From Parcubacteria group bacterium GW2011_GWA2_42_14 (lineage in GTDB: Bacteria > Patescibacteriota > Minisyncoccia > Sungbacterales > GWA2-42-14): a DNA stretch of 48,003 nucleotides. This document shows positions 1-48,003 of this stretch, piece by piece. Below the pieces are notes generated by a model, which worked only from the letters and a program-made list of their open reading frames with translations, had not been told where the DNA came from and did no database searches. Position numbers and translations under genes: made by a program. Each line of letters begins with the position of its first letter. Position 1 is the stretch's first letter. The DNA lies in contig LCCV01000003.1 in the NCBI GenBank assembly GCA_000998135.1, positions 70,392 through 118,394 of the forward strand. The letters are read 5' to 3'.

Positions 1-3000
1 CGCTCGCAAAAGCCGGAAAAAGACGGTCTTTTTGACGAACGGATTTTCGGGCCGACCAAGGACTACGAATGTTACTGCGGAAAATATAGAAGAATCCGTT
101 ATAAAGGAATTGTTTGTGATAAATGCGGGGTGGAGGTAACAAGAGCGGTTGTAAGAAGAGAACGCATGGGTCATATTAAATTGGCAACGCCTGTTTCGCA
201 TATATGGTTTTTGAGGGGGGTACCTTCAAAAATCGGAATGGTTCTTAATATGTCCGTGAGTAATCTGGAAAACGTAATTTATTTTCGCGGATATATCGTA
301 ACCAAGGTTGATGAGGAAAAAAGAAAGGAAATTTATGAACAGATTGAGAAGGAATTCAAGTCAAAAACAAAAAATTCCAAAGGAGCCGAGCTGACTTCTT
401 TGAAGCAGGCCAAAGAAAAAGCGTTTGAAGAAGTGCGCTCTCTCAGGCCTCTTCAGGTAATTTCCGAAGTTGAATATCATCGTCTTTCTTTGAAATACGG
501 CGAAATGTTTGAGGCCGATATCGGGGCGGAAGCAATCAGGAAAATTTTGGAGGGAGTTGACCTTGCAAAAATTGCGAGGGAAGTTGAAGCCGAAGCGGAA
601 ACCGCGGAAAGTATTCAGCGGGCCAAAATTTTTAGAAGATTAAAAGTTGTCAAGGGTATGCTTAAGGCCGGAATTCGTCCTGAGTGGATGTTTTTAACCG
701 TTGTTCCTGTTATTCCTCCTGATTTAAGGCCGATGGTTCCGCTTGACGGAGGAAGATACGCAACCGCCGATCTGAATGATTTATATAGGAGAGTTATTAA
801 TCGCAACAATCGTTTGAAGCGCCTTTTTGAATTGAAAGCGCCGGAAGTTATTACTAGAAATGAAAAAAGAATGCTTCAGGAAGCAATTGATGCTTTGATT
901 GATAATACCGCGAGACGCGGACAGTCTCCGGTTGCTTCGCAGGCCCAAAAAAGGCCGTTAAAATCTTTAGCTGACATGCTTAAGGGCAAGCAGGGCCGTT
1001 TCCGGCAGAATTTGCTTGGCAAGCGGGTTGATTATTCAGGGCGCTCCGTAATTGTTGTAGGGCCTGATTTGAAATTGGCCGAGTGCGGCTTGCCCAAAGA
1101 AATGGCTCTGGAACTTTTTAAGCCGTTTGTAATAAGAAAATTAATTGAAAGAGAGCTTACTCATAATATCAAGGGTGCGGGAAGATTAATTGAAGAAAGG
1201 CCTCCTGAAGTGTGGGCAATTTTAGAGGAAGTGATTGAGGGAAAGTATGTGCTTTTAAACAGGGCCCCTACGCTTCATCGTCTTGGAATTCAGGCATTTC
1301 AGCCGGTTTTAATTGAGGGCCATGCCATTCAGATTCATCCTATGGTTTGCCCGGCTTTTAATGCTGACTTTGATGGCGACCAGATGGCAGTTCATCTTCC
1401 CTTGACCGATGAAGCCCAGATAGAATCGCGAGATATAATGCTTTCCACTAAAAATCTTTTGAAGCCGGCGACCGGCACTCCTATTGCCCGTCCTACGCAA
1501 GATATTGTGCTTGGGTGTTTTTGGGTAACGGTTATTGAAGAAGGCCTTAAGGGAGAAGGCAAGATTTTTGCCACGCCCGAAGATGCTATTCTTGCTTATG
1601 ATTTTGGGGTGGTGGATATAAGGGCGAAAATTAAGGTTCAAATACCTAATTTACAACTTATAACTAGCAACTTACAACAAACGGCAATCTTAAAAAAACA
1701 GAAGTCGGAAAAAGAAGAGTTGTCAGTTGTAAGTGGTGTGTTGTCAGTTACATTGATTGAAACATCTGTTGGTCGTCTGCTTTTTAACAAATCGTTGCCT
1801 GATGATTACCTTTTTGTGAATAAAGAAATGAATTCCAAAGACCTTGAAGAATTGGTTGACAATATGATTAAAAAATACGGAGTTCAGGCGGTGCCTACGA
1901 TTTTAGATAAAATAAAGGATTTTGGGTTTACCTATGCCACCAAATCCGGAATTTCCTGGGGAATGGGCGACCTTAAAACACCCGAGAAAAAAAATGAACT
2001 TATAGAAAAAGGCGAGAAAAAGGTTGAAGAAATAAACAGCCAATACCAGCGTGGTCTTCTTACCGATAAAGAGCGATATGACCGCGTAATTGAAATTTGG
2101 AGCGAAATTATGAATGAAATTAGGGGGTTGATTCCGGAAACCCTTCTTAAATACGGCCCGATTTCTTCCATTGTCACTTCCAAAGCCAGAGGGTCGCTTT
2201 TGCAAATCAACCAGATGTGCGGAATGAAGGGCTTGGTGGTTAATCCCGCGGGACGCATCATAGAGCTTCCCATCATATCTTCTTATAAGGACGGTTTTAA
2301 TGTGCTTGAATATTTCATCTCAACTCATGGCGCAAGAAAAGGAACGGCCGATACTGCTTTAAAAACCGCAGTGGCCGGATATCTGACGCGCCGCCTTGTT
2401 GACGTATCGCAGGATGTTGTTGTTTCTGAGGAAGATTGCGGCGCTAAAACCGGCATCGTTATTTATCGGAAAGATTCCGAAGAAATAGGCAGGCAGTTTG
2501 CTTCCCGCATTTTTTCAAGATACGCGCTTGATGATATTAAAGACAACGAGGGTAAGGTTATAGTTAACGCCGGAGAAATTCTTACCAAGGAGTTAGCTGA
2601 AGCGGTGGACGCATCAGGCATTGAGTCATATCATATCCGTTCTCCTCTTAACTGCAAATCATTCGGCGGAATATGCCAGAAGTGTTATGGTTTGGATTTG
2701 GGAAAACTTGAGCCGGTTAAAATTGGCGAGGCGGTGGGAATTGTCGCGGCTCAGTCAATCGGAGAGCCGGGAACACAGCTTACCATGAGGACTTTTCATA
2801 TGGGAGGAGTTGCCGGAGGAAGCGATATTACTACCGGTTTACCTCGCGTAGAAGAAATTTTTGAAGTAAGAATTCCCAAGGGCAAAGCTGTGATTTCTGA
2901 TGTTGACGGAGAAGTTATTGAAATTTTGGACGTAAACAGGGAAAAAATAATCAAGGTTAAAGTTGAAGAAAATTTGGATGAAGTCGTCGCGGGAACGGCC

Positions 3001-3594
3001 AAGGGAAAAAGAGGAAGAAAACCTAAAAAGAAACTTCCTTCCGATACCAAAGAATTCCGCATTCCTCCTGGAATGGGATTGTTTACTGAAGCCGGAAAAA
3101 GGGTGAGAGTCGGTGAAATTCTTTGCGAGGGGCACGCCGATCTTAAGGAATTATTTAAGCTTGCAGGAAAAGAGGATGTGGAGCGATATATTATCAAAGA
3201 AGTTCAGAAAATTTATTCTTTGCAGGGAGCGCCCGTGCATGACAAGCATATTGAGGTCATTGTTAGGCAGATGTTTTCCCGTGTTCGCGTAAAGGGAGCG
3301 GGCGATACTTCATTTATTCCCGGAGAAGTCATTGAAAAAATAAGATTTAGGATTGAAAATAGACAGTTGGAAAGAGCAGGAAAAAAGCCGGCAACCGCGG
3401 TTCAGATTTTGCTTGGAATCACCAAAGTCGCTTTGACCACGGATAGTTTCTTCTCCTCGGCTTCTTTTCAGGAAACAGCCAGGGTTTTGATTAATGCCGC
3501 CATTGAAGGAAAAGAAGACATGCTTCGCGGATTAAAAGAGAATGTAATTATCGGACGGCTTATTCCGGCGGGCACTGGATATAAGAAACGATAA
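1..3594 (+). CDS. rpoC: DNA-directed RNA polymerase beta' subunit (5'-truncated by window)
   Basis: This is the catalytic beta' subunit of RNA polymerase. The frame is open from base 1, so the gene starts upstream; 1197 residues are visible. Near the left edge is the N-terminal zinc site (CYCGKY, then CDKCGVEV). The absolutely conserved metal-binding motif [12 protein letters not shown] starts at about visible residue 454. The second zinc site is built from the Cys of EEDCG and [11 protein letters not shown], followed by the bridge-helix/trigger-loop region ([18 protein letters not shown]). The C-terminal end is typical. One oddity is a low-complexity insert of about 30 residues at roughly 1648-1752, between KIKV and ETSVGR, whose DNA resembles an intergenic palindromic repeat of this genome. 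rpoB is expected immediately upstream. Identification is certain; the missing part is probably under 100 residues. Confidence 0.98.
1648..1752. repeat. Palindromic repeat inserted in frame in rpoC
   Basis: Left arm bases such as ACTTACAAC (1670-1678) are complementary to GTTGTAAGT (1726-1734), and GTTGTCAGTT recurs twice on the right side. The same words build the intergenic element at 34361-34453. The beta' family normally has only about 20 residues between the flanking conserved blocks; here there are about 45. The segment stays in frame and has no stop. Confidence 0.65.
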
Positions 3595-3599
3595 AGTTT

Positions 3600-3834
3600 G
3601 TCGGCGCGGTTCCCTCGGCATTTTATTTTCGCGACACGCTCATTCCGCTCCAGCGGCGGGACTCGCTAACACTCAGCGTGATTTCAGACAATCCGAAAAC
3701 TTATGATTAAAACTGGTCATTCTGAGTGAAACGAAGAATCTCTTCCCAGATTTTAAAAGTTTTCGGATTGTCTGACCAAGCAAATCGCGCTTCGTGATTG
3801 TTGCGAGAAACAAAATGCCTTCGACCGCGCCGAC
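3600..3834. repeat. Large imperfect inverted-repeat element downstream of rpoC
   Basis: The ends GTCGGCGCGGT and its complement ACCGCGCCGAC lie at 3600 and 3834. An inner 17-bp arm (3685-3701) is perfectly complementary to 3758-3774. The loop holds a TCATTCTGAG...GAAGAATCT word that recurs at 12513-12635. No gene is visible from 3595 to 3969. Bases 3838-3915 hold another repeat-like word (TCATTGCGAGGAGCGAAGCG) common in bacterial interspersed repeats. Confidence 0.75.
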
Positions 3835-3930
3835 CTTTTGTCATTTGTCATTGCGAGGAGCGAAGCGACGAAGCAATCTAAAGAATCTCATTTATCCGCT
3901 TCGATGGGGCTGAGGAGGGAAAATAAAAAT

Positions 3931-3958
3931 CCGGCCAAGACGAACTTGGTCGGTTTTT
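3931..3958. terminator. Bidirectional rho-independent terminator
   Basis: Stem CCGGCCAAG/CTTGGTCGG with a five-base loop is followed by TTTTTT on the plus strand. On the minus strand the stem is followed by ATTTTTATTTT. It can end both rpoC transcription and the small gene converging on it. Confidence 0.8.
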
Positions 3959-3969
3959 TGACAAATGAT

Positions 3970-4473
3970 TTAATACGGCAGTATGTCGTTTACCGGTAGC
4001 ATTTCTTTGAGAAATCCTTCGCCAAAGTTTGCAATTAAGATTTTCCCGTTTGCATAAATTGGTCCAACGTTCGAAAAATTTCTATAACATTTTTTGCAGT
4101 TTGTTATAATTATGGCGCCTTTTGAATATCGTTCCATTTTTTCAGTGCAGTAAGGGCAAAAGCCATCATCTTTAAACGTGGGGCGTTCGGCAACGGCTTC
4201 CGGCGGCAATGTTTTCGCTAACGTAAATTCTCTTAATCTTTCAGAAAGAATCTCATCCTTGTCAACAGTGCTTGAATTGTCTTTGTGCGTTTGGTTATTT
4301 TTAATGGTATTACAGGAATTTAACAGCAGAATAAGGATAACGAAATAAAAGCCAGTAAAAGCGAGAAGTGTCATGTTGTTTTTTGTGTATCCGTAATAGG
4401 CGCTTATTACAGCTAAAACAACAAGAATTACGCATATAATGGTTAAAAATAGTTTGTTAAAGAACCGTTCCAT
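3970..4473 (-). CDS. Small membrane protein with C-terminal zinc ribbon, unknown function
   Basis: A 167-residue protein. I chose the ATG at 4473 because GGAGGTG lies 6 bp upstream; an upstream in-frame start at 4518 would sit inside the promoter. Two hydrophobic segments (about residues 8-28 and 34-52) predict a hairpin in the membrane. A soluble part follows with two CxxC pairs (Cys106/109 in CPYC, Cys126/129 in CKKC), which form a zinc ribbon. It is transcribed alone, convergent with rpoC and divergent from ftsK, from a perfect consensus promoter (4508-4536). I do not recognise the family. The strong promoter and Shine-Dalgarno place it with the isolated accessory genes of this window rather than with the core genes. 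Confidence 0.8.
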   Translation of the reverse strand: MERFFNKLFLTIICVILVVLAVISAYYGYTKNNMTLLAFTGFYFVILILLLNSCNTIKNNQTHKDNSSTVDKDEILSERLREFTLAKTLPPEAVAERPTFKDDGFCPYCTEKMERYSKGAIIITNCKKCYRNFSNVGPIYANGKILIANFGEGFLKEMLPVNDILPY

Positions 4474-4507
4474 ATCACACCTCCGCTTGTTAATGATGTG
4501 TGGTATT

Positions 4508-4536
4508 ATTATAAACAAAATTCAGATATATGTCAA
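4508..4536 (-). promoter_or_regulatory. Consensus sigma-70 promoter of the 3970-4473 gene
   Basis: Minus strand reads TTGACA (4531-4536), 17-bp spacer, TATAAT (4508-4513). The leader is about 30 nt and carries GGAGGTG. Confidence 0.85.
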
Positions 4537-4543
4537 TAGTTGG

Positions 4544-4572
4544 TTGAAATTTGTTAAGGGTTGCCTTATAAT
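4544..4572 (+). promoter_or_regulatory. ftsK promoter, predicted leaderless
   Basis: TTGAAA (4544-4549), 17-bp spacer, TATAAT (4567-4572). The ATG of ftsK begins at 4579, 7 nt after the -10 box, where transcription would start. The -35 box lies 7 bp from that of the divergent gene. Confidence 0.8.
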
Positions 4573-4578
4573 CTAATT

Positions 4579-6762
4579 ATGGCCGTAAAAAACAACAAAA
4601 AGAATGGGCAAAAAAGGAAGTCGGAGGTTGGCCGTCGGAAGTTGGAGGTTGGCAAGCCATGGCATGAAGACCTGCACCCCGAAACCAAAAAATCGGTCTT
4701 GGCGATTGTGTTTTTTTCTTTGACCGTTTTGACGCTTTTGAGCTATTGGGGAAAGGCCGGTTTTGTGGGCCAGTTCTTTTTTGAAATACTTTTATGGCTT
4801 TTTGGCAACGGCTTTTTTCTGGCTCCGCTCACTTTTGCTCTTATCGGTTTTTCTTTTTTATTTTCTTTTCGCAGGCATATTTACGCGGCGACCTTAGTCG
4901 GCGGATTTCTTTTTTTGGTTTCTTCCCTCGGAGTTATTGATTTAGTTTTGGGAAACCAGGCAGGCGGACATATCGGCCGTTTCGTAACTTATCCTTTGTT
5001 TATGCTTTTTGATTTTTGGGCAACTCTTACTATTGAGGCGGCTTTATTCATTGCGGCTCTCTTGATAATGCTTAATATCCCCATGCTTTGGTTCGGAAGA
5101 AAAGTTGAAGAATCTGAATCCTCCTCCGCTGAAGCTACGGAGGACAAGGAAAAAACAAAAGAACTGGCCGGAGTCATAAAAGACGTAATGACCGAAGCGG
5201 TAAAAGCGGTAAAGGGAGATACGATGGCGGGTTCGGTTGAGGCACAAAAAACAATAATGCTCGATGAAAAAACAAAAGGAGAAGAAAAATTTTCTTTTGA
5301 AAAAAAACGCCCCGGCGCCGCGCCTTATAAAAAACCGCCTCTGGCCATTTTGAATAATGATAAAGGAACGCCTTCTTCGGGCGATATCCGCGCTAATGCC
5401 AATATAATAAAACGCACTTTGCAGAATTTTGGAATTGAAGTTGAAATGGATGAAGTTTCCGTCGGCCCCACCGTTACCCAATACACCTTAAAACCCGCTG
5501 AAGGAGTAAAACTTTCGCGCATAGAAGCATTGCATAAGGATTTATCGCTTGCTTTAGCCGCTCATCCTATTAGGATAGAAGCGCCGATTCCCGGAAAATC
5601 TTTGGTTGGAATTGAGGTTCCTAACCGTTCCATAGCGCTTGTCGGACTAAGAAGTTTATTTGAGCAAGCCGCGTTTCAGGAATCCCAAGGACCGCTGATT
5701 TTTGTTTTAGGGAGAGACGTTGCCGGAGAGCCGGTTTATGCCAATCTTGCTAAAATGCCGCATTTGTTGATTGCCGGTTCCACGGGTTCAGGAAAAAGCG
5801 TTGCCATCCATTCCATTCTTACCTCTTTTCTTTTTCGTAATTCTCCCGATACTTTGAAACTTATTTTAATAGATCCCAAAAGAGTGGAGCAGGCTATGTA
5901 TAACGGCATACCGCATCTTTTGTCCCCGGTAATTACAGATTACAAAAAAGCGATTCATGCTTTAAGATGGGCGGTTCATGAAATGGATAAAAGATACGAG
6001 TTATTGTCCCAAGAAAAAACCCGCGATATTTTAAGTTATAACGCCAAAATTTCGCAGGTTCAAAATACTGACAAGGAAATTCTTCCATATATAGTTATAG
6101 TAGTTGATGAATTAGCCGATTTAATGGTTGCCTATCCCAGAGAAGTTGAGGGTTCAATCATACGCCTCGCCCAGATGGCCAGAGCCGTTGGTCTTCATTT
6201 AATTGTTTCTACCCAGCGCCCTTCGGTTGAAGTTATAACCGGTTTGATTAAGGCCAATATAACTTCCCGCATTGCTTTTCAGGTTGCCTCGCAAGTTGAT
6301 TCTCGAACGATTTTAGACATGGGAGGAGCGGAAAAACTTTTGGGAAACGGCGATATGCTTTTTCTGGCAGGGGATATTGCCAAGCCACGCCGTATTCAGG
6401 GAGCTTTTGTTTCGGAGACGGAAGTGAAAAAAACCGTTGAATTTTTGAAAAATGAATCTGGAGAAGAGCCGGAATATGCGGAAGACATTTTTTCTCCCAT
6501 TACTTCCGTTTCTTCGCCCGACTCGCAAATAAATTTTGAGGACTTTGACTCGGATGTTGATGATGAACTTTATGAAGAAGCGGAAAAACTTGTTATTGAA
6601 GCAAACAAGGCCTCGGCCTCATACCTCCAGCGCCGGTTAAAAATTGGCTATGCCCGGGCCGCCCGCCTTCTTGATATGCTTGAAGAAAACGGCATAATCG
6701 GGCAGGGAGCAGGAGCAAAGCCGAGGGAGATATTGGTGAGGAAAGAGGATGGGGTTGCTTAG
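4579..6762 (+). CDS. ftsK: DNA translocase FtsK/SpoIIIE
   Basis: A 727-residue septal DNA pump that moves chromosome ends at division. The N-terminus has four predicted membrane segments (about residues 35-185). A charged linker follows, then the RecA-like motor with Walker A GSTGSGKS near residue 399 and Walker B IVVDELADL near 505. The C-terminal gamma winged helix is present (YLQRRLKIGYARAARLLDMLEE). The start ATG at 4579 is fixed by the promoter at 4544-4572, and no Shine-Dalgarno is seen, so the mRNA is probably leaderless. Two pieces of the linker and N-terminus look repeat-derived: about 4618-4655 (GTCGGAAGTTGGAGGTTGG words) and 5123-5143. The protein is otherwise normal in length and motifs. 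Confidence 0.96.
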   Translation: MAVKNNKKNGQKRKSEVGRRKLEVGKPWHEDLHPETKKSVLAIVFFSLTVLTLLSYWGKAGFVGQFFFEILLWLFGNGFFLAPLTFALIGFSFLFSFRRHIYAATLVGGFLFLVSSLGVIDLVLGNQAGGHIGRFVTYPLFMLFDFWATLTIEAALFIAALLIMLNIPMLWFGRKVEESESSSAEATEDKEKTKELAGVIKDVMTEAVKAVKGDTMAGSVEAQKTIMLDEKTKGEEKFSFEKKRPGAAPYKKPPLAILNNDKGTPSSGDIRANANIIKRTLQNFGIEVEMDEVSVGPTVTQYTLKPAEGVKLSRIEALHKDLSLALAAHPIRIEAPIPGKSLVGIEVPNRSIALVGLRSLFEQAAFQESQGPLIFVLGRDVAGEPVYANLAKMPHLLIAGSTGSGKSVAIHSILTSFLFRNSPDTLKLILIDPKRVEQAMYNGIPHLLSPVITDYKKAIHALRWAVHEMDKRYELLSQEKTRDILSYNAKISQVQNTDKEILPYIVIVVDELADLMVAYPREVEGSIIRLAQMARAVGLHLIVSTQRPSVEVITGLIKANITSRIAFQVASQVDSRTILDMGGAEKLLGNGDMLFLAGDIAKPRRIQGAFVSETEVKKTVEFLKNESGEEPEYAEDIFSPITSVSSPDSQINFEDFDSDVDDELYEEAEKLVIEANKASASYLQRRLKIGYARAARLLDMLEENGIIGQGAGAKPREILVRKEDGVA
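5123..5143. repeat. Short palindrome in frame in ftsK linker
   Basis: CCTCCG and CGGAGG flank CTGAAGCTA; it encodes SSAEATED in the unstructured linker. A related word (TCGCTGAAGTTACGGCGA) lies inside the element at 36887-37022 in the histidine kinase gene. Confidence 0.5.
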
Positions 6763-6815
6763 ATAGTTTGGTTTTATATAGAAAACCTTTATTATCAATC
6801 TACTCTTGTATATAG

Positions 6816-6824
6816 TTATCCACA
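6816..6824 (+). promoter_or_regulatory. Possible DnaA box
   Basis: TTATCCACA matches the consensus exactly but stands alone between ftsK and the lexA-like gene. It may be chance. Confidence 0.3.
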
Positions 6825-6832
6825 GTTGTTAA

Positions 6833-6856
6833 AAAATGGCTTAATAAGGCCATTTT
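6833..6856 (+). terminator. Hairpin terminator after ftsK
   Basis: An 8-bp stem AAAATGGC/GCCATTTT with an 8-nt loop, running into ATTTATTATT. The T run is imperfect. Confidence 0.55.
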
Positions 6857-6864
6857 ATTTATTA

Positions 6865-6892
6865 TTGACGTCTACTTTTGTTCATATATAAT
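6865..6892 (+). promoter_or_regulatory. Promoter of lexA-like gene, predicted leaderless
   Basis: TTGACG (6865-6870), 16-bp spacer, TATAAT (6887-6892). The ATG at 6899 is again 7 nt after the -10 box. I did not find a convincing palindromic LexA operator here. Confidence 0.8.
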
Positions 6893-6898
6893 AGAAAA

Positions 6899-7549
6899 AT
6901 GGGTAATGTATCAATTAAAAATTTGACCCCAAAACAGAGAAAAGTCCTTAATATGATTTATGAAAGTGTGAATTCAGCTGGCTATCCGCCGTCTCTTGCT
7001 GATTTGAGAACTGGATTAGGGGTTTCTTCAAATCAGTCAGTTTTAAACTTCCTTGACGCCCTTAAGAATAAGGGTTTTATTAGTCGGCAAAAAGGCGAGG
7101 CCAGGGGTATTAAAATTCTTCCTTTGGGTTTTAAAATTCTTGGCAAAGGTCATTTGCTACAAGTAGCCGGAGAAAGTTCGGCCGGTCCTTTCATTGAATC
7201 TTATTCAGATTCATTTCGCTGGATAACTTTACCCGGGACCGTTTTACAGAATGAAGAAGTTAAACAAGCCCAAGACGAAGTTTTTGTTATCAAGGTGCAT
7301 GGCGATTCAATGATAAATGCCGGTATAGACGACGGAGATTCGCTTTTAGTCAAAAAAACGCGCGAGTTTAGGTCAAAAGACATTGTTGTCGCGAGAAACG
7401 ACGACGGGACAACAGTAAAAAGATTCATCGCCGAAAGCGACGGCCGAGCATATTTAAAACCGGAAAACCCCGCTTATAAAATAATCCCTATTTATGAAAA
7501 CACCATTTTTGAGGGCAAAGTAATTTTAAATTTAAGCAAAGTAAAATAA
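6899..7549 (+). CDS. lexA: LexA-type self-cleaving repressor (S24 peptidase)
   Basis: A 216-residue protein with LexA architecture. Residues 8-70 form the winged-helix DNA-binding domain (LTPKQRKVLNMIYE, YPPSLADLRTGLGVSSNQSV). The autocleavage bond is probably Ala90-Gly91 in LLQVAGE. The catalytic Ser137 is in GDSM and the catalytic Lys174 in TTVKRF. In the LexA family this represses SOS genes until RecA filaments trigger cleavage; recA lies 4 kb downstream. The gene ends 4 nt before the restriction-modification gene and has its own strong promoter, so the two are probably co-transcribed. It could be the general SOS repressor or a dedicated controller of the R-M island. The start at 6899 follows from the promoter; an upstream in-frame start at 6878 would lie within it. 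Confidence 0.88.
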   Translation: MGNVSIKNLTPKQRKVLNMIYESVNSAGYPPSLADLRTGLGVSSNQSVLNFLDALKNKGFISRQKGEARGIKILPLGFKILGKGHLLQVAGESSAGPFIESYSDSFRWITLPGTVLQNEEVKQAQDEVFVIKVHGDSMINAGIDDGDSLLVKKTREFRSKDIVVARNDDGTTVKRFIAESDGRAYLKPENPAYKIIPIYENTIFEGKVILNLSKVK

Positions 7550-7553
7550 TTTT

Positions 7554-9416
7554 ATGGCTAATGAAAGAAAAACAGAAATCATTGTCCGTTCTCACTTTGA
7601 GCAATTCAAAGAAATTGTTCACATAGAAGAACAGTTATCGGATAATCCCAAAATTGATAAACTTTTAAAAACCGCTTCAAAAAAAGGAAGTGGTAAGGGG
7701 AAACCTGAATTTCTGATAACTTTTTCTGGAAATTCTGATTTAATTATTGTGGTTGAATGTAAAGCAGAAATAACAAGACACGAAAGTTCTACGAAAGACA
7801 AATTCTCCGAATATGCAGTTGATGGCGCGTTATTATACGCCTCCTATCTCTCAAAGGAATTTGATGTTTTAGCAATCGGAGTAAGCGGTCAAACAAAACA
7901 ACAACTAAATGTTTCTCATTTTTTACAACTTAAAAATGAAAGAAAAGCAGTTTCGATTTTTGGAAGTAAACTTCTTTCGGGAAATGATTATTTAGACGGA
8001 TACTTAAAAAGTCCTGAAAAACTTAGACAGGACTACAACATACTTTTAGAATTTACTAAGCAATTAAATGACACCCTACATTCTTATAAAATTTTGGAAA
8101 GCCAGCGCAGTTTATTAATCAGTTGCGTTTTAATTGCTTTAGAAAATAAAGCATTTAAAACCGCTTATCCTCTATTCGGCTCAACAAATGAGAAAGACAC
8201 AGCAGACGAAAAAGGGAAAAAAGTTGAAAACGCAGCAAAAGAATTAGCAAATTATTTAGTTGATACGGTTAGCAATGAATTGAAAAACGCAAACATTAAG
8301 AGCGATAGACTTGACAATTTGAATATTCAATTCGGTTTCATAAGAACAGATACATCCCTATCAACGAAGAAAGATGTTTTAAAAAATCTTATTAAAGACA
8401 TTGATGACAATATAAACTCATTTATTAAGACACACAAATATTGTGATGTTCTCGGACAGTTGTATGTTGAATTTCTTCGTTATGCAAATAGCGACAAAGG
8501 GTTAGGAATAGTTCTTACACCACCGCATATTACAGAATTATTTTCTGATTTAGCGCAGGTCAATAAAAATAGCATCGTTTATGATAATTGCGCTGGCACA
8601 GGCGGTTTCTTGATAAGTGCGATGAAAAAAATGATTGCAGATGCCGAAGGCGACCAAGCAAAAATTAAAGAAATTAAAAAAAATCAATTGTTCGGAGTAG
8701 AATATCAAGCGCATATTTTTGCTTTGGCTGTTTCAAATATGTATATCCATCAGGACGGAAAAACAAATATTTTAAATGGAAGTTGTTTTGATGAGGATAT
8801 AATACAAGAAATAAAAACAAAAAAGCCAACCGTTGGTTTCTTAAATCCACCCTATAAGGGTGATAAGAAAAAAGATGTCGATGAACTTGAATTTGTGTTA
8901 AATAATTTAGAATGTTTGGTTGATGGCGGAACTGGTATTGCCATTGTGCCAATGCAAAGCGCTTTAGCGCAAACAGGGAAAGTGTATGAAATTAAAAAGA
9001 AACTTTTAGAGAACCACACATTAGAAGCAGTGTTGTCAATGCCAAACGAATTATTTACAAATTCAAAAGTAAATGTTGTTTCTTGTGTAATGATTTTCAC
9101 GGCTCATAAACCGCATCCCAAAAATAAAGAAACTTATTTTGGTTATTACAAAGATGATGGATTTGTGAAAAGAAAAATTCAGGGAAGAACTGATGTTTAT
9201 GGAAAGTGGGAAAATATTAAAGATAAATGGGTAAATTATTACTTAAACAGGAAACAAGAACCAGGATTTAGCGCAAATAAAGTAGTTGCAGCATATGATG
9301 AGTGGTGTGCAGAGGCATACATGGAAACCGACTATTCTAAGTTAACACAAAACGATTTTTTAAAAACCATAAAAGAATATATTTTGTTTAATGAGTTATT
9401 TCTAAAAGATGAATAA
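7554..9416 (+). CDS. Fused nuclease/N6-adenine methyltransferase, BcgI-like R-M subunit
   Basis: A 620-residue protein that appears to join cleavage and methylation. The N-terminal part carries a PD-(D/E)xK-like signature: Asp62, then Glu68 and Lys70 in VVECKAE. The C-terminal half is an HsdM-type adenine methyltransferase: helical segment, SAM motif I DNCAGTGGFL at about residue 344, and catalytic motif IV NPPY at about 430. The next gene is a specificity subunit overlapping by 8 nt. No separate HsdR helicase is present. This two-gene arrangement matches type IIB/IIG systems such as BcgI, where the RM polypeptide pairs with an S subunit and cuts outside the site. The nuclease assignment rests on a short motif. 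No Shine-Dalgarno is visible; translation may depend on the upstream repressor gene. Confidence 0.85.
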   Translation: MANERKTEIIVRSHFEQFKEIVHIEEQLSDNPKIDKLLKTASKKGSGKGKPEFLITFSGNSDLIIVVECKAEITRHESSTKDKFSEYAVDGALLYASYLSKEFDVLAIGVSGQTKQQLNVSHFLQLKNERKAVSIFGSKLLSGNDYLDGYLKSPEKLRQDYNILLEFTKQLNDTLHSYKILESQRSLLISCVLIALENKAFKTAYPLFGSTNEKDTADEKGKKVENAAKELANYLVDTVSNELKNANIKSDRLDNLNIQFGFIRTDTSLSTKKDVLKNLIKDIDDNINSFIKTHKYCDVLGQLYVEFLRYANSDKGLGIVLTPPHITELFSDLAQVNKNSIVYDNCAGTGGFLISAMKKMIADAEGDQAKIKEIKKNQLFGVEYQAHIFALAVSNMYIHQDGKTNILNGSCFDEDIIQEIKTKKPTVGFLNPPYKGDKKKDVDELEFVLNNLECLVDGGTGIAIVPMQSALAQTGKVYEIKKKLLENHTLEAVLSMPNELFTNSKVNVVSCVMIFTAHKPHPKNKETYFGYYKDDGFVKRKIQGRTDVYGKWENIKDKWVNYYLNRKQEPGFSANKVVAAYDEWCAEAYMETDYSKLTQNDFLKTIKEYILFNELFLKDE

Positions 9417-10371
9417 ACTAACTCCACTTAAAGAATTATTTACGCCGGTGTATGGTGTTAACCTTGAATTGGTGAACATTGAAGAATGTGAAAAAAGTGA
9501 TTACAACAGTATCCGTTTTGTTTCACGGACAGAAGTCAAAAACGGAGTATCGGCGTACGTAAAAAGAATGGACGATGTTGTGCCAAATCCGGCGCATACA
9601 ATTTCTGTTGCAGTAAGCGGTTCTGTTTTATCCTCTTTCTATCAGGATAAAGAATATTATAGCGGAAGGGATTTATATTATTTACTTCCAAAAAGAAAAA
9701 TGAACAAAGAGGAAATGATATTTTACTCTCTTTGTATCAAAGCAAATAAGTATAAATATAATTACGGCAGAGCAGCAAACAAAACATTAAAAGATATTTT
9801 ACTTCCCGATGAAATGCCAAATGATTTTAAGAAAATAACTTTTACTCAAATTTCCATTCCGTCTGATAAAGGAATACTTAAAAAACAATTTGATCTGAAT
9901 ACAAAAAATTGGAAATCATTTACAATTGAAGAGTTATTTAAAATTCAAAAAGGAGAAAGATTAGTAGAATACGAAAGAATTGAAGGGGAAACACCATTAA
10001 TAACAGCAACTTCTGAAAATAACGGAGTTGCTTCGTTTATTTCTTATGATGACTTCAAAAACGAAAAAAAGATTTTTGAAAACAAAATTACAATTGATAT
10101 GTTTTGTAATGTATTTTTTCACAACTATAAATATTTTTCGGATGATAATATTCATACTTTAATACCGAAATATAATAATAGTAGCCCATATGTTTTTTTA
10201 TTTATAACGACTATACTAAAACAGTTAAAATATAAATTTAATTTCGGAAGACAACTTAGATTAGAGAAAATAAAAAAAGAATGTATTAAACTTCCGTCTG
10301 AACATGGGCAGCCCGATTTTGAATTTATGGAAAACTATATTAAGTCAATGCCTTATTCAGCATCTCTATAA
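9409..10371 (+). CDS. Restriction-modification specificity (S) subunit
   Basis: A 320-residue S subunit that should choose the DNA target for the preceding RM protein. It has two half-repeats. The first ends with KYKYNYGRAANKTLKDILLP (about residues 108-127), the second with KYKFNFGRQLRLEKIKKECI. These are the conserved segments that follow target-recognition domains. The second recognition domain starts near NWKSFTIEELFKIQKGERL. It overlaps the methyltransferase stop by 8 nt (ATGAATAA), which indicates translational coupling. The length is short but suits a BcgI-type S subunit. Two more S fragments lie downstream, so the specificity gene appears to have been rearranged. Confidence 0.88.
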   Translation: MNKLTPLKELFTPVYGVNLELVNIEECEKSDYNSIRFVSRTEVKNGVSAYVKRMDDVVPNPAHTISVAVSGSVLSSFYQDKEYYSGRDLYYLLPKRKMNKEEMIFYSLCIKANKYKYNYGRAANKTLKDILLPDEMPNDFKKITFTQISIPSDKGILKKQFDLNTKNWKSFTIEELFKIQKGERLVEYERIEGETPLITATSENNGVASFISYDDFKNEKKIFENKITIDMFCNVFFHNYKYFSDDNIHTLIPKYNNSSPYVFLFITTILKQLKYKFNFGRQLRLEKIKKECIKLPSEHGQPDFEFMENYIKSMPYSASL

Positions 10372-10376
10372 TTGAT

Positions 10377-10619
10377 ATGATAAAAGAAGCATTAAAACTT
10401 GAACATATTGCTATTGTAATCATAACTGGTGTAACAAATGGGTATTATCCTCATTGGAAACTTAATACCGGATTTAGAAGAAATGAAATAAGCGACATTA
10501 GTTTGCAACATATTGCCCAATCCGTTGCAAAAGGAATAACTCAAGGAGAAGTAATTGAAGAAATAAAAAATAAGGAAACTCTTACTGGTTGGTGGAAACT
10601 TAAAATTCAAGATGAATAA
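10377..10619 (+). CDS. Small protein with internal repeat, in R-M island, unknown function
   Basis: An 80-residue protein starting 5 nt after the S gene. It seems to hold two copies of one short pattern: ITGVTNGYYPHWKL in the first half and ITQGEVIEEI...TGWWKL in the second (Gly, then a Trp-hydrophobic-Lys-Leu strand). No membrane segment or signal peptide. Its stop overlaps the ATGAATAA at 10612, the same 8-nt junction seen between the RM and S genes. It may be an accessory regulator of the R-M genes; that is inference from position. Small proteins of this style next to R-M genes are familiar to me, but I cannot name the family. Confidence 0.6.
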   Translation: MIKEALKLEHIAIVIITGVTNGYYPHWKLNTGFRRNEISDISLQHIAQSVAKGITQGEVIEEIKNKETLTGWWKLKIQDE

Positions 10620-10803
10620 ATATGTTGCTCTGTTTTTAGTTACCATTCTGAATTTAGAACAATATCGTTACAATTATGGTCGCAAGTGCAGTCAAGATAG
10701 GATGAAGCAGATAAAAATAAAATTGCCTGCCAAAGACAGACAGCCAGATTTTAATTTTATGGAATATTACATTAAATCGTTGTCGTACTCATCAAACTTG
10801 TAG
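10612..10803 (+). pseudogene. C-terminal remnant of a second S subunit
   Basis: 63 codons that align with the last 60 residues of the intact S subunit: YVALFLVTIL against YVFLFITTIL, YRYNYGRKCSQDRMKQIKIK against YKFNFGRQLRLEKIKKECIK, and QPDFNFMEYYIKSLSYSSNL against QPDFEFMENYIKSMPYSASL. The whole recognition domain and everything before it is missing. The ATG is probably an internal codon of the parental gene. It may act as a recombination partner or be dead. Confidence 0.75.
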
Positions 10804-10845
10804 TAAATTACATTAATAATTTTTTTTAGATATATTTTTTTATAT

Positions 10846-10971
10846 GTGTTAACAAAACCATGCTATCCAAAAATTGCCGATTTAATTCGCCAATCCCACG
10901 AAGCCCGCAAAAAAGCGAAAGAATTACTGGAAGAAGCCAAACAAAAGGTCGAAAAATTAATTGAACAATAA
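10846..10971 (+). pseudogene. C-terminal coiled-coil tail of another S subunit
   Basis: In frame, about 40 codons read ...YPKIADLIRQSHEARKKA, then KELLEEAKQKVEKLIEQ and a stop. This basic, heptad-like tail is typical of the end of type I HsdS proteins and differs from the tail of the two fragments upstream. No start or recognition domain is present. It is a second independent remnant, which marks the locus as a place of S-gene turnover. Confidence 0.6.
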
Positions 10972-11047
10972 ATAGTGTTTAACATTTTTGCGTTAGCTTT
11001 GTTGCGCGTAGAGTCTTATAATAATGGCGTTATTTAGTGGTTAAGAA

Positions 11048-11395
11048 ATGGCTTTCGATAGCAAAAAAATAGTTTATATCATTGTCGCAACCATTTTACT
11101 TGCGGTTTTTTCTTTTTATCTATTTTATCAATTCCGTTTCTATGTTCGCTTTCCGGAATTGATTTTGGAAGTTCCGGCAGGGGATATGGCCATAAGCGAG
11201 CCCCATATTGAAATTAAGGGCAGGATTGATACCGAAACTGTCTTGACTTTAAATGGGCGTCCGATATACATTAAGGAGACCGGTGAATTTCAGGAAAGAA
11301 TTAACCTCGGTGACGGCCTTAATGCCTTGGAGTTTGAGGCCCAAAATAAAGCCGGAAAAATAACTAAAATAATTAGATATATATTGGTTAAATAA
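11048..11395 (+). CDS. Membrane-anchored Ig-like domain protein, unknown function
   Basis: A 115-residue protein. Residues 7-28 form one membrane segment (IVYIIVATILLAVFSFYLFY); the rest is predicted outside the membrane. Residues 40-112 show the pattern of a bacterial Ig-like/big-domain fold: PHIEIKGRIDTETVLTLNGR, then ETGEFQERINLGDGLNALEF and a GKITKIIRYI strand. Such domains usually bind other envelope proteins or glycans. A TATAAT box at 11017-11022 suggests a leader of about 20 nt with no clear Shine-Dalgarno. It precedes recA by about 75 nt across a palindromic repeat and may be co-transcribed with it. Confidence 0.75.
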   Translation: MAFDSKKIVYIIVATILLAVFSFYLFYQFRFYVRFPELILEVPAGDMAISEPHIEIKGRIDTETVLTLNGRPIYIKETGEFQERINLGDGLNALEFEAQNKAGKITKIIRYILVK

Positions 11396-11410
11396 CTTTC
11401 TCTAATTAAA

Positions 11411-11461
11411 CACTAATTTTATTCGTGAATATTCGCGAATTTAATTCGCGATTGATTAGTG
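11411..11461. repeat. Palindromic repeat, GATTGATTAGTGATT family, before recA
   Basis: CACTAAT (11411) pairs with ATTAGTG (ends 11461), with internal TTCGCGAA words. The 3' end abuts the recA start region. Related copies lie before secF (28014-28098) and the b-subunit gene (39596-39676). Confidence 0.65.
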
Positions 11462-11470
11462 ATTAATGGC

Positions 11471-12484
11471 ATGGAAAAAGACGACAAACAATCAAAATTA
11501 AAAGCCCTGGAAGAAGCGGTTAAAGACATTCAGGGAAAATACGGAGAGGGTTCAATTATGAAATTGGGCGACGCGCGCAGGGTTGATGTTGATACTATAC
11601 CAACCGGTTCATTTTCTTTGGATTTGGCTTTGGGTGTGGGCGGAGTTCCGCGTGGACGAATTATTGAAGTTTTTGGTCCGGAGTCATCGGGAAAAACAAC
11701 TTTAGCTCTTCATATTGTGGCCGAGGCGCAGAAGAAAGGCGGGTTGGCCGCGTTTGTTGACGCGGAGCATGCTTTGGACCCGGAATACGCCAAAAAAATC
11801 GGAGTAAAAATAAATGACCTTTTGATTTCCCAGCCCGATACCGGAGAGCAGGCGCTGGAAATTGTTGAATCGTTAATTCGGTCCGGTTCCATTGACGTCA
11901 TTGTTATTGATTCGGTCGCCGCTCTTACTCCGCAGGCGGAAATTGAAGGAGAAATGAGTCAACAGCATATGGGACTGCAAGCCAGATTAATGTCTCATGC
12001 CCTTCGGAAACTTACCGCGATTGTCGGCAAGTCAAGAACAGTTGTAATTTTTATCAATCAAATCCGTATGCAGATTGGCGTATTTTTTGGAAATCCGGAA
12101 ACAACTCCCGGAGGAAAAGCGTTAAAGTTTTATTCTTCGGTAAGAATTGATATTCGCCGGGCCGCGCAAATTAAAAAAGGCGAAGAGGTGATTGGAAACC
12201 GCGTAAAAGTAAAAATCGTGAAAAATAAAGTTGCGCCTCCCTTTAGAACCGCGGAATTTGATATTTTTTACAATCAGGGAATTTCTCCGGAAGCGGAAAT
12301 TATAAATCTTGGCGAGAAATATGAAGTTGTAAAAAAATCAGGAGCAAGTTATGCGTTTGGGAGCGTTAAATTGGGACATGGTTTTGATTCAGCGCGAAAA
12401 TATTTGCAAGATAACAAAAAAGTGATGGATGAGATAAAGAAGAAAATTAAGGAAAAACTGGCCGAAATGCAAACAGGAGAGTAA
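11471..12484 (+). CDS. recA: RecA recombinase
   Basis: A 337-residue protein catalysing strand exchange and co-protease stimulation of LexA. The sequence shows the MAW-like start ([12 protein letters not shown]), Walker [10 protein letters not shown] at 69-77, the catalytic Glu and VDAEHALDP loop, Walker B ([12 protein letters not shown]), loop L1 ([15 protein letters not shown]) and L2 ([20 protein letters not shown]). The C-terminal domain is present but lacks the long acidic tail. I chose ATG 11471; a GTG at 11459 would add four residues that lie in the repeat. No Shine-Dalgarno or clear -10 box is seen; the upstream repeat occupies the region. With the LexA-type protein it makes an SOS pair. 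Confidence 0.97.
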
Positions 12485-12512
12485 GGTTTATATGTTGTTT
12501 TGGGTGGTGTGT

Positions 12513-12635
12513 CATTCTGAATCCTCCGGTCGTCATTCTGACCCTGAGCCATGCGAAGGGGAAGAATCTCAGTATAAACCCTGTGGTGAGCCTGTTGAAT
12601 CCATTCGCGAAGAATCTATTTCCAAAATCTCCGCA
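12513..12635. repeat. Interspersed repeat (TCATTCTGA...GAAGAATCT type)
   Basis: The words TCATTCTGA, GTCATTCTGACCCTGAG and two GAAGAATCT occur between recA and the NYN gene, as in the element loop at 3718-3745. No coding potential is visible. Confidence 0.55.
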
Positions 12636-12688
12636 ATGAAAATTTTTTAAATATTTTTTCTTTGTTCCGTTTCAAAATGAAATAAAAA

Positions 12689-13378
12689 ATGGATATTTCG
12701 CAAGAGATTAAAAATAAGTTTATGGCCAGAAGCGATTATTGGGACTGGATTAATAAAGAAACGTCTATTATCGCGTATTTGGACTTAACCAATATGTTTC
12801 ACTGGCAGGATGTCTTGGGTTGGAAATTTAGGATTGAAGATGCGGTTGGGCAACTTTTTACTTTCTCAAACATTAAAGAGATTAAGGTGTATTATGGATT
12901 AAACGAAAGAGATAAGAAAAATTCTGAAGCTTTTCATAATCGCATTAAAAAGACCGGGGCGATTTTAAAAACTAAGCCGATGAAGTTTATTACAAAAAAT
13001 ATTAATGAGGGCTTATTCTTTCAGCGCCGTACAATGACTTTGTTTGATGGGCTGATTAAAAATAAAATTCAAGCATTGATAGATGAATTGCAAAAATCGG
13101 GAATAATTATTGAGGAACCCAAATGTAATTTTGATGTTGAAATGGCAATGGATATGCTGGATGATGCCGAGAAGTTAACGGCAGTTCTGCTTTTTTCCGG
13201 CGATTCAGATTTATTGGAACCGCTCGAGCGTTTGAAGGTGAAGGGTAAGAAAATCGGAATTGTGGGTGTTCGCGGCAGAGTAGCCAGTGAGCTATATGAT
13301 ATCAAAGATAAGTATATTGATTTTGGCAAGTTTTATACTGGTAAACGGGCCTATATAAGCGAAAATCCCGCTTTGTAA
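12689..13378 (+). CDS. NYN-domain (LabA/PIN-like) protein
   Basis: A 229-residue protein of the NYN/PIN-like superfamily, metal-dependent RNases or their relatives. The fold's acidic residues are visible: Asp32 and Asn35 in AYLDLTNMF, Asp149 in CNFDVEMAMDML, and Gly171-Asp-Ser-Asp174 in LLFSGDSDLLEPL, followed by GKKIGIVGVRG. It probably acts on RNA in the cytoplasm; the substrate is unknown. The gene stands alone. Its TAA stop sits inside a 7-bp hairpin (CCCGCTT/AAGCGGG, 13367-13383) with no T run. Start at 12689 is the only ATG upstream of the conserved core. Confidence 0.85.
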   Translation: MDISQEIKNKFMARSDYWDWINKETSIIAYLDLTNMFHWQDVLGWKFRIEDAVGQLFTFSNIKEIKVYYGLNERDKKNSEAFHNRIKKTGAILKTKPMKFITKNINEGLFFQRRTMTLFDGLIKNKIQALIDELQKSGIIIEEPKCNFDVEMAMDMLDDAEKLTAVLLFSGDSDLLEPLERLKVKGKKIGIVGVRGRVASELYDIKDKYIDFGKFYTGKRAYISENPAL

Positions 13379-13524
13379 GCGGGACCGCACAATTAGTAGG
13401 ATTTCTCCTACAGTTGGAGTATAGCATATTTTCAAATAAGTTGTCCACACCCCCTACCGGGACCCCTTAATAAAATAAGGAACTGGTGTTGGGAACTTTT
13501 TTCCGATTTGTTTTAAAAATATTG

Positions 13525-13530
13525 TAAAAT
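13525..13530 (+). promoter_or_regulatory. Putative -10 box, leaderless spacing
   Basis: TAAAAT ends 7 nt before the ATG at 13537, the same spacing as at ftsK and lexA. The -35 region (TTCCGA at 18-bp spacing) is weak. Confidence 0.5.
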
Positions 13531-13536
13531 AATGTT

Positions 13537-13746
13537 ATGGAAACACTTATCAAACAAGAATTAGAGAGGCAGGATTTTGTGGATAACGAAATTTTTGAAT
13601 TGATTCAAAAACTTCTTCCGGCAGACAAACAATTAGAATGGAATATTGAAATAATCGGAGATGTTCGTGACGCGATACAAGAGCAGATTGTCGATAAACA
13701 AAAGGCCATGAGCGAAGAGCAGTTTTATTCATATTTAAAAATATAA
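13537..13746 (+). CDS. Small acidic helical protein, unknown function
   Basis: A 69-residue protein, mostly predicted helix (IKQELERQDFVDNEIFELIQ, DVRDAIQEQIVDKQKAMSEE) with a conserved-looking LLPADKQLEWNIEI middle. No membrane segment or known motif. Support comes from the -10 box at leaderless spacing, codon use like its neighbours and a clean stop. It lies between two remnant-like words (GGTGTTGGGAACTTTTTT near 13486 and GGTGTCAGGTACTTTTTTT near 13806), which resemble the ends of REP-associated IS200-like elements. Confidence 0.55.
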   Translation: METLIKQELERQDFVDNEIFELIQKLLPADKQLEWNIEIIGDVRDAIQEQIVDKQKAMSEEQFYSYLKI

Positions 13747-14147
13747 AACCTGATAAAATGGTCAGCAACAATCCTTTTATTGAAGATTTAATGGTAATTG
13801 TAATTGGTGTCAGGTACTTTTTTTCTTTTTTGATTTGTCGTAAATTTCACGCGCGCCTGCGAATGTTAAAAAAATTATCCGGAAACGGCAACCAAACAAC
13901 AAACAACATACCAATATTCTCCCTCCAGACCTGTCCGCCTTTGGCGGAGGCGGGCAGGCAAACTTGTTAGTATGTTGTAAACATGTTGTAATATTATAGG
14001 CGGCTATCCTCCTTCGTAAAAAAACATTCTCATATTCTTAAGAATATGAGAATGTTTATTTACCCCGCGCATTACTTGCAATGTAACTAAAATTTTGATA
14101 CTCTCGTTGTAGGATTGATTGGGGAATTAAATAGTAAAGGAGTTGCC
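13747..14147. other. Non-coding stretch with nested hairpins
   Basis: This stretch holds no gene I trust. 13909-13980 is a nested hairpin: ACAACATAC pairs with GTATGTTGT around CCTGTCCGCC...GGCGGGCAGG. 14023-14056 is a perfect 34-bp palindrome (arm AACATTCTCATATTCTT). 13806-13824 is the GGTGTCAGGTACTTT word noted for the previous gene. Confidence 0.6.
14023..14056. repeat. Perfect 34-bp palindrome
   Basis: The 17-base arm starting AACATTCTCATATTC is followed directly by its exact reverse complement, with no loop, about 90 bp before the Nudix gene. Confidence 0.85.
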
Positions 14148-14696
14148 TTGAAGGTCTTTAAAAAAGAAATTGTTTATGACGGGCCTTATATTCAGATTTG
14201 GAATCATCATTTTGTTTCTAAAACCGGAAAAAAAGGAATTTGGCAGGTGGCCAAGCGCAAGCGTTCGAGAAATGTCGTAATTGTTTTTGCGCTTACCCAA
14301 AAGAATGAGGTTCTTTTGGTAAAACAGTTCCGTATTCCCCATGAATCAATGGTTATTGAATTGCCCGCCGGGTTAACTGATAAAAAGGGCGAGTCGTATG
14401 AATTAGCCGCCAGGCGCGAGCTTTTGGAAGAAACCGGTTATCATGCTCCGGAAATGATTAAAATTATAGAGGGGCCGTTTAATGCCGGAATGACTGCTGA
14501 CAAGGCAGTAGTATATTTTGCTCCGGATGTTGAGTATAAACAAAGGCAAAAGCTGGATGATTCAGAAGAAATTGAAGTAATTAAAATTTCTTTGAAAAAA
14601 ATAGTTAATTTTATAACCTATCCGCCCAAAGGAGTTTTGATTGATTTAAAAATTTTGGGATATATTCCGATTCTTAAGAAAAGAGCATTGATTTAA
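14148..14696 (+). CDS. Nudix hydrolase, ADP-ribose pyrophosphatase-like
   Basis: A 182-residue Nudix enzyme that probably hydrolyses ADP-ribose or a related nucleoside diphosphate. The start is TTG 14148, preceded by AAAGGAG at 5 bp. The Nudix box is in GLTDKKGESYELAARRELLE-ETGY: Glu, seven residues, then RE and EE. The first spacing is one residue longer than the usual G-x5-E. ELPAG just before the box fits the ADP-ribose pyrophosphatase group. The N-terminal beta strands (IVYDGPYIQIWNHHF) match that group's dimerisation part. It is transcribed towards the rpsF operon and ends at a shared terminator. Confidence 0.88.
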   Translation: MKVFKKEIVYDGPYIQIWNHHFVSKTGKKGIWQVAKRKRSRNVVIVFALTQKNEVLLVKQFRIPHESMVIELPAGLTDKKGESYELAARRELLEETGYHAPEMIKIIEGPFNAGMTADKAVVYFAPDVEYKQRQKLDDSEEIEVIKISLKKIVNFITYPPKGVLIDLKILGYIPILKKRALI

Positions 14697-14727
14697 AAAA
14701 TATTTTGGTTTTCTGCCCGCCTTAGTT

Positions 14728-14773
14728 TATTCCAATATTCTCTCAAGAATATTAGAATAAGGATATTGGAATA
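14728..14773. repeat. Hairpin element after Nudix gene
   Basis: TATTCCAATAT (14728-14738) is exactly complementary to ATATTGGAATA (14763-14773), with further AGAATATTAG pairing inside. CCAATATTCTC also occurs at 13911. Confidence 0.6.
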
Positions 14774-14795
14774 GATTTTATGGAAAAATAAAAAA

Positions 14796-14836
14796 GCCGC
14801 CCGGCCTAAATTGCGAAGCAATCGGCCAGGGCGGTT
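14796..14836. terminator. Bidirectional terminator between Nudix gene and rpsR
   Basis: CCGCCCGGCC pairs with GGCCAGGGCGG around a loop. T-rich runs follow on both strands (TTATTTTTT plus; CTTTTTTATTTTT minus). Confidence 0.85.
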
Positions 14837-14881
14837 ATTTTTTATGGCGAGGGCATAATGCGCGTAGTTTCGGTCAAAGAA

Positions 14882-15076
14882 TTAGTGGAGCACATAAGGC
14901 ACAAGTCCCAAAAATCGCGCGCGTTTAATCGCTTGGGAGAGTTCTCTTTGGTGTTTGGCGCAAGTTTTGGTTTTCCTTTTTTTGGATATTTTTGCCTGCC
15001 CTGACATAAAACGCCGCATGGTTTGTGCGTCTTTATAATCAATAGGAGATGAAGTTATACAGAAGTGGCAAGCCAA
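14882..15076 (-). CDS. rpsR: 30S ribosomal protein S18
   Basis: 64 residues: CHFC near the N-terminus, IDYKDAQTMRRFMSGQAKI, and the signature TCAKHQRELSQAIKRARFLG followed by LVPYV. Slightly short against the usual 70-80 residues. Translation seems to begin at TTG 15076, because the frame is closed just upstream by a stop within the AGCTTTTAG repeat. It is the last gene of the rpsF-ssb-rpsR operon, with the terminator at 14796-14836 downstream. S18 binds S6, encoded at the head of the same operon. Confidence 0.95.
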   Translation of the reverse strand: MACHFCITSSPIDYKDAQTMRRFMSGQAKISKKRKTKTCAKHQRELSQAIKRARFLGLVPYVLH

Positions 15077-15079
15077 TTT

Positions 15080-15133
15080 AGCTTTTAGCTTTTAGCTTTT
15101 AGTATATAGCCCTGAAAGCTATACCCTATAACC
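15080..15133. repeat. AGCTTTTAG repeat between ssb and rpsR
   Basis: Three tandem copies of AGCTTTT, then TAGTATATAGCCCTGAAAGCTATACCCTA in two overlapping words. It fills the gap between ssb and rpsR and ends at the rpsR start. Confidence 0.6.
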
Positions 15134-15139
15134 TAATGG

Positions 15140-15598
15140 CTAGAATGGAATTTCTTCCGGCTTTATTTCCTCTTCATCAGCCGGATATTGCACTGTTTCC
15201 AAAATTTCTTCTTTTTCTTTGGGGGTTTCTGGTTGTGCTTGGTTTTGTCCGGCTGTTTCGTTGCGGAACGGTTTAGGACCGAATTGCACGTTTTCGGCAA
15301 CGATTTCGGTTCTATACTTTTTCTGGCCGGTTTGTTTGTCATCCCACGACCTTGTTTGAATTCTTCCTTCAACGAAAACTGATTGTCCTTTTTTAATATA
15401 TTGGTGGCAGAGTTCTCCGAGTTTTCCCCAGGCAACTATGTTATGGAATTCAGTTAATTTTTGCCTTTGTCCTGATTTATCGGTGAATTCGCGGTTGGTG
15501 GCTACGCCAAATTGCGCAACACTTTGCCCTGTGGTTGTTGTTCGAAGTTCCGGGTCTCGGGTTAAATTTCCCAGTACAAAAGCCTTATTTAAATTCAT
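15140..15598 (-). CDS. ssb: Single-stranded DNA-binding protein
   Basis: A 152-residue SSB that coats single-stranded DNA in replication and repair. The OB fold begins MNLNKAFVLGNLTRDPELR, with the conserved GQSVAQFGVATNRE, FHNIVAWGKLGELCHQYI KKGQSVFVEGRIQTRSWDD pattern (residues 1-105). A Gln/Glu/Pro-rich linker follows, ending in the acidic tip EEEIKPEEIPF used to recruit partner proteins. It lies in the classic rpsF-ssb-rpsR order, but both intergenic gaps carry repeats, so spacing is wider than usual. Confidence 0.96.
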   Translation of the reverse strand: MNLNKAFVLGNLTRDPELRTTTTGQSVAQFGVATNREFTDKSGQRQKLTEFHNIVAWGKLGELCHQYIKKGQSVFVEGRIQTRSWDDKQTGQKKYRTEIVAENVQFGPKPFRNETAGQNQAQPETPKEKEEILETVQYPADEEEIKPEEIPF

Positions 15599-15610
15599 AT
15601 TGTTATTAAG

Positions 15611-15698
15611 GCGACTCTAATACTCGAATTCACTCGAATGTCTCGAATATCCTTACGTTATTAGAGTCATTCGAGTGTCATTTGTAGATTGGAGTCGC
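15611..15698. repeat. GCGACTCTAAT palindrome (core only), between rpsF and ssb
   Basis: GCGACTCTAATACTCGAAT at the left matches the complement of ATTGGAGTCGC at the right, with TCGAATG/CATTCGA inside. It is the core of the element family seen whole at 26357-26611 and 35535-35768. It begins 13 bp upstream of ssb and ends 2 bp from the rpsF stop. Confidence 0.85.
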
Positions 15699-15699
15699 T

Positions 15700-16158
15700 T
15701 TACTTACCAAGTATTTCTTCCAACTTTTTATCCAGCGCCGTTATATCCACTTGTTCCTGTTTTTCTGCTTCGCGGGGCGGGGGACGATAAGTAGGCGTTA
15801 CCGGTTTTTCCGGTTTGGGTTTTATGTATATTGGCCGTTTTCTTAATTCTAAAACTTTTTTCGGAGTAAATACAACCAAAAATCTCATTACGGACTTTTC
15901 TTCAAATCTAAGTTTTTTTTTGAATTCTTCCAGATTTTCCGGAAGCATGGAAAAGATTGTCCACCCGAAATAAGCGCTCCATTGTTTTTTGATGGAATAG
16001 GCAAGTTTTATTTTTTTTGGCTCCTCTATTTTATTGGCAGCACCTTTGGCGTCCTGAATCAGCGAGGTGATTTTTCCGGCCACGCCAAAAATTTGCTCCT
16101 CGGAAACATTGGGGGAGATTAAATACGCAATTTCATAGTTTTTTACTTCTGTTTCCAC
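15700..16158 (-). CDS. rpsF: 30S ribosomal protein S6
   Basis: 152 residues. The S6 fold is visible: NYEIAYLISPNVSEEQI, KKIKLAYSIKKQWSAYFGW, and KKLRFEEKSVMRFLVVFTPK. A lysine/proline/glutamate-rich C-terminal extension (about residues 110-152) exceeds the roughly 95-130 residues common for S6. Start GTG 16158 lies directly at the end of a CACGGAT repeat. First gene of the rpsF-ssb-rpsR operon; S6 partners S18. Confidence 0.94.
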   Translation of the reverse strand: METEVKNYEIAYLISPNVSEEQIFGVAGKITSLIQDAKGAANKIEEPKKIKLAYSIKKQWSAYFGWTIFSMLPENLEEFKKKLRFEEKSVMRFLVVFTPKKVLELRKRPIYIKPKPEKPVTPTYRPPPREAEKQEQVDITALDKKLEEILGK

Positions 16159-16164
16159 TAATTA

Positions 16165-16257
16165 ATCACGAATTTTGACACGGATTTCACGGATATCAGT
16201 TTTATCCGTGTTTTTATCTGTGTTTAATTTTCCGTGGTTAGAAAATACACTGTTTTT
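16165..16257. repeat. CACGGAT palindromic repeat upstream of rpsF
   Basis: CACGGATTTCACGGATATCAG and ATCCGTGTTTTTATCTGTG, followed by TTTCCGTGG, form opposing arms. The rpsF start codon abuts it. Confidence 0.65.
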
Positions 16258-16289
16258 TACATTAACAAATTAAGTAACCTCTGCCAATA

Positions 16290-16318
16290 TTGACAAGTTA
16301 TTTTATTTATGATATAAT
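16290..16318 (+). promoter_or_regulatory. Perfect consensus promoter
   Basis: TTGACA (16290-16295), 17-bp spacer, TATAAT (16313-16318). Drives the zinc-ribbon reading frame at 16390. Confidence 0.85.
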
Positions 16319-16389
16319 GTAAATAGGTTGGAATAGGCCATCCTATAACGTAGAACAGTAGAACCCGACGAACCAAAAAGGGGGTCAAA

Positions 16390-16628
16390 ATGACTCAACC
16401 AGTCGGATTCGAAAAGGGGACACATTCCTGTCAAAACATGCCGAACCATGTTTTGGCGAGAAAAAACCTCTTAGGTATTTCCCTGATCCGCGTTCTGGCA
16501 AAGTCATACTGGTTATTGTTTCCGAGAGTGGCAGTTGGTTTCTGAAGGAAAAGGCTCAGGATAGTGTAGGAATGATTCTCAAGTTTGAGATCGAGTTCTG
16601 CCCCTTCTGCGGGATAAGGCTGGGGTAG
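16390..16628 (+). pseudogene. Small zinc-ribbon protein gene, apparently frameshifted
   Basis: A consensus promoter, a leader ending AAAAAGGGGGTCAAA-ATG and a downstream T-rich end at about 16680 indicate a gene. The frame opened by ATG 16390 (MTQPVGFEKGTHSCQN) closes early. The frame ending at 16628 codes for plausible protein: PCFGEKKPLRYFPDPRSGK, SESGSWFLKEKAQDSVGMIL and FCPFCGIRLG, a C-terminal CxxC ribbon, but has no start codon. One frame change between about 16395 and 16450 would join them. Either a real frameshift, a sequencing error or a wrong reading of the start. It fits the class of isolated genes with strong promoters. Confidence 0.45.
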
Positions 16629-16694
16629 GACCAAACGCTTCGTACAGGAGGAATCCTCGCGCTTCCGTTGTGCAAGGCTTCTTTTTTATTTTTT

Positions 16695-16732
16695 CAGCGT
16701 ATTATCAGCGTACTCATCAGCGTTAAATCAGC
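16695..16732. repeat. AGCGTACTCATCAGCG repeat copy
   Basis: CAGCGTATTATCAGCGTACTCATCAGCG words just past the ychF stop. The same words occur at 42740-42800 before the gamma-subunit gene. Confidence 0.65.
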
Positions 16733-16740
16733 TTCTATTT

Positions 16741-17841
16741 TTAAATCTTAAATTCAATCACATCCCCGTCTTTCACAATATATTCTTTGCCTTCGGTTTT
16801 GAGCCAGCCAAGTTCGCGGGCTTTGACGTAGGAGCCGGCTTCTATTAATTTATCATAAGGAATAACCTCGGCGCGGATAAATTTTTCTTCAAAATCGGAA
16901 TGGATTGCTCTACCGGCTCTGGGGGCGCTTGAGCCAAAAGGAATCGTCCACGCCCTTGTTTCATCTTCGCCGATTGTAAGAAAAGTTATAAGATTCAGGG
17001 TTTTGTAGGCAGTTTTAATTAACCGATCAAGGCCTGATTCTTGAAGCCCGAGGGTTTTTAGATATTCTTTTTTTTCTTCTGTTTCAAGTGAGTTAAGTTC
17101 ATCCTCTGTTTTTGCCGACAGTAAAATCCAATCAGCATTTTTTATTGCGTTTAATAGAGATTCTTTCGGATGCCATTTTTCCGAAACCTGTTTTTCCGAG
17201 CCGTTGAAAACAAAAATGTTTGGTTTAGCAGTTAGTAGCGATAATTCTTTGAGTAAAATTTCTATTTCCTTTTTTTCAAGAAATTCTTTCTGCTCTTTTT
17301 TTAATGCTTCGCCGGCGGTTTTTTCATTTTCCAGCGCCATTTTTATCCGCGTCATAATTTCTTTTTGAGCGGGCGCGAATTTATCTCCTCCCCGTATTTG
17401 TTTGTCTATTGATTCAAGCCGTTTAGTTACGGTTTCCAAATCTCTCAATATAAGTTCCAGTTCAATTATTTTAATATCCTCCTCCGGGTTCACTCGGTTT
17501 TGCGTATGAATAATATCCTGGTCATCAAAAACTCTTACCACTTCGGCAATGGCATCAACCTCTTTTATGTGGGATAAAAATTTATTTCCTAAACCCTCGC
17601 CCGCAGCCGCTCCTTTTACGAGTCCGGCAATATCAACAAATTCCACCACAGCGTGGATTTTTTTCTTTGATTTTGAAAGCTCGGTAAGTTTTTCTACCCG
17701 TTCATCCGGTACCTCAACGATTCCTACATTCGGCTCAATGGTTACAAAAGGATAATTGGCAATATCAACTTGTTTTTTGGTCAGCGCCCGAAAGAGAGTG
17801 GATTTTCCCACATTCGGCAGGCCGACGATACCTATTTTCAT
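16741..17841 (-). CDS. ychF: Ribosome-associated ATPase YchF (Obg family)
   Basis: A 366-residue P-loop protein. G1 is GLPNVGKSTL (residues 7-16), the switch/G3 motif is DIAGLVKGAAAGEGLGN, and the G4 position is NGSE rather than NKxD, the change that gives YchF ATP rather than GTP preference. The coiled-coil insertion follows G3 (LRDLETVTKRLES), and the C-terminal TGS domain ends GREYIVKDGDVIEF-like. It binds ribosomes and is linked to stress responses. Start ATG 17841; a possible -10 (TACTAT, 17848-17853) lies 6 nt upstream, so it may be leaderless. Confidence 0.95.
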   Translation of the reverse strand: MKIGIVGLPNVGKSTLFRALTKKQVDIANYPFVTIEPNVGIVEVPDERVEKLTELSKSKKKIHAVVEFVDIAGLVKGAAAGEGLGNKFLSHIKEVDAIAEVVRVFDDQDIIHTQNRVNPEEDIKIIELELILRDLETVTKRLESIDKQIRGGDKFAPAQKEIMTRIKMALENEKTAGEALKKEQKEFLEKKEIEILLKELSLLTAKPNIFVFNGSEKQVSEKWHPKESLLNAIKNADWILLSAKTEDELNSLETEEKKEYLKTLGLQESGLDRLIKTAYKTLNLITFLTIGEDETRAWTIPFGSSAPRAGRAIHSDFEEKFIRAEVIPYDKLIEAGSYVKARELGWLKTEGKEYIVKDGDVIEFKI

Positions 17842-17874
17842 AACAAGATAGTATCATATTTTATAAATAAAAAA

Positions 17875-17890
17875 AGCAGGAATCCCTGCT
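17875..17890 (-). terminator. Hairpin terminator upstream of ychF
   Basis: AGCAGG/CCTGCT stem followed on the minus strand by a T run. It blocks read-through into ychF. Confidence 0.7.
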
Positions 17891-17951
17891 TCATGTTTGT
17901 TTGTAAGAAACGACGACGGATTTTCTTCCTTTGCGTTCACAGTATAACAAT

Positions 17952-17978
17952 AAAAAACCCAAGGGGGATGCCCTGGGT
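17952..17978 (-). terminator. Terminator of the VWA gene
   Basis: Minus strand ACCCAGGGCATCCCCCTTGG-GT stem-loop followed by TTTTTT, 12 nt past the VWA stop. Confidence 0.8.
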
Positions 17979-17989
17979 GTCGTCGCGTT

Positions 17990-19054
17990 CTATCGCGATA
18001 AGTCGACTTCGTAGAGGAACTCTGTTCCCCCAATCAGCTTTCGGTTGTACGATGTTGACTGTACGAATGCCGTGTAGCCATGAGGTACAACGGGGCGGGT
18101 ACGGATACTACCGGAACGAGGAAGGCCAAGCAGTTCTCGGGCCTTTTCTCCGCTATACAGATCGGATGTATGGTCATCGCGAAGAACGATTTCTTTGTAT
18201 TCTTGAATTGTTTCAGTCTTTGTAAGCTGATAAAACCCACGGCCTTTCTTGAAAGTAAGGCCGTTGTCTTCAACAAAGTCTCGGATTGACTGGTCGGTAT
18301 CGACCCTCATAATCTGAAAGCGTCCAGTGGGTACTGCTTCAAGGTCCCGTGATTTACGGAATCGGGAGCTGGGCGTTCGGCGTCCGGAAAGGATTCCAAA
18401 AGCTTCATCAAGACTGCGGCTCATATGGCCGGAGCGTTCAACTTCTTTCTCCCATTGAGAGAGATTCTCCGAACTGGCCTGTTGGTAACAAATGGCCATG
18501 ACCAGCTCTACGACATTAGAAAACTGATCAAGAGTAAGGTGGAAACCGCCGGTACGTTCGGCAATTTCTCGATAGAAAGACGTAGCGTGGCTTCGGTTGA
18601 GCGCTTGTACGCCGTAAACATTTACTCCCATCTTCAGGAGCAGTTCAATCTCATTTTTCCAGTCCAGTCTATCCTTGTTATCCGGATAAGATGGTGAATG
18701 TGGTACATCATCGCCGATGACAATGAGGGTTTTGGCATCAGGACCCCAATTGAATGAACGCGCCTCGTGAAGTACGAGCTCATAGCATTCGGGTGCATCG
18801 CCGCCGCTGGTGGCTGGCACATCAGATACGAATCTATATAGACGGTTGCGATCACTGGTTAGTTCTAAAGTTTTGGTCACGTAAGTGCTGTAACGATCGC
18901 AATAATCGCCATGCGCAATAATTCCAACTCTCAGGCTGGGAATCTCCCGGAAAAGACGGTCAATCATCTCATTTACTCGACGCCGTACCTGTGTTAAACA
19001 GGGATACATTGAGCCTGTGGTATCGAAAGACACAACTACATCGACATTTTTCAA
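17990..19054 (-). CDS. VWA-domain protein with conserved C-terminal domain
   Basis: A 354-residue soluble protein. Residues 3-195 form a von Willebrand factor A domain: the MIDAS metal site DTTGS (Asp11, Thr13, Ser15), the later Thr in PATSGGDAPE and the Asp pair in VIGDDVPH. Residues 235-354 form a second, unrecognised domain (DNGLTFKKGRGFYQLTK; FVQSTSYNRKLIGGTEFLYE). No signal peptide or membrane segment, so a cytoplasmic metal-dependent interaction is likely. TTG 19054 is the start, with AAGGAGGG 4 bp upstream. The base composition is richer in G and C than neighbouring core genes. It is divergent from the 381-residue gene at 19608, which may be its partner (inference). Confidence 0.85.
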   Translation of the reverse strand: MKNVDVVVSFDTTGSMYPCLTQVRRRVNEMIDRLFREIPSLRVGIIAHGDYCDRYSTYVTKTLELTSDRNRLYRFVSDVPATSGGDAPECYELVLHEARSFNWGPDAKTLIVIGDDVPHSPSYPDNKDRLDWKNEIELLLKMGVNVYGVQALNRSHATSFYREIAERTGGFHLTLDQFSNVVELVMAICYQQASSENLSQWEKEVERSGHMSRSLDEAFGILSGRRTPSSRFRKSRDLEAVPTGRFQIMRVDTDQSIRDFVEDNGLTFKKGRGFYQLTKTETIQEYKEIVLRDDHTSDLYSGEKARELLGLPRSGSIRTRPVVPHGYTAFVQSTSYNRKLIGGTEFLYEVDLSR

Positions 19055-19093
19055 GGTGCCCTCCTTTTAAGGGAGTGTGTTTACTGCAAGTAT

Positions 19094-19123
19094 ATATTAT
19101 CACTAATTTATGATACTTGTCAA
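19094..19123 (-). promoter_or_regulatory. Promoter of the VWA gene
   Basis: Minus strand TTGACA (19118-19123), 18-bp spacer, TAATAT (19094-19099). Leader of about 35 nt with a strong Shine-Dalgarno. Confidence 0.75.
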
Positions 19124-19470
19124 GTTTTTTATCTGATATTTCCAAATTTTTCACCCAAAAATTACCAAAATGCCAGTATCCAAGCCAATATATGCTCTGA
19201 AACAAATTTTTAGATATTGGAGTAGTCGTTAAAATGATTTTTTAACCCCGATAAGAGTTAAGTTAAAAATACTTAGTTTTCAAGCCCTTTCTATCAGTTA
19301 TTTTTTTTGGAATATTGTTTATCACAAAATTCTTATACAAATTTGTAGGAATAATTGTTAAAAATCCTAGAAAATTATTCTTAAATTCTAATTTGTTTCA
19401 AAATCATTTATTGGCATAAATACTAACAAAAATAGCAACTTTTAGGCTAAAAAATGGCAAAATTTTGGAA
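19124..19470. other. AT-rich divergent intergenic stretch
   Basis: Very AT-rich spacer between the two divergent promoters. I see no gene, hairpin terminator or clear repeat in it. Confidence 0.6.
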
Positions 19471-19527
19471 ACGTAAGTTTATTACTCAAGTTTATTACTT
19501 GACTTACGTATAAAAGTGTAGTACCAT
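19471..19527 (+). promoter_or_regulatory. Promoter with overlapping inverted repeat (putative operator)
   Basis: TTGACT (19499-19504), 17-bp spacer, TACCAT (19522-19527). ACGTAAGT (19471-19478) and ACTTACGT (19502-19509) form an inverted repeat whose right half covers the -35 box. AAGTTTATTACT occurs twice in tandem between them. This layout suits a repressor or activator site. Confidence 0.5.
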
Positions 19528-19607
19528 ATTAAATGGTGCATCCGGGGAGTTCCTGCTGGGAGTTCCCTGGTGTTTCTTTGACAATCAAACATCAAGGAGA
19601 GTGACAG

Positions 19608-20753
19608 ATGTATGGTCTGAAGTTTCGCGGAAGGCCGCCGATCCGGTTTGCCGAATCGGTGCAGGATGTGGTGCATTTCAAGAATCCATATACTCAGGCA
19701 ATCGCTGATCGAAGTGTGCCTATGACTGAGGAGTTTGTAGATGCGGTAATTGCCCAATCTATTTTTGGTTGGGAGGGGCGGCATCCTGCTCCGGTCTTGG
19801 ACGAAGATGGAAATTTCCAGGGTACTGACTTAGACCTACTTTCATTCCTGGTTCCGATTGCGGAACGGGGAGCGGTCATTGAACTTCCATCCTATCGCAG
19901 TCGCCGGGTATCGGTCGCTAAGGCCAACGAAAGACATATCGGAGAGGGCAATCGGTTCGGTGCAGTTACCGGTCTGACTTCCAACCAGGATGTTTTCAGT
20001 TTCTCAATTCGCATTTGGGACAATACGGTCGTGGTACGTGATCCCGAAACAGAACGAGAAAGTGTGGGTGCATTCCGTAACTTTATGCTCGTGGATGTGA
20101 CCGGCAAGTGGCACGACGGATGGGATCGCATTGTTTGGGATCCGATTGCCAAGGAAAATGATTTTCTGACCAAAAATGGTCTGTGGACCGGCAACACGGT
20201 TTATTTCAAGAACGCTGTCCATCCAAATAGATGGCAGAGCGTGTTTGGGGCCCCATATCTACTGCTGAAAATGCTAATTGAGCGTCTCCGTGAGGAAAGC
20301 TCATTCTATCGTCAAGAGGTTACACGCCTTGAGGCACATGGTTTGGAATTGCCCGAGGGTGAGAAGAAAGAATCCGGACCAACGGTTTCTTCGGTAGAAC
20401 AACAGAAAATCAAAGTTGAGACGCTGGAGGCCTTGATAGACATGCCTGTATTCAATGGTACTTATCGGTCTGTACCTAATACAGAGGAAGGTTTGGTGCA
20501 GGCCTACCGGCATCAGAAGAAGTTGACTTGGACGCTTAAGCCAAAGGCACAGCTTGTTGTTCGCGCGGATGAATTGGCATACTTCCTTTACGGCAAGGAC
20601 CGGGTTGCTTCTTGGATGAGCGAACGAGGTTGGAAAACTTTCACGCCTCCACGGGGGCGAACAGTTTGGAAGCAGATGGTTCTTTCTAATGATGTGGCTT
20701 ACCGTTTCCGGCGCAAAATCGTGACGGAGACTGTGGCAACTAACTTTTCATAG
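19608..20753 (+). CDS. Conserved-looking 381-residue protein, unknown function
   Basis: I do not recognise this protein. It is soluble, with no signal peptide or membrane segment. A beta-rich N-terminal half (FGAVTGLTSNQDVFSFSIRI, FRNFMLVDVTGKWHDGWDRI) leads to a helical linker (LLKMLIERLREESSFYRQEV) and a C-terminal part rich in aromatic and basic residues (ASWMSERGWKTFTPPRGRTV). ATG 19608 has AAGGAGA 7 bp upstream. The leader (about 75 nt) holds a GGGAGTTCC...GGGAGTTCCC hairpin-like repeat. Composition is GC-richer than core genes. It faces the VWA gene across a shared 550-bp regulatory region and ends at a strong terminator. Confidence 0.75.
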   Translation: MYGLKFRGRPPIRFAESVQDVVHFKNPYTQAIADRSVPMTEEFVDAVIAQSIFGWEGRHPAPVLDEDGNFQGTDLDLLSFLVPIAERGAVIELPSYRSRRVSVAKANERHIGEGNRFGAVTGLTSNQDVFSFSIRIWDNTVVVRDPETERESVGAFRNFMLVDVTGKWHDGWDRIVWDPIAKENDFLTKNGLWTGNTVYFKNAVHPNRWQSVFGAPYLLLKMLIERLREESSFYRQEVTRLEAHGLELPEGEKKESGPTVSSVEQQKIKVETLEALIDMPVFNGTYRSVPNTEEGLVQAYRHQKKLTWTLKPKAQLVVRADELAYFLYGKDRVASWMSERGWKTFTPPRGRTVWKQMVLSNDVAYRFRRKIVTETVATNFS

Positions 20754-20773
20754 AGTTTATAAAGCATGAGCAT

Positions 20774-20807
20774 GACCTATCCGGGTTTTTCGGGTAGGTC
20801 TTTTTTT
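20774..20807 (+). terminator. Rho-independent terminator
   Basis: GACCTATCCG/CGGGTAGGTC stem with a T-rich loop, followed by TTTTTTT. Confidence 0.9.
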
Positions 20808-20933
20808 GTTTTTATAGTGATGTTCTTGGTACTGTTCTTCAATCCGGCTGAGGAAGTTTTATAGTGAAAGAAAATTTAGAAACAAATAGGGGGTGTAAAT
20901 CGTTTAAAAAGTATGTTAACATAAGAACAATAT

Positions 20934-21749
20934 ATGAAAAACGATATTTTAGCAACAGCTATTAAGGCGGCGAAGTCCGCCGGAATAGTATTAAAAAAGC
21001 GGTTTCGGGCGGATGTTTTGGTTGAAGATAAGGCCGACGGTTCTTTTGTAAGCGTTGTGGACAGAGAAGCGGAGAGGGCGGCGCTTTCGGTAATACAGGA
21101 GAACTTTTTGGAACATTCCATTTTTTCCGAAGAAGCCGGTTTTTTTTATAGGAATTCGGAATATATGTGGTATGTTGACCCCTTGGACGGAACTACGAAT
21201 TTTTTGCATCACGTTCCGTTTTTTTGCGTATCCGTTGCCTGCACTCTTCGCGAAGAAGTTATTGCCGGAGTAATTTATGACGCGATTCATGATGAACTTT
21301 TTTATGCTTCCAAAGGCGAAGGAGCGTTTTTAAACGGTGGTTCAACCAGGTTCACCACAGGCAAAAAAATTTCCGTTTCCAATCCCAAAATGGAAAAAGC
21401 AGTGATTTCGGCAACGCGTCCGTCAGATAGGATGGGAAAAGAACTGGGTTTTAAAATCGCATCCGCCGTTGAGCAACATGTTCACGGAGTAAAATTTATG
21501 GGGTCGGCTGCCCTTGACCTTGCTTATACCGCTTATGGCCGCTTTGACGGTTTTATAGGATTTGGAATCAAGCCCCATGATGTGGCCGCAGGAATTCTTA
21601 TTTGCGAGGAAGCGGGCGCTATCACTTTGGATTTTTCAGGCAAGCCGGGAAAGTTCAAAGATGCCAATATGATTGTTGCTAACAGGGAAGTTGCCAAACA
21701 GTTGGTAAAATATATTAAGAAAGCGTATAAAAATAATAATAAAAATTAA
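20934..21749 (+). CDS. Inositol monophosphatase family phosphatase
   Basis: A 271-residue Mg-dependent sugar-phosphate phosphatase (IMPase/CysQ/FBPase-type fold). The metal ligands are visible: Glu66-Glu67 in FSEEAG, Asp82 and Asp85 in VDPLDGTTNF, and the Asp of KPHDVAAGILICEEAGA near residue 211. The substrate cannot be told from sequence: inositol phosphate, fructose bisphosphate or PAP are possible. It ends 8 nt before the phosphohexomutase, so a two-gene sugar-phosphate unit is likely. No Shine-Dalgarno is visible; a TAACAT box lies 11 nt upstream. Confidence 0.9.
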   Translation: MKNDILATAIKAAKSAGIVLKKRFRADVLVEDKADGSFVSVVDREAERAALSVIQENFLEHSIFSEEAGFFYRNSEYMWYVDPLDGTTNFLHHVPFFCVSVACTLREEVIAGVIYDAIHDELFYASKGEGAFLNGGSTRFTTGKKISVSNPKMEKAVISATRPSDRMGKELGFKIASAVEQHVHGVKFMGSAALDLAYTAYGRFDGFIGFGIKPHDVAAGILICEEAGAITLDFSGKPGKFKDANMIVANREVAKQLVKYIKKAYKNNNKN

Positions 21750-21757
21750 ACTTTTTT

Positions 21758-23242
21758 ATGAAAATAAATCCTTATATATTTCGAGAATATGATATCAGGG
21801 GAGTTGTGGATACGGGCGTTACCGAGAAAGCGATCAAGGAATATGAAAAGTGGTATGGTTCATTTCCTGGCGTTACTCTTCCTGATGAGGTGGTAAGCGC
21901 GGTTGGGCGCGCTTACGGCGATTTTATTCGTCGGGATGGCGGAAGAAAGGTTGTAGTTGGATATGAAATTCGGCCCGGCGGCGAACGTATAAAAGAACTT
22001 TTTGTAGAGGGAGTTCTTTTGTCTGGGTGTGACGTGGTGGATCTTGGTGTGGCGTTAACACCGCTTGTTTATTTTACCGTTGGAAACGGAGGGTATGACG
22101 GCGGAGTAAATATTACCGGAAGTCACAATGTATATTTTTTTAATGGATTCAAGCTTATGAAAAAAGGGGTACAGCCGCTTTTTGGAGAGGAACTTCAGGA
22201 GATGAGAAGAATGATTGATGACAATCAGTTTTCTGAGAAGGGTACCCGGGGAACACGGGAATCAGCTGATTCGTTTCCGGCATATAAAGAATACGTTCAT
22301 TCGCATATTTCACTTGCGAGAAAACTTAAGGTAGTCATTGATTGTGGAAATGGGAGCGCAGGAGTTTTTGCGCCAGAGCTTTTGCGTTTACTCGGGTGTA
22401 CTGTTGTGGAACTTTATACTACGCCTGATACAACTTTCCCGAATCACATCCCTGATCCGGAGCAGAGCCAGTTTTTTGGTGAACTCAAGGACACGGTCCT
22501 TAAAGAGCGTGCTGACATAGGAATCGCTTTTGATGCTGATGGAGATCGCGCGGGGTTCATTGATGAAAAAGGGGTATTTTGGGAGTCGGATCTTATAACA
22601 CTTCTTTTTGCGAAAGATATTCTTGCTCGAAATCCCGGCAAGAAAGTGCTTTTTGATGTAAAATGTTCTCAACTTCTTGAGGAGTATATTCCACGTTTTG
22701 GCGGAATTCCGCTTATGCACAGAACCGGACACGCGCCGATTAAAGATACTTTAAGAAAGGACTTGGAAATCATCTTTGGGGGGGAGAAGTCAGGACACTT
22801 TTTTTTCGTGGAAGATTATTATCGAATTGACGATGCGTTGTGGGCGGCCTGTCGAATGCTCGAACTTATTTCAAAGAAAGGACCTTTGTTTTTGCTCATG
22901 GACGAATTTCCTAAACGTTTCGCTACTCCGGAATTCAAACTTCCGTGTCCTGACGAAAAAAAATTCATTGTTGTACAAAAAATCACCCAATTATTGTCCG
23001 CGAGATACCCGGTTATTACCATAGACGGCGTTCGATTCAAAATGAGCGATACTGGTTGGGGGCTTATTCGCGCCTCAAATACCTCGCCGTATCTTACCGC
23101 GCGAGCGGAGGGCAGTACCGAAGAGGAGGCGATAAAAATAAAATCTATTCTTGCGGATGAATTGGAGAAGTTTCCGGAAGTTGCGGACCGCCTTGATAGA
23201 AATGTTCTTGCCCGTCTCGGCGGACGGCTTGGGTGGCTGTAA
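21758..23242 (+). CDS. Phosphomannomutase/phosphoglucomutase
   Basis: A 494-residue alpha-D-phosphohexomutase interconverting 1- and 6-phosphosugars for glycan precursors. The N-terminus reads FREYDIRGV. The phosphoserine loop is ITGSHNV near residue 122 (TASHNP in most members; the Ser-His is kept). The metal loop is DADGDRAG near residue 258 and the sugar-binding loop GGEKSGH near 340. The C-terminal phosphate loop is RASNTSPYLTARAEG. The tail differs from the relict tail that follows it in frame, and codon use in the first half is less AT-rich than its neighbours. It appears to be a replaced or recombinant gene. Confidence 0.93.
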   Translation: MKINPYIFREYDIRGVVDTGVTEKAIKEYEKWYGSFPGVTLPDEVVSAVGRAYGDFIRRDGGRKVVVGYEIRPGGERIKELFVEGVLLSGCDVVDLGVALTPLVYFTVGNGGYDGGVNITGSHNVYFFNGFKLMKKGVQPLFGEELQEMRRMIDDNQFSEKGTRGTRESADSFPAYKEYVHSHISLARKLKVVIDCGNGSAGVFAPELLRLLGCTVVELYTTPDTTFPNHIPDPEQSQFFGELKDTVLKERADIGIAFDADGDRAGFIDEKGVFWESDLITLLFAKDILARNPGKKVLFDVKCSQLLEEYIPRFGGIPLMHRTGHAPIKDTLRKDLEIIFGGEKSGHFFFVEDYYRIDDALWAACRMLELISKKGPLFLLMDEFPKRFATPEFKLPCPDEKKFIVVQKITQLLSARYPVITIDGVRFKMSDTGWGLIRASNTSPYLTARAEGSTEEEAIKIKSILADELEKFPEVADRLDRNVLARLGGRLGWL

Positions 23243-23353
23243 AGTTTGGTTTTTGAATCCAAAACCGAAGAAGGATTGAAAAAAATAGAGCAGATTTTTC
23301 GCGAAAAGCTTTCGCGGTTTCCGGAAGCGGGGAAAGAATGGGAGAGCGGATAA
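23243..23353 (+). pseudogene. Relict C-terminus of another phosphohexomutase
   Basis: Directly after the mutase stop, in the same frame, 36 sense codons read SLVFESKTEEGLKKIEQIFR, then EKLSRFPEAGKEWESG and a stop. This is the usual last helix and tail of phosphohexomutases. It has no start of its own. The likely origin is replacement of an older mutase gene by the present one, leaving the old 3' end. Confidence 0.7.
23271..23353 (+). repeat. Direct repeat, left copy, flanking toxin-antitoxin pair
   Basis: This part of the relict mutase tail matches 23872-23951 along its length: TTGAAAAAAAT-GAGCA, TTTTTCG-GAAAA and the ending TGGGAGAG-GGATAA are shared. Confidence 0.75.
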
Positions 23354-23359
23354 GCATAT

Positions 23360-23387
23360 TTGCATTGTTACTAAAACATTGTATACT
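23360..23387 (+). promoter_or_regulatory. Promoter of toxin-antitoxin pair
   Basis: TTGCAT (23360-23365), 16-bp spacer, TATACT (23382-23387). The antitoxin ATG lies 10 nt beyond, so the leader is very short. Confidence 0.65.
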
Positions 23388-23396
23388 TAGTAAAGT

Positions 23397-23597
23397 ATGG
23401 TAGTTGCCAACATAAGCGATAAAAAGTTAAAATTTCTTATCAAGGAAAGCGTTAAAGAGGTGCTTGAAACCGAAGTTATGAAACTTCGTATTTTGGGCTT
23501 GCCGCATGTATCCGACAGAGAGCAGAAAGATATTGAAAAAAGGTATGGCCAAAAGCCATCTCGGCTTGGCACTCGGAGCCATGAATTGCATATATGA
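23397..23597 (+). CDS. Putative antitoxin of RelE-type pair
   Basis: A 66-residue protein directly upstream of a RelE-like toxin, overlapping it by ATGA (23594-23597). The N-terminal half is helical and charged (KLKFLIKESVKEVLETEVMK); the C-terminal half is basic and probably disordered (QKPSRLGTRSHELHI). The layout (small first gene, 4-nt overlap, own promoter) is that of type II antitoxins. I do not see a classical DNA-binding fold, so autoregulation is not certain. Confidence 0.7.
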   Translation: MVVANISDKKLKFLIKESVKEVLETEVMKLRILGLPHVSDREQKDIEKRYGQKPSRLGTRSHELHI

Positions 23598-23863
23598 AAT
23601 GGCGGATTGAAACATCACACGATGCAGAAAAATTCCTTGAGAAAAACAAGCTATCCAAGGAAGAGATACATGAACGCATCGGCAGGGCTCTGCGTTATTT
23701 TCTTGGAGAGGACATTAATATTGATATCAAAAAGTTGAAAGGAGAATGGGAAGGTTTTTATAGGATTCGAGATGGAAAGATTAGAATTATTGCCGAGTTT
23801 GATTTTGATCGCTCGGCCGTTTTTATTGAAGAGATAGATTGGCGCGGGAATGCGTATAAATAA
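23594..23863 (+). CDS. RelE/ParE-family toxin
   Basis: An 89-residue protein with the RelE/ParE/HigB pattern: MKWRIETSHDAEKFLEKNKL, then DIKKLKGEWEGFYRIRDGKI-RIIAEFD and FIEEIDWRGNAYK. In this family such proteins cut mRNA at the ribosome or attack gyrase; which applies is not decidable here. It overlaps the antitoxin stop by 4 nt, which indicates translational coupling. The pair is flanked by direct repeats of a mutase tail. Confidence 0.85.
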   Translation: MKWRIETSHDAEKFLEKNKLSKEEIHERIGRALRYFLGEDINIDIKKLKGEWEGFYRIRDGKIRIIAEFDFDRSAVFIEEIDWRGNAYK

Positions 23864-23871
23864 TTGAGAAT

Positions 23872-23951
23872 AAAATGAAAAAAATTGAGCAATTTTTCGG
23901 GAAAAATTATCAATGTTTCTGGAGGTAGAGAATAAGTGGGAGAGTGGATAA
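23872..23951 (+). repeat. Direct repeat, right copy (decayed mutase tail)
   Basis: Degenerate second copy of 23271-23353, lying 9 nt after the toxin stop. The reading frame is broken, but the last 12 bases (GGGAGAG-GGATAA) are almost unchanged. Confidence 0.7.
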
Positions 23952-24003
23952 ATCGTCGGTATGCTTCCCTTGGTATCATGCCATTTGTTTTATGAATAAA
24001 AAT

Positions 24004-24022
24004 AGACTTCCTTCGGAAGTCT
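24004..24022 (-). terminator. Terminator of the 54-residue membrane protein gene
   Basis: Perfect 8-bp stem AGACTTCC/GGAAGTCT with a 3-nt loop. The minus strand continues ATTTTTATT. Confidence 0.8.
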
Positions 24023-24037
24023 AAAAGTTTGAGGGGT

Positions 24038-24202
24038 TTAGTGTAGTAATGGAGCTACGGTAATAATCCAGACGAGTGTGAGTATACCGAATGCTGTTGC
24101 AATGCCCCATAATAGGGCATTACGTTTATTGCCATTGCGCACGTTGGAAATAGTAAGAAGACCAGTTATGATAGTAAGGCCTAGATCTATCATTATTCCC
24201 AT
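24038..24202 (-). CDS. 54-residue two-helix membrane protein, unknown function
   Basis: ATG 24202 is chosen because AAGGAAGGGG lies just upstream. Residues 2-20 (GIMIDLGLTIITGLLTISN) and 31-52 (LLWGIATAFGILTLVWIITV) are two membrane helices joined by a short basic loop (RNGNKRN), so both ends should face outside. It is expressed from its own promoter, has its own terminator, and is divergent from rmuC, with overlapping 5' regions. No family recognised; it could be a small membrane regulator or a toxin-like peptide. Confidence 0.7.
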   Translation of the reverse strand: MGIMIDLGLTIITGLLTISNVRNGNKRNALLWGIATAFGILTLVWIITVAPLLH

Positions 24203-24240
24203 TGTTTTCACCCCTTCCTTTTCTGAGGTTCTAAATGTAC

Positions 24241-24268
24241 ATATTACTTGTAGGTTTATTCTTGTCAA
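24241..24268 (-). promoter_or_regulatory. Promoter of the 54-residue membrane protein gene
   Basis: Minus strand TTGACA (24263-24268), 16-bp spacer, TAATAT (24241-24246). It overlaps the start region of the divergent rmuC. Confidence 0.75.
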
Positions 24269-24276
24269 GTATAGTT

Positions 24277-25323
24277 ATGAACATTGCAACGCTTATCATA
24301 TTAGTCCCTATCGCTGTAGCCCTTATCGGCATTTTTTGGTTTGTTTATAGATTGTCGAAAATTAAAAGTTCCGGCCCCGATGATAACCAAGCGCTTTTGA
24401 TGCTGCAAAATCAGTTAAACGAGCTTAATCGTTCCGTTGATACTAAATTGGGTGAATCTACGAAAGCGATGCAAAACCAATTTAGCCAGTCGGCGCAAAT
24501 AATCAGGGATGTTACCGAGCGCCTGACCAAGCTTGATGAAACCAACCGTCAGGTTGTTAATTTTGCCGACCAATTGCAGAATTTGCAGGATATTTTGCAA
24601 AATCCGAAACAGCGCGGAATTTTGGGAGAATATTATTTGGAGACGGTTTTGAAAAATGTTTTGCCTCCCGGCCGGTTTCAGATGCAGTATAAATTCAAAG
24701 ACGGTGTTATAGTGGACGCGGTTATTTTTCTTGATAAAGAAAAAATTATTCCGATTGATTCAAAATTTTCGCTTGAGAATTATAACCGCATTTTGGCGGA
24801 ACGCGACCATGGTGAAAAAGAAAAATTGGAAAAATTATTCCGGCAGGATTTGAAAAATCGTATTGATGAGACATCCAAATACGTGAGGCCCGAAGAGGGG
24901 ACAATGGATTTTGCTTTTATGTTTATTCCGGCAGAGGCGATTTATTATGACTTGTTGATAAATCAAGTTGGCACTGTAAAAGTTAATACGCGTGATTTGA
25001 TTGAATACGCTTTTCAGGACAAGCACGTTATTATTGTTTCTCCTACTTCGTTTTTGGCATATCTTCAGACAGTGATGCAGGGTTTGCGGGCGTTACAAAT
25101 TGAAGAATCGGCCAAAGAAATTCGCAAGCGAGTTGAAGAACTCGGCAAACATTTATCTTCATACGACCAGTTTATGAAAAAACTTGGAAGCAATCTTTCC
25201 ACAACCGTAAATATGTATAACAGCGCCTATAAAGAATTCGGAAAAATTGATAAGGATGTTTTGCGCATAACCGGAGAGGGGATGGACATTGAGCCGAAAA
25301 TGCTTGAAAAACCGGAGGAATAG
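24277..25323 (+). CDS. rmuC: RmuC-family protein
   Basis: A 348-residue membrane-anchored RmuC homologue; the family has a PD-(D/E)xK nuclease-like core and limits DNA inversions in E. coli. Residues 2-27 are one membrane helix (IATLIILVPIAVALIGIFWF). A coiled coil follows (LNELNRSVDTKLGESTKAMQ). The core shows KQRGILGEYYLETVLKNVLP, VIVDAVIFL, IIPIDSKFSLENY and TMDFAFMFIPAEAIYYDLL. ATG 24277 is my choice. An in-frame ATG at 24235 would add 14 hydrophobic residues but lies beside the opposite promoter. A TTGTAG/TATAGT box pair at 24248/24270 is compatible with neither start being far from the transcript end. Confidence 0.9.
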   Translation: MNIATLIILVPIAVALIGIFWFVYRLSKIKSSGPDDNQALLMLQNQLNELNRSVDTKLGESTKAMQNQFSQSAQIIRDVTERLTKLDETNRQVVNFADQLQNLQDILQNPKQRGILGEYYLETVLKNVLPPGRFQMQYKFKDGVIVDAVIFLDKEKIIPIDSKFSLENYNRILAERDHGEKEKLEKLFRQDLKNRIDETSKYVRPEEGTMDFAFMFIPAEAIYYDLLINQVGTVKVNTRDLIEYAFQDKHVIIVSPTSFLAYLQTVMQGLRALQIEESAKEIRKRVEELGKHLSSYDQFMKKLGSNLSTTVNMYNSAYKEFGKIDKDVLRITGEGMDIEPKMLEKPEE

Positions 25324-25373
25324 TTTTTGAGGAATGTGGGTATCCTGTTTAATAAATTTTATACTGTAAGGAA

Positions 25374-25389
25374 CAATTCGCGCGAATTG
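25374..25389. repeat. 16-bp perfect palindrome after rmuC
   Basis: CAATTCGCGCGAATTG, within a larger GAAC...GTTC arm pair. The rest of 25324-25480 is AT-rich with no gene. Confidence 0.7.
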
Positions 25390-25477
25390 GCGAATGAGTT
25401 CTATATTAGGAAATATATGAAATAAGAAAATTTTTGTAATTAGGTCTTTATAGAAATAGAAAATAAAGATAAAAAAT

Positions 25478-25514
25478 AAAAAACCCGCCAGATCCTTTGT
25501 GGCATCATGGCGGG
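25478..25514 (-). terminator. Terminator of the 221-residue gene
   Basis: Minus strand CCCGCCA/TGGCGGG stem, then TTTTTTATTTTT. A second GC-rich inverted repeat (CCGCCAGAAGGCGAGG area, 25515-25560) lies between it and the gene. Confidence 0.8.
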
Positions 25515-25578
25515 CCGCCCAATGGGCGAGCCTCGCCTTCTGGCGGGGAGCTTTTTGGGCGCCTCAATCCTTAGTTGT

Positions 25579-26244
25579 TTAGATGCGCCGTACTAGCGTA
25601 ACTCTATCCGGAATCAAATCGAACATTATTTCGATCGGAATCGTTCCTTCTGATGGGGAGTAGTTATCTGTTCGCTCGAGGATGTACTTTCGTCCCTCGC
25701 TCCGGGCCTCCCACTGCTCGTTTCCATACTTAGGATTGAAACCTTTTTGGAAAACGAGCTTCATGGCATTTGCGCGACGTTCCTCAAGTAGGCGCAGTTC
25801 TTTCTGAAACGCGCGTTCTTCCCGCTCTTCCCTGTGTGTACGATTTTCTGTGGTGGTGGATTTGGCATGAGGATTGACGCACGCCTGTTGCGCCTTTTTC
25901 AGCCACGTCTGCAGCGAGCGGATACTCACGGTATACTTGCCCGGTTTTCCTGTCAGAAGAACCGCACCGGGCATGGTGGTTGTGAGTGCATTGCGGCGTG
26001 ACCCAACCAGTTTACCCCAGCGTTGCTTGAAGAATAGCGCTATGTCGATCTTCTCCTTTTTCTTTCCGTTTTGTACGGTTAGAACAAGTTGTGAAGGAAC
26101 AATAATTTCGCCCCAACCATAGCCGCGGTTGCGAAAATATGAACCATCAGGGCTCTTTCCGTCCCCCTGATACTGTTTGACCCCTTGTACGAGGTCAAAT
26201 GAACCTTGCAAATACTTCAGACTGACGCATTTGGCTGATTGCAC
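25579..26244 (-). CDS. Basic 221-residue protein, unknown function
   Basis: I do not recognise this protein. It is soluble and strongly basic. The N-terminal half is beta-rich (GYGWGEIIVPSQLVLTVQNG) with KIDIALFFKQRWGKLVGSRR; the middle is a charged coiled coil (REEREERAFQKELRLLEERR); the end has another beta segment (IPIEIMFDLIPDRVTLV). The basic character would suit nucleic-acid binding, which is inference. GTG 26244 is the start, with GGGAG 8 bp upstream and a consensus promoter at 26296-26324. Composition is GC-richer than adjacent rmuC and secD. A member of the isolated-cassette class. Confidence 0.7.
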   Translation of the reverse strand: MQSAKCVSLKYLQGSFDLVQGVKQYQGDGKSPDGSYFRNRGYGWGEIIVPSQLVLTVQNGKKKEKIDIALFFKQRWGKLVGSRRNALTTTMPGAVLLTGKPGKYTVSIRSLQTWLKKAQQACVNPHAKSTTTENRTHREEREERAFQKELRLLEERRANAMKLVFQKGFNPKYGNEQWEARSEGRKYILERTDNYSPSEGTIPIEIMFDLIPDRVTLVRRI

Positions 26245-26295
26245 CTGTTATTCTCCCTTGGTCTCGAGTTTTTTTGGAGTTTATTCCTTATCTTA

Positions 26296-26324
26296 ATTAT
26301 AGCATTTATATATATATATGTCAA
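26296..26324 (-). promoter_or_regulatory. Consensus promoter of the 221-residue gene
   Basis: Minus strand TTGACA (26319-26324), 17-bp spacer made mainly of TA repeats, TATAAT (26296-26301). Confidence 0.85.
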
Positions 26325-26356
26325 GTTGCATGGTTTTTCTATTTGTGGTTAATTAA

Positions 26357-26611
26357 TAACAGGAGTTATGCTTTCATAAAAAACTCTTTATTTAAACCAA
26401 AATTTTAGCTTTTAATAATGATTTTGGCAACGACTCCAATATACAAATAATACTCTAATGACTCGAATATCCTTTGCTCTGGTAAACAAATCCTTAAACA
26501 TTCGAGTCATTCGTGTGAATTCGAGTATTAGAGTCGCCCCCCAAGTCGAAGCAGAAAGTAATAAAAAGTTTGATGATTATGCTGTTTTAAATGACTGCGT
26601 AAGTCCTGTTA
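26357..26611. mobile_element. MITE-like element, full copy, upstream of secD
   Basis: A 255-bp element. Ends are TAACAGGAGTTATGC and, inverted, TAACAGGACTTACGC. A central palindrome of about 105 bp (CGACTCCAAT...TTAGAGTCGCC) lies between two AT-rich arms. No coding capacity. The TA at both tips would fit the TA target duplication of IS630/Tc1-type elements (inference). The secD ATG follows 6 bp after the right end. Confidence 0.8.
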
Positions 26612-26617
26612 ATAATA

Positions 26618-28015
26618 ATGTCCGAAGAAGTCATAAAAAAGCGGTTTTTGAGCGTTTTTATTATTGTTATAGCCCTGGTTATCGGGCTTTTTGACGCGCC
26701 CCAGTATTTTAACAGGGGTGTTGATTTTTTAATGCGAAAAACCAATCTGCCCGATTTTGAAATTATAAAAATAAGGCCGCCTCTTGAACAGTCGTTTCGT
26801 CTCGGCCTTGATCTTTTGGGAGGAACTCACCTTGTTTACGAGGCCGACCTTTTCAATGTTTCCACAATTGAAAAAGGAAATTCTATGTCTGCTCTTCGCG
26901 ATGTTATTGAGAGAAGAGTTAATCTTTTCGGAGTTACCGAGCCGATTGTGCAGGTGGAGCGCCATGGAGATTCTCATAGATTGATAGTGGAACTTGCCGG
27001 AATAAAAGATATAAATGAGGCCATTCGTTTAATCGGTGAGACCCCTTTTCTTGAATTTCGTGAGCCGAGGTCTGAAGAAGAAATGAATAAAATATTAGAA
27101 GCGCAAAAAACCGGGGAACAAAAAGATGTTGACCCTTATTTCATTCCCACGCCCTTAAATGGCAAGTATCTTAAAAGGTCTATTGTTGATTTTGACCAGA
27201 CAACGTATAAGCCGATTATAAGTTTGCAATTCAATGACGAGGGCGCTAAACTTTTTGAAGAAATTACCGAAAGAAATATTGATAAGCCGGTTGGAATTTA
27301 TCTGGACGGGTTTCTCATAAGTGCTCCTAACGTAAGGGAAAAAATATCCGGGGGCAACGCGCAGATTACCGGAAATTTTACTCCGGATGAAGCAAAAAAA
27401 CTTGTTGGCCGTTTAAATTCCGGAGCACTTCCTGTTCCCATTAAAATTATTTCCCAGCAATCCGTGGAAGCGTCTTTGGGAGAAGTGTCGCTATATAGAA
27501 GCCTTACCGCGGCTATTTATGGTTTTTTGGCTGTTGCTTTTTTTATGATGTTTTGGTATCGGCTTCCCGGAATTATCTCGGTATTAGCCCTTTTGATTTA
27601 TACGTCTTTAGTTTTGGCTATTTTTAAGATTATTCCGGTAACCTTAACCGCTGCCGGAGTCGCGGGGTTTGTGCTGTCTTTGGGCATGGCGGTGGATGCT
27701 AATATCCTTATTTTTGAGCGTTTTAAAGAGGAATTGCGAAAGGGAAAAAATATGGAAGATTCTTTCCGGGAAGGGTTCGCGCGCGCATGGACATCTATTC
27801 GCGATTCCAATGTTTCAAGCATTATTACGGCTCTGATTCTTTATTGGTTTGGAACGAGTTTGGTTAAAGGATTTGCTCTTACTCTTGGTATCGGGGTTTT
27901 GATAAGTATGTTTAGCGCGATCACTGTATCTAGAACCTTTTTATATTCTTTGATGAGTCCGAGGTTATCTAAGTGGAGGTTCCTGTTTCTTAGCGGGATA
28001 TCCCATAATCTCTAA
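26618..28015 (+). CDS. secD: Protein translocase subunit SecD
   Basis: A 465-residue membrane component that helps SecYEG pull proteins across the membrane using the proton gradient. It has the N-terminal membrane helix (FLSVFIIVIALVIGLF), the motif FRLGLDLLGGTHLVYE, the periplasmic P1 domain (residues about 60-280), and five further membrane helices with GVAGFVLSLGMAVDANILIF, the RND signature. P1 is shorter than in E. coli, as in many SecD proteins. secF follows after a palindromic repeat. Confidence 0.96.
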   Translation: MSEEVIKKRFLSVFIIVIALVIGLFDAPQYFNRGVDFLMRKTNLPDFEIIKIRPPLEQSFRLGLDLLGGTHLVYEADLFNVSTIEKGNSMSALRDVIERRVNLFGVTEPIVQVERHGDSHRLIVELAGIKDINEAIRLIGETPFLEFREPRSEEEMNKILEAQKTGEQKDVDPYFIPTPLNGKYLKRSIVDFDQTTYKPIISLQFNDEGAKLFEEITERNIDKPVGIYLDGFLISAPNVREKISGGNAQITGNFTPDEAKKLVGRLNSGALPVPIKIISQQSVEASLGEVSLYRSLTAAIYGFLAVAFFMMFWYRLPGIISVLALLIYTSLVLAIFKIIPVTLTAAGVAGFVLSLGMAVDANILIFERFKEELRKGKNMEDSFREGFARAWTSIRDSNVSSIITALILYWFGTSLVKGFALTLGIGVLISMFSAITVSRTFLYSLMSPRLSKWRFLFLSGISHNL

Positions 28016-28098
28016 TCACCCTCTAATTATTTCGCGAATTATCTCTAATGCGCGGTTCGCGATTATTAGAGATATAATTCGAGATTGATTAGTGATTT
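28014..28098. repeat. Palindromic repeat, GATTGATTAGTGATT family, between secD and secF
   Basis: Arms of about 35 nt: AATCACCCTCTAATTATTTC on the left is nearly complementary to AATTCGAGATTGATTAGTGA on the right. It fills the secD-secF gap from stop to start codon. Confidence 0.75.
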
Positions 28099-28998
28099 AT
28101 GCAAATTATTGCCAATCGAAAAATATTTTATATCTTCTCCGGCATTCTGGTTTCGGCCAGTTTGATTTCCCTCTTGACTTTTGGATTGCATTTTGGTATT
28201 GACTTTACAGGAGGTTCTTTGCTTGAAGCTGAATACAGGGGAGTCCGTCCGGATTCGGAAGTTATCCGAAGAAATCTTGAATCATTGAATTTGGGAACAA
28301 TTGTTATACAACAAACCGGTTCTCAAGGATTGATTTTAAGATTTCGCGATGTTGATGAAAATACTCATCAGGAAATTGTTGCCTTATTAAAAAAAACCGC
28401 CACCGGTTTTTCAGAAAAAAGATTTGACGCCATTGGTCCTACAATCGGCAAGGAACTCAAAAGAAAATCCATTTATGCCATTATTGTTGTTCTTGTTTTG
28501 ATTGTTCTTTATATTGCCTGGGCCTTCCGCAAAGTTTCCAAACCAATATCTTCATGGAAATACGGGGTGGTAGCTGTTATTGCGTTATTTCACGACGTAT
28601 TAATTCCAGCCGGACTTTTTTCTGTTTTGGGAAGATTTGCCGGAGCAGAGGTTGACACTTTATTTGTAACCGCTCTGTTGACAATTTTGGGCTTTTCGGT
28701 GCATGATACAATTGTGGTATTTGATAGGGTAAGGGAGAACTTGCGGAATACCACGGGACGAGGTGTTGACTTTTCAGCCATTGTTGAGCAAAGTGTTAAA
28801 GAGACCATTATTCGTTCAATAAATACTTCGTTTACTGTACTTTTATCGCTTCTGGCAATATTTCTTTTCGGAGGTGAATCTATAAGATATTTTACCCTTA
28901 CTTTAATAGTAGGAGTAATAATCGGCACTTATTCTTCAATATTTATAGCCAGCCCCTTTTTGGTTACTTGGCAATTGTTTGGCAGTAAACAAAAATAG
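28099..28998 (+). CDS. secF: Protein translocase subunit SecF
   Basis: A 299-residue partner of SecD. The family marks are clear: GLHFGIDFTGGSLLEAEYRG near the N-terminus, then KSIYAIIVVLVLIVLYIAWA, LFHDVLIPAGLFSVLG, TILGFSVHDTIVVFDRVREN and SINTSFTVLLSLLAIFLFGG. Six membrane helices are predicted. The start is ATG 28099, exactly at the repeat's end. With secD it forms one operon despite the repeat. Confidence 0.96.
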   Translation: MQIIANRKIFYIFSGILVSASLISLLTFGLHFGIDFTGGSLLEAEYRGVRPDSEVIRRNLESLNLGTIVIQQTGSQGLILRFRDVDENTHQEIVALLKKTATGFSEKRFDAIGPTIGKELKRKSIYAIIVVLVLIVLYIAWAFRKVSKPISSWKYGVVAVIALFHDVLIPAGLFSVLGRFAGAEVDTLFVTALLTILGFSVHDTIVVFDRVRENLRNTTGRGVDFSAIVEQSVKETIIRSINTSFTVLLSLLAIFLFGGESIRYFTLTLIVGVIIGTYSSIFIASPFLVTWQLFGSKQK

Positions 28999-29023
28999 GC
29001 AATTTTAAGCTATTAGTTTCCTA

Positions 29024-29053
29024 TTGACTTTTATAACTATATTATTGTATTAT
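29024..29053 (+). promoter_or_regulatory. Promoter of sigma4/HARE gene
   Basis: TTGACT (29024-29029), 18-bp spacer, TATTAT (29048-29053). The roughly 45-nt leader contains ATTTCG...CGAAAT (29070-29092), a possible hairpin or operator. Confidence 0.55.
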
Positions 29054-29104
29054 TTTAATAAAGGTGTATTTCGTAAAAAAGGTGCGAAATAAGTCAAAAA
29101 TACA

Positions 29105-30148
29105 ATGGAACGTATTAATCTCTCGGTTCATCCTAAGGATGCAGCCGCAAAAATATTAAAAACCCTTTCAAGCAAGCGAGCCGAAGACGTTTTGGCCAAA
29201 AGGTTCGGTATCAAAGGTACGGGCAGACATACCCTTGAGTCCATAGGCAAGTCCTATGGAATTACCCGTGAGCGGGTAAGGCAGATTGAAGAAGCCGGGA
29301 TGAAATCGCTTGCTGGAAATGATGAGGTGCAAAAAGAGCTTCAGAGCATGCATCCGGTTTTTCGGAATCATCTGTCAAATCATGGAGGCGTTTCTGAAGA
29401 AAAACGGTATTTGAATAGTTTGGCGGACGCGAAATTTCATCCTCATATTAATTTCCTTTTGTCTTTGGGGCTCCCGGTGCGTAAAGCCGAAGAAGATGAA
29501 CATCACCATCATCGCTGGTTTGTTGATGATGAGACCTTGAATAAAGCCCAAACCGTTGTAAGCCGGGTGGTAGACGAGCTTGACGCTAAAAAGGCCGTTG
29601 TTTCTGAAGATGAATTGGCTGCTTTGTTTTCCAATCACGCGCGCGAAGTTTTTGGCGAACCCAAAGATGAAAAATCAGTAAAATCATACATGAGCATTGC
29701 CAAAACCATTTCCAGGAATCCTTATAATGAATATGGACTTGTTTCTTGGCCGGATATAAATCCCAGGGGCGTGAGAGACAAGGCCTATGTTGTTCTTGCC
29801 AAACACGAAAAACCTCTTCACTTTACCGACGTTGCCAAAGCCATAAATAAAAGCGGTTGGTCGCAAAGAAAAGCCCATCCTCAAACCGTTCACAATGAAT
29901 TAATCAAAGATGCCCGGTTTGTTTTGGTGGGACGAGGCCTTTACGCCCTGAAGCAATGGGGATATGAGCCGGGAACAGTAAAAGATGTTTTGGTTTCTGT
30001 TTTGAAACAATCCAGTCGCCCCATGTCTAAAGATGAAATTACTAAAAAGGTTTTGGAAAAAAGAATGGTGAAAGAAAATACCATTCTTCTCAATCTGCAG
30101 GATAAAAAGAGGTTTAGGAGGGCGGAGGAAGGATATACACTCGTATAA
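29105..30148 (+). CDS. Transcription factor: sigma-70 region 4 plus HARE-type helix-turn-helix
   Basis: A 347-residue protein. Residues 40-75 form a sigma region-4 HTH (LESIGKSYGITRERVRQIEE), which binds -35 boxes or the polymerase flap. The middle is helical with an HHHH run (EDEHHHHRW). Residues about 215-290 are a HARE-HTH domain (KAYVVLAKHEKPLHFTDVAK, HPQTVHNELIKDARFVLVGR, GLYALKQWGY) like that of the RNA polymerase delta subunit, and a second winged helix closes the protein (SRPMSKDEITKKVLEKRMVK). No region 2 is present, so it cannot replace a full sigma factor. It probably modulates RNA polymerase. It stands alone with a terminator behind it. Confidence 0.88.
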   Translation: MERINLSVHPKDAAAKILKTLSSKRAEDVLAKRFGIKGTGRHTLESIGKSYGITRERVRQIEEAGMKSLAGNDEVQKELQSMHPVFRNHLSNHGGVSEEKRYLNSLADAKFHPHINFLLSLGLPVRKAEEDEHHHHRWFVDDETLNKAQTVVSRVVDELDAKKAVVSEDELAALFSNHAREVFGEPKDEKSVKSYMSIAKTISRNPYNEYGLVSWPDINPRGVRDKAYVVLAKHEKPLHFTDVAKAINKSGWSQRKAHPQTVHNELIKDARFVLVGRGLYALKQWGYEPGTVKDVLVSVLKQSSRPMSKDEITKKVLEKRMVKENTILLNLQDKKRFRRAEEGYTLV

Positions 30149-30180
30149 ATTCCTAATTCCTAATTTCTAATTTTCAATAA

Positions 30181-30206
30181 AATCCGCTCTCTGCGGATTT
30201 TTTTGG
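30181..30206 (+). terminator. Rho-independent terminator
   Basis: AATCCGC/GCGGATT stem, 5-nt loop, then a run of T. Confidence 0.9.
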
Positions 30207-30211
30207 TGCTA

Positions 30212-30240
30212 TTGACTTATTTCTTAAAATATGCTAATAT
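30212..30240 (+). promoter_or_regulatory. Promoter of the 148-residue gene
   Basis: TTGACT (30212-30217), 17-bp spacer, TAATAT (30235-30240). The leader of about 65 nt has an AAAAACGCCGTTTTT hairpin and AAAGGAGG at 30297-30304. Confidence 0.8.
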
Positions 30241-30310
30241 ATATAGTATAGTTCGGAAAATGGCAAAAACGCCGTTTTTCTGTTGAAATCCAAACGAAAG
30301 GAGGAAGGCC

Positions 30311-30757
30311 ATGCGTTGTTTCCTGTGGGTTGTTTCGGAAACGGTGTTTCCACTCGACGAAGAGGGCACCGTGGATGATCTCTACCAAGTACACGAGTGT
30401 TGCAGTCAGCGGTGCGACAAGTACAAGGAGGGCGTCTCCGAAATCTCGACTGATGGTGCGGATGACAAAATGCCGTGCGAGGACAAGCTCCGTGGTATCG
30501 GAAGCTGGAGCTTGAATAATCACTCTTTCGCTGACCTTGACGAGAAAACCGGCGGACTTCTCCGAGAGGTAGTTGGCGATTACCAAGAGGGCGAGTGCGT
30601 CCGGCTCTTCCACAACCGCGAGGAGCTCAAGCAATTGCGCGTGATTGCCGAGGGCATGGAGGCGGGACACTACAAGTTCTTTCTCGTCATCCTCGTGGAC
30701 TGCGCGGAAGATGCTCTTCAGAAGTATGGTGAGCAAGCCGCCATCAGCAATGCGTAA
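30311..30757 (+). CDS. Acidic 148-residue protein, unknown function
   Basis: I do not recognise this protein. It is soluble and acidic, with three Cys near the N-terminus (HECCSQRC at about 29-36) and another in MPCEDKL. The second half looks alpha/beta (GHYKFFLVILVDCAEDALQK). The strand is chosen because a promoter, AAAGGAGG at 6 bp from ATG and a strong terminator all agree; a longer opposite-strand frame over the same region has none. Composition is clearly GC-richer than its neighbours, as for the other isolated genes. Confidence 0.75.
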   Translation: MRCFLWVVSETVFPLDEEGTVDDLYQVHECCSQRCDKYKEGVSEISTDGADDKMPCEDKLRGIGSWSLNNHSFADLDEKTGGLLREVVGDYQEGECVRLFHNREELKQLRVIAEGMEAGHYKFFLVILVDCAEDALQKYGEQAAISNA

Positions 30758-30768
30758 CTCCGCCATCA

Positions 30769-30806
30769 AGGGTGCGTGTGAGGAAACTCCCGCACCCTGT
30801 TTTTTT
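30769..30806 (+). terminator. Rho-independent terminator
   Basis: AGGGTGCG/CGCACCCT stem with a GTGAGGAAACTCC inner hairpin, followed by GTTTTTTTC. Confidence 0.92.
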
Positions 30807-30845
30807 CTTTTATTCTCTTGTTTTTGTTGATATAATTGAGATAGC

Positions 30846-30933
30846 GCGATTCCAATATACAAATGACATTTGAATGATTCTAATAACGCATAGGTATTTG
30901 AGACATTCGAGTGAATTCGAGTATTAGAGTCGC
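30846..30933. repeat. GCGACTCTAAT palindrome (core only)
   Basis: GCGATTCCAATATAC at the left pairs with GTATTAGAGTCGC at the right, with ATGA/TCGAG words inside. No TAACAGG ends. It stops 10 bp before the ATG at 30944. Confidence 0.8.
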
Positions 30934-30943
30934 CATAAAGTTA

Positions 30944-32269
30944 ATGCTTTTAGAGTTTATACAATTTCAACTCAGTATTTTAAGGCCGCTTTGGCCATAT
31001 ATTCAGCTTACCTGGTGGGCATGGCTTCCGCCGCTTCTCGCCTTCGGGGCGTGGAAGATGTGGGTGTTTTATTTGCGGGTCTGGTATTTTGCCAATTTGA
31101 AATGGGTGCTTTTGGAAGTAAGAATCCCCAAAGAAATGGCCAAGTCGCCGCAGGCCATGGAGCAGATTTTTGCCGGACTTCATTCGGCTTTCCGGCGTTT
31201 TGATTTTGAAGAAAAATATTGGAAAGGCCTTCAAACCGATTATTTCAGTTTTGAAATTGTTTCCGTCGGCGGCAAAGTCCACTTTTATATTTATACGCCG
31301 TCAGATTATATAAATCTTATTCAGGCACTGGTATATTCGCAGTACCCGGAAAGCGAAGTTAAGGAGGTTGAAGATTACTCGCCAACTCTTCCCGAAAATA
31401 TTCCTAATGATGAGTGGAATCTTTTTGGGACCGAATTCGCCTTAGCCAAACCAGACCCTTATCCTATTAGAACTTATAAGGATTTTTTGGTTGAAGATAT
31501 ATCATTGAAAGAAGAGGCAAGAAAGGTTGACCCGTTATCCGCTTTGGCCGAAGTACTGTCCAATATTAAGCCGCATGAAGTTGTGGGCGTTCATTTTTTA
31601 ATACGTCCGACAGGAGATGATTGGAAAAAGAAAGCTGAGGAATTGGTGTTTAAACTGATTGGAAGGGAAATACCTAAAAAATCCGGTTTGTTGGAGCAGT
31701 TATTGCCGGGAGGAAATATGGACCTTTCTTGGCCGATTCGTGAAGTTGTATGGCCGGGTAGCGATGTTTTGACCGGGAAGAACGAAAAGAAATCTGAAAA
31801 GTCCCCTGATATGCTTATGATGCGGTTATCCCCCGGGGAACAGGAAATTGTTAAGGCCGTTGAAAAAAATATAGCCAAAATAGGTTACGAGACCATTTTG
31901 AGGTTTATCTACATCGGCAAGGCAAAGGAATTTGACATGATGAATTTTGCCGCCATTCAAGGGGTCTTGCGCCAATTTAATACTCTTAATTTAAACAGTT
32001 TTAAAACACAATCTAAGGGAATGACTACTGCCAAGTGGTATAACCCTTGGAGGGTGCGCGTAAAACTTAGAAAAAAGAAAAAATTTTATAATTATTTTAA
32101 ATTGCGAAAGCCGTTTCTTGATACTTATATTCTTCATTCCAAGCCCTTTATTTTTAATATTGAGGAACTGGCAACCGTGTATCATTTTCCCGGAGGAACT
32201 GTGGGAGCTCTTACCACTCAGAGAATTGAAGCGAAGCGAGGAGAGCCACCTTCGGATCTGCCTATTTGA
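30944..32269 (+). CDS. Conserved membrane protein paired with TraD-like ATPase (DUF8128-like)
   Basis: A 441-residue protein. One or two N-terminal membrane segments (PYIQLTWWAWLPPLLAFGAW) are followed by a large cytoplasmic part (LEVRIPKEMAKSPQAMEQIF; DYFSFEIVSVGGKVHFYIYT; QALVYSQYPESEVKEVEDYS). The C-terminus ends RIEAKRGEPPSDLPI. From memory, proteins of this type sit directly before a TraD/VirD4-like ATPase in many CPR genomes, as here, so it is probably the membrane partner of that ATPase in DNA or protein transfer, or type IV pilus-like work. ATG 30944 is preferred over 30911 because the extra 11 codons are made of repeat sequence. Confidence 0.8.
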   Translation: MLLEFIQFQLSILRPLWPYIQLTWWAWLPPLLAFGAWKMWVFYLRVWYFANLKWVLLEVRIPKEMAKSPQAMEQIFAGLHSAFRRFDFEEKYWKGLQTDYFSFEIVSVGGKVHFYIYTPSDYINLIQALVYSQYPESEVKEVEDYSPTLPENIPNDEWNLFGTEFALAKPDPYPIRTYKDFLVEDISLKEEARKVDPLSALAEVLSNIKPHEVVGVHFLIRPTGDDWKKKAEELVFKLIGREIPKKSGLLEQLLPGGNMDLSWPIREVVWPGSDVLTGKNEKKSEKSPDMLMMRLSPGEQEIVKAVEKNIAKIGYETILRFIYIGKAKEFDMMNFAAIQGVLRQFNTLNLNSFKTQSKGMTTAKWYNPWRVRVKLRKKKKFYNYFKLRKPFLDTYILHSKPFIFNIEELATVYHFPGGTVGALTTQRIEAKRGEPPSDLPI

Positions 32270-32342
32270 TGGTCTTTTTAAGTTTTAGACGTATGGTGTT
32301 AAGTTATCGCAGCGAAGCTGAGCACTTATATCGGATAAATGC

Positions 32343-32384
32343 TTGGCCAAAAGAGGGGAGCCGCTTTCCGACTTGCCAATTTAA
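32343..32384 (+). pseudogene. Relict duplicate of the preceding gene's C-terminus
   Basis: Fourteen codons read LAKRGEPLSDLPI and a stop, against EAKRGEPPSDLPI and a stop at the end of the intact gene. There is no start; upstream in frame a stop occurs within 10 codons. Confidence 0.55.
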
Positions 32385-32428
32385 CAATTTTATTGTATAA
32401 TTATAATAGAGAATTTAGAAGCGATATT

Positions 32429-32513
32429 AAACGCAATAATTACACGCCAATTTAAACGTCAACAGCGTTTATTATGGTGTGTTGGCGGTTTAATATGGCG
32501 TAATAGTTGGCGT
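32429..32513. repeat. CGCCAA palindromic repeat before TraD-like gene
   Basis: CGCCAATTTAAACG (32455-32468) pairs with CGTTTATTATGGTGTGTTGG-CG (ends 32487), and outer TTAAACGC/GGCGTAATA words extend it. It ends about 6 bp before the ATG. Confidence 0.65.
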
Positions 32514-32518
32514 ACAAC

Positions 32519-34357
32519 ATGGCTTTTACAGAAGAAATAACTTTTTTTGCCGAGACCAACTTCCGCAACCAGCGGAAGCGCTTTGGCATTAAAGCCCCTG
32601 ACCGCCGAAAGCACGCGTATATAATCGGAAAAACCGGCATGGGTAAAACCACACTTCTTGAAAATATGGCCATTCAGGATATTGCGAGCGGCAAAGGTCT
32701 TGGGATTATTGACCCGCACGGGGAATTCGCGGAAAAGATGTTGGCCTTTGTTCCTAAAGAAAGAATTGATGATGTTATTTATTTTAATCCGTCCGATACC
32801 AGATTTCCGATTGCTTTCAACCCGATGGAAAGGGTGGCCTTGAACCAGCGCCATTTGGTGGCTTCCGGCCTTCTTGGCGTATTTAAGAAAATTTGGCCGG
32901 ATGTATGGTCCCCGAGAATGGAGTATCTTTTATCAAACGCTATTTTGTCTCTTTTGGAAATTCCAGGGTCTACGCTTCTTGGCATAAACCGGATGTTTGC
33001 TGAAAAAGATTTTCGAAAGAAGATTGTTGCCCAGTTGAGCGACCCCGTTGTAAAAGCTTTTTGGGAAAAAGAATACGCCCAATATCAGGAGCGTTTTGCC
33101 ACCGAGGCCTCGGCCGCGATTCAGAATAAAGTTGGTCAGTTCATTTCTAATCCGCTTATCCGCAATATCGTGGGACAGGAAACATCCTCGTTTGATCTAA
33201 GAAAAATAATGGATGAAGGCAAAATTCTTATTATGAATTTATCCAAGGGCAAAATAGGAGAGGAGAATTCCCGTCTTTTAGGAGCAATGCTTGTGACCAA
33301 GATTTATTTAACGGCCATGACCCGTGTTGATATCCCCAGAGAAGAAGACAGGCGCGATTTTTATCTTTATGTTGATGAGTTTCAAAATTTTGCTACCGAG
33401 TCTTTTGCCAGCATCCTTTCCGAAGCCCGTAAGTACCGCCTCAATTTGACCTTAGCGCATCAGTATGTAGCTCAGATGGATGAAACGGTACAAGACGCGG
33501 TTTTTGGAAATGTCGGAAGCATGATTAGTTTTCGAGTCGGAGCGCAGGATGCCGAACTTCTGGAAAAAGAATTCAGCCCGGAGTTTATGATTCAGGATTT
33601 GGTTAATCTCGGATTTGCCCAGATTTATTTAAAACTTATGATTGACGGCGTTGCTTCCAGACCCTTCTCGGCAACAACGCTTGCTCCGTATCCGATTCCT
33701 AAGGATAATTTTAAAGCAGAAATAACACGGAAGTCCGAGGAGAAGTACGGAACGGAACAGATAAAGGTTGAAGAGGGCATAGCGGAATATTTTGCCAAGG
33801 ATAAGGAAAACAAGCTTGTTTCTGAATTTGTTGGTCAGGGGACGAAAAGCGAAGATAGAGGAAATGAAAAAAGGAAAGAGCAGAGGCCGGCTGATAAGAC
33901 TTTTGAAGCAAATTGCATTGTTGACGGAAAAAGAATTTTTGTTTCTTTTGAACCGGATGGGCGCCGGCCAATATATTGCCAAGAGCATCTGGAGCTTTTA
34001 AGAGCGGGTAAGCTTGATAAACCGGAACGAATTGTGCCGGATAGGGCTTCTGTTGGCGGGGTTTTTGAGAAACGGATTAATTCGTCTTATGCGCGTCCAT
34101 TGCCGCCTCCGCAAATAAAAAGAGAATTTGTTTCGAGACACGTTGAAGCGGTAAAACCGATATCTTTAAAGGAACTTCCTAAAAAAGAAAATAAGGAAAT
34201 CAATTTGTTTGAATTAAGAGCAATCCTTGAAGAGTCTATTAAAAATAAAGAAATAGAAAAAAATCCGGAACCGCAAGTGTATGTAAAAAGCGAAGAACGG
34301 GATTTGGGAAAAAAAATGAGTGGAGTGATAAGACCGGGGGAATCAGTTAAGTTTTAA
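32519..34357 (+). CDS. TraD/VirD4-like type IV secretion ATPase
   Basis: A 612-residue hexameric-type DNA-pump ATPase. Walker A is IIGKTGMGKTTLLE near residue 38; the following IIDPHGEFAEKM and Walker B FYLYVDEFQNFATE near 285 are typical of the TraD/VirD4 family, as is the sensor segment LNLTLAHQYVAQMDETVQDA. A charged, disordered region follows (about 405-470), then a small Cys-bearing patch (CIVDGKRIFVSFEPDGRRPI-YCQEH). The tail is again disordered. It has no membrane helix itself, so the preceding membrane protein is its probable anchor. ATG 32519 is preferred over TTG 32507. Confidence 0.9.
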   Translation: MAFTEEITFFAETNFRNQRKRFGIKAPDRRKHAYIIGKTGMGKTTLLENMAIQDIASGKGLGIIDPHGEFAEKMLAFVPKERIDDVIYFNPSDTRFPIAFNPMERVALNQRHLVASGLLGVFKKIWPDVWSPRMEYLLSNAILSLLEIPGSTLLGINRMFAEKDFRKKIVAQLSDPVVKAFWEKEYAQYQERFATEASAAIQNKVGQFISNPLIRNIVGQETSSFDLRKIMDEGKILIMNLSKGKIGEENSRLLGAMLVTKIYLTAMTRVDIPREEDRRDFYLYVDEFQNFATESFASILSEARKYRLNLTLAHQYVAQMDETVQDAVFGNVGSMISFRVGAQDAELLEKEFSPEFMIQDLVNLGFAQIYLKLMIDGVASRPFSATTLAPYPIPKDNFKAEITRKSEEKYGTEQIKVEEGIAEYFAKDKENKLVSEFVGQGTKSEDRGNEKRKEQRPADKTFEANCIVDGKRIFVSFEPDGRRPIYCQEHLELLRAGKLDKPERIVPDRASVGGVFEKRINSSYARPLPPPQIKREFVSRHVEAVKPISLKELPKKENKEINLFELRAILEESIKNKEIEKNPEPQVYVKSEERDLGKKMSGVIRPGESVKF

Positions 34358-34360
34358 CCC

Positions 34361-34453
34361 GCAACTTATAATCGACAACTCACAACACTTCTGTAAATTA
34401 AAAACAGCCAACAACTTTTCGTTGTTGGTTGTTTGTTGTCAGTTATAAGTTAC
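34361..34453. repeat. GTTGTCAGTTATAAGTT palindromic element
   Basis: GCAACTTATAATCGACAAC (left) is nearly complementary to GTTGTCAGTTATAAGTTAC (right), with an inner CCAACAAC/GTTGTTGG hairpin. It lies between convergent genes and covers the efp stop codon. Same family as the rpoC insert. Confidence 0.8.
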
Positions 34454-35019
34454 GATTTGGTTACTCTCTCTGTATATTCTCCGGTTTCAGTATTTATCCT
34501 GATTATATCTCCTTCTTCTATAAAAAGCGGAACGTTTATGGAAGCGCCGGTTTCAAGTTTTATATTTTTAGTTCCGGATTGCGCCCTGTCTCCCTTTAAT
34601 CCCGGGGGAGATTCAATGACTTTTAGTTCAATTTTAATCGGCGGTTTTATGGATATTATTTTTCCTGTTAGAAAAACAGCTTCGCATTCCGTATTGGGTT
34701 TAAGCCACTTAAGAATATCGCCGAGCGTTTCGGTCGGCATAGAAAGCCGTTCGTTTGATTTTCCAGGATTTATAAATACGGTATTTTCCCGATGGGTATA
34801 GAGAAACTTAATTTTTCCTTTTTCAACGTCCGCGTCTCCGAATGAATCCGATTCTTTGAAGTTTCTCGATAAAACCTGCCCTGTGGCAAGGTTTTTTATT
34901 TTGGTCTGAATTGAAGACCCGCCCCGTCCCATGTGAAGATGTTTGACCTCAATAACTTGATAAGGGGCTTCGTCCATTAGAAAAATTGTTCCGTTTTTAA
35001 GATTGTTTGCTGATATCAT
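34450..35019 (-). CDS. efp: Translation elongation factor P
   Basis: A 189-residue EF-P that rescues ribosomes stalled at proline runs. All three beta domains are present: N-terminal KOW-like (FLMDEAPYQVIEVKHLHMGR), OB domain II, and C-terminal (PPGLKGDRAQSGTKNIKLET, VPLFIEEGDIIRINTETGEY). The tip of domain I, which touches the tRNA acceptor and normally carries a modified Lys, reads HMGRGGS, so Arg32 takes the Lys34 position. No modification enzyme is next to it. A -10-like TAATAT with TTAACG at 17 bp places the transcript start within 1-2 nt of the ATG, so this gene is probably leaderless too. Confidence 0.95.
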   Translation of the reverse strand: MISANNLKNGTIFLMDEAPYQVIEVKHLHMGRGGSSIQTKIKNLATGQVLSRNFKESDSFGDADVEKGKIKFLYTHRENTVFINPGKSNERLSMPTETLGDILKWLKPNTECEAVFLTGKIISIKPPIKIELKVIESPPGLKGDRAQSGTKNIKLETGASINVPLFIEEGDIIRINTETGEYTERVTKS

Positions 35020-35091
35020 GGGTTGAATATTATTCTTGAATTGGAAGCTCGTTAAGTGGCGCGCATTTTTTGCACATTTTTTCTGTCTTGT

Positions 35092-35529
35092 TCATCCCGT
35101 TACCGTGGCCGCGATATCAGGTTCATTCTTATTTTTTAAGGAGTCCTTTATTCTTTCAATGATTTGCGTGGTTGTACTTTGAGCTTTGATAATGTATTCT
35201 TTGGCGCCGAGATTTTTCGCGCGCTTGATATTTTCTTCTCCGGCAAGGTTGGAGATTACGATAACCGGAATGCGTTTAATAAGTCCGGATTTATTCAGGC
35301 GCGCTAATAACTCAAAACCATCCAGTATAGGTATTAAAAGATCAAGCAGGACAATGTCGGGGGAAGAAGATTCTATAAGTCGTAAACCGCTGACTCCGTC
35401 GGCGGCATCTAAAACATTAAAGCCGTCTTTCTTTAATCGGGTTATTATTATTTCTTTTATAAAAACATCATCTTCTATCACAATGATAGTAGGTTCTTTT
35501 TTAATTGTCTTTTGGGTTGGTTCGTTCAT
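35092..35529 (-). CDS. Single-domain response regulator
   Basis: A 145-residue receiver protein. Acidic pocket Glu19-Asp20-Asp21 (VIEDD), phosphoacceptor Asp63 (DIVLLDLLIP), switch Ser in VIVISN, and Lys in GAKEYIIKAQ. No output domain follows, so it must act by protein contact or pass phosphate on. The histidine kinase gene lies upstream on the same strand; the whole gap between them is one MITE-like element. Confidence 0.92.
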   Translation of the reverse strand: MNEPTQKTIKKEPTIIVIEDDVFIKEIIITRLKKDGFNVLDAADGVSGLRLIESSSPDIVLLDLLIPILDGFELLARLNKSGLIKRIPVIVISNLAGEENIKRAKNLGAKEYIIKAQSTTTQIIERIKDSLKNKNEPDIAATVTG

Positions 35530-35534
35530 TTTAT

Positions 35535-35768
35535 TAACAGGACTTACGTCATCATTTAAAATAGCATAATTATTAAACTTTTTGTTACTTTCTGCTTTGA
35601 CTTGGGGGCGACTCTAATATTCTAATCCACTCGAATGACTCTAATGACCTTTAAGTTTATTTGAGGCATTAGGGTGGAATTCGTATATTAGAGTCGCTAC
35701 AAAGTCATTATTTAAGGCTAAAATTTTGGCTTAAATAAAAAGTTTTTTACGAGTGTATAACCTTGTTA
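35535..35768. mobile_element. MITE-like element, full copy, between kinase and regulator genes
   Basis: A 234-bp copy in the opposite orientation to 26357-26611. The left end reads TAACAGGACTTACGT; the right end, inverted, TAACAAGGTTATAC. The inner arms match: TTTGACTTGGGGGCGACTC corresponds to the complement of GAGTCGCCCCCCAAGTCGAA in the other copy. It starts 6 bp from the regulator ATG and ends 2 bp from the kinase stop. Confidence 0.8.
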
Positions 35769-35769
35769 T

Positions 35770-37068
35770 TTAAGAGGGGATGGTTACTACAAATATTGTA
35801 CCATTTCCCGGTTTGGAAAAGAATTGTACGGTTCCTCCCTGATTTTCAATAATATTCTTGGCTGTGGATAGGCCGAGCCCGGAACCGTCCGGCTGAAGTA
35901 ATTTGGCGTTTTTTCCCCTGAAGAAACGCGTGAATATATGGCTTGCGTCCTCCGGCGTAATTCCAATGCCGGCATCTTCAACCCGGAAATATACGAGATT
36001 GGTTTCGCGCCAAAGGGAAATATTTACTGTTTGGTTCGGCGAATAACGAATGGCGTTGTCAACGATGTTTTTTAAGGACGTTTTTAATTTTTCCCGTTCG
36101 GCTTTGACAAAAATTTTTTGGTCTGGTTGGGACAAGGTGACGGCAACCATTTTTTGTCGGGCAAAGTTATCGAGTTCCCTGGTAATTTCTTCCAGGAGCG
36201 ATAAAGCGTCGAACTGCTCTTTTTTATTTTTTAAAACATCGGGGGGGGGCGTGTGTTTTGCTTCAAGCATCTGGTCCACAATTTTTACCAGACGATTTAT
36301 ACTAAAAAGGCTTTTTTCAATCGCGGAGCGCGCTACCGTATCAATGCCGGGCTGCTGCAGCGCGGCTTCAAGACCCCAGCGAATTTCCGTAAGGGGAGTG
36401 CGAAGCTGGTGAGAAGTTGTAGTAATGAATTCAAGTTTTTCCCGGTCTATCTCCAAAAGTTTGCCGTATTGTTGGCGTGTTTCTTCTGTTTCGTGTTCCG
36501 CCCTTAGCACCTCCCGCATGAGTTGTAAAATATACGATGAATAAATTCCGACTAGCATCACGATTAAGAAAAGAGTAAGGGGGGTTGCGGTAAGATAGAA
36601 ATTTTTTATGATAACCGCGGTTAAAAGAATATTGCCGAGCGTGACGGTTACCAATGTTCCTGGTTCAAATGTTGTTGTACGGATTGCGGTATGCGGCGCA
36701 AAAAGAAAATATAGAGTAGAGCTTATAATTATAAACAGGATTATTATTCCGCCCATGATCCAGGGAGCGGTTATTTGCGGAATTTTTTCAATTTGAAAAA
36801 TTTGCCAGGTTACTATCAGAAGGATGGCAATGAATAAGGGCAACCTGAATTTGCCGGTTCTTTTTAGGACGGAGGCGGTTTTATTTACCCCGTTAGAACG
36901 TTGCTGACTACTGCTCGCCTCGCTGAAGTTACGGCGAAGCGGGTCGGCGGTAACGGTAGAGATAGCCGATGGGAGTGTAATGCTTTCGTCGGCCGATCGC
37001 GGAACACCCGTTCTAACGGGGTTTACAGATTTAACTTTTTCGTTTAGTTGGTTATTTTTTTCAGTCAT
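35770..37068 (-). CDS. Membrane sensor histidine kinase
   Basis: A 432-residue kinase. Four membrane helices lie between about residues 72 and 185 (LFIAILLIVTWQIF; IMGGIIILFIIISSTLYFLF; LFLIVMLVGIYSSYILQLM). There is no large external sensor domain, so it may sense within the membrane. The H box is TTSHQLRTPLTEIRW; N box KNIVDNAIRYSP; G1 DAGIGITPED; F box FTRFFRG; G2 GSGLGLSTAK. It should phosphorylate the downstream receiver. Residues about 16-61 (NPVRTGVPRSADE ... SSSQQRSNGVN) are encoded by an inverted-repeat element (36887-37022) and are probably unstructured. A 90-bp tandem repeat lies just upstream of the start. Confidence 0.94.
   Translation of the reverse strand: MTEKNNQLNEKVKSVNPVRTGVPRSADESITLPSAISTVTADPLRRNFSEASSSQQRSNGVNKTASVLKRTGKFRLPLFIAILLIVTWQIFQIEKIPQITAPWIMGGIIILFIIISSTLYFLFAPHTAIRTTTFEPGTLVTVTLGNILLTAVIIKNFYLTATPLTLFLIVMLVGIYSSYILQLMREVLRAEHETEETRQQYGKLLEIDREKLEFITTTSHQLRTPLTEIRWGLEAALQQPGIDTVARSAIEKSLFSINRLVKIVDQMLEAKHTPPPDVLKNKKEQFDALSLLEEITRELDNFARQKMVAVTLSQPDQKIFVKAEREKLKTSLKNIVDNAIRYSPNQTVNISLWRETNLVYFRVEDAGIGITPEDASHIFTRFFRGKNAKLLQPDGSGLGLSTAKNIIENQGGTVQFFSKPGNGTIFVVTIPS
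36887..37022. mobile_element. ACCCCGTTAGAA-type inverted-repeat element inside kinase gene
   Basis: Ends are ACCCCGTTAGAACG (36887-36900) and its perfect complement (37009-37022). The 136-bp segment reads through without stop in the kinase frame. A related element with ends ACCCCGTTA/TAACGGGGT lies at 45442-45555. It also contains a GCTGAAGTTACGGCGA palindrome like that in ftsK. Confidence 0.8.
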
Positions 37069-37100
37069 GGAGATTATTATTTTAATTACCTTGAATTACG

Positions 37101-37310
37101 AAAAAGCGTTTTCGGTAACCCTTCGACTCGCGCAGTTCGCTCAGGGAGTATCATTTTATTGCCTGAGCCGAGTCGAAGGCACACATTCAGAAAAAGCGTT
37201 TTCGGTAACCTCTTCGACTCGTGTAGTTCGCTCAGGGAGTATCATTTTATTGCCTGAGCCGAGTCGAAGGCACACATTCAGAAAAAGCGTTTTCGGTAAC
37301 CTCTTCGACT
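37101..37310. repeat. Tandem repeat, about 90-bp unit, 2.3 copies
   Basis: Units start with AAAAAGCGTTTTCGGTAAC at 37101, 37191 and 37282. Each full unit carries a hairpin: CTTCGACTCG...GCTCAGG against CCTGAGCCGAGTCGAAG. The hairpin resembles the one at 41108-41180. Confidence 0.9.
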
Positions 37311-37443
37311 CCGTTGTTATTATGTTATTATAATAACTTATTTCGGAGATTTTTTAAATAGTTGTCAGAGTACTGCAAGTTTTTAATTTTTTTATCGTAG
37401 ATACCCACGGGCAAGTTCGTGGAACTTCGCGGTAATATTAGAG

Positions 37444-37469
37444 AGCCGATTTTCTATCGGCCTTTTTTC
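37444..37469 (+). terminator. Hairpin with T run in gene-free region
   Basis: GCCGAT/ATCGGC stem, 5-nt loop, then CTTTTTTC. No coding frame precedes it on the plus strand within 370 bp, so it may end a short non-coding RNA or be a relic. Confidence 0.6.
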
Positions 37470-39594
<2,125 letters not shown>

Positions 39595-39595
39595 C

Positions 39596-39676
39596 TCAAT
39601 AATATTTTCAATCAATATCTAGTTAATTTTCGAATTATCCTATGGGCGATTCGTATTAGCGATTGATTGACGATTC
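39596..39676. repeat. Palindromic repeat, GATTGATTAGTGATT-like, before b-subunit gene
   Basis: TCAATCAATATCTAG...TTTCGAATTATCC on the left is partly complementary to the right part ending CGATTGATTGACGATTC. It fills the gap up to the ATG at 39679. Confidence 0.55.
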
Positions 39677-39678
39677 AT

Positions 39679-40389
39679 ATGTTGGCACTGTCACAATCTT
39701 ATTTAATCCCGGTTGCCGTTAGCATTTTGGTTTTTGCGCTGCTTCTTGTTTTTTTCTGGAAATTTTTTCTTAAGCGTTTTTGGCCCGGCTTCGAGGACGC
39801 TCGGAAACGGATGCGGCAGAGAGATGAGGAGGCGGAGAAGATACTCGCGCGTGCCCGTGAGGATTCTTTTGCCATTATTAAGAGGGCGGAGAAAAGCGCT
39901 ACGGAATTGTTAGCTTCTACTCAAAGCGCTGTTTCAGTTTCGCAGTCAGTATTGCAAAACGCCCTCGAGGAGTATTTCGAGCGAGAACTTGAAGGGCTTA
40001 AACTCCTGTCCGAAGAAATTAACAGGGCAGAGAAGCGTACCGTGCAAGATTCACAGGAAGCTTATTGGCGCATCATGGAAAATGTTGGCGAAGAAATAGC
40101 GCGTGAATCACGCCGGGGCGTTGTCTCCTTTTTGCAGTTTCTGAAAGAAGAAATATCCCGGGAAGAAGATGTAATGAAGGTTAAGCTTGCAGAGTGGAAC
40201 AGTAGCGCCAAAAAAGAAATAGAGGAGCATAAACGTGAAGCCATTAGAAAAATCGAAGAATCCGTATTCAGCATAATTTATTTTGTTTCCAAGGAAGTTT
40301 TGGGAAAAGCGCTAAGCGTTGAACAGCATCAGGGATTGATTCTTGATGCCCTGGAGGAGGCGAAAAAAATGGGATTTTTTAATAAATAA
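39679..40389 (+). CDS. atpF: F-type ATP synthase b-like subunit (stalk)
   Basis: A 236-residue peripheral stalk protein. Residues 8-28 are one membrane helix (YLIPVAVSILVFALLLVFFW). The rest is a long charged coiled coil (RKRMRQRDEEAEKILARARE; KKEIEEHKREAIRKIEESVF) ending FVSKEVLGKALSVEQHQGLI, the usual b-subunit end that contacts delta. It is about 80 residues longer than E. coli b. ATG 39679 is preferred over the upstream in-frame TTG 39667. Its TAA stop forms the first bases of the MITE-like element that follows. Confidence 0.82.
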   Translation: MLALSQSYLIPVAVSILVFALLLVFFWKFFLKRFWPGFEDARKRMRQRDEEAEKILARAREDSFAIIKRAEKSATELLASTQSAVSVSQSVLQNALEEYFERELEGLKLLSEEINRAEKRTVQDSQEAYWRIMENVGEEIARESRRGVVSFLQFLKEEISREEDVMKVKLAEWNSSAKKEIEEHKREAIRKIEESVFSIIYFVSKEVLGKALSVEQHQGLILDALEEAKKMGFFNK

Positions 40390-40540
40390 CAGGAGTTACG
40401 CTTTCATAAAAAATACTTTATTTAAGCAAAAATTTTCAACTTTTTATCACGTTTTGACAGCGATTCTAATTTACGAATGACACTCTAATGACTCTAATAT
40501 TCGAGTCATTCGCGTGAATTAGAGTATTAGAGTCGCCCCC
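40387..40540. mobile_element. MITE-like element, right-truncated copy, between b and delta genes
   Basis: Starts TAACAGGAGTTACGC, whose TAA is the b-subunit stop, continues with the left arm and the GCGATTCTAAT...TTAGAGTCGCCCCC palindrome. The right arm and its end are missing. The delta ATG follows 3 bp later. Confidence 0.8.
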
Positions 40541-40543
40541 AAT

Positions 40544-41083
40544 ATGCAAGAGCAACAAGAAACATCTAACGCGGTGAATGAATTGTTAGAAACAATTGAA
40601 AAAATGCTTGAGCACATGAGGACCAAGGAAGAACGGGATGAAGTAAGTTTTGCCATTGAGAGCGCTTTGAATGGCGCCTATACGCTAAAGGGTGTTAAAA
40701 CCGAGGATATTTTAAGAATGCATATGCCCTATAGATTTTTCCGTTTTTTAGAAGAAATGACGGGAAGAGGGGTGCCGGAAAAAAAGTCTGATAATTGGGG
40801 GCAATTCCTGCAAGATTTAAAAAAGAAGCTTGGCGCCATGGAGGTGTTGAAGATTGATTTGGCGGTTGAACCGAATGAAGAATTGATTAATCAGATGCAT
40901 TCGTGGATTCACCGTGAACTGGGAGGAGGCATTATTCTTGATATTCACAGCGATAAAACAATACTTGGTGGAATTCGTATTGTATATCGCGGTCGATACG
41001 GAAATCTGACGTTAAAAGACCGCATTTTGAAAGTAATGAATCGTGAAAAGCAAAAGATACTTGAGGAAATAGGTTATAAGTAG
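40544..41083 (+). CDS. atpH: F-type ATP synthase delta subunit
   Basis: A 179-residue delta (OSCP-like) subunit linking F1 to the stalk. The N-terminal helical bundle is divergent (VNELLETIEKMLEHMRTKEE). The C-terminal strand pattern is the family's best mark: GGGIILDIHSDKTILGGIRI, then VYRGRYGNLTLKDRI, as in the delta motif for a regulated surface near F1. It sits in the right operon place, between b and alpha. Confidence 0.85.
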   Translation: MQEQQETSNAVNELLETIEKMLEHMRTKEERDEVSFAIESALNGAYTLKGVKTEDILRMHMPYRFFRFLEEMTGRGVPEKKSDNWGQFLQDLKKKLGAMEVLKIDLAVEPNEELINQMHSWIHRELGGGIILDIHSDKTILGGIRIVYRGRYGNLTLKDRILKVMNREKQKILEEIGYK

Positions 41084-41107
41084 AAGTTATTTCAAAAATG
41101 ATTATTG

Positions 41108-41180
41108 CCTGAGCTTGTCGAAGGCGTACCCTCAAAAAATTTAGGAAAATTCGCAAAATTTATTCTTCGACAAGCTCAGG
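41108..41180. repeat. Hairpin element between delta and alpha genes
   Basis: CCTGAGCTTGTCGAAG (41108-41123) is perfectly complementary to CTTCGACAAGCTCAGG (41165-41180). Outer AAGTTATTTCAAAAA/TTTTTGAGATAGCTT arms extend the pairing. This CCTGAGC-TGTCGAAG word is common in interspersed repeats. Confidence 0.85.
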
Positions 41181-41230
41181 AAGTAAATTTTGCTGGTTTT
41201 TGAGATAGCTTCTAGTGAGTTTGTCTAATT

Positions 41231-42691
41231 ATGAAAATCGATTTTAACAAATATTTGGACGAAATAGGAGAAATAGGATTTGTTGAAAAATCAGTTTCTT
41301 CTCTTGTTTATGCCAGTGGTCTTCCGGGTGCGAGCCCGGAGGAGGTGGTGGTTTTTGAATCGGGAGAGCTGGGCCAGGTCACGGCGCTTTCCGAATCAAG
41401 CGTGGAAATTCTTAGTTTTTCTCCAAACCCTATCAGGACTGGAAGCCGGATTGTCAGAACAAACAATTGTCTTAAGGTGCCCGTCGGTGAAGAGCTCTTG
41501 GGAAAGGTTATTAATCCTTTGGGAAATTCTATTAATCCGCAAAAACCGTTTTTTCCCTTGGCCGAACAGAGATCGGTGGAAGTGGTGCCGCCGGGAATTA
41601 AGTTTCGTTCAACCATCAAACGGCAATGCGAAACCGGAATTTCCATGATTGATTTATTGCTGCCTATCGGTATGGGACAGCGGGAACTTGTAATGGGTGA
41701 CCAAAAAACGGGGAAGTCGAGAGTTTTGACGCGTATTCTTCTTTCTCAGATTAAACAGGGTTCAGTCGGAATTTATGCCGCGGTTGGAAAAAGCCAGCTC
41801 GCCATAAAGCAGATTGAGGAAATTCTTGCTCAATTTAAAATTCTGGAAAAAACAGTCATGGTGGTTTCCAGGGCCGATGACGCGGCAGGAATGATTTTTC
41901 TTACGCCCTATACCGCCATGACCATTGCCGAATATTTCCGGGATCTGGGGCGCGATGTGCTTATTGTTCTTGATGATTTAACGGTACATGCCAGAACAGT
42001 TCGCGAGATAGCGCTTTTAGGGAAACGTTTCCCCGGCAGAAGTTCATATCCGGGTGATATATTTTATACTCACGCGCGGCTTTTGGAAAGAGCCGGAAAT
42101 TTTATAGCAGACGGCAAAGAAGCGGCAATTACCTGTCTGCCGGTAGTGGAGACCGTACAGGGCGATATGGCCGGATATATTCAGACCAATATTATGTCTA
42201 TGACGGATGGCCATCTTTTTTTCGACCATAAACTATTTGTTGAAGGGCGGAGGCCCGCCGTTGACCCGTTTATTTCCGTAACCCGTGTCGGCAGGCAGAC
42301 TCAATCCGTACTTCAGCGCGAGATAAGCCGTGAAATAATTACGTTTTTGAGAAATGCGGATAAGATGCACAATTTCGCGAGTTTCGGAGCCGAACTCGGG
42401 GAGCATATCAAGAAAGCGTTCGAGAAGGAAGATCGTATTATGACCTTCTTTGACCAAACCGTATACGACCGAATTCCGGTAAAATTGCAGGTATTTCTTT
42501 TTGGTTTGGTCTGGGGGGAAGCGCTTGCGGGCCGTACACATCTGGATGTGCAGAAGGAAATTCAAAAATTTGTGCTGCTTTATGAAGGTGATTCTAAAAC
42601 TAGAGAATGGGTCGATAAATTTGTTGACGGCTCACTCTCGCTGGAGACGCTTTTAAGCGGCATTGCTGAAACAGATTTCTCGCATCGCTAA
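41231..42691 (+). CDS. atpA: F-type ATP synthase alpha subunit
   Basis: A 486-residue alpha subunit. The Walker A is GDQKTGKSR (usual GDRQTGKTA), keeping Lys and a hydroxyl residue. Other marks: VPVGEELLGKVINPLGNSIN, EYFRDLGRDVLIVLDDLTVH, KRFPGRSSYPGDIFYTHARL-LERAG, and the Arg-finger segment SVTRVGRQTQS. The N-terminal helix that usually binds delta is about ten residues shorter (MKIDFNKYLDEIGEIGFVEK). Sequence is more divergent than for a typical energy-conserving enzyme. It follows delta across a hairpin repeat. Confidence 0.95.
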   Translation: MKIDFNKYLDEIGEIGFVEKSVSSLVYASGLPGASPEEVVVFESGELGQVTALSESSVEILSFSPNPIRTGSRIVRTNNCLKVPVGEELLGKVINPLGNSINPQKPFFPLAEQRSVEVVPPGIKFRSTIKRQCETGISMIDLLLPIGMGQRELVMGDQKTGKSRVLTRILLSQIKQGSVGIYAAVGKSQLAIKQIEEILAQFKILEKTVMVVSRADDAAGMIFLTPYTAMTIAEYFRDLGRDVLIVLDDLTVHARTVREIALLGKRFPGRSSYPGDIFYTHARLLERAGNFIADGKEAAITCLPVVETVQGDMAGYIQTNIMSMTDGHLFFDHKLFVEGRRPAVDPFISVTRVGRQTQSVLQREISREIITFLRNADKMHNFASFGAELGEHIKKAFEKEDRIMTFFDQTVYDRIPVKLQVFLFGLVWGEALAGRTHLDVQKEIQKFVLLYEGDSKTREWVDKFVDGSLSLETLLSGIAETDFSHR

Positions 42692-42739
42692 GTATGCGGT
42701 TAATAATCTATCTTGAGTTATGAAATAAATAATCCGCGT

Positions 42740-42800
42740 AATATTAGCGTACTCATCAGCGTAAAATCAGCGTTAACGCTGATTGGGCGCTGAACGATAT
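42740..42800. repeat. AGCGTACTCATCAGCG repeat before gamma gene
   Basis: Contains the perfect 20-bp palindrome AATCAGCGTTAACGCTGATT (42765-42784), preceded by AGCGTACTCATCAGCG as at 16695-16732. Confidence 0.75.
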
Positions 42801-42846
42801 GCTGAAGAAAACGCCGATAATCCGATTTCGTAATTGAGGGTAATCT

Positions 42847-43734
42847 GTGGTTAACGAACAAACAATCAATATAGAAATTGAGCGCCTGCATAGTTTGAAG
42901 AGTCTGGTTGAAACATACGAAACTATTGCCGCCACCTCCATGCGGCGAACTAGAAACTCGGTTTTGGAGAATCGTTCTTTTCATTTGGGGCTCGCCCAGA
43001 TTTTTCAGGAAGTAAAAATGGCTTACCGTAAAGAAGTTCTGCGGCTGATGAAGCGCCGTGATATTGAGGAAACAAAAGCCCTTTCTTTAATCAAGCGCAA
43101 TGGCAAGACGGTTTATGTTCTTTTGTCGGCCAATACGGGTCTTTACGGCGATATTATAAATAAAACCTTTTCTCTTTTTATGGAAAAAATAAAGGAAGAA
43201 AAAGCGGATTTGGCTGTGATTGGAAAAGTCGGCAAGGCCATGCTGGAAACGGCCGGCTTTAAAACAGGATTTTTCTATTTTGATTTTTCCGATACCAAAA
43301 TTGAATTGGAAACTCTTAAAGCCATCACGCGCTATTTGCATGAGTATGACAGGGTTATTGCTTTTTATGGAACGTTTAAAAGTTTTGTGGAACAGCTTCC
43401 GGTGGCTTCCAGCGTTTCCGGGCTCGGACTGCCGTTTGCCCCTTTGCCGGAAACAGAAACCAGATATATTTTTGAACCGTCGCTTGAGAAAATAACAATT
43501 TTTTTTGAAACAGAGATTTTTGCGTCTCTTCTTGAACAAATATTTAATGAGTCGAGGCTCGCGAAAGTGGCAAGCCGGATGATGCTTTTGGATGGGGCAA
43601 CGATTAACATTGACCAAGCCGTAGAAAGATCGTCATTTGAAAGGCAAAAGATTAGACATAGGTTGTATAACCGGCGTCAGCTTGATGCGCTAAGCGGCAT
43701 ATTGCTTTGGAGTAGGAGTTACGGCGCTTATTAA
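42847..43734 (+). CDS. atpG: F-type ATP synthase gamma subunit
   Basis: A 295-residue rotor shaft. The N-terminal helix has the gamma pattern in altered form (IERLHSLKSLVETYETIAAT then SMRRTRN). The Rossmann-like centre reads KTVYVLLSANTGLYGDIINK, corresponding to the conserved LCGG/GLxG region. The C-terminal helix reads ERQKIRHRLYNRRQLDALSG, where most gammas have xYNRxRQAxITxEIxEI. The start is GTG 42847 with a weak GAGGG upstream. Both coiled-coil ends are kept, so it can probably rotate in the alpha-beta ring. It is clearly a fast-evolving gamma. Confidence 0.88.
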   Translation: MVNEQTINIEIERLHSLKSLVETYETIAATSMRRTRNSVLENRSFHLGLAQIFQEVKMAYRKEVLRLMKRRDIEETKALSLIKRNGKTVYVLLSANTGLYGDIINKTFSLFMEKIKEEKADLAVIGKVGKAMLETAGFKTGFFYFDFSDTKIELETLKAITRYLHEYDRVIAFYGTFKSFVEQLPVASSVSGLGLPFAPLPETETRYIFEPSLEKITIFFETEIFASLLEQIFNESRLAKVASRMMLLDGATINIDQAVERSSFERQKIRHRLYNRRQLDALSGILLWSRSYGAY

Positions 43735-43747
43735 AATTAATCATTAA

Positions 43748-45142
<1,395 letters not shown>

Positions 45143-45169
45143 AAATTGATAATCGAAAAATTTTTAAAC

Positions 45170-45442
45170 ATGGAACAATCTACCACTACAACACAAATTC
45201 TTGATGTCGTTATCCGTGATCGCTCGGGCATTCTTTTCGAGGGAGAGGCGGATTCCGTTTCTTCTTATAACGATACCGGTGATTTTGATGTTATGCCGTT
45301 TCATGCGAATTTCATTTCCATTATTAAAAATAATATAGTTTTGCGCCTTAAGGGCGGTAGGGTTCAAACCATTCCGCTAAAGACAGGCATTATTAAAGTT
45401 AGCCAGAATAAAGTTGAAGTATATTTGGGGATAGTACATTAA
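45170..45442 (+). CDS. atpC: F-type ATP synthase epsilon subunit, N-terminal domain only
   Basis: A 90-residue protein equal to the beta-sandwich domain of epsilon: LDVVIRDRSGILFEGEADSV, then DFDVMPFHANFISIIK and LKTGIIKVSQNKVEVYLGIV. The C-terminal helical hairpin that inhibits hydrolysis in many bacteria is missing. ATG 45170 (MEQSTTTT) is preferred over an in-frame start at 45146. Its TAA stop overlaps the first base of an inverted-repeat element. Confidence 0.9.
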   Translation: MEQSTTTTQILDVVIRDRSGILFEGEADSVSSYNDTGDFDVMPFHANFISIIKNNIVLRLKGGRVQTIPLKTGIIKVSQNKVEVYLGIVH

Positions 45443-45555
45443 CCCCGTTAGAAATCCGGCACTACGCCAATAACAGCATAATGGTGTGAAGCGAAGCGGC
45501 TCCGCCTTGCACCTTCAGGGATAAAATTATGACTTATTTAGATTTTTAACGGGGT
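45442..45555. mobile_element. ACCCCGTTAGAA-type inverted-repeat element after atpC
   Basis: Ends ACCCCGTTA (45442-45450) and TAACGGGGT (45547-45555). The inner sequence differs from the copy at 36887-37022 apart from AAGCGAAGCGG-like words. It has no gene and begins on the last base of the atpC stop. Confidence 0.75.
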
Positions 45556-45573
45556 AAATTTTTAAATGGCCCT

Positions 45574-48003
45574 ATGAACATACTGAATTTTTTAAAGAAA
45601 ATATTTTTCTCAGGCGGTTTACGGTTTCGCTGGGCTATTTTTGCAATTTTATTTTTTATTCTCACGGCTATCGCGTTATTTGCCGTAACGGCGCGGGGGC
45701 GTTCAGCCCTTCAAAAATTTTTCGTGGAGCGCGTAATTTCATCGGATCAGGTTGGCCAAAATATTGACGGACGGGCGATACGGCAAAAAAACAGTTCTGC
45801 CGCAGTTCCTGTCCTGTTCTCTTCACGGTCTGTTTTTACGGTCCACATCCCCAGTGTTTTTAAGGGTGAAGCTGATTTTTTTTCCGCCCTCACCAGTAAT
45901 GCTTCTACCACGATTAATAAGGGGATGATTGTTAAGGGTTTGATTCGCGGCGAGAATATTGACCTGGCGACGGGCACCATTTTTGCCTCTAACATAATTT
46001 ATGATGTTTTGTCCGGTGACGGTATTACTGTTTCCGGCGGACAGCGACCGGTTGTCTCTCAAACGTTTTGGACCAGGCAGGGTTCTATTCTTGCGGTTCG
46101 CGATCCTTCGCTTTTGCTTCTGTCCCAGGGCGGTCTTGAGCTTGGCGCTTCTGCCACAAACTCGTTACTGTCGTTTGCGGGCCCGGCAGAAATTGCTTTC
46201 GGCTCTTTTGCCACGACAACTATTGTAAGTAATGCGGCCAATGCGTGGAGCATTGCTACGTCAACGGATGGCGTGCCTATTTTTAGCGTTGATACTCGCG
46301 GTGAAGGATTAGTTTTTATCGGGGTTGCTCCTGAAATAGAAAGCGGCACAACTTCGGTTTCGTCATCAACTACGATTTCGACCGGAACGCCATCCCGCCT
46401 TACAATTTACAGTAACTCATCTACCACCGCGCTGTTGAAGCTTATTGCTTCTTCCGGCGCCACTGCCAATATTTTTGAAATTCGTTCAGCAACTGTTACG
46501 CCGCCCATTCTTTTTGTGACGAATTTTGGCTCTACGTTCAACGGAGCATCCACTTTTAACGGAACATCCACTTTTAATGACGCGTCCACTTTTAACGACA
46601 CATCCACTTTCAACGGCACATCAACTTTTGGCGCGCCGATTATAGCCAGCACCAGCGCTTATTTTGCGACTGGAGCCGGAAGTGTCGGTATCGGCACAGT
46701 AAAGCCAACGCACACTCTTACCATAAGCGGCACTCAAAGGGTTACTGGAGATGCTTTCTTTGACGTAAATCCGATTTTGGCCGAAACTTGCATAGGTGAC
46801 AGATTTTTTAGAACCGATGATGCCGGAAGACTCTTTTGCAAAACATTTGTTGACAGGGTTGGCGGCAGTTTTCCTCCCGGAGGTATAGAAGGTGCCGTTC
46901 AATTTACTAGTGGCACTCAATTTGGCGGAGATGCGAGCAAGTTTTTTTGGAATAATACCTTAAAACAGCTTTCTTTGGGAACAAGTTCGCCGACGAGTAA
47001 CGCCCTTTTAACCATTGAACCCGTATCATCAAGCACTATTCCGTTGGCGATTAAATCAATATACGGACAGCAGGGAGACCTTTTTCAAATTACCAACACC
47101 GGAGCAACTTCAACCTTCCTTTCGGTATCTAACGTGGGAGTTGTTATCATTGGCGCTTCCACCACCATTCAGGGTTCATTTACCCAAAACACGGCAACCT
47201 CAACATTGGCGGGTCTTAATACAACATACATTTCGAACACAGGAAATATCAATGTCGGAGAGAGCGCGTACATCTCATCCCGCTTAGGAGTAGGCAACGC
47301 CAATCCAACTCAAACCGTGGATATCACCGGAAATTTGCAAACATCCGCTTCTTCCACTTTCGGAACGCTCATTAATGTCAACGGCGCATCAGCTACTTCC
47401 ACATTTGCCGGAGGATTGGTTGTTACCAGTGGATCAATATATGAACAAGGCCAAAGAGTGTGTACCGCAAATAACAATGTCTGCGCCGGAGCAATGCCTT
47501 CAGGATGGACCGATTCAGGAACGTATGTTGAACTTACTGCTACCGGAGACCAGGTCATTGTCGGAACCTCATCTGTTTCTTCGCTTTCACAATCCGGTGT
47601 TTTGACGGTTGAAGCCACGTCAACTACCGCGGTACCTCTTGCTTTGCGAGCCCGTGTCGGACAAACCGCGGATCTTTTCCGAATTATAAACGCCGGAGCA
47701 ACTTCCACTTTTGTTTCGGTTTCTAATGTTGGCGCGGTTACCATTACCGGTTCAACCACTATTCAGGGAATATTAACCGCTAACTCCGCCACCTCAACCC
47801 TGTCTGGACTTAACACTACTTACATCAATAACACCGGCAATCTAAACATCGGTCAAAGCGCGTACATCTCATCCCGCTTAGGAGTAGGCAACGCCAATCC
47901 AACTCAAACCGTGGATATCACCGGAAATCTGCAAACATCCGCTTCTTCCACTTTCGGAACGCTCATTAATGTCAACGGCGCATCAGCTACTTCCACATTT
48001 GCC
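45574..48003 (+). CDS. Long repetitive surface or fibre-like protein (3' end outside window)
   Basis: 810 codons are open to the window edge. Residues 12-45 carry a basic then hydrophobic segment (RWAIFAILFFILTAIALFAV), a membrane anchor or uncleaved signal. The rest is Ser/Thr/Gly-rich and beta-like. Residues about 321-350 are five 6-residue repeats of the type STFNGT. Further on are tail-fibre-style blocks (GSVGIGTVKPTHTLTISGTQ; SRLGVGNANPTQTVDITGNL). From 47263 a 198-residue unit starts again at 47857 with almost identical DNA. Such proteins are usual large cell-surface proteins of CPR bacteria and probably serve host or surface contact (inference). Four Cys (ETCIGD, LFCKT, RVCTANNNVC) are spread over two blocks. 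Confidence 0.85.
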   Translation, partial: MNILNFLKKIFFSGGLRFRWAIFAILFFILTAIALFAVTARGRSALQKFFVERVISSDQVGQNIDGRAIRQKNSSAAVPVLFSSRSVFTVHIPSVFKGEADFFSALTSNASTTINKGMIVKGLIRGENIDLATGTIFASNIIYDVLSGDGITVSGGQRPVVSQTFWTRQGSILAVRDPSLLLLSQGGLELGASATNSLLSFAGPAEIAFGSFATTTIVSNAANAWSIATSTDGVPIFSVDTRGEGLVFIGVAPEIESGTTSVSSSTTISTGTPSRLTIYSNSSTTALLKLIASSGATANIFEIRSATVTPPILFVTNFGSTFNGASTFNGTSTFNDASTFNDTSTFNGTSTFGAPIIASTSAYFATGAGSVGIGTVKPTHTLTISGTQRVTGDAFFDVNPILAETCIGDRFFRTDDAGRLFCKTFVDRVGGSFPPGGIEGAVQFTSGTQFGGDASKFFWNNTLKQLSLGTSSPTSNALLTIEPVSSSTIPLAIKSIYGQQGDLFQITNTGATSTFLSVSNVGVVIIGASTTIQGSFTQNTATSTLAGLNTTYISNTGNINVGESAYISSRLGVGNANPTQTVDITGNLQTSASSTFGTLINVNGASATSTFAGGLVVTSGSIYEQGQRVCTANNNVCAGAMPSGWTDSGTYVELTATGDQVIVGTSSVSSLSQSGVLTVEATSTTAVPLALRARVGQTADLFRIINAGATSTFVSVSNVGAVTITGSTTIQGILTANSATSTLSGLNTTYINNTGNLNIGQSAYISSRLGVGNANPTQTVDITGNLQTSASSTFGTLINVNGASATSTFA
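46534..46623 (+). repeat. Five tandem 18-bp repeats in surface protein gene
   Basis: Units such as ACTTTTAACGGAACATCC starting at 46534, 46552, 46570, 46588 and 46606 encode TFN(G/D)(A/T)S. Confidence 0.92.
47263..48003 (+). repeat. 594-bp-period direct repeat in surface protein gene
   Basis: Bases 47263-47409 recur at 47857-48003 with one mismatch that I can see (TTG/CTG codon). Intervening blocks are also related at the protein level (GATSTF-LSVSNVG; TTIQG; ATSTLAGLNTTYI). Confidence 0.92.

Follow-up and report, generated by a model that had tools for sequence, protein, structure and literature searches.

The stretch of DNA analyzed here, hereafter the window, comprises 48,003 nucleotides from Parcubacteria group bacterium GW2011_GWA2_42_14 and carries, after ftsK, a repressor gene followed by a predicted Type IIG restriction-modification (R-M) system (Table 1). 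The original prediction of a LexA-type repressor upstream of R-M genes holds: the product of 6899-7549 is a true LexA, which scores 129.8 bits against the curated TIGR00498 model (cut-off 110.95), matches both LexA_DNA_bind and Peptidase_S24 of Pfam, and combines an Ala-Gly site (Cys-Gly is also accepted in this family) with a Ser/Lys dyad. The solved structures nearest to it are LexA repressors. We place its start at the ATG at 6899; the list of open reading frames opens the frame earlier, at TTG 6878. As had been noted, the gene ends 4 nt before the nuclease-methyltransferase gene (stop 7549, next start 7554), and the R-M pair announced behind it is recognized by PADLOC as a Type IIG REase-MTase (PDLC03608, 535 bits; the PDLC03594 score for the unit is 108.5 bits) followed by a specificity gene. 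By profile match a predicted nuclease and an N6 methyltransferase share one chain and are joined by a specificity subunit, as in Type IIG systems of the BcgI-like kind, the label used in the original prediction; unlike those systems, the unit in the window is headed by a closely apposed lexA gene. The interval between the lexA stop codon and recA (11459-12484) is 3.9 kb.

Table 1. Features of the lexA/Type IIG locus, numbered from the first letter of the window.
Feature	Position	Strand	Remarks
DnaA-box-like sequence	6816..6824	+	TTATCCACA; upstream of the lexA promoter
Terminator-like hairpin	6833..6856	+	stem of 10 pairs; separates ftsK from the lexA promoter; part of the cassette
lexA promoter	6865..6892	+	-35 TTGACG 6865-6870, 16-nt spacer, -10 TATAAT 6887-6892
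Candidate LexA operator	6870..6885	+	GTCTACTTTTGTTCAT; in the promoter spacer; degenerate form of the relatives' inverted repeat GACCAAATGGTC
lexA	6899..7549	+	216 aa; wHTH plus S24 autoprotease; has the Ala-Gly cleavage site and both Ser and Lys
Type IIG restriction nuclease-methyltransferase (predicted)	7554..9416	+	N6_Mtase, NPPY motif; PADLOC PDLC03608
Specificity (S) subunit of the Type IIG system	9409..10371	+	PADLOC Type II specificity; first bases shared with the 3' end of the M gene

The only good promoter was said to lie in front of the repressor. No site in the region matches better than the one there (11/12); two others reach 10/12, and the total of 17 promoter-like sites is no higher than in shuffled sequences (19.8). 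The lexA transcript is probably leaderless. An operator had also been sought near 6865-6898, and the promoter does contain an operator-like element, degenerate in the window but with a well-formed counterpart in relatives. GAC-N6-GTC, a motif chosen after the sequences had been viewed, occurs in 10 of the 22 promoters of the window LexA subtype and in none of 20 shuffle sets, and it is absent from the window's own lexA promoter, where no perfect repeat was found. A motif-free test for inverted repeats gave a weaker signal, with arms of 6 in 7/22 promoters (shuffle mean 0.64, maximum 3) and arms of 5 in 8/22 (mean 1.9, maximum 6). A scan of its own genome found no further copy of the window operator stretch at two or fewer mismatches, and therefore none at recA.

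The association of this repressor with R-M genes, whose conservation the original prediction had proposed to check, extends across the class. R-M genes adjoin lexA of the window subtype in 21 of 21 assessable loci among 22 class genomes, the remaining one lying at a contig end; at two of the linked loci (L262 and L280) the methyltransferase was named by motif only. One of these genomes is G004: its lexA is 91% identical to that of the window and has the same 4-nt junction, but lies at another locus and precedes a different Type IIG gene (HSDR_N_2 plus N6_Mtase), with the genome's own ftsK-gdB-recA locus intact. Enzymes of this second family follow 17 of the window-subtype lexA genes, G004 included, and in Type IIG units lexA is the first gene. 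Thirty consecutive bases over the window lexA promoter are identical at the unrelated G004 locus, where a near-identical stretch to the hairpin also precedes lexA. On this evidence the lexA cassette looks mobile. These identical promoter bases, together with the 21 linked genes, indicate that the linkage in the window is more than chance. Among eight genomes with the window's own Type IIG family, an S24 gene lies just upstream in three (G000, G086 and G221) and is absent in four, one contig starting inside the gene, which indicates that the repressor goes with R-M genes rather than that this enzyme family needs a repressor.

Neither lexA nor the window's R-M genes follow ftsK in any of 14 relatives examined, where genes were labelled by blastp against the window proteins, so that an unrelated R-M gene would pass unlabelled. 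The outcome that would have counted against a functional link, a repressor at this place without R-M genes and without an operator, thus did not occur. The order ftsK, Glucodextran_B-like gene, recA is found in 11 of the 14, and the window cassette sits inside it. The distance to recA, remarked on earlier as about 4 kb, is correct as a measurement but looks accidental as a sign of linkage.

A search for a second lexA, also proposed earlier, revealed four more in the same genome, each fused to a DNA methyltransferase, for five LexA proteins in all. A sixth S24 match (L006) is partial, reads as signal peptidase I and was left out of this count. Fusions appear to be common in Patescibacteria: among the 150 matches listed, 87 frames are at least 400 aa long. 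All 35 fusions scanned contain LexA_DNA_bind and S24, combined with N6_N4_Mtase in 28, a C5 methylase in 3 and N6_Mtase in 3; Ala-Gly, Ser and Lys are kept in 35/35, and Ala- or Cys-Gly, Ser and Lys in 34/34 other LexA proteins. Fusions are over-represented in these counts, since a fusion query supplied the named loci (80 of 534 kept) and 30 loci were its top scorers. A search for fusions among phages and plasmids gave 32 and 136 records, respectively, that match parts of the query; none covers 80% of it.

The gene after the fusion is convergent in 60 of 72 cases, 59 of these within 60 nt. Among 70 genes next to fusions, Pfam recognizes MvaI_BcnI in 13, TaqI in 4, MamI in 3, BglII, Bsp6I and BsaWI in 2 each and MunI in 1; more than half match no named restriction-endonuclease family in Pfam, and 3 are methyltransferases. 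The predicted structure of one unannotated partner has PvuII as its best fold (TM 0.47-0.49 by query). By sequence against solved structures, two of three partner frames gave no match, and for the L008 partner a translocator (E 0.01) ranked ahead of PvuII (E 0.6), while its Pfam PvuII match (E 3.5e-4) fell below that model's cut-off. The predicted structure of the L010 partner was set aside (pLDDT 41). Of 20 loci chosen as unfused lexA, taken roughly down the score list of the 150 matches listed, 9 lack a recognizable R-M gene immediately after lexA, and another proved to be a fusion cut short. In two (L139 and L232) inspection identified a dinB-like gene downstream of lexA, and some LexA proteins may therefore keep other roles.

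Across the wider set, a direct repeat with a period of 11 bp occurs in 98 of 141 lexA promoters (shuffle mean 3.9, maximum 10), whereas control periods of 8-10 and 12-15 reach at most 6 of 141; an exact 6-mer repeat of period 11 is absent from the other 43. The 141 genes are those left after removal of duplicates (by the first 100 residues) and of rows whose upstream sequence contained a stretch of N; no gene was obtained from L033 or L212. Passages of PMC7739468 that cite Sanchez-Osuna 2017 report direct-repeat operators in some LexA groups, and Patescibacteria appear to be among them. The repeats covary with the protein. For this comparison 24 of the 141 rows had no repeat by a loose rule, used without a shuffle control, and 8 of the remaining 117 were dropped because the final bases of their half-sites disagreed with each other or were C or T. 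In the resulting 109/109, the recognition-helix residue F/Y/H or Q/E/D accompanies A or G, respectively, as the last half-site base; Ala at the helix start accompanies T as the fourth base in 92/96, and the three rows with a last base of C have Lys in the helix. Paired helix and operator changes number 25 independent pairs on all branches and 5, all agreeing, on starred branches, a number with which p 0.05 is unreachable.

Within the window's genome the fusion operator occurs at 17 places with two or fewer mismatches, of which 4 precede the fusions and none lies at recA; in the four fusion regions there are no copies except before the fusions. Four of the other 13 places were inspected and all lie inside reading frames, among them the only non-fusion place at one or fewer mismatches and two with repeated half-sites. 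Operators at recA or repair genes were thus not found in this genome, in a scan that would miss a quite different operator. Of the 141 lexA genes, 85 have an exact DnaA box in the 150 nt before them (0-1 in each of 10 shuffle sets). In the named loci it accompanies 43/79 lexA genes and 28/573 other ORFs, a contrast that is overstated because many comparison ORFs lie inside operons. The window itself holds 3 boxes against 0.3 expected, so the box also occurs away from lexA genes.

The original prediction offered two readings of the repressor, a dedicated S24 controller or a LexA that ties restriction to the SOS response. The former is strongly supported by the conserved linkage, the promoter borne on the cassette, the covariation of operator and helix and the four fusions in the genome; the latter we infer from the conserved cleavage residues, which other reasons could also keep. 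Our best reading treats the cassette as one example of a class-wide arrangement, in which Patescibacteria use LexA as a dedicated R-M controller, and we consider it likely that ~6770-10371 as a whole is a mobile, LexA-controlled Type IIG cassette. We envision that LexA binds the operator between -35 and -10 and would thereby repress lexA and the nuclease-methyltransferase and specificity genes together; repression of its own R-M unit is well supported by the sequence comparisons. DNA damage, including restriction of under-methylated host or incoming DNA, would generate RecA filaments, which would provoke self-cleavage of LexA and turn the unit up. In the fused form, the commonest here, the LexA-methyltransferase would repress its own gene, with the partner gene, which encodes an endonuclease in those cases that can be recognized, tail-to-tail and outside the repressed unit, and cleavage of the fusion would yield more methyltransferase and protect the host, a feedback from damage to methylation. 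The computations establish the identity of LexA, its linkage to R-M genes, the mobility of the lexA cassette, the operators and their covariation with the recognition helix, and the conserved cleavage apparatus; from these we infer repression in vivo, dependence on RecA and the direction of the physiological effect.

Several alternatives merit consideration. LexA could act by autorepression only, as a DNA-binding and dimerization head that holds methyltransferase or R-M levels constant while cleavage plays no role. The clear operators fit this model, and passages of PMC3874152 describe methyltransferases with an N-terminal HTH that repress their own promoter, but we judge it unlikely given that all 35 fusions and 34 other LexA proteins compared keep Ser, Lys and the cleavage site, with Cys-Gly accepted beside Ala-Gly in the latter. 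More doubtful is a timer of establishment like that of C proteins, limiting the nuclease after entry into an unmethylated host and responding to damage during establishment rather than to general SOS: the cassette looks mobile and lexA comes first in Type IIG units, yet the partner gene of the fused form is usually convergent and outside the repressed unit, and in this genome the four fusion regions examined hold no operator copy at two or fewer mismatches other than those before the fusions. It is very improbable that a factor other than RecA, for example one encoded by a phage or plasmid, cleaves the S24 protein and thereby lets the unit sense invaders directly; phage S24 repressors do respond to other partners in some systems, but here the LexA-type signature is found throughout and recA is present in the genome. 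Finally, we reject an ordinary SOS master lexA beside R-M genes by chance, a reading for which a bona fide LexA close to recA might seem to speak, because none of the 14 relatives examined has lexA after ftsK, subtype lexA travels with R-M genes, and its operator stretch has no second copy in the genome at two or fewer mismatches.

Dedicated control by LexA has parallels in known systems. The window protein shares both domains, the cleavage site and the catalytic residues with the LexA/SOS family (TIGR00498; PF01726 and PF00717), but the operators found here lie at the R-M unit and not at recA, the protein is often fused to a methyltransferase, and five LexA proteins occur in one genome. C proteins of Type II systems are small single-domain HTH regulators without a protease, and we know of none with an autoprotease. 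Like the window LexA they are dedicated HTH regulators carried with R-M genes whose promoter they control; at 216 aa with an S24 domain, the window protein is instead a wHTH-S24 LexA that could sense damage. EcoRII and SsoII are further autoregulatory methyltransferases with an N-terminal HTH. Passages of PMC3874152 describe C proteins as binding via a helix-turn-helix and coordinating a switch, and the Ecl18kI-type methyltransferase as repressing its own gene through its N-terminal DNA-binding part. We propose that the fusions likewise repress their own gene, with the difference that a complete LexA, self-cleavage residues included, forms their N-terminal part and is found attached to methyltransferases of at least three families. 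Among the literature matches listed, neither a LexA-methyltransferase fusion nor control of an R-M system by LexA is mentioned in any title or abstract opening.

LexA appears to serve in the ultra-small Patescibacteria as a portable R-M controller, encoded at the head of the unit or fused to the protective methyltransferase, and damage probably turns the controlled system up. A broader scheme, which we offer tentatively as possible but short of probable, is that LexA in this group was turned from SOS master into a damage-cleavable R-M controller; that the fusions are self-correcting, cutting of under-methylated DNA activating RecA, which would lead to cleavage and derepression of the fusion and restore methylation; that the shared operator class constitutes a damage-induced R-M regulon; and that DnaA boxes, whose distances to the operators lie one helical turn apart, tie this regulon to replication. 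Self-killing when methylation lags behind restriction is a long-standing question, and here a damage sensor sits on the R-M controller, often on the methyltransferase itself, so that the proposed feedback from damage to protection is directly testable with a single protein. The covariation of recognition helix and half-site provides a natural set of LexA-DNA specificities. These findings also bear on the question of why candidate-phyla genomes commonly carry lexA, when in this one there is no sign that it controls recA.

The gene that opens the cassette encodes a genuine LexA by every comparison made. In profile searches its product scores above the curated LexA cut-off and contains two LexA domains, it retains the cleavage Ala-Gly together with the Ser and Lys residues, and LexA repressors are its best relatives of solved structure. 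The next product matches the PADLOC Type IIG model at 535 bits, with a methyltransferase part similar to solved Type I M subunits, and the third matches the Type II specificity model. The original prediction of a repressor just upstream of a restriction-modification (R-M) pair is thus borne out. Across the four kilobases 7001-11000, GC content is 0.29-0.36 versus 0.41-0.42 in both flanks, marking an A+T-rich stretch. The small ORF after the specificity gene may be part of the inserted segment.

Features of the window cassette and of related loci (plain coordinates are window positions; L numbers denote other fetched regions)
Feature	Position	Orientation or location	Remarks
DnaA-box-like TTATCCACA	6816-6824	upstream of lexA	exact box
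Operator-like site	6870-6885		degenerate form of relatives' inverted repeat
lexA	6899-7549	same strand as next two genes	both LexA domains found
Type IIG nuclease-methyltransferase	7554-9416	same strand	4-nt gap after lexA
Type IIG specificity subunit	9409-10371	same strand	overlaps end of nuclease-methyltransferase gene
Small ORF	10377-10619	after specificity gene	80 aa, no family match
Repeated palindromes TTCGTGAATATTCGCGAATTTAATTCGCGATT	11395-11459	upstream of recA	TTCGCGA-like
Second methyltransferase gene	L008 4243-5094	divergent from PvuII-like gene beside L002 fusion	without LexA
Fusion partner	L010 5040-6017	convergent with L004 fusion	family shared with L168, L169, L174, L202
LexA, then DpnI, a nuclease of methylated DNA	L130 4340-5107	DpnI directly downstream of LexA	PF06044, E 2e-77
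LexA, then Vsr mismatch endonuclease and C5 methylase	L143 753-2879
Cyclase-like gene	L159 4003-4923	upstream of a fusion	PADLOC match to CBASS-type oligonucleotide cyclases

The original prediction had noted that recA lies 4 kb away. In the window genome ftsK and a Glucodextran_B gene flank the cassette. When the ftsK regions of 14 relatives were compared, with genes assigned from blastp matches to the window's proteins, 11 had the order ftsK, Glucodextran_B-like gene, recA and three had another order, and at this place we found neither lexA nor a relative of the window's R-M genes in any of the 14. The insertion site is thus the best explanation for the closeness of recA, which gives no evidence of a functional link. 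The palindromes upstream of recA do not resemble the LexA operators described below, and recA is possibly under another regulator.

The linkage between this repressor and R-M genes proved to be conserved. A search of 383 class genomes with the window LexA (subtype defined by E up to 1e-30) placed the subtype in 22, and R-M genes adjoin lexA in all 21 that could be assessed, L274 being left out because it lies at a contig end; in L262 and L280 the methyltransferase is recognized by motif only. G004, a genome of the same family as the window genome, and 16 others carry one kind of Type IIG gene downstream of lexA (after a 137-aa ORF in L276, and cut by the region end in L264), and the window genome has its own, different one. 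L262 combines an SPPY-motif gene with a TdeIII endonuclease, L278 is a fusion to an N6_N4 methyltransferase, and in L280 an unassigned ORF and then a DPPY-motif gene follow. The G004 lexA is 91% identical to that of the window (ftsK 73%, recA 88%) and occupies a different locus, where the preceding gene reads as atpD. Both share the 4-nt junction, the promoter stretch ATTGACGTCTACTTTTGTTCATATATAATA, the DnaA-box-like sequence and most of the hairpin before the promoter, whereas the Type IIG enzymes, that of G004 with HSDR_N_2 nuclease and N6_Mtase domains, are weakly similar (26% over 95 aa). Relatives of the window's enzyme occur in eight of the 383 genomes. An S24 gene lies directly upstream in three (the window genome, G086 and G221) and does not in four; in the eighth the contig starts inside the enzyme gene. 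The repressor in G086 and G221 (L123 1046-1681; L077 3-512) is a distant, different S24/LexA-like protein with a Cys-Gly cleavage site, which argues that self-cleaving repressors joined this enzyme family more than once.

A second lexA had been suggested as something to look for, and the window genome encodes four more, each a full LexA fused to a DNA methyltransferase. LexA matches were found in 217 of the 383 genomes (160 above the cut-off), and frames of at least 400 aa in 87 of the 150 matches listed. All 35 fusions scanned contain LexA_DNA_bind and S24, with methyltransferases of the N6_N4_Mtase (28), C5 methylase (3) and N6_Mtase/Eco57I (3) types. A scan of named genomes yielded at least 534 confirmed loci, of which 80 were kept; by their titles these are mostly from Parcubacteria and Microgenomates groups; three bins are Omnitrophota and other phyla are represented by one bin each, which may be contamination.

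Of 72 fusions in these loci, 60 have a convergent gene next to them (within 60 nt in 59); in 10 the next gene is on the same strand and in two it is missing. In 70 next genes Pfam identified restriction endonucleases of many families, namely MvaI_BcnI (13), TaqI (4), MamI (3), BglII, Bsp6I and BsaWI (2 each) and MunI (1), together with types related to endonuclease VII/His-Me and to MutH; three genes are methyltransferases, and more than half match no such restriction-endonuclease family. Among 25 of 95 PADLOC families listed were several REase_II families and the MTase_II model (16 genes). Upstream, 64 genes included a Type I specificity gene and no restriction-endonuclease family among 25 of 90 PADLOC families listed; the L159 locus is possibly a defence island. 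One unannotated partner, beside the L007 fusion, was modelled at pLDDT 77 with PvuII as best fold at a modest TM of 0.47-0.49 by query. The L010 partner family has conserved PDSDG and LDME motifs and no match in Pfam, PADLOC or the PDB; it is not an obvious endonuclease, the structure model being too poor to tell. Twenty loci were retrieved as carrying an unfused lexA. One of them, L135, is a fusion truncated at a contig end, nine show no R-M-type gene directly downstream, and ten do (L129, L130, L132, L137, L138, L141-L145; several by motif or similarity only), namely a methyltransferase, a Type IIG enzyme, Vsr with C5 methylase, or DpnI.

An exact 6-mer direct repeat of period 11 occurs in 98 of 141 lexA promoters (shuffles: mean 3.9, maximum 10) and in 40 of 69 in a smaller first set; periods 8-10 and 12-15 reach at most 6 of 141. 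It is found in 79 of 102 promoters of frames of at least 340 aa and 19 of 39 of shorter ones. In L166, L178, L179, L185, L187, L188, L211, L218, L219, L228 and others the repeat is reversed relative to the gene and lies near the start codon instead of in the -35/-10 spacer. Half-sites (TTCGG, TTCTA, TTCGA, TTAGG and a few others) covary with residues of a recognition helix of pattern SxSTxHxH: where the last base is A the helix residue is F, Y or H (56/56), where it is G the residue is Q, E or D (53/53), and a T in fourth position occurs together with Ala at the start of the helix (92/96). In a tree from which the DNA-binding domain was left out the first two traits change 25 times each, and five independent pairs on well supported branches all agree, a number that cannot reach p 0.05. 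Within two mismatches of the fusion operator the window genome has 17 places (reversed-pattern control, 5), four of them before the four fusions and none at recA or near partners in the four fusion regions. Of the other 13, four were inspected, including the only one at one mismatch or fewer and two whose half-sites are well repeated, and all of these lie within reading frames. Since the L001 and L004 fusions have one operator in common and L002 and L003 common half-sites, the R-M systems of a cell probably regulate one another.

The window-type LexA has a different recognition helix, SSNQS, and in its relatives the promoter spacer contains an inverted repeat, for example CCGACCAAATGGTCGG. The pattern GAC-N6-GTC occurs in 10 of 22 promoters of the subtype and in none of 20 shuffle sets. 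The original prediction had asked for an operator near 6865-6898; the corresponding site of the window, 6870-6885, is degenerate and has no further copy in the genome at up to two mismatches. Of the 141 lexA genes, 85 have an exact, DnaA-box-like TTATCCACA or TGTGGATAA in the 150 nt before them; of 69 measured distances to the first forward operator half-site, 12 are 2 nt and 38 are 12-15 nt, classes about one helical turn apart. DnaA may have a role in lexA promoter control.

We envision a scenario in which LexA dimers bound between -35 and -10 would hold expression low until damage activates RecA, LexA cuts itself and the promoter opens. The original prediction is supported in part: sequence evidence, in the repeats and their covariation, gives good support to repression at these operators, and RecA-triggered cleavage is suggested by the conserved Ala-Gly, Ser and Lys (35/35 fused and 34/34 other proteins, allowing Cys-Gly); its physiological direction we infer. 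Passages in PMC3874152 describe C proteins, and methyltransferases that repress themselves through an N-terminal helix-turn-helix, as Type II R-M regulators. LexA motifs, according to parts of PMC7739468 and PMC8565304, vary widely and include direct-repeat types, apparently with a Patescibacteria motif. In the literature searched we found no LexA as R-M controller or methyltransferase fusion, and earlier work on Patescibacteria damage networks may cover parts of this, operators above all. So far as we have seen, the arrangement is real, conserved and seemingly undescribed, and combines two known kinds, the LexA repressor and the R-M controller. In the Type IIG unit derepression would raise nuclease and methyltransferase jointly, and LexA remade from the common transcript would close the promoter again. 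In the fused units the operator would govern the methyltransferase and usually not its partner, so that damage by the partner nuclease would raise protection.

Follow-up and report, generated by a model that had tools for sequence, protein, structure and literature searches.

Palindrome-Ended, Probably Mobile Elements Accepted in Frame in a Histidine Kinase and Other Bacterial Proteins, with a Candidate tRNA-Carrying Form

Introduction

Rickettsia palindromic elements (RPEs) are palindromic repeats of ~150 bp that lie in frame within unrelated protein-coding genes and are read as extra residues (PMC10969869). Prokaryotic MITEs are short, dispersed, multicopy sequences that lack a transposase gene and carry terminal inverted repeats and a target duplication (PMC10969869). 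In-frame mobile palindromes have hitherto been viewed as a peculiarity of Rickettsia. tRNA-targeting integrative elements, for their part, attack tRNA genes yet leave the cell a working tRNA. Here we describe a separate, multi-phylum family of palindrome-ended elements, one of which lies within a histidine kinase gene in a 48,003-nucleotide stretch (the window) of the genome of Parcubacteria group bacterium GW2011_GWA2_42_14.

Results

The host gene, located at 35770–37068 on the minus strand, encodes a histidine kinase with HisKA and HATPase_c domains and carries near its 5′ end a 134-bp palindrome-ended element of the GAACG subfamily (36888–37021, no strand assigned), whose termini, CCCCGTTAGAACG at 36888–36900 and CGTTCTAACGGGG at 37009–37021, are as in other copies. 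The element is bracketed by a TTTA target duplication, likewise without strand, with its left copy at 36884–36887 and its right copy at 37022–37025, the latter followed by C and matching a TTNAY consensus. A preliminary description of this DNA had given a 136-bp segment with perfect 14-bp ends; the element is real but measures 134 bp, since the 14th pair (A/T) is part of the flanking TTTA duplication, one base at each end. Element and 4-bp duplication together amount to 138 bp, or 46 codons, which are open in the kinase frame and have no counterpart in five orthologues, bearing out the ~45 extra in-frame residues proposed earlier. The insert translates as NPVRTGVPRSADESITLPSAISTVTADPLRRNFSEASSSQQRSNGV, a peptide with the ends PVRT...RSNGV, and is placed in the N-terminal tail, ahead of the first membrane helix. 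Besides the window's element, the GAACG subfamily includes several 134-bp copies in the relative G015, in frame within Obg, MurD and a FAD-dependent oxidoreductase-like protein.

The relative previously placed after atpC at 45442–45555 was confirmed at 45443–45554 (112 bp, no strand assigned); it belongs to a ~110-bp GAARTCCGGC subfamily, has ends as in other copies, directly adjoins the atpC stop codon and has imperfect flanks, TTAA/TAAA. Further repeats near the kinase, at 37098–37330, 41102–41186 and 35598–35757, belong to families separate from the CCCCGTTAG family described here; they are inverted repeats of the form CTTCGACTCG..GCTCAGG that accompany a GAAAAAGCGTTTTCGGTAACC unit and, at 41102, TTATTGCCTGAGCTTGTCGAAG.

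The 11-mer CCCCGTTAGAA occurs in 39 copies in the 1.24-Mb genome versus 0 for the reversed control, indicating that the element ends are not due to chance, and is present in 41 of 55 relatives. Scanning species genomes for end pairs gave at least 113 stretches, and among the matches listed were many Patescibacteria together with Deltaproteobacteria/Syntrophaceae (Desulfobacterota), Omnitrophota, Nitrospirota and Planctomycetota. The survey for end pairs proposed in the preliminary description thus yielded many more elements, including in-frame ones in unrelated genes. Viral carriage was rejected, with 0 elements on viral contigs in one IMG/VR scan. Elements range in size from 29 bp to ~230 bp with perfect or near-perfect ends, and those of merely 29–40 bp also have duplications. 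The family displays several traits of MITEs, being short, dispersed and multicopy, with terminal inverted repeats, a fixed 4-bp duplication and no transposase gene.

Counts in Deltaproteobacteria reach 191 end motifs in one genome (12-mer count), and are about 190 in G113 and 130 in G116. At several sites in G113, 40-bp elements each have their own TTTA duplication, so that very short units appear mobile. At one locus (L061, 1070–1115 and 2340–2435), variants of 35–37 bp with the ends CCCCGTTAAAT..ATTTAACGGGG are inserted and tandemly stacked, the site being the GFT stretch of signal sequences like those of type IV pilins (..LTGFTPLNSCEANLTGFTLLEM). At six loci (L067, L080, L094, L251, L261 and L273) the terminal base pair of the element is altered jointly on both sides, giving the ends TCCCGTTAG..CTAACGGGA, and some of these elements enclose other, nested ones.

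The ends are CCCCGTTAG terminal inverted repeats made up of a fixed 8-bp core and a variable complementary stretch. Past the CCCCGTTA core, the stem sequence differs among elements and stays complementary within each: in pairs selected by the 8-bp core alone, stem positions 11, 12 and 13 are complementary in 95, 86 and 85% of cases, respectively, versus 74, 43 and 53% after shuffling. This covariation of the ends indicates that the hairpin is kept.

About half of the 290 elements collected overall (124 + 166) have identical 4-bp flanks, namely 61 of 124, against a shuffled mean of 9.0 (maximum 19), and 99 of 166 in a separate multi-phylum set. Reverse-complementary flanks were found once in the same 124 elements, and the repeat is not extended as longer matches. 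The commonest duplications are TTTA, TTGA, TTCA and their complements, followed by CTTG, CATA and CTCG, and are summarised as YTNR, with exceptions that include CATA/TATG. One cluster has nearly identical ends and flanks that read TTCA, CATA or TCCA; because the flanking 4-mer varies among near-identical copies, the repeat constitutes duplicated target DNA and not element sequence. Given the terminal inverted repeats, the 4-bp duplication, the many dispersed relatives and the insert-free orthologues, the kinase segment is very probably a MITE-like mobile element, non-autonomous and with ends that form a hairpin.

In several subfamilies and clusters, the elements nearly always face the asymmetric TTNAY target the same way. 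Such a bias is uncommon among transposons with symmetric ends and would allow for a mechanism specific to one strand. The hairpin might be inserted single-stranded by a Y1 (HUH) transposase of the IS200/IS605 or RAYT type, the 4-bp repeats reflecting a recognised tetranucleotide instead of a staggered cut. Consistent with such insertion are the fixed orientation, the TTNAY target, which presumably resembles those of IS200/IS605, the whole-element hairpins and the units of 29–40 bp, which, with their duplications, are hard to fit to a classical DDE synapse. However, at the Pfam cut-off Y1_Tnp is absent from the element-rich genomes G015, G040 and G048, and the flanking 4-mer varies among copies with near-identical ends. 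The IS200/IS605-RAYT class makes, to our knowledge, no target duplication, whereas variable 4-bp duplications are present here. We regard insertion by a Y1 enzyme as unlikely on balance. Guide-determined flanks as in IS200/IS605 were likewise rejected, the flanking 4-mers being variable and the ends near-constant.

Other candidate enzymes and parents for the MITE-like element were also considered. Most of the element-bearing genomes tried lack DDE_Tnp_1, the end motif is absent from G009, a genome with nine DDE_Tnp_1 matches, and the distribution of rve is patchy. Y1, DDE_Tnp_1 and rve were set aside as mobilising families, their distribution in the genomes tried not tracking the elements, and none of the Y1_Tnp, DDE_Tnp_1 and rve loci is bounded by the family's ends. 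No autonomous copy came to light: in four rich genomes the unpaired ends, and at all loci the long pairs, proved to be short elements, and parent candidates of 1.5–2.7 kb at seven loci (L061, L181, L222, L254, L257, L269 and L342) resolved into short-element pairs or unrelated ends.

Acceptance inside protein genes was assessed on 265 distinct elements, of which 32 lie within an open frame, defined as one with at least 450 bp beyond the element. Length plus 4 is divisible by 3 in 27 of these 32, versus 78 of the 233 outside (Fisher p = 7e-8), a statistic that is conditional on a spanning open frame and hence speaks of retention, not of where insertion occurs. Read through its ends, the element is open in two phases (PVR..SNGV and TPLE..LTG) and hits TAG in the third. 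By NCBIfam name, the hosts include AtpD, LysRS, Obg, TrpRS, a RluA-family synthase, MurD, AtpG and RNase HII, and the profile match is broken at the element in TrpS, AtpG, Obg, MurD and RNase HII. These elements share with RPEs the in-frame placement of palindromic repeats in protein-coding genes.

A subset of the hairpins that share the core hold an entire tRNA gene between their arms. The pattern TTCA-CCCCGTTA...TAACGGGG-C, which makes no demand for a tRNA, was searched class-wide and matched 32 of 384 genomes; of the 30 loci that this returned, at least 22 have a tRNA in the hairpin. The 29 tRNA hairpins collected carry tRNAs for Ala (8), Val (7), Pro (6), Arg (3), Thr (3), Ile (1) and Met (1). 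The sequence outside the hairpin corresponds to the halves of another, decayed tRNA, which best match a same-isotype inner tRNA in 26 of 29 cases (0 of 5000 random re-pairings reach the observed score). The break falls mostly at inner-tRNA coordinates 32–36, in the anticodon loop, in some cases in the D-loop and once near 46–50, and the flanks are TTCA...CAAG-like, without duplication.

Nesting up to about five deep was observed in family f37, in which a single syntenic locus holds tRNA-Val(CAC) genes one inside another several times over. In L443, four scored tRNA-Val 5′ halves and a further decayed one lie leftward, each before a CCCCGTTA end, and in L440 successive tRNA-Val 3′ halves lie to the right; 5′ halves on the left and 3′ halves on the right is the arrangement throughout the f37 nests, with one exception each in L440 and L362. 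Nests of tRNA-Val(CAC) surround one intact tRNA in L443 (1–2678), L440 (2100–2700), L442 and L445, with 5′ halves ending in ..TTCA directly before CCCCGTTA and 3′ halves beginning with CA.G directly after TAACGGGG.

All 46 tRNA matches in the window's genome were examined (the assembly is 95% complete, so further copies may exist). Arg(TCT), Val(CAC) and Ala(TGC) were detected once each, every one inside such a hairpin; the two Ile(GAT) copies detected share one locus, where each lies in a CCCC..GGGG hairpin. At L038 (1470–1890) and on the minus strand of L041 in this genome, the split outer tRNA runs into a shared structured segment (CGATTTAG..GCCGTTAAAAATCG.CCGGGA) that replaces the T-arm and has no Rfam match; L038 also has a second tRNA-Ile within another hairpin (CCCCGGTATGAAAAATTTTGG...).

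We give about even odds to the proposal that some of the CCCCGTTA hairpins form a mobile element of a new class, namely a tRNA-replacing cassette with a complete tRNA gene between its arms. Such a cassette would target a resident tRNA gene of matching identity and enter its anticodon loop (or D-loop), destroying the old tRNA and supplying a new one, which would in turn be the next target, giving rise to Russian-doll tRNA genes. Selection would account for the same-isotype rule, because insertion of a cassette into a single-copy tRNA gene would be survivable only where the cargo replaces the tRNA lost. The shared ends suggest that one enzyme may serve both forms.

An element removed from transcripts as an RNA-level intron, with the outer tRNA as the working product, would agree with the strong covarying stem, with the anticodon-loop position in many of the tRNA cases and with the joined flanks, which still score and fold as a tRNA in 15 of 29 cases. 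This is very improbable, since the protein-coding copies keep frame, which would be needless under splicing, and the joined flanks lack the right anticodon, the Ala cases not regaining an Ala anticodon and reading as Val, while 14 of the 29 outer tRNAs go unrecognised; on the latter two grounds splicing of the outer tRNA was rejected. No Rfam intron or ribozyme was matched either: above curated cut-offs, the window and the loci scanned returned tRNAs and a SAM riboswitch only.

The MITE-like reading of the kinase segment is further supported by its orthologues, the comparison suggested at the outset. A whole-kinase search of 113 relatives gave best matches in G002, G015, G022, G003 and others; seven of the eight strongest non-self matches begin at residue 64 or later and one at residue 43. 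The insert is missing from all five orthologues compared (L299–L302 and L305), in which ~27–33 residues precede the first membrane helix versus ~73 (~27 + 46) here, and conservation of the extra residues as a domain, which would have spoken against an inserted element, was not seen among the kinases compared. That the 46 residues are the true ancestral N-terminus, with an incidental inverted repeat, agrees with a frame open throughout and a location before TM1, where orthologues align poorly, but has next to no likelihood given the short orthologue tails, strong matches that almost all begin past the insert, and identical ends at dozens of unrelated loci; an ancestral kinase domain was rejected on the insert-free orthologues.

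Discussion

We propose that a putative transposase-like enzyme, supplied in trans, would cut at YTNR with a 4-bp stagger and then join the element ends at the cut. A host gene would survive where the combined length of element and duplication is divisible by three and the element falls in one of the two open phases, and selection would retain in genes only frame-preserving copies. The N-terminal tail of the kinase would thereby have been lengthened by 46 residues that are probably dispensable.

Essential enzymes, among them ATP synthase subunits, aminoacyl-tRNA synthetases and Obg, gain segments from this family, which would make it possible to test whether core proteins are regularly extended with peptide segments by selfish DNA, mainly in Patescibacteria with small genomes. 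If the cassette proposal is true, the tRNA form would be an insertion-based means of swapping essential tRNA genes, and would account for those genomes in which the sole copy of a tRNA sits inside the wreck of an older one.

The 4-bp duplication, the spread across phyla and the tRNA-carrying form go beyond the preliminary description, which knew of no account of the family. None was found in the literature searched, which lay mostly outside subscription papers, and both forms appear undescribed: we found no paper there that dealt with patescibacterial MITEs or with one tRNA nested inside another, and the titles of text matches to the end motif suggest primers or unrelated sequence.

Unlike tRNA-targeting integrative elements, the tRNA hairpins are ~100 bp long, have no integrase and hold a complete tRNA inside, interrupt the anticodon loop or D-loop, and nest repeatedly. 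IStrons and self-splicing introns likewise render gene insertions harmless, acting via a ribozyme (PMC4227781), whereas the present family does so via frame preservation, with no ribozyme found. REP/BIME sequences with their RAYTs are also small, dispersed, hairpin-forming palindromes; the family differs in lacking the GTAG/CGTC tag (PMC3733652), in its 4-bp duplications and in the absence of Y1 from three rich genomes. It is like MITEs in its short length, dispersed copies, terminal inverted repeats, target duplication and lack of a transposase gene, and unlike them in having no parent insertion sequence among the genomes and families tried, a fixed 8-bp core with a co-varying inner stem, the same ends across several phyla, and acceptance within essential genes.

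The likeness to RPEs drawn in the preliminary description stands as an analogy of behaviour, with no kinship demonstrated. Compared by description, the two have in-frame palindromic insertion in common, and in this sense the family appears to work like RPEs. It differs from them in its phyla, its end sequence (CCCCGTTAG), its YTNR 4-bp duplications, its sizes from 29 to >200 bp and its tRNA-carrying form, and, whereas each RPE family reportedly specifies a conserved peptide, just the two end peptides recur in the elements described here.
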